13,108 nt of DNA, from contig JADFSZ010000026.1 of NCBI GenBank assembly GCA_022560555.1, positions 1 through 13,108 of the forward strand, read 5' to 3'. Source of the stretch: JADFSZ01 sp022560555 [NCBI: PVC group bacterium]. Lineage in GTDB: Bacteria; GCA-001730085; JADFSZ01. The notes below the pieces were generated by a model. It was not told the origin of the DNA. It saw only the letters and a program-made list of their open reading frames with translations, and did not search any database. This document shows, one piece after another, positions 1 to 13,108 of this stretch. The position numbers and the translations under genes were made by a program. Every line of letters begins with the position of its first letter. The stretch's first letter is position 1.

Positions 1-890
1 TAAGACTTGCTATGAATAATAATGTGAGTTTGCCCGAGCTTGAATCTATATCGGGAACTGGAAAGGGCGGACGTATTACAAGAAACGATGTGTTGAATTT
101 CCTCGCGCGGCGTCCTGTTGGGGCTTCTTCCATAGATGTGATAAGCGAGACGGGGCAGATTAGTCAGGATGAATTAGCCAGTCTTGGAAAAGTTGTTCCG
201 ATGAATTCAATCCGTCGTACTATTGCTGATCATATGGTTCAGTCGATCCGGACTAGCGCTCATGTTACCATGGTGCATGCTGTTGATATGACTCACATTG
301 TTGATTTACGATCAAAGGTTCAAGACCGATTTCTGCGGCAGCACAAAGCCAAGATGACATATACCGCTGTCATGCTTTTTGTTACTTCACGTGTTCTAAA
401 AGGTTTTCCCATGGTGAATGCTTCAGTTATCGGGACAACGATTATTCAACTAAAAAATATTAATATCGGCTGCGCGGTGGCGCTGTCGGATGAAAGTTTG
501 GTTGTCCCCGTTGTTCAGAATTCTGATAAAAAAAGTTTCCCCGAAATTGCCAAAGATCTTGTCCGATTGATTGCCATTGCCCGGAAAAAGGGCTTAACCA
601 GAGCTGATATCGAAGGCGGGACATTTACTATATCGAATTTTGGTGCCTTCGGAAGTTTGATCGGCACGCCGATTATCAATCAACCTCAAGTGGCGATTTT
701 AGGGATGGGTGCTGTTTTTAAAGCTCCGGTTGTTGTAAATGATGAAATAGTTGTACGGGATCAGATGTATTTAAGCTTTTCCTTTGACCATCGGGTTATA
801 GACGGAGCTTTGGGCGGCCGGTTTTTGAATGCGATTCAGCAGCAGGTTGAAGCCCTTACTGCCGATGATTTAAATCTCAACGGATTTTAA
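1..890 (+). CDS. 2-oxo acid dehydrogenase complex E2, dihydrolipoyl acyltransferase (5' partial)
   Basis: Core subunit of a pyruvate, 2-oxoglutarate or branched-chain 2-oxo acid dehydrogenase, moving an acyl group from lipoyl-lysine to CoA. Numbering from the Met at base 12, residues 1-32 resemble the peripheral subunit (E3)-binding domain (SGTGKGGRITRNDV). A linker follows, then the catalytic acyltransferase domain from about residue 62. The active-site motif HRVIDG lies at 260-265 (H260 and D264), and the signature around GTPIINQPQVAILG at 218-231 is clear. The frame is open upstream of base 12 and reads R-L-A-M, the usual start of the E3-binding helix, so base 12 is not the true start; the lipoyl domain lies outside the window. 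Substrate cannot be decided without the E1 genes. No convincing terminator follows. Confidence 0.93.
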   Translation, partial: RLAMNNNVSLPELESISGTGKGGRITRNDVLNFLARRPVGASSIDVISETGQISQDELASLGKVVPMNSIRRTIADHMVQSIRTSAHVTMVHAVDMTHIVDLRSKVQDRFLRQHKAKMTYTAVMLFVTSRVLKGFPMVNASVIGTTIIQLKNINIGCAVALSDESLVVPVVQNSDKKSFPEIAKDLVRLIAIARKKGLTRADIEGGTFTISNFGAFGSLIGTPIINQPQVAILGMGAVFKAPVVVNDEIVVRDQMYLSFSFDHRVIDGALGGRFLNAIQQQVEALTADDLNLNGF

Positions 891-1024
891 TATTTAGTCT
901 GGTTCATGGCCCAAGGCCTTATAAGGTCAAACGTGCGCGGAATTTTCCTACCTTAGTTTCTTTGTGAATTTCCCTTCCTTTTTTGACACAGATTTGCTTT
1001 GGATCTGATTTGGGAGGAACTTGC

Positions 1025-1060
1025 ATGAAACTCAAAATCAAAATATACATAAGATATTGA
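1025..1060 (+). other. possible 11-codon leader peptide upstream of gshA
   Basis: ATG at 1025 lies 7 nt after a near-perfect Shine-Dalgarno GGAGG (1013-1017) and reads MKLKIKIYIRY then TGA. The ribosome site is better than those of most genes in the window. The peptide has no run of one amino acid and no cysteine, so classical attenuation by a glutathione precursor is not indicated. It could be a leader peptide, a remnant of a lost gene or chance. Evidence is the ribosome site only. Confidence 0.2.
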
Positions 1061-1098
1061 AAAAAAATAGGTTATATTTTTATTTTAGCCGAAAAGAG

Positions 1099-1127
1099 TT
1101 GTGTTATTTTCTAAGTAGTGAGATAAT
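1099..1127 (+). promoter_or_regulatory. possible sigma-70 promoter of gshA
   Basis: TTGTGT (1099-1104), a 17-nt spacer and GATAAT (1122-1127) lie about 37 nt before the gshA ATG. The -10 matches 5 of 6 consensus bases and the -35 only 3 of 6. The region is AT-rich, so chance matches are likely. Confidence 0.35.
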
Positions 1128-1163
1128 ACTCGATTGCACATTGAATGGTGACGAGGCGATTCC

Positions 1164-2423
1164 ATGAGAAACTTGATTCACAAAATCAACGAAAAGCGCG
1201 AAGAAATTTATGCTTGGCTTGAGCATCACGAGGTCACGAATGAACTCCCTCTCTATTCGTCCGTAGACATTCGTGACGGGGGCTTTAAGGTCGCCAGTGT
1301 GGACATGAACCTCTTTCCGGCCGGGTTTAACAATCTGTGCGAACATGGCTTAGAGGATGCGGTTTCGGCCATTCGGGATGCGGTTTATAGCCGTATGCCG
1401 GAATGCAAGAATATTTTGATTCTTGCAGAAGAGCACACACGTAACAAGTGGTATTTGGAGAATGTGCGTATTTTGCAGCAAATTATTGATGTGGCCGGAT
1501 TTTGCGTGCGTGTCGCGACGATTTTTGATGTGCGTCCAAAGGTTTTTAATGAGGATATCCGGTATGTTGAACTTGATACAGCTACGGGAAAGTCCTTAAA
1601 AGTCTATTCCCTTGATTACCTCATCAAAGAGATGCGGACCGATTCCTGTTATCCTGATCTGATTATTATGAATAATGATCTGTCCTCAGGAATTCCTGAT
1701 ATCTTGCATGAGGCCCAGATCCCGATTTATCCGTCCATTCAGGCCGGTTGGCATGCCAGGAAAAAATCTGCTCATTTTAGAATTCTTTCAGAATTGGTCA
1801 AAGATTTTTCGGATATTCTCGCCTGTGATCCCTGGCTTTTGACATGTCTCGATTGTTCAGTGGGCCCGGTGGATATTTATCAGCAAGAAGATCGCGAGCG
1901 ATTAATGGACATGGCGAGTCATCTCTTCGTCAAAATTCGGGAAAAATACAAAGAACATCGTATACAGGAAAAACCCTATATTCTTCTCAAATCCGACTCA
2001 GGCACCTATGGCATGGGGGTGCATCCTATTGAAGATCCCAAGCAGATCTTGGAGTTCAACCGGAAGATAAAAAACAAACTATATAAAGGAAAAGGCTCAA
2101 AAATTATCTCTCACTATTTACTGCAAGAAGGAGTTCCGACGATCCATCTGATCGAGGAACAAGTAGCTGAAATTTGTATTTATCAGATTTCCAATCGATT
2201 TATCGGCGGTTTTTACCGGCTGAACAGCGAAAAAAGCAATCGGGATAATTTAAATTCAAAAGGGATGAATTTTTTAAAAATGTGTCCTCATTCCAGCAAA
2301 TACGGAACATGCGGTGTCCAACCGGATCAAAATATCTTCGACCTCTACCGGATTTTGGCCCGTATGGCCGGGATCGCGGCTCATCGTGAAATTGTCCAAT
2401 TAGAATCCCTCGTGGGTGTTTGA
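1164..2423 (+). CDS. gshA: glutamate--cysteine ligase, Acidithiobacillus-type GshA family
   Basis: Probably catalyses ATP-dependent joining of glutamate and cysteine to gamma-glutamylcysteine, the first step of glutathione synthesis, in the cytosol. The 419-aa sequence resembles the non-E. coli GshA family described from Acidithiobacillus and other proteobacteria. Recognisable blocks are the N-terminal VDIRDGGFKVASVDMNLFP (34-52), ILAEEHTRN (86-94), the nucleotide-binding-like PYILLKSDSGTYGMGV (271-286), the EEQVAE segment (331-336) with FIGGFYR (346-352), and NLNSKGMNF (362-370). The ATG at 1164 has GAGG (1153-1156) 7 nt upstream. gshB, the next enzyme, follows 41 nt downstream, strongly supporting the role. 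No signal peptide or membrane segment is seen. Family assignment is from memory of conserved blocks, not a search. Confidence 0.85.
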   Translation: MRNLIHKINEKREEIYAWLEHHEVTNELPLYSSVDIRDGGFKVASVDMNLFPAGFNNLCEHGLEDAVSAIRDAVYSRMPECKNILILAEEHTRNKWYLENVRILQQIIDVAGFCVRVATIFDVRPKVFNEDIRYVELDTATGKSLKVYSLDYLIKEMRTDSCYPDLIIMNNDLSSGIPDILHEAQIPIYPSIQAGWHARKKSAHFRILSELVKDFSDILACDPWLLTCLDCSVGPVDIYQQEDRERLMDMASHLFVKIREKYKEHRIQEKPYILLKSDSGTYGMGVHPIEDPKQILEFNRKIKNKLYKGKGSKIISHYLLQEGVPTIHLIEEQVAEICIYQISNRFIGGFYRLNSEKSNRDNLNSKGMNFLKMCPHSSKYGTCGVQPDQNIFDLYRILARMAGIAAHREIVQLESLVGV

Positions 2424-2464
2424 TCCCAAAATCAATAATATTTTTACTAAAGTAAGGTTTTCTT

Positions 2465-3415
2465 ATGAAATGTGTATTTATCATGTGTCCCCTGGATCAA
2501 GTGGTTGTCGATAAAGACACGTCTTATGCCTTGATGCTTGGTGCCCGGAAAAGGGGGCATCAGGTTTATCATGTCAAAGACGGCGATCTGTCGCTGGTCA
2601 ATGATAAAGTCTTTTTTCACGCTCTATCAGTGACGCCCAAGGAGGACCGTTTAAAACCTTTTGAAATTGAAGACGAGATAGTGTTAGCGGGGTCTGATGT
2701 GGATGTCGTGTTCATTCGGACGGATCCCCCCTTTGACGAAAGCTATCTGCACACAACATGGATTTTAGAAAATTTACCGCCCAAAGTCATTGTTATGAAC
2801 CGTCCGTCCGGGATCAGGGACGTAAATGAAAAAATATGGGTGACGAAATATCCGGATCTTATCCCTCCAACCTTGATTACAAAAAATAAGAGGGAGTATC
2901 TTGAATTCATTGAAATATATAAAGAAATTATTGTAAAGCCGACAAACGGGTTTGGAGGCGCCTCTGTCTTTAAGCTGACTGAGGCTGACAGCAATAAATC
3001 TGTGGTGTTCGAAACGCTGACAAAACAAGGCAAAGAACATGTGGTTATCCAAAAATACCTTCCGGAATCCCAAGAGGGGGACAAAAGAATTCTTTTGTTA
3101 AACGCATGTCCGATGGGGTCCGTTCTGAGGGTCCATTCTGAGGAAGATCATCGAAATAATTTTTTTGCCGGCGGGAAACCCGAGAAAACGGCGCTGAATG
3201 AGCGTGATTATGAAATCATTGAAAAAATCAGACCCGAATTGCGGGATCTGGGCCTATATTTTGTTGGTATCGATGTGATTGGCGGCTTTCTTGTGGAGGT
3301 GAATGTTACAAGCCCTACGGGTATTCAGGAGATTAATCGCCTGGAAAACAAACACCTTGAAGATGATGTTATCGCTTTCGCGGAAGATCTTGTCCGAAGC
3401 CAAACAAAAGTTTGA
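2465..3415 (+). CDS. gshB: glutathione synthetase
   Basis: Joins glycine to gamma-glutamylcysteine with ATP to complete glutathione. The 316-aa length matches E. coli GshB and the resemblance is strong throughout. The N-terminal domain has VVFIRTDPPFDESY (81-94) and MNRPSGIRDVNEK (111-123). The ATP-grasp part has IIVKPTNGFGGASVFK (155-170), GDKRIL (205-210), the RNNFFAGG block (230-237) and VGIDVIGG then EVNVTSPTG (267-286), whose acidic and Asn residues bind Mg-ATP in this family. The ATG at 2465 has TAAGG 7 nt upstream. It lies 41 nt after gshA and is probably co-transcribed with it. Its stop overlaps the -35 box of the next unit's promoter. Confidence 0.96.
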   Translation: MKCVFIMCPLDQVVVDKDTSYALMLGARKRGHQVYHVKDGDLSLVNDKVFFHALSVTPKEDRLKPFEIEDEIVLAGSDVDVVFIRTDPPFDESYLHTTWILENLPPKVIVMNRPSGIRDVNEKIWVTKYPDLIPPTLITKNKREYLEFIEIYKEIIVKPTNGFGGASVFKLTEADSNKSVVFETLTKQGKEHVVIQKYLPESQEGDKRILLLNACPMGSVLRVHSEEDHRNNFFAGGKPEKTALNERDYEIIEKIRPELRDLGLYFVGIDVIGGFLVEVNVTSPTGIQEINRLENKHLEDDVIAFAEDLVRSQTKV

Positions 3416-3440
3416 CCAAACTCTAAGAACTTTGTATACT
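3412..3440 (+). promoter_or_regulatory. sigma-70-type promoter of the grx-bolA-grxD unit
   Basis: TTGACC (3412-3417) and TATACT (3435-3440) are each 5 of 6 to consensus and 17 nt apart. The predicted transcript starts near 3447, about 24 nt before the glutaredoxin ATG, after a GC-rich segment (AGCGCGCG). The -35 box contains the gshB stop codon, so this unit can be expressed apart from gshAB. Confidence 0.7.
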
Positions 3441-3470
3441 AGCGCGCGTTGAGATAAAAGACAACACCAC

Positions 3471-3707
3471 ATGAAAAAACATATTCTTTTCTATAAACCG
3501 ACTTGCCCGTTTTGCGCAAAAGTATTGGATTTTGCCAGCTCAAACAGCATCGAATTTGACTTGCAAGATATCACGAGCGCGGGCGCTATAGCCGAAGAAC
3601 TTATTCGTGTTGGTGGGAAGCGGCAAGTTCCGTGTTTGCTTGTTGATGGGATGGGGCTTTATGAATCAGATGATATTATCAATTGGCTCAAAGATCATGA
3701 CGCTTAG
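3471..3707 (+). CDS. dithiol glutaredoxin-like protein (CPFC active site)
   Basis: Small thioredoxin-fold protein of 78 aa that probably reduces disulfides or glutathionylated proteins using glutathione. The active site CPFC is at residues 12-15, directly after the first beta strand (HILFYKPT). The cis-proline segment is QVPCLLVDG (52-60), where most glutaredoxins have TVP. The C-terminal helix region YESDDIINWL (64-73) is typical of the fold. The ATG at 3471 has no good Shine-Dalgarno; the start is chosen because the fold begins there and the promoter ends just upstream. The last 11 nt overlap bolA. It could also be described as a GST N-terminal-like domain protein, but the length and motif favour glutaredoxin. 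Confidence 0.85.
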   Translation: MKKHILFYKPTCPFCAKVLDFASSNSIEFDLQDITSAGAIAEELIRVGGKRQVPCLLVDGMGLYESDDIINWLKDHDA

Positions 3708-3969
3708 TGATATAGAAAAAGCCATCCAGCAAGCGATACCGGGCTGTCAAGTTTGGGTGATAGACCCTAATCATGACGGAGAACATTTACAGGCTATTGT
3801 GGTGAGTTCTTCGTTTGAAAATATTCCTTTAGTCAAACAGCATCAAATGGTGATGCGCCCGCTCACGAAGGCTTTTGACGAATCCCTTCACGCTTTAGCC
3901 TTAAAAACTTTTACTCCTGACAAATGGCAAGATGGTAAAGAAGAATATTCATCATTCATACAAGATTAG
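3697..3969 (+). CDS. BolA family protein, IbaG/BolA2-like
   Basis: 90-aa BolA protein; these bind CGFS glutaredoxins and help hold or deliver [2Fe-2S] clusters, or act as regulators. Visible features are the DGEHLQAIVVS loop and strand (27-37) with H30 in the variable metal-ligand loop, KQHQMV (47-52) with the conserved H49, and LHALALKTFTPDKW (64-77). The His in the loop resembles IbaG/BolA2 rather than the Cys-type class (inference). The frame is open further upstream to an ATG at 3607, but that part is out-of-frame glutaredoxin sequence. ATG 3697 matches the family N-terminus and overlaps the glutaredoxin stop by 11 nt, suggesting translational coupling, since no clear Shine-Dalgarno is present. 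The monothiol glutaredoxin partner gene is next. Confidence 0.9.
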   Translation: MTLSDIEKAIQQAIPGCQVWVIDPNHDGEHLQAIVVSSSFENIPLVKQHQMVMRPLTKAFDESLHALALKTFTPDKWQDGKEEYSSFIQD

Positions 3970-4001
3970 TTCACACAATGTTGCAAGCAAAAGGAGACAA
4001 G

Positions 4002-4319
4002 ATGGACGAAAGCATTAAAAAGCAAATTGAAAATGATATCAACAGCAACAAAATTATGGTGTATATGAAGGGAACTCCTCAGAGCCCCGAATGCGGGTTC
4101 TCAAAATCGATCGCGGATGTGTTAACGCTTCATGACGCTCCCTATCACTTTTGTAATATTTTGGAAAACCCGGAGATTCGCCAGGGAATCAAAGAATATT
4201 CGGATTGGCCGACGATCCCGCAGGTTTATGTCAACGGGGAATTTATCGGTGGATGTGATGTTGTGCTCGACCTCCATAATACCGGGGAGCTTAAAAAGAT
4301 TTTAGCCGGTGTTAAGTAG
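4002..4319 (+). CDS. grxD: monothiol glutaredoxin, Grx4/GrxD type (CGFS)
   Basis: 105-aa monothiol glutaredoxin that binds a [2Fe-2S] cluster with glutathione, as a homodimer or with BolA, and transfers it to target proteins. Visible motifs are MKGTPQSPECGFSK with CGFS at 31-34, the glutathione-binding WPTIPQVYVNGE (69-80) and GGCD (83-86). An earlier in-frame ATG exists at 3978, but ATG 4002 has an excellent AAGGAG (3991-3996) 5 nt upstream and gives the family's usual length, so it is chosen. It is the third gene after the 3412 promoter and its stop overlaps the converging mrp stop by 8 bp. Adjacent bolA and gshAB fit its need for BolA and glutathione. Confidence 0.95.
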   Translation: MDESIKKQIENDINSNKIMVYMKGTPQSPECGFSKSIADVLTLHDAPYHFCNILENPEIRQGIKEYSDWPTIPQVYVNGEFIGGCDVVLDLHNTGELKKILAGVK

Positions 4320-5388
4320 ATGATTGAACTAGTGAACGGATATGACGGTAAGGATAAATTCCGGAAGAGTGTCCATCGCTCCACTTGATCGATATAGCGT
4401 AATTCCCCAAGGGGGAAATCTCTTCGGCCCGGATATCATCCGGAATGCCTTCAGCTTTTAATATTGCCTTTCCTGTTATCTCATCCATACAAAGAGCGCA
4501 CCCACAGCTTAGACGCAGAGTCCTATTTTCTATCTTGAGCGTGGTTTTGTCCGGCCAAGATAAACTAATGTTTTGGGCGTCGAACGAGACATTCGGAATT
4601 TCTTTTTTGGAGCCTTCTTTGTTGTCCAGGGCGTGAAGTGTATGATTTCTTAAGGATTCAAGCATTTCTTTCGTAAAGATATCAAAAATAGATTTCTTGT
4701 CATTCGTGACGATCGGCAATTTCTGGATGATGTCGATTCCAAATCGATCCGCCAAATGTTTGGATCCTGTCCCAAAGATATCATGTTGTTTGTGGCAACC
4801 ATCACATTCAAAATAACTCATATTTTCGACAAGACCAATGATGGGAACATCCACCTTTTCAAACATCAATATGCCTTTGGCTACATCCACCAAAGACAGC
4901 GTGTGCGGTGTTGTCACAATGATGGCGCCGGTTAAACGCGCCGTTTGTGTGATGGTGAGCTGAATGTCTCCTGTGCCGGGAGGCATATCGATAAAAAGAT
5001 AATCAAGCTCTCCCCAAGCTGTTTGATGGATGAGTTGCTGAATGTAGTTTGATACTATGGGCCCCCGCATAATAGCAGGAGAGTCCCCGGTGAGAAATCC
5101 GAAAGACATGATCTTAAGAGAATCATGTTCATAAGGAATGATTCTTTTTTGATCATCCAAGTATATATGGGTTTTATGGATACCGAAGAGTGTTGGAATC
5201 GAAGGTCCAAAAATGTCCGCGTCCAGGAGCCCTACTTTGTGCCCGTCTTTGGCGAGTTCATAGGCAATCATGGCGGCAATCGTTGATTTGCCGACACCTC
5301 CTTTGCAGGATGCGACAGCAACAATAGATTTTATTTTCCCCAGATCGCTGGGAGGTTGCGGTTTTTTTTGAGGTCGATTCAGCGGCAT
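4312..5388 (-). CDS. mrp: Mrp/ApbC/Nbp35-type Fe-S carrier ATPase with C-terminal DUF971 domain
   Basis: P-loop NTPase that binds and transfers [4Fe-4S] clusters to apoproteins. In this 358-aa protein the deviant Walker A CKGGVGKS is at 28-35, followed by DADIFGPSIPTLFG (56-69), the MPPGTGD block (135-141), and VENMSYFECDGC (187-198) carrying the C195-x-x-C198 pair that bridges the cluster in dimers. Residues 265-353 form a DUF971 domain: SWPD (277-280), LRLSCGCALCMDEITG with C295, C297 and C300, and WSDGHSSGIYP (336-346). The usual N-terminal DUF59 domain is absent; Walker A starts within 30 residues. The Shine-Dalgarno is weak; an in-frame stop 12 nt upstream makes ATG 5388 the first possible start. 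It is the second gene after nadA, 33 nt away. Confidence 0.94.
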   Translation of the reverse strand: MPLNRPQKKPQPPSDLGKIKSIVAVASCKGGVGKSTIAAMIAYELAKDGHKVGLLDADIFGPSIPTLFGIHKTHIYLDDQKRIIPYEHDSLKIMSFGFLTGDSPAIMRGPIVSNYIQQLIHQTAWGELDYLFIDMPPGTGDIQLTITQTARLTGAIIVTTPHTLSLVDVAKGILMFEKVDVPIIGLVENMSYFECDGCHKQHDIFGTGSKHLADRFGIDIIQKLPIVTNDKKSIFDIFTKEMLESLRNHTLHALDNKEGSKKEIPNVSFDAQNISLSWPDKTTLKIENRTLRLSCGCALCMDEITGKAILKAEGIPDDIRAEEISPLGNYAISIKWSDGHSSGIYPYRHIRSLVQSST

Positions 5389-5421
5389 TGGCGGAGGTCA
5401 CCCATCCTATCAGTTTGATTG

Positions 5422-6456
5422 TTATGCTGCCGGAACAGCGACTTTATTCTCGGTGTAGCGAAACATTTCCTGGAGGGATTTTAAAGCTTTACCACGCGTA
5501 CTTTCTTCTATGACAATGCGGTCTTGAGGTCGCGGATTTTTTAAAACACGGAAAATATCTTCAAGCGTATTGGATTTCATGTATTTGCATAGGGTGCACG
5601 TTCCGACAATCTTTTTCTCGGGCATCTCGACCTGAAAATGACTGGAAAGGCCGCACTCGGTCAGAAGGAGAAATTCTTTGGATTTTGAGCTTTTCATGTG
5701 TTTGAGGAGTTGAGCCGTGCTTCCAATAAAGTCGGATTTTTGAATGACATTCGGATGACATTCCGGATGGCTTAATACTTCCGCTTGAGGATATTGAAGA
5801 CGAATGTAATCAATCATCTCAGGCGCATATTCCTCGTGAACATAGCATGTTCCGTTGGTGAGCTTAATATCTTTTTTGACGCCGCGAGATTCCATCTCTT
5901 TGATAATATTTTTCCCCATGAGTTTATCGGGAAGAAACATGATCTTATCATTGGGAATCGCTTCAATGATGTCATAGCAGTTTGAGCTTGTGACACAGAC
6001 GTCACATTCGGCTTTGACATCGGCTGTGGTGTTGATGTAGCAGACAAAAGTATAATCGGGAAATTCTCTTTTGAGCTTTTGCACCTGGATATGAGTAATC
6101 GAATCGGCGAGGGTGCAGCCATTCAGTTCGCTGGGAATCAAAACCTCTTTTTCCGGATTGAGGATTTTGGCCGTTTCAGCCATAAATTTGACGGCACAAA
6201 AAATAATCACATCAGCCTTGGTATTCATGGCGTCTTTGGACAGACCGTACGAGTCTCCGACAAAATCGCCGACTCCATAAGCGATTTCCGCAGAGACATA
6301 GCTATGGACCAGGATGACGGCATTTTTTTCTTTCTTCAGCTGATTGATTTCATTGATCAAAGGAGCGAGTTCACGGCATTTTTCCATTGTGAACCGGCAG
6401 ATGTGACCGCCAATTTTGACATCCTTGAGTTTTTGATATAAGTCTTTTGCGTCCAT
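5422..6456 (-). CDS. nadA: quinolinate synthase
   Basis: [4Fe-4S] enzyme that condenses iminoaspartate with dihydroxyacetone phosphate to quinolinate for de novo NAD synthesis. The 344-aa sequence has the three expected cluster cysteines: C114 in LNGCTLAD, C204 in NGTCYVHEEY, and C290 in TCTLCKYMKSN. Substrate-side motifs include LVHSYVSAEIA (49-59), GDSYGLS (67-73), YINTTADVKA (140-149) and HPECHP (230-235). A Shine-Dalgarno AAGGA (6470-6466) lies 9 nt before the ATG. A promoter and a 5' inverted repeat precede it. Downstream mrp is probably co-transcribed and may mature the cluster (inference from adjacency). nadB and nadC are not in the window. Confidence 0.96.
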   Translation of the reverse strand: MDAKDLYQKLKDVKIGGHICRFTMEKCRELAPLINEINQLKKEKNAVILVHSYVSAEIAYGVGDFVGDSYGLSKDAMNTKADVIIFCAVKFMAETAKILNPEKEVLIPSELNGCTLADSITHIQVQKLKREFPDYTFVCYINTTADVKAECDVCVTSSNCYDIIEAIPNDKIMFLPDKLMGKNIIKEMESRGVKKDIKLTNGTCYVHEEYAPEMIDYIRLQYPQAEVLSHPECHPNVIQKSDFIGSTAQLLKHMKSSKSKEFLLLTECGLSSHFQVEMPEKKIVGTCTLCKYMKSNTLEDIFRVLKNPRPQDRIVIEESTRGKALKSLQEMFRYTENKVAVPAA

Positions 6457-6480
6457 TTAATTGAGTCCTTATCGATTGAG

Positions 6481-6509
6481 TTCCCATAAGGGGTCCTTCC
6501 TTAGGGGAA
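6481..6509 (-). promoter_or_regulatory. nadA leader interrupted inverted repeat, operator or RNA hairpin
   Basis: On the minus strand, TTCCCCTAAGG (6509-6499), a 7-nt loop, then CCTTATGGGAA (6491-6481): 10 of 11 positions pair, with one C/T mismatch. It begins a few bases after the predicted start of nadA transcription. The sequence CCTTAT in the right arm is also fully complementary to the Shine-Dalgarno ATAAGG (6472-6467), 13 nt downstream, so two mutually exclusive pairings are possible. It may be a repressor operator or a leader RNA switch; I match it to no named riboswitch. Confidence 0.55.
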
Positions 6510-6519
6510 AGATCACCAA

Positions 6520-6548
6520 ATTATACACAGAGACCTAGACGAAATCAA
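6520..6548 (-). promoter_or_regulatory. sigma-70-type promoter of nadA-mrp
   Basis: Read on the minus strand, TTGATT (6548-6543), a 17-nt spacer and a perfect TATAAT (6525-6520). The start would be near 6513, giving a leader of about 56 nt that contains the 6509-6481 inverted repeat. Confidence 0.7.
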
Positions 6549-6807
6549 GCTTTAGCGACTCATTCGTGAAGAAGCAGGCGGTTGCGCCGCATCAATATAA
6601 TCGTAAGATACTGGTAGTACTATATATAAGTACACTTATTGGCAAAATGTGACTTTGGGCAGATTCTATAGAAAAACTAAAAAGAGCAACTTATGAAAAA
6701 ATATGCATTTTTATGAGATATAAAAATTAAAATTGCAGATGTTTGTGGAAAATACCATACATTTTGAATTGATAATAATAAAAAAATGGAGTGTTACGTT
6801 TTTTTCC

Positions 6808-6836
6808 TTGCATTTATTTGCACACTATGGTAAATT
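6808..6836 (+). promoter_or_regulatory. possible ilvB promoter with extended -10
   Basis: TTGCAT (6808-6813), a 17-nt spacer and TAAATT (6831-6836) preceded by TGG (6828-6830), an extended -10 (TGn). The -35 is only 3 of 6 and the -10 4 of 6. The predicted leader is about 45 nt. Confidence 0.4.
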
Positions 6837-6888
6837 TATATCAACTTGCTTAATTATCTGTAAATTTTCATCATAAAAGAGGATTATC

Positions 6889-8610
6889 ATGAGCGGGACA
6901 GAAAAAACACGGACCGGAGCGGAGGCTCTTGTACAATGCCTTGAAAATCATGGAGTTGAGTATATTTTCGGCCTCTCCGGGGGAGCCGCTATTCCGATAT
7001 TTGACGCTCTTGTGGACTCAAAAATCAAACTGATCCTCGTTCGGCATGAACAAGGCGCCACCCATATGGCGGACGGTTATGCAAGAGCGACAGGAAGGCC
7101 CGGGGTTGTGCTTGTTACTTCAGGCCCCGGAGCCACCAATACTGTGACGGGAATCATGACGGCCAAAATGGATTCTGTTCCCATGATTGTTCTTACGGGC
7201 CAAACCCCCACGTTTGTTTTGGGAAAAGACGCTTTTCAGGAAGCCGATATTCTTGGCATTACGCTGCCTATTGTAAAGCATAGTTACCTTGTCAAGCAAT
7301 CCAATGATATTCCGCGCATCGTGAATGAGGCCTTTCACATTACGAACACCGGCCGGCCCGGCCCGGTCCTCATTGATTTACCAAAAGATATAACATCAGG
7401 GGTGTGTACGGCTGCCTTAGATTCTCCCATGGATCTTCCGGGGTATCCCGAAGAGGCCAAGTTGGATCAAGCGGGTATTCTAAAAATGGCGGAATTGTTG
7501 AATCAGTCTCAAAGACCGCTTCTTCTGATCGGACACGGCGCCGTGATCGCTCGAGCGGGTAAAGCCGTCGTTAAGCTCGCAGAAAAACTAAATTCTCCTG
7601 TAACCAATACCCTTTTAGGAAAGGGGGCTTTCCCCGAAACACATTGCCTGAGTGTGGGCATGTTGGGAATGCATGGAACCGCCTACGCGAATAAAGCTTT
7701 AACACGTTGTGATCTGATTTTTTCCATCGGTTCACGTTGGGATGATAGAATTAACGGAGACACAAAGAAATTTTGTGTCGGAGCTAAAAGACTTCATGTG
7801 GATATTGATCCGGCGGAAATCGGCAAAATCCTGTCTCCCGATGCGTACGCGATCGGAGATGCGCGTAAAATCATCGAAGAACTTGTGAAACATGTCAAAC
7901 CCTTGGATACGAAAGATTGGATCAAAGAGCTTAACGGATATAAGAAAAAATATCCGCTCAAATATAAAAAACAGGGTGGACTCAAAGCGCAGCACGTTAT
8001 TGACGAGATGTATAAAGTGACAAAAGGAAAAGTTATTGTGACAACAGATGTCGGGCAGCATCAGATGTGGGCCGCGCAGTTTTTTCTTATCGATGAGCCC
8101 GATACATGGCTCACGTCCGGCGGTGCCGGTACGATGGGGTATGGGTTTCCGGCCGCTATCGGCGCTCAGTTCGGATGTCCCGATAAAACAGTTGTGGCTA
8201 TTGTCGGTGACGGTGGATTTCAAATGACGTTGTCTGAATTGGCGACAGCCGTGATTCATAAACTCCACCTGAAGGTTCTTATTATTGACAACAAATATCT
8301 CGGAATGGTCCGTCAGTGGCAGGAGCTCTTTTTTGATAACCGTTTGAGCGGGGTGGATCTCAAAGGGAATCCGGATTTTGTGAAATTGGCCGAAGCGTAC
8401 GGGGCAAAAGCTTTTCGCATTAAACGTTCGGCGGATGTCAGAAAAGTTCTCACGAAAGCGATGGAATATAATGACGGCCCTTGCGTGATTCACGCGGAAG
8501 TGATCAAGGAAGATAACGTGTTCCCGATGATTCCCGCGGGGAAATCCGCCTATGACATGATCATTGAAAAACCGAAGAAGAGGATGGAAAAACCTACAGG
8601 AAGCACGTAA
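6889..8610 (+). CDS. ilvB: acetolactate synthase (acetohydroxyacid synthase) large, catalytic subunit
   Basis: Thiamine diphosphate/FAD enzyme that condenses pyruvate with pyruvate or 2-oxobutyrate, the first common step of valine, leucine and isoleucine synthesis. At 573 aa it has the normal length. The PYR domain has LSGGAAIPIFDAL (29-41), slightly unusual because most have PGG, and the catalytic Glu54 in VRHEQGATHMADGYAR. The FAD/central domain has GMLGMHGTAYAN (257-268) and SRWDDRING (282-290). The PP domain has the ThDP motif VGDGGFQMTLSEL (439-451), DNKYLGMVRQWQ (467-478) with W477 at the herbicide-site position, and the C-terminal VFPMIPAGKSAYDMI. AGAGG lies 6 nt before ATG 6889. The regulatory subunit gene follows after a 205-bp repeat-filled spacer, and together they support biosynthetic AHAS rather than a catabolic enzyme. 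Confidence 0.96.
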   Translation: MSGTEKTRTGAEALVQCLENHGVEYIFGLSGGAAIPIFDALVDSKIKLILVRHEQGATHMADGYARATGRPGVVLVTSGPGATNTVTGIMTAKMDSVPMIVLTGQTPTFVLGKDAFQEADILGITLPIVKHSYLVKQSNDIPRIVNEAFHITNTGRPGPVLIDLPKDITSGVCTAALDSPMDLPGYPEEAKLDQAGILKMAELLNQSQRPLLLIGHGAVIARAGKAVVKLAEKLNSPVTNTLLGKGAFPETHCLSVGMLGMHGTAYANKALTRCDLIFSIGSRWDDRINGDTKKFCVGAKRLHVDIDPAEIGKILSPDAYAIGDARKIIEELVKHVKPLDTKDWIKELNGYKKKYPLKYKKQGGLKAQHVIDEMYKVTKGKVIVTTDVGQHQMWAAQFFLIDEPDTWLTSGGAGTMGYGFPAAIGAQFGCPDKTVVAIVGDGGFQMTLSELATAVIHKLHLKVLIIDNKYLGMVRQWQELFFDNRLSGVDLKGNPDFVKLAEAYGAKAFRIKRSADVRKVLTKAMEYNDGPCVIHAEVIKEDNVFPMIPAGKSAYDMIIEKPKKRMEKPTGST

Positions 8611-8615
8611 AAACA

Positions 8616-8795
8616 GTAATTGGTAAATCGTAAATGGGAAATGGTATAAGAACAAAAGATCAAAAACAAAAACTGGTAAATGGTTAAAAGATACAAGGAT
8701 ACAAGACACAAGATGCAAAGATACAAGGTGCATGATCACAAAGTCACAAGACATATGCACAATGACAAATGACGAATGAATGATGAAACGTGAAA
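8616..8795 (+). repeat. degenerate heptanucleotide repeat array between ilvB and ilvN
   Basis: Starts 5 nt after the ilvB stop. Five in-register heptads run 8616-8650: GTAATTG, GTAAATC, GTAAATG, GGAAATG, GTATAAG. A-rich units (AACAAAA, GATCAAA) follow, then GTAAATG again (8676), then a GATACAA-like set of 7-8 nt units (8690-8749), then AATGACA, AATGACG, AATGAAT and GATGAAA (8761-8788). Copy similarity decays along the array but the 7-nt period is visible in several blocks. Confidence 0.75.
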
Positions 8796-8815
8796 AATTA
8801 AAATAAGGATACAAC

Positions 8816-9349
8816 ATGGAGAAGGTGCAAACATCCGCAACAGAACAAAAACTGACCAGAAGGGAAATGCATACCATCAGCGTTTTTGTGGCCAATAAAC
8901 CGGGTGTGCTGGTTAGAATCGCGCTGGTGTTTGCCAGGCGCGGTTTCAATGTCGATTCTCTCGTCGTGTCGCCTGCCTTAGACGGGCATTATTCACGGAT
9001 GACAATTACGGCTCTCGGAGATCGCGAAACACTGATTCAAATCATTAAACAGGTTGGGAAATTGGTGGATGTTATTCGAGTGACAGAACATATAGAACAA
9101 GCAGTGGTAGAAAAAGAATTTGCTTTGATTAAGGTTGCCGCGGATGCAGCAAAAAGGGCCGAAGTCATGCTTCTGGTAGATCACTTTAAGGCCCAAACTG
9201 TCGACTTTACCGAAGACTCGCTGATTATTCAAGTGACCGGTAATACAGAAAAGCTGGATTCATTTATTAGTTTGCTGGAAAAATACGGCATTATTGAAAT
9301 TGTTCGGACGGGAAAAGTTTTGATGGCCCGCGGAAAAGAAAAAACATAA
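8816..9349 (+). CDS. ilvN: acetolactate synthase small, regulatory subunit
   Basis: ACT-domain regulatory subunit that activates the large subunit and normally gives feedback inhibition by valine. In this 177-aa protein the N-terminal ACT domain starts with HTISVFVANKPGVLVRIALVFARRGFNVDSL (19-49), which carries the effector-binding Asn-Lys-Pro-Gly loop. The second half (about 96-170) is the C-terminal ACT-like domain typical of IlvH/IlvN proteins. ATG 8816 has AAGG 7 nt upstream and gives an N-terminal extension of 17 polar residues. ATG 8867 would give the usual family start (MHTIS), but its AGGG is only 2-3 nt away, so 8816 is preferred. The symbol could equally be ilvH. ilvC does not follow. 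Confidence 0.93.
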   Translation: MEKVQTSATEQKLTRREMHTISVFVANKPGVLVRIALVFARRGFNVDSLVVSPALDGHYSRMTITALGDRETLIQIIKQVGKLVDVIRVTEHIEQAVVEKEFALIKVAADAAKRAEVMLLVDHFKAQTVDFTEDSLIIQVTGNTEKLDSFISLLEKYGIIEIVRTGKVLMARGKEKT

Positions 9350-9353
9350 TTCC

Positions 9354-9430
9354 GTAAATGGTAAACAGTAAACGGTGAACAGTAAACTGTAAATGACAAA
9401 TGACAAATGACAAAATCCGAATGACAAAAA
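9354..9430 (+). repeat. heptanucleotide tandem repeat array downstream of ilvN
   Basis: Eleven contiguous 7-bp units starting 4 nt after the ilvN stop: GTAAATG, GTAAACA, GTAAACG, GTGAACA, GTAAACT, GTAAATG, ACAAATG, ACAAATG, ACAAAAT, CCGAATG, ACAAAAA. Register is kept without indels over 77 bp. The unit shifts midway from GTAAAYR to ACAAATG, the same two forms seen downstream of ilvB. Confidence 0.88.
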
Positions 9431-9554
9431 ACTCAGTTAACGAAAAAACAAGGCGAAATATCCTTGTCCAAAAAGCCCCGCGTTAAAATCTAAAAACTAA
9501 GCATTATCAAAGCCGCTCTTGAATAGCGAAAAATGTTCTTCAAGATTCTGATTC

Positions 9555-9592
9555 TTGACGATTTTCACGGGTTCGTGTAAGGTTAGTAACCT
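9555..9592 (+). promoter_or_regulatory. possible promoter with overlapping palindromic operator, upstream of cysteine desulfurase
   Basis: TTGACG (9555-9560) is 5 of 6 to the -35 consensus. TAAGGT (9578-9583), 17 nt downstream, is a poor -10 with 3 of 6. A 13-bp palindrome AGGTTA-G-TAACCT (9580-9592) overlaps this -10, and a TCAAGA/TCTTGA repeat overlaps the -35. This arrangement suits a repressed promoter; the regulator is unknown. Confidence 0.3.
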
Positions 9593-9656
9593 CAGAAGAA
9601 TTTTGTGATCGCGTGTGCCGATCGACAGCACTCAAACTCAAATATTATGGACTTAT

Positions 9657-10805
9657 ATGAAACGCATTGTATATCTGGATAATGCGGCAACGACAAAACC
9701 GCTTCCGGCTGTAATACGAGCCGTATCAGAGTCGATGGAGGAGGATTTTGGAAATCCTTCGAGTCTTCACAACTTGGGTGTACATGCTCAGGATGTTTTT
9801 ATTGCGGCGAAAAGAGAAATTGCCGAATTTGCCGGATTGCCCTCCGAGTGGCTCATTATCACAGGAGGGGCCACGGAAGCTAATCAAACAGTTCTACTGC
9901 ATGGAACGAGAAAAGCCAATAAAAAACGGAATCATATCCTGATGTCCGACATAGAACACCCCTCGTCCCGAGAAGCCGTCGGGGGCCTTAAAGAAAAAGG
10001 TTATGAAGTGGAATGGATGAAGCCGGACGCTTTAGGTGTGATTTCACCCGAATCGGTCAGTCAAAAAATCCGTCCGGAAACGGAACTAGTCAGTATCATC
10101 GGCATTCATAATGAAATCGGTGTTAAACAGGATATCACCGGGATCTATCGGGCTATCAAATCCGCCAATCCCCAGACGCGTTTTCATGTGGACGGTGTGC
10201 AGTGGTTCGCAAAATATTCTTTGCCGGGAGTTTCTCACATGCCGGATTTTTTTACGTGGTCGAGTCATAAATTCCACGGGCCTCGAGGAATCGGGGGGAT
10301 ATTTAAGCGTCCGGCCATATCCATGGAGCCGTTGATTCGGGGAGGCGGACAGGAACGTGGAATGAGAAGCGGAACCGAAAATGTTGCCGGTACTATCGGA
10401 ACCGCTGCGGCTCTAAAGGGACTCATCTTAGAAGAATACCAAAAGAAAATGATTCCGCTTCAAGAAAGAATTTATCAGAGTGTCCTTTCATCGAAAGACA
10501 TGGTTTGGATCGGCCCGCCTCCGGGGAAGGATCGATCATGTTTTATATCCCTTTTTAGTATTGTGAACAAAAAAAGCGAAGTTTTTATCCATGAATTAGA
10601 GTCTCAGAATATTTTTGTTTCTTCCGGAAGCGCCTGTTCTGAAAAAAGCCAGAAAGATAAAACTTTTTGGAAAGATTTTTCTATTGACGCACGTGTCCTT
10701 GATGGACTCATTCGTGTGTCATTCGGACTTTTGACGACCGAAGACGATGTTGAGCGTTTTTGTGAGACGGTCCAAAGACTGATGACCAAAGAGCCGGCCC
10801 TATGA
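9657..10805 (+). CDS. cysteine desulfurase, class V aminotransferase fold (NifS/IscS family)
   Basis: PLP enzyme that takes sulfur from cysteine as a persulfide, for tRNA thiolation or Fe-S assembly. From ATG 9657 it is 382 aa and starts MKRIVYLDNAATTKPLP, the standard family beginning; an upstream in-frame ATG at 9615 would add 14 atypical residues. Motifs are ITGGATEANQ (68-77), DIEHPS with H101, HVDGVQ with D179, the PLP lysine K205 in SSHKFHGPRGIGG, RGMRSGTEN (234-242), and the catalytic C327 in VSSGSACS. The Shine-Dalgarno is weak. It overlaps thiI by ATGA. No IscU, SufE or IscR gene is adjacent, so a dedicated role supplying sulfur to ThiI, as with B. subtilis NifZ, is the best inference. 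Confidence 0.93.
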   Translation: MKRIVYLDNAATTKPLPAVIRAVSESMEEDFGNPSSLHNLGVHAQDVFIAAKREIAEFAGLPSEWLIITGGATEANQTVLLHGTRKANKKRNHILMSDIEHPSSREAVGGLKEKGYEVEWMKPDALGVISPESVSQKIRPETELVSIIGIHNEIGVKQDITGIYRAIKSANPQTRFHVDGVQWFAKYSLPGVSHMPDFFTWSSHKFHGPRGIGGIFKRPAISMEPLIRGGGQERGMRSGTENVAGTIGTAAALKGLILEEYQKKMIPLQERIYQSVLSSKDMVWIGPPPGKDRSCFISLFSIVNKKSEVFIHELESQNIFVSSGSACSEKSQKDKTFWKDFSIDARVLDGLIRVSFGLLTTEDDVERFCETVQRLMTKEPAL

Positions 10806-11968
10806 AGGCTCTCGTGCTTGTTAGATATGGTGAAATTGCCCTCAAGAAAGGGAACCGAAGCCGGTTTGAGAAAATCCTCGTCAAGAATATTCGTGCACGC
10901 TTGGTTGCTTTCAAAGACCTTCACATTCATTCTAGTGAAGGTCGAATCCTGATTGATACAAGCGGGGACACAAGAGAAGTTCTTCATGAGGCCGCGGGTG
11001 TTTTTGGCGTGGTCGGAACTCGTCTGATTTATAAAGTCCCAACAGAATGGGAAGAAATATTGTCCGGCGCGTTATCCATATTAAAAGATGATCCGCGAAC
11101 GCATTCGGCCAAAATATTTGCTATTCGAGCGAAACGTAAATATAAAGGGTTTCCTTTCACAAGCGAAGATATCGGACGTGAACTCGGCAGTCAGGTGATT
11201 GACACATTCCCGAACTGGACGGTCGGTCTAAAGAATCCCGAAGTCTGCGTACGCGTGGATGTTCATAAAGATGATACGTATATTTCTGTCGAGGAAGTTC
11301 AAGGTCCCGGAGGATTGCCTGTCGGGACAGCCGGACGTCTTGGGTTCCTTTTATCCGGTGGAATTGATTCACCCGTGGCCGGATATCTGATGCAAAAACG
11401 CGGGGCTGAAATTTTCCCGATTTATTTTCACAGTTTTCCCTATACGGGTAACCAAGCTCTCAACAAAGTGAAGGATCTTGCACGTGTACTGGCCCGGAAT
11501 CAGTTTCGGATGGATATGTGGATTGTGCATTTCACGCATATTCAGGAAACAATTCATGAGCGCTGCCTTCCGCGGTATGGAGTGATTCTCAATCGCCGGA
11601 TGATGGTGCGGTTGGCCGAAAAAATATCTCTTAAGGAAAACTATGCCGGGCTTGTGACCGGAGACTGTTTGGGTCAAGTCGCGTCCCAAACGTTAGGCAA
11701 TATGGACGCTGTGGGACAAGCTACGGGCATGCAAATTTATCGACCGATTCTTACCTATGATAAAACCGAGATTACAAAAAAAGCGCGTTTGATCGGAACA
11801 TATGATATTTCTATTCGCCCCTATGAAGATTGCTGTACATTATTTGTTGATACGCATCCCACCACGAATGCCGGACAAGACATCATTCGGACCGAAGAGA
11901 AGAAGCTCGATATTGAAGAACTCATTGAGGATGCCCTCAAGAAGACGAAAATAGAAAAGATTAAATAA
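10802..11968 (+). CDS. thiI: tRNA 4-thiouridine synthetase ThiI, short form without rhodanese domain
   Basis: Adenylates U8 of tRNA and inserts sulfur to give 4-thiouridine; in some bacteria it also serves thiazole synthesis. In this 388-aa protein an N-terminal ferredoxin-like/THUMP region (about 1-165) binds tRNA. The PP-loop is LLSGGIDSPVAGYLM (183-197), followed by VTGDCLGQVASQTLGNM (285-301). C344 and C345 in RPYEDCCTLF lie at the place of the E. coli Cys344. The C-terminal rhodanese domain with the persulfide Cys of E. coli ThiI is missing, and the protein ends in a charged tail. The ATG sits inside the upstream gene's last codons (ATGA overlap), indicating translational coupling with the desulfurase that must supply sulfur directly. 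Confidence 0.95.
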   Translation: MKALVLVRYGEIALKKGNRSRFEKILVKNIRARLVAFKDLHIHSSEGRILIDTSGDTREVLHEAAGVFGVVGTRLIYKVPTEWEEILSGALSILKDDPRTHSAKIFAIRAKRKYKGFPFTSEDIGRELGSQVIDTFPNWTVGLKNPEVCVRVDVHKDDTYISVEEVQGPGGLPVGTAGRLGFLLSGGIDSPVAGYLMQKRGAEIFPIYFHSFPYTGNQALNKVKDLARVLARNQFRMDMWIVHFTHIQETIHERCLPRYGVILNRRMMVRLAEKISLKENYAGLVTGDCLGQVASQTLGNMDAVGQATGMQIYRPILTYDKTEITKKARLIGTYDISIRPYEDCCTLFVDTHPTTNAGQDIIRTEEKKLDIEELIEDALKKTKIEKIK

Positions 11969-11973
11969 AAGTT

Positions 11974-12001
11974 GTAAATAGTACGTGGTAATTGGTTCCA
12001 A
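11974..12001 (+). repeat. short heptad array downstream of thiI
   Basis: Four 7-bp units starting 5 nt after the thiI stop: GTAAATA, GTACGTG, GTAATTG, GTTCCAA. They use the same GTAAATG-like unit as the ilv spacers and end just before the terminator stem. Confidence 0.6.
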
Positions 12002-12006
12002 AAGAA

Positions 12007-12046
12007 ATAAGGGCAGAGGTGATAACCTTCTGCCCTTATCGTTTTT
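12007..12046. terminator. rho-independent terminator between thiI and the aldolase gene, probably bidirectional
   Basis: ATAAGGGCAGA then GGT (12007-12020), loop GATA, then ACC-T-TCTGCCCTTAT (12025-12039): about 14 bp with a single bulge. TTTTT follows at 12042-12046 for plus-strand transcripts. On the minus strand the stem is followed by TTCTTTT, so it may also end aldolase transcripts arriving from the right. Confidence 0.93.
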
Positions 12047-12052
12047 AAAGAC

Positions 12053-12080
12053 GAATACCAATTTACAAATACCTACGTAC
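12053..12080 (-). repeat. short heptad array downstream of the aldolase gene (minus strand)
   Basis: Read on the minus strand, four 7-bp units starting 5 nt after the aldolase stop: GTACGTA, GGTATTT, GTAAATT, GGTATTC. It mirrors the thiI array on the other side of the terminator and shares GTACGT and GTAAAT elements with it. Confidence 0.5.
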
Positions 12081-12085
12081 GGTCT

Positions 12086-13108
12086 TTATGCGATGGTGAT
12101 GTCCTTACAGAGGTAAACATCCTGAATCAGATTAAGAAGCTGAACGCCTTCCTTCATGGGGCGCTGAAACGCTTTGCGTCCGCTGATTAAACCCATTCCG
12201 CCCGCGCGCTTATTGATAACAGCCGTTGTGACCGCTTCGGCAAAATCATCAGCACCGGAAGCGCCTCCCGAGTTAATCAATCCCATCCGGCCCATATAAT
12301 TATTCACGACTTGGTAACGTGTCAGATCAATCGGATGGTCAGATGAAAGTTCCGTATACATTCGCTCATCATATTTTCCGTAGGATTTTCCCTGGGCATT
12401 CACAGCTTTATATCCGCCGTTCAGAGTAGGGAGTTTTTGTTTGATAATATCGGCTTCGATCGTGACGCCCAGATGATTGGCTTGACCCGTTAAATCGGCG
12501 CTGGTGTGGTAGTCTTGGCCTTCAGTCTTAAACGCGCTGTTTCTCAAGTAGCACCAGAGAATGGTTGCTAAACCGCATTTATGAGCCATTTCAAAAGCCT
12601 TGCTCACTTCAACGATTTGACGCGTGCTTTCATTCGATCCAAAATAGATCGTCGCGCCGACGGCAACAGCCCCCATGTCGCGGGCCTGTTTAATCGATGC
12701 GAAAAAGACCTGATCAAATTTGTTCGGATATGTGAGGATTTCGTTGTGATTCAATTTTAGAATAAAAGGGATTTGGTGGGCGTATTTCCTGGCCACAGAG
12801 CCAAGAACCCCCAGCGTAGACGCGACAGCATTGCAACCGCCTTCAATCGCAAGTTTTATGATGTTTTCCGAATCAAAATAAATCGGGTTTTTTGCGAACG
12901 AGGCTCCGGCCGAATGCTCGATCCCCTGGTCTACGGGTAAAATTGACATGTAGCCGGTTCCACCGAGACGACCGTGACTAAAAAGCTTTTGAAGGCTGCC
13001 TAACACGGGTGTGGGTCTGTCGGAATGAGTAAAAATCCGGTTCACCCAATCCGGGCCCGGGAGGTGCAAGGATTCTTTAGAGATCGTTTTGCAGGTATGA
13101 TCCAGTAA
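12086..13108 (-). CDS. fbaB: class I fructose-bisphosphate aldolase, FbaB (DhnA) type, 5' partial
   Basis: Schiff-base aldolase interconverting fructose 1,6-bisphosphate with glyceraldehyde 3-phosphate and dihydroxyacetone phosphate in glycolysis/gluconeogenesis. The frame runs off the right edge. Reading inward, [18 protein letters not shown] aligns with the N-terminal part of E. coli FbaB, so the TTG at 13069 is an internal Leu codon and about 14 residues are probably missing. 340 residues are visible. Motifs include [54 protein letters not shown], and EADIIKQK, which holds the predicted Schiff-base lysine (visible residue 223). INSGGASG and [16 protein letters not shown] follow as phosphate-binding parts, with the FbaB C-terminus DVYL and ITIA. 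Similarity is closest to the bacterial FbaB branch rather than short archaeal enzymes. It converges on thiI. Confidence 0.96.

Follow-up and report, generated by a model that had tools for sequence, protein, structure and literature searches.

Why should short tandem repeats begin within a few nucleotides of the stop codons of four genes on one contig, each time reading in the gene's own direction? The window, that is, the whole 13,108-nucleotide stretch of DNA analysed, is contig 185 of the genome of JADFSZ01 sp022560555, an uncultured PVC group bacterium (assembly GCA_022560555.1; 222 contigs, 1.66 Mb, ∼91.5% complete), referred to here as the host. The original prediction described arrays of G-initial heptads starting 4-5 nt past the stops of ilvB, ilvN, thiI and, on the minus strand, an aldolase gene. 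NCBIfam matches bear out the gene names (acetolactate synthase large and small subunits, ThiI, and class I fructose-bisphosphate aldolase). The stops lie at 8610 (ilvB), 9349 (ilvN), 11968 (thiI) and 12086 (aldolase, minus strand), and the first array G is found at 8616, 9354 and 11974 after ilvB, ilvN and thiI (gaps of 5, 4 and 5 nt) and at minus-strand position 12080 after the aldolase gene (gap of 5 nt), all four arrays lying on the coding strand of their gene as predicted. The features of these spacers are as follows.

8616-8644, + strand: GTAATTG-GTAAATC-GTAAATG-GGAAATG array, sense, 5 nt past the ilvB stop
8687-8741, + strand: degenerate AAGATAC-type repeats between ilvB and ilvN, with periods of 7 and 15, sense strand A-rich
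8761-8803, + strand: AATGACA-type heptads, sense, ending 12 nt upstream of the ilvN start
9354-9414, + strand: GTAAATG/GTAAACA/AAATGAC array, sense, 4 nt past the ilvN stop
11974-11996, + strand: thiI-side arm GTAAATA-GTACGTG-GTAATTG-GG, 5 nt past the thiI stop
12007-12039, no strand assigned: terminator-like stem-loop (13 pairs, loop of 7, T tail on the + strand), a consensus match only
12056-12080, - strand: aldolase-side arm, 5 nt past the aldolase stop, facing the thiI arm; read directly

TRF reports 8616-8646 for the ilvB array (score 41, with 4.4 copies of GTAAATG) and covers the ilvN array with two segments, 9354-9393 and 9391-9414. The thiI and aldolase arrays, which are not called at score 30, are both short and degenerate (a single clean GTAAAT unit in each) and form facing arms on either side of the terminator-like stem-loop. 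Rfam returned nothing at gathering score for the window. The ilvB stop looks old, its terminal residues (KPTGST) matching those encoded in Candidatus Omnitrophota UBA10147, the source of the best acetolactate synthase match found (72%).

To place these arrays in a genomic context, 518,139 bp of the host were analysed in 64 sequences (31% of the genome): all 23 contigs with a match to the 14-mer GTAAATGGTAAATG, and 41 others picked by number. This choice raises array density (8 of the 34 period-7 arrays come from contigs without a GTAAATGGTAAATG match); being blind to genes, it should leave position and strand unbiased. Gene calling, by an in-frame hexamer model, gave 511 genes. In 487,750 bp, 34 period-7 arrays were found, versus none in a Markov-3 control of equal length, while periods 4-6 and 8-13 gave 0 to 4 arrays each, period 14 (a harmonic of 7) gave 17, and period 15 gave three, with one in the control. 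The window arrays are thus not chance, and period 7 dominates the tandem repeats of the host, whose arrays are heptanucleotide simple sequence repeats (LSSR) in the sense of tandem 7-nt units beyond chance. Allowing at most one mismatch, GTAAATGGTAAATG occurs 42 times in the host and 0 to 6 times in each of 58 other genomes, 29 of which have none. Only one of these 58 relatives is labelled as belonging to the host's phylum, and none to its genus or family; that one genome (G001) yielded no period-7 array in 33.5 kb of its 1.9 Mb.

Clusters of at least two GTAA[AT][TC]N units number 42 in the host. Six fall inside called ORFs, and the other 36 are intergenic or at the edge of a contig; the 34 of these that are flanked by genes on both sides were compared with random positions and orientations within the same spacers (10,000 draws). 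Reading away from the nearest gene, with the G end towards it, is the rule for 32 of these 34 clusters (17.1 expected; reached in 0 of 10,000 draws), the two inward exceptions, both in L116, being far from both genes (138-212 nt). The nearest gene end is a stop in 24 clusters (19.0 expected; borderline, p = 0.051), and all 24 point outward, as do 8 of the 10 clusters nearest a start, these eight lying on the antisense strand. Divergent spacers hold none of the 34 clusters, though they make up 31 of the 229 spacers of at least 40 nt. Heptad arrays of any kind occupy 23/189 tandem, 3/9 convergent and 0/31 divergent spacers, the tandem versus divergent difference being borderline (p = 0.051).

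The strand bias and preferred distance that the original prediction expected genome-wide were both found in the 31% of the genome sampled: GTAAAT-type units within 51 nt of 223 stops are sense in 79 cases and antisense in 7, and 14 of 34 clusters are at most 6 nt away from a gene end (5.4 expected; 0 of 10,000 draws reach this). Two parts of the prediction require amendment. The proposed 3'-end element captures the bias and distance on the stop side but not the eight of 34 clusters beside starts, on the antisense strand, so that the general rule is outward reading from the nearest gene, not restriction to 3' ends. These eight outward clusters fall in seven spacers, all with a stop-side array as well (in L129 a degenerate one); as they lie 9-49 nt from the start, the arrays are tightly flush on the stop side only. 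The gap of 4-5 nt, for its part, holds for the four window genes but is not fixed elsewhere: among 24 host genes with an adjacent array (thiI and aldolase fail this adjacency criterion and are outside the set), the stop lies inside the array in 8, the gap is 4-5 nt in 8, and it is 9-28 nt in 8. TAA is used at 22 of the 24 array-adjacent stops (267 of 471 in the genome sample), the eight in-array stops coincide in register with a unit's TAA, and stops in all three frames within 21 nt follow 13/23 array genes versus 9/444 others. This last count is circular as support for a readthrough block, since the unit contains TAA and the stop lies inside the array in 8/24 genes; the excess follows trivially from the TAA carried by GTAAAT.

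Other heptad families occur in the host. AGTTCGG-type clusters, whose unit has no stop in any frame, obey the outward rule in 8/10 cases, the remaining two being 90 and 114 nt away from a gene. Two further families do not follow it uniformly: ACAGAAG-type clusters point outward in 4/5 cases, and those of the ATGACAA type (the AATGACA-type family seen upstream of ilvN) in 2/8. A family-agnostic test, which asks whether arrays are more alike when oriented away from their gene than when reversed, supports polarity across 42 host arrays (p = 2e-4). A rule based on composition, with the outward strand G-rich, was rejected as not general. The left edge of the arrays is often CC (C at -2 in 31/44 and at -1 in 24/44, a set that includes some arrays inside called ORFs). 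At L120:851-902 and L125:18403-18498, the right-hand sequence ATAACTCCGAACTGAC is common to both sites, upstream of different genes, each with a stop-side GTAAAT array, the arms thus being of mixed family.

Is the rule peculiar to the host? UBA10147, a relative, was analysed over 376,940 bp, where 51 arrays were found at a stricter score; at a looser score, 50 were intergenic and a further 22 fell in called ORFs. The counts leave out these 22, whose ORFs may often be spurious. The units differ from spacer to spacer (AGTGGTC, AGTCGTA, AAGAAGC, AAGGGTC and others), and the architecture stays constant: polarity is outward (p = 5e-5), 33/50 arrays are no more than 6 nt from a gene end (18.2 expected, p = 2e-4), and 33/50 measure 28-34 nt, or about four units, although the lower side of this mode is partly a product of the ∼18 nt or more needed to call an array. 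Arrays occupy 41/154 tandem spacers versus 0/26 convergent or divergent ones (Fisher p = 8e-4), often as inverted pairs that are predicted to be able to fold. Among L239-L268, start codons (as called) lie 1-3 nt past the start-side arm, mostly without a Shine-Dalgarno-like sequence, which is present at 2/14 starts with an array within 16 nt, versus 132/316.

The predicted folding of array spacers was scored against mononucleotide shuffles. In UBA10147, median z is -4.8 for the 36 array spacers (of 41) of at most 160 nt and -6.6 for the eight with two called arrays, versus -1.0 for 61 other tandem spacers; z falls below -3 in 23/36 versus 20/61. Host array spacers as a group show no unusual folding (median z 0.0, n = 17, versus -0.2, n = 60); by the same count 11 of the 17 lack two arms, and the six two-arm spacers range from -0.6 to -5.2. 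Arms within one spacer tend to belong to the same heptad family (p = 2e-4 for 17 UBA10147 spacers; p = 0.004 for 12 host spacers). They match one another no better than they match arms of that family from other spacers, duplex energy being weaker than with swapped arms; by 24-nt complementarity, own arms score higher in 10 and lower in 4 UBA10147 cases, and higher in 2 and lower in 3 host cases. With the two measures in disagreement, co-evolution of paired arms was dropped. Copying of whole modules was likewise rejected: a unit offset of 0 is hardly better than 7 or 14, with no unit-by-unit descent between modules.

Further afield, 80 loci from diverse bacteria, 1.41 Mb in total, again have period 7 as the commonest, with 28 arrays (other periods 2-15). 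In three heptad-rich genomes sampled in whole or in part by pattern hits (all G061 contigs, 6/14 G059 stretches, all six G064 stretches), the family-agnostic permutation test found no outward polarity in G061 (p = 0.94) or G059 (p = 0.19), and the six G064 stretches held no linked arrays for it. Since G061 and G059 do not show the rule by this test, our own claim covers the host and UBA10147; for Xanthomonas and Nostoc we rely on the published account. Two spacers of G059 (L218:17235-17280 and L221:3353-3385) carry perfect TTTAGGA arrays, a telomere-like unit, both pointing away from the nearest gene. L208 (G064, Calditrichia) has long near-perfect heptad arrays at 1-94, 14946-15001 and 18283-18376, with CAAGCAT and CTAGATG units at the contig ends and CGCTTCC inside, a regime unlike the short degenerate arrays.

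What, then, are these arrays? Their period, polarity, flush position, tandem bias and, in UBA10147, pairing potential are direct observations; any effect on expression is what we infer. Tentatively, we prefer to read them as polar gene-end modules, similar to REP/BIME elements, that may act in the transcribed spacer. A module would comprise ∼3-4 heptads, always reading outward from the gene it adjoins, and its complete form would be an inverted pair in the spacer between tandem genes, with one arm flush with the upstream stop and the other near the downstream start. Single stop-side arms, such as those of ilvB and ilvN, may be half-sites or remnants of such pairs. An arm or stem-loop near the stop, if it acts as RNA within the transcribed spacer, could slow termination or protect the mRNA end.

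The main rival, which we consider somewhat unlikely, is polymerase slippage in spacers, with selection barring the repeats from genes, promoters and start regions and thereby setting their polarity: near starts, a G-rich strand would add start codons or Shine-Dalgarno-like sequence. Among the longer simple repeats of many bacteria heptads are the most frequent, and 7 is the known mode of unit length (Mrazek 2007, as told in the available text of PMC4679880), in line with its prevalence in the 80 diverse loci, whole modules do not appear to be copied, and the rarity of Shine-Dalgarno-like sequence at array-bearing UBA10147 starts may mean that only one strand is tolerated there. Slippage nevertheless leaves unexplained the single polarity of stop-side arrays (24/24) and their nearness to the stop, and the narrow length range in UBA10147 also speaks against it.

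Three further readings were considered. It is unlikely that in several lineages a single gene-border process produces arrays with a unit of 7, about four units, outward polarity and a flush position at stop or start, the unit sequence being free to vary from species to species and even from one spacer to the next; if true, this would point to a sequence-independent gene-end element or a polar, outward process of DNA synthesis in place of sequence-coded sites. We regard as quite unlikely an array of binding sites, polar and facing the spacer from both sides, at which a sequence-specific protein would mark gene borders on DNA; polarity relative to the gene is indeed alike at stops and starts in the host, and the C at -2 of the left edge is consistent with such a site, but a heptad that varies by spacer within a constant architecture, as in UBA10147, is not what one protein would predict. 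A mobile module spread by a transposase acting in trans (of REP/RAYT type, or a MITE with heptad ends) appears distinctly improbable. Dispersed copies, inverted pairs, the left edge and three Y1 transposase matches in the host genome would fit it; however, the 1.9-3.2 kb around the three Y1 genes contain no period-7 array or GTAAAT pair, the lack of unit-by-unit descent counts against it, and the Y1 gene in L227 has its own unrelated palindromes. In that contig (contig 27 of G000), the Y1-transposase ORF at L227:100-851 has a matching palindrome on each side, in RAYT/REP-like fashion, with no heptads nearby. No support was found for mobilisation by RAYT.

Highly improbable, finally, is the readthrough block of the original prediction, in which the TAA of each unit would close all three reading frames immediately beyond the gene: it fails as a general cause, since stop-less units follow the outward rule too (AGTTCGG in the host; in UBA10147 the AGTGGTC-type family, whose main form has no stop, outward in 20/23), and it leaves the start-side arms unexplained.

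How do the arrays compare with known systems? We found no paper on intergenic repeats in Omnitrophota, and among the matches listed nothing comes closer than the REP, Geobacter, MacGregor and Rehm systems. REPs are palindromes, arranged as inverted pairs and with associated RAYT transposases. Like REPs, the host arrays lie near stops and are rare in divergent spacers (borderline in the any-heptad tandem versus divergent test); their units, on the other hand, are tandem heptads, inverted only as paired arms (judged by eye), and no heptad array surrounds the three Y1 transposase matches in this ∼92% complete genome. By defining features, then, the host arrays are not of the REP family, although they may work like REPs. 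The likeness to E. coli REP/BIME elements lies in their being spacer elements that form inverted pairs and in part lie within 15 nt of stops; ribosome stalling is reported for REPs so placed (PMC12306157, citing earlier work).

In Geobacter metallireducens, four tandem heptanucleotides occur in 49 places, other site classes there being paired on opposite strands; these elements differ from ours in their unit (GGACCGG) and in occurring also inside genes, and the available text gives no placement rule (PMC2700814). The TAACTGA repeats of marine Beggiatoaceae come in sets of 2-6 close to gene ends, the largest class ending 1 nt before the start, mostly without a ribosome-binding site (MacGregor 2015, available text of PMC4679880). 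The start-side arms of UBA10147 (L239-L268) resemble them in closeness to starts and in the mostly missing Shine-Dalgarno-like sequence. As described in that text, the Beggiatoaceae repeats are start-side with one fixed unit, whereas the host arrays (unit GTAA[AT][TC]N) are mostly stop-side (24/34 nearest a stop) and reverse-complemented at starts.

The closest parallel in placement is the GGGNATC heptads in spacers of Xanthomonas and Nostoc (Rehm et al. 2015, here as given in the available text of PMC4692102). These lie mostly within 50 bp of stops, sense, or upstream of starts, antisense; they are nearest the 5' neighbouring ORF, whichever direction the gene runs, and under-represented between divergent genes, with four units preferred and 70 and 75 convergent pairs in two Xanthomonas. 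The text available discusses G-quadruplexes and reports no function; it also reports a distribution unchanged when shorter, mutated repeats are counted, which already argued against quadruplexes as the cause of placement (PMC4692102). The host arrays share this placement (sense near stops in 24/24, antisense near starts in 8/10) but differ in lacking the quadruplex potential: four GGG runs occur in 0/44 and four GG runs in 1/44. A G-quadruplex basis for them was accordingly rejected, and because they cannot form quadruplexes, the placement rule needs none. Placement of the Rehm type is already published; here it occurs with an AT-rich unit and, in UBA10147, with many different units. The question moves from folding to how the length and number of the units, their polarity and their spacing from gene ends are fixed, and, for a rule assigned no function in the available account of Xanthomonas and Nostoc (PMC4692102), it becomes testable across genomes.
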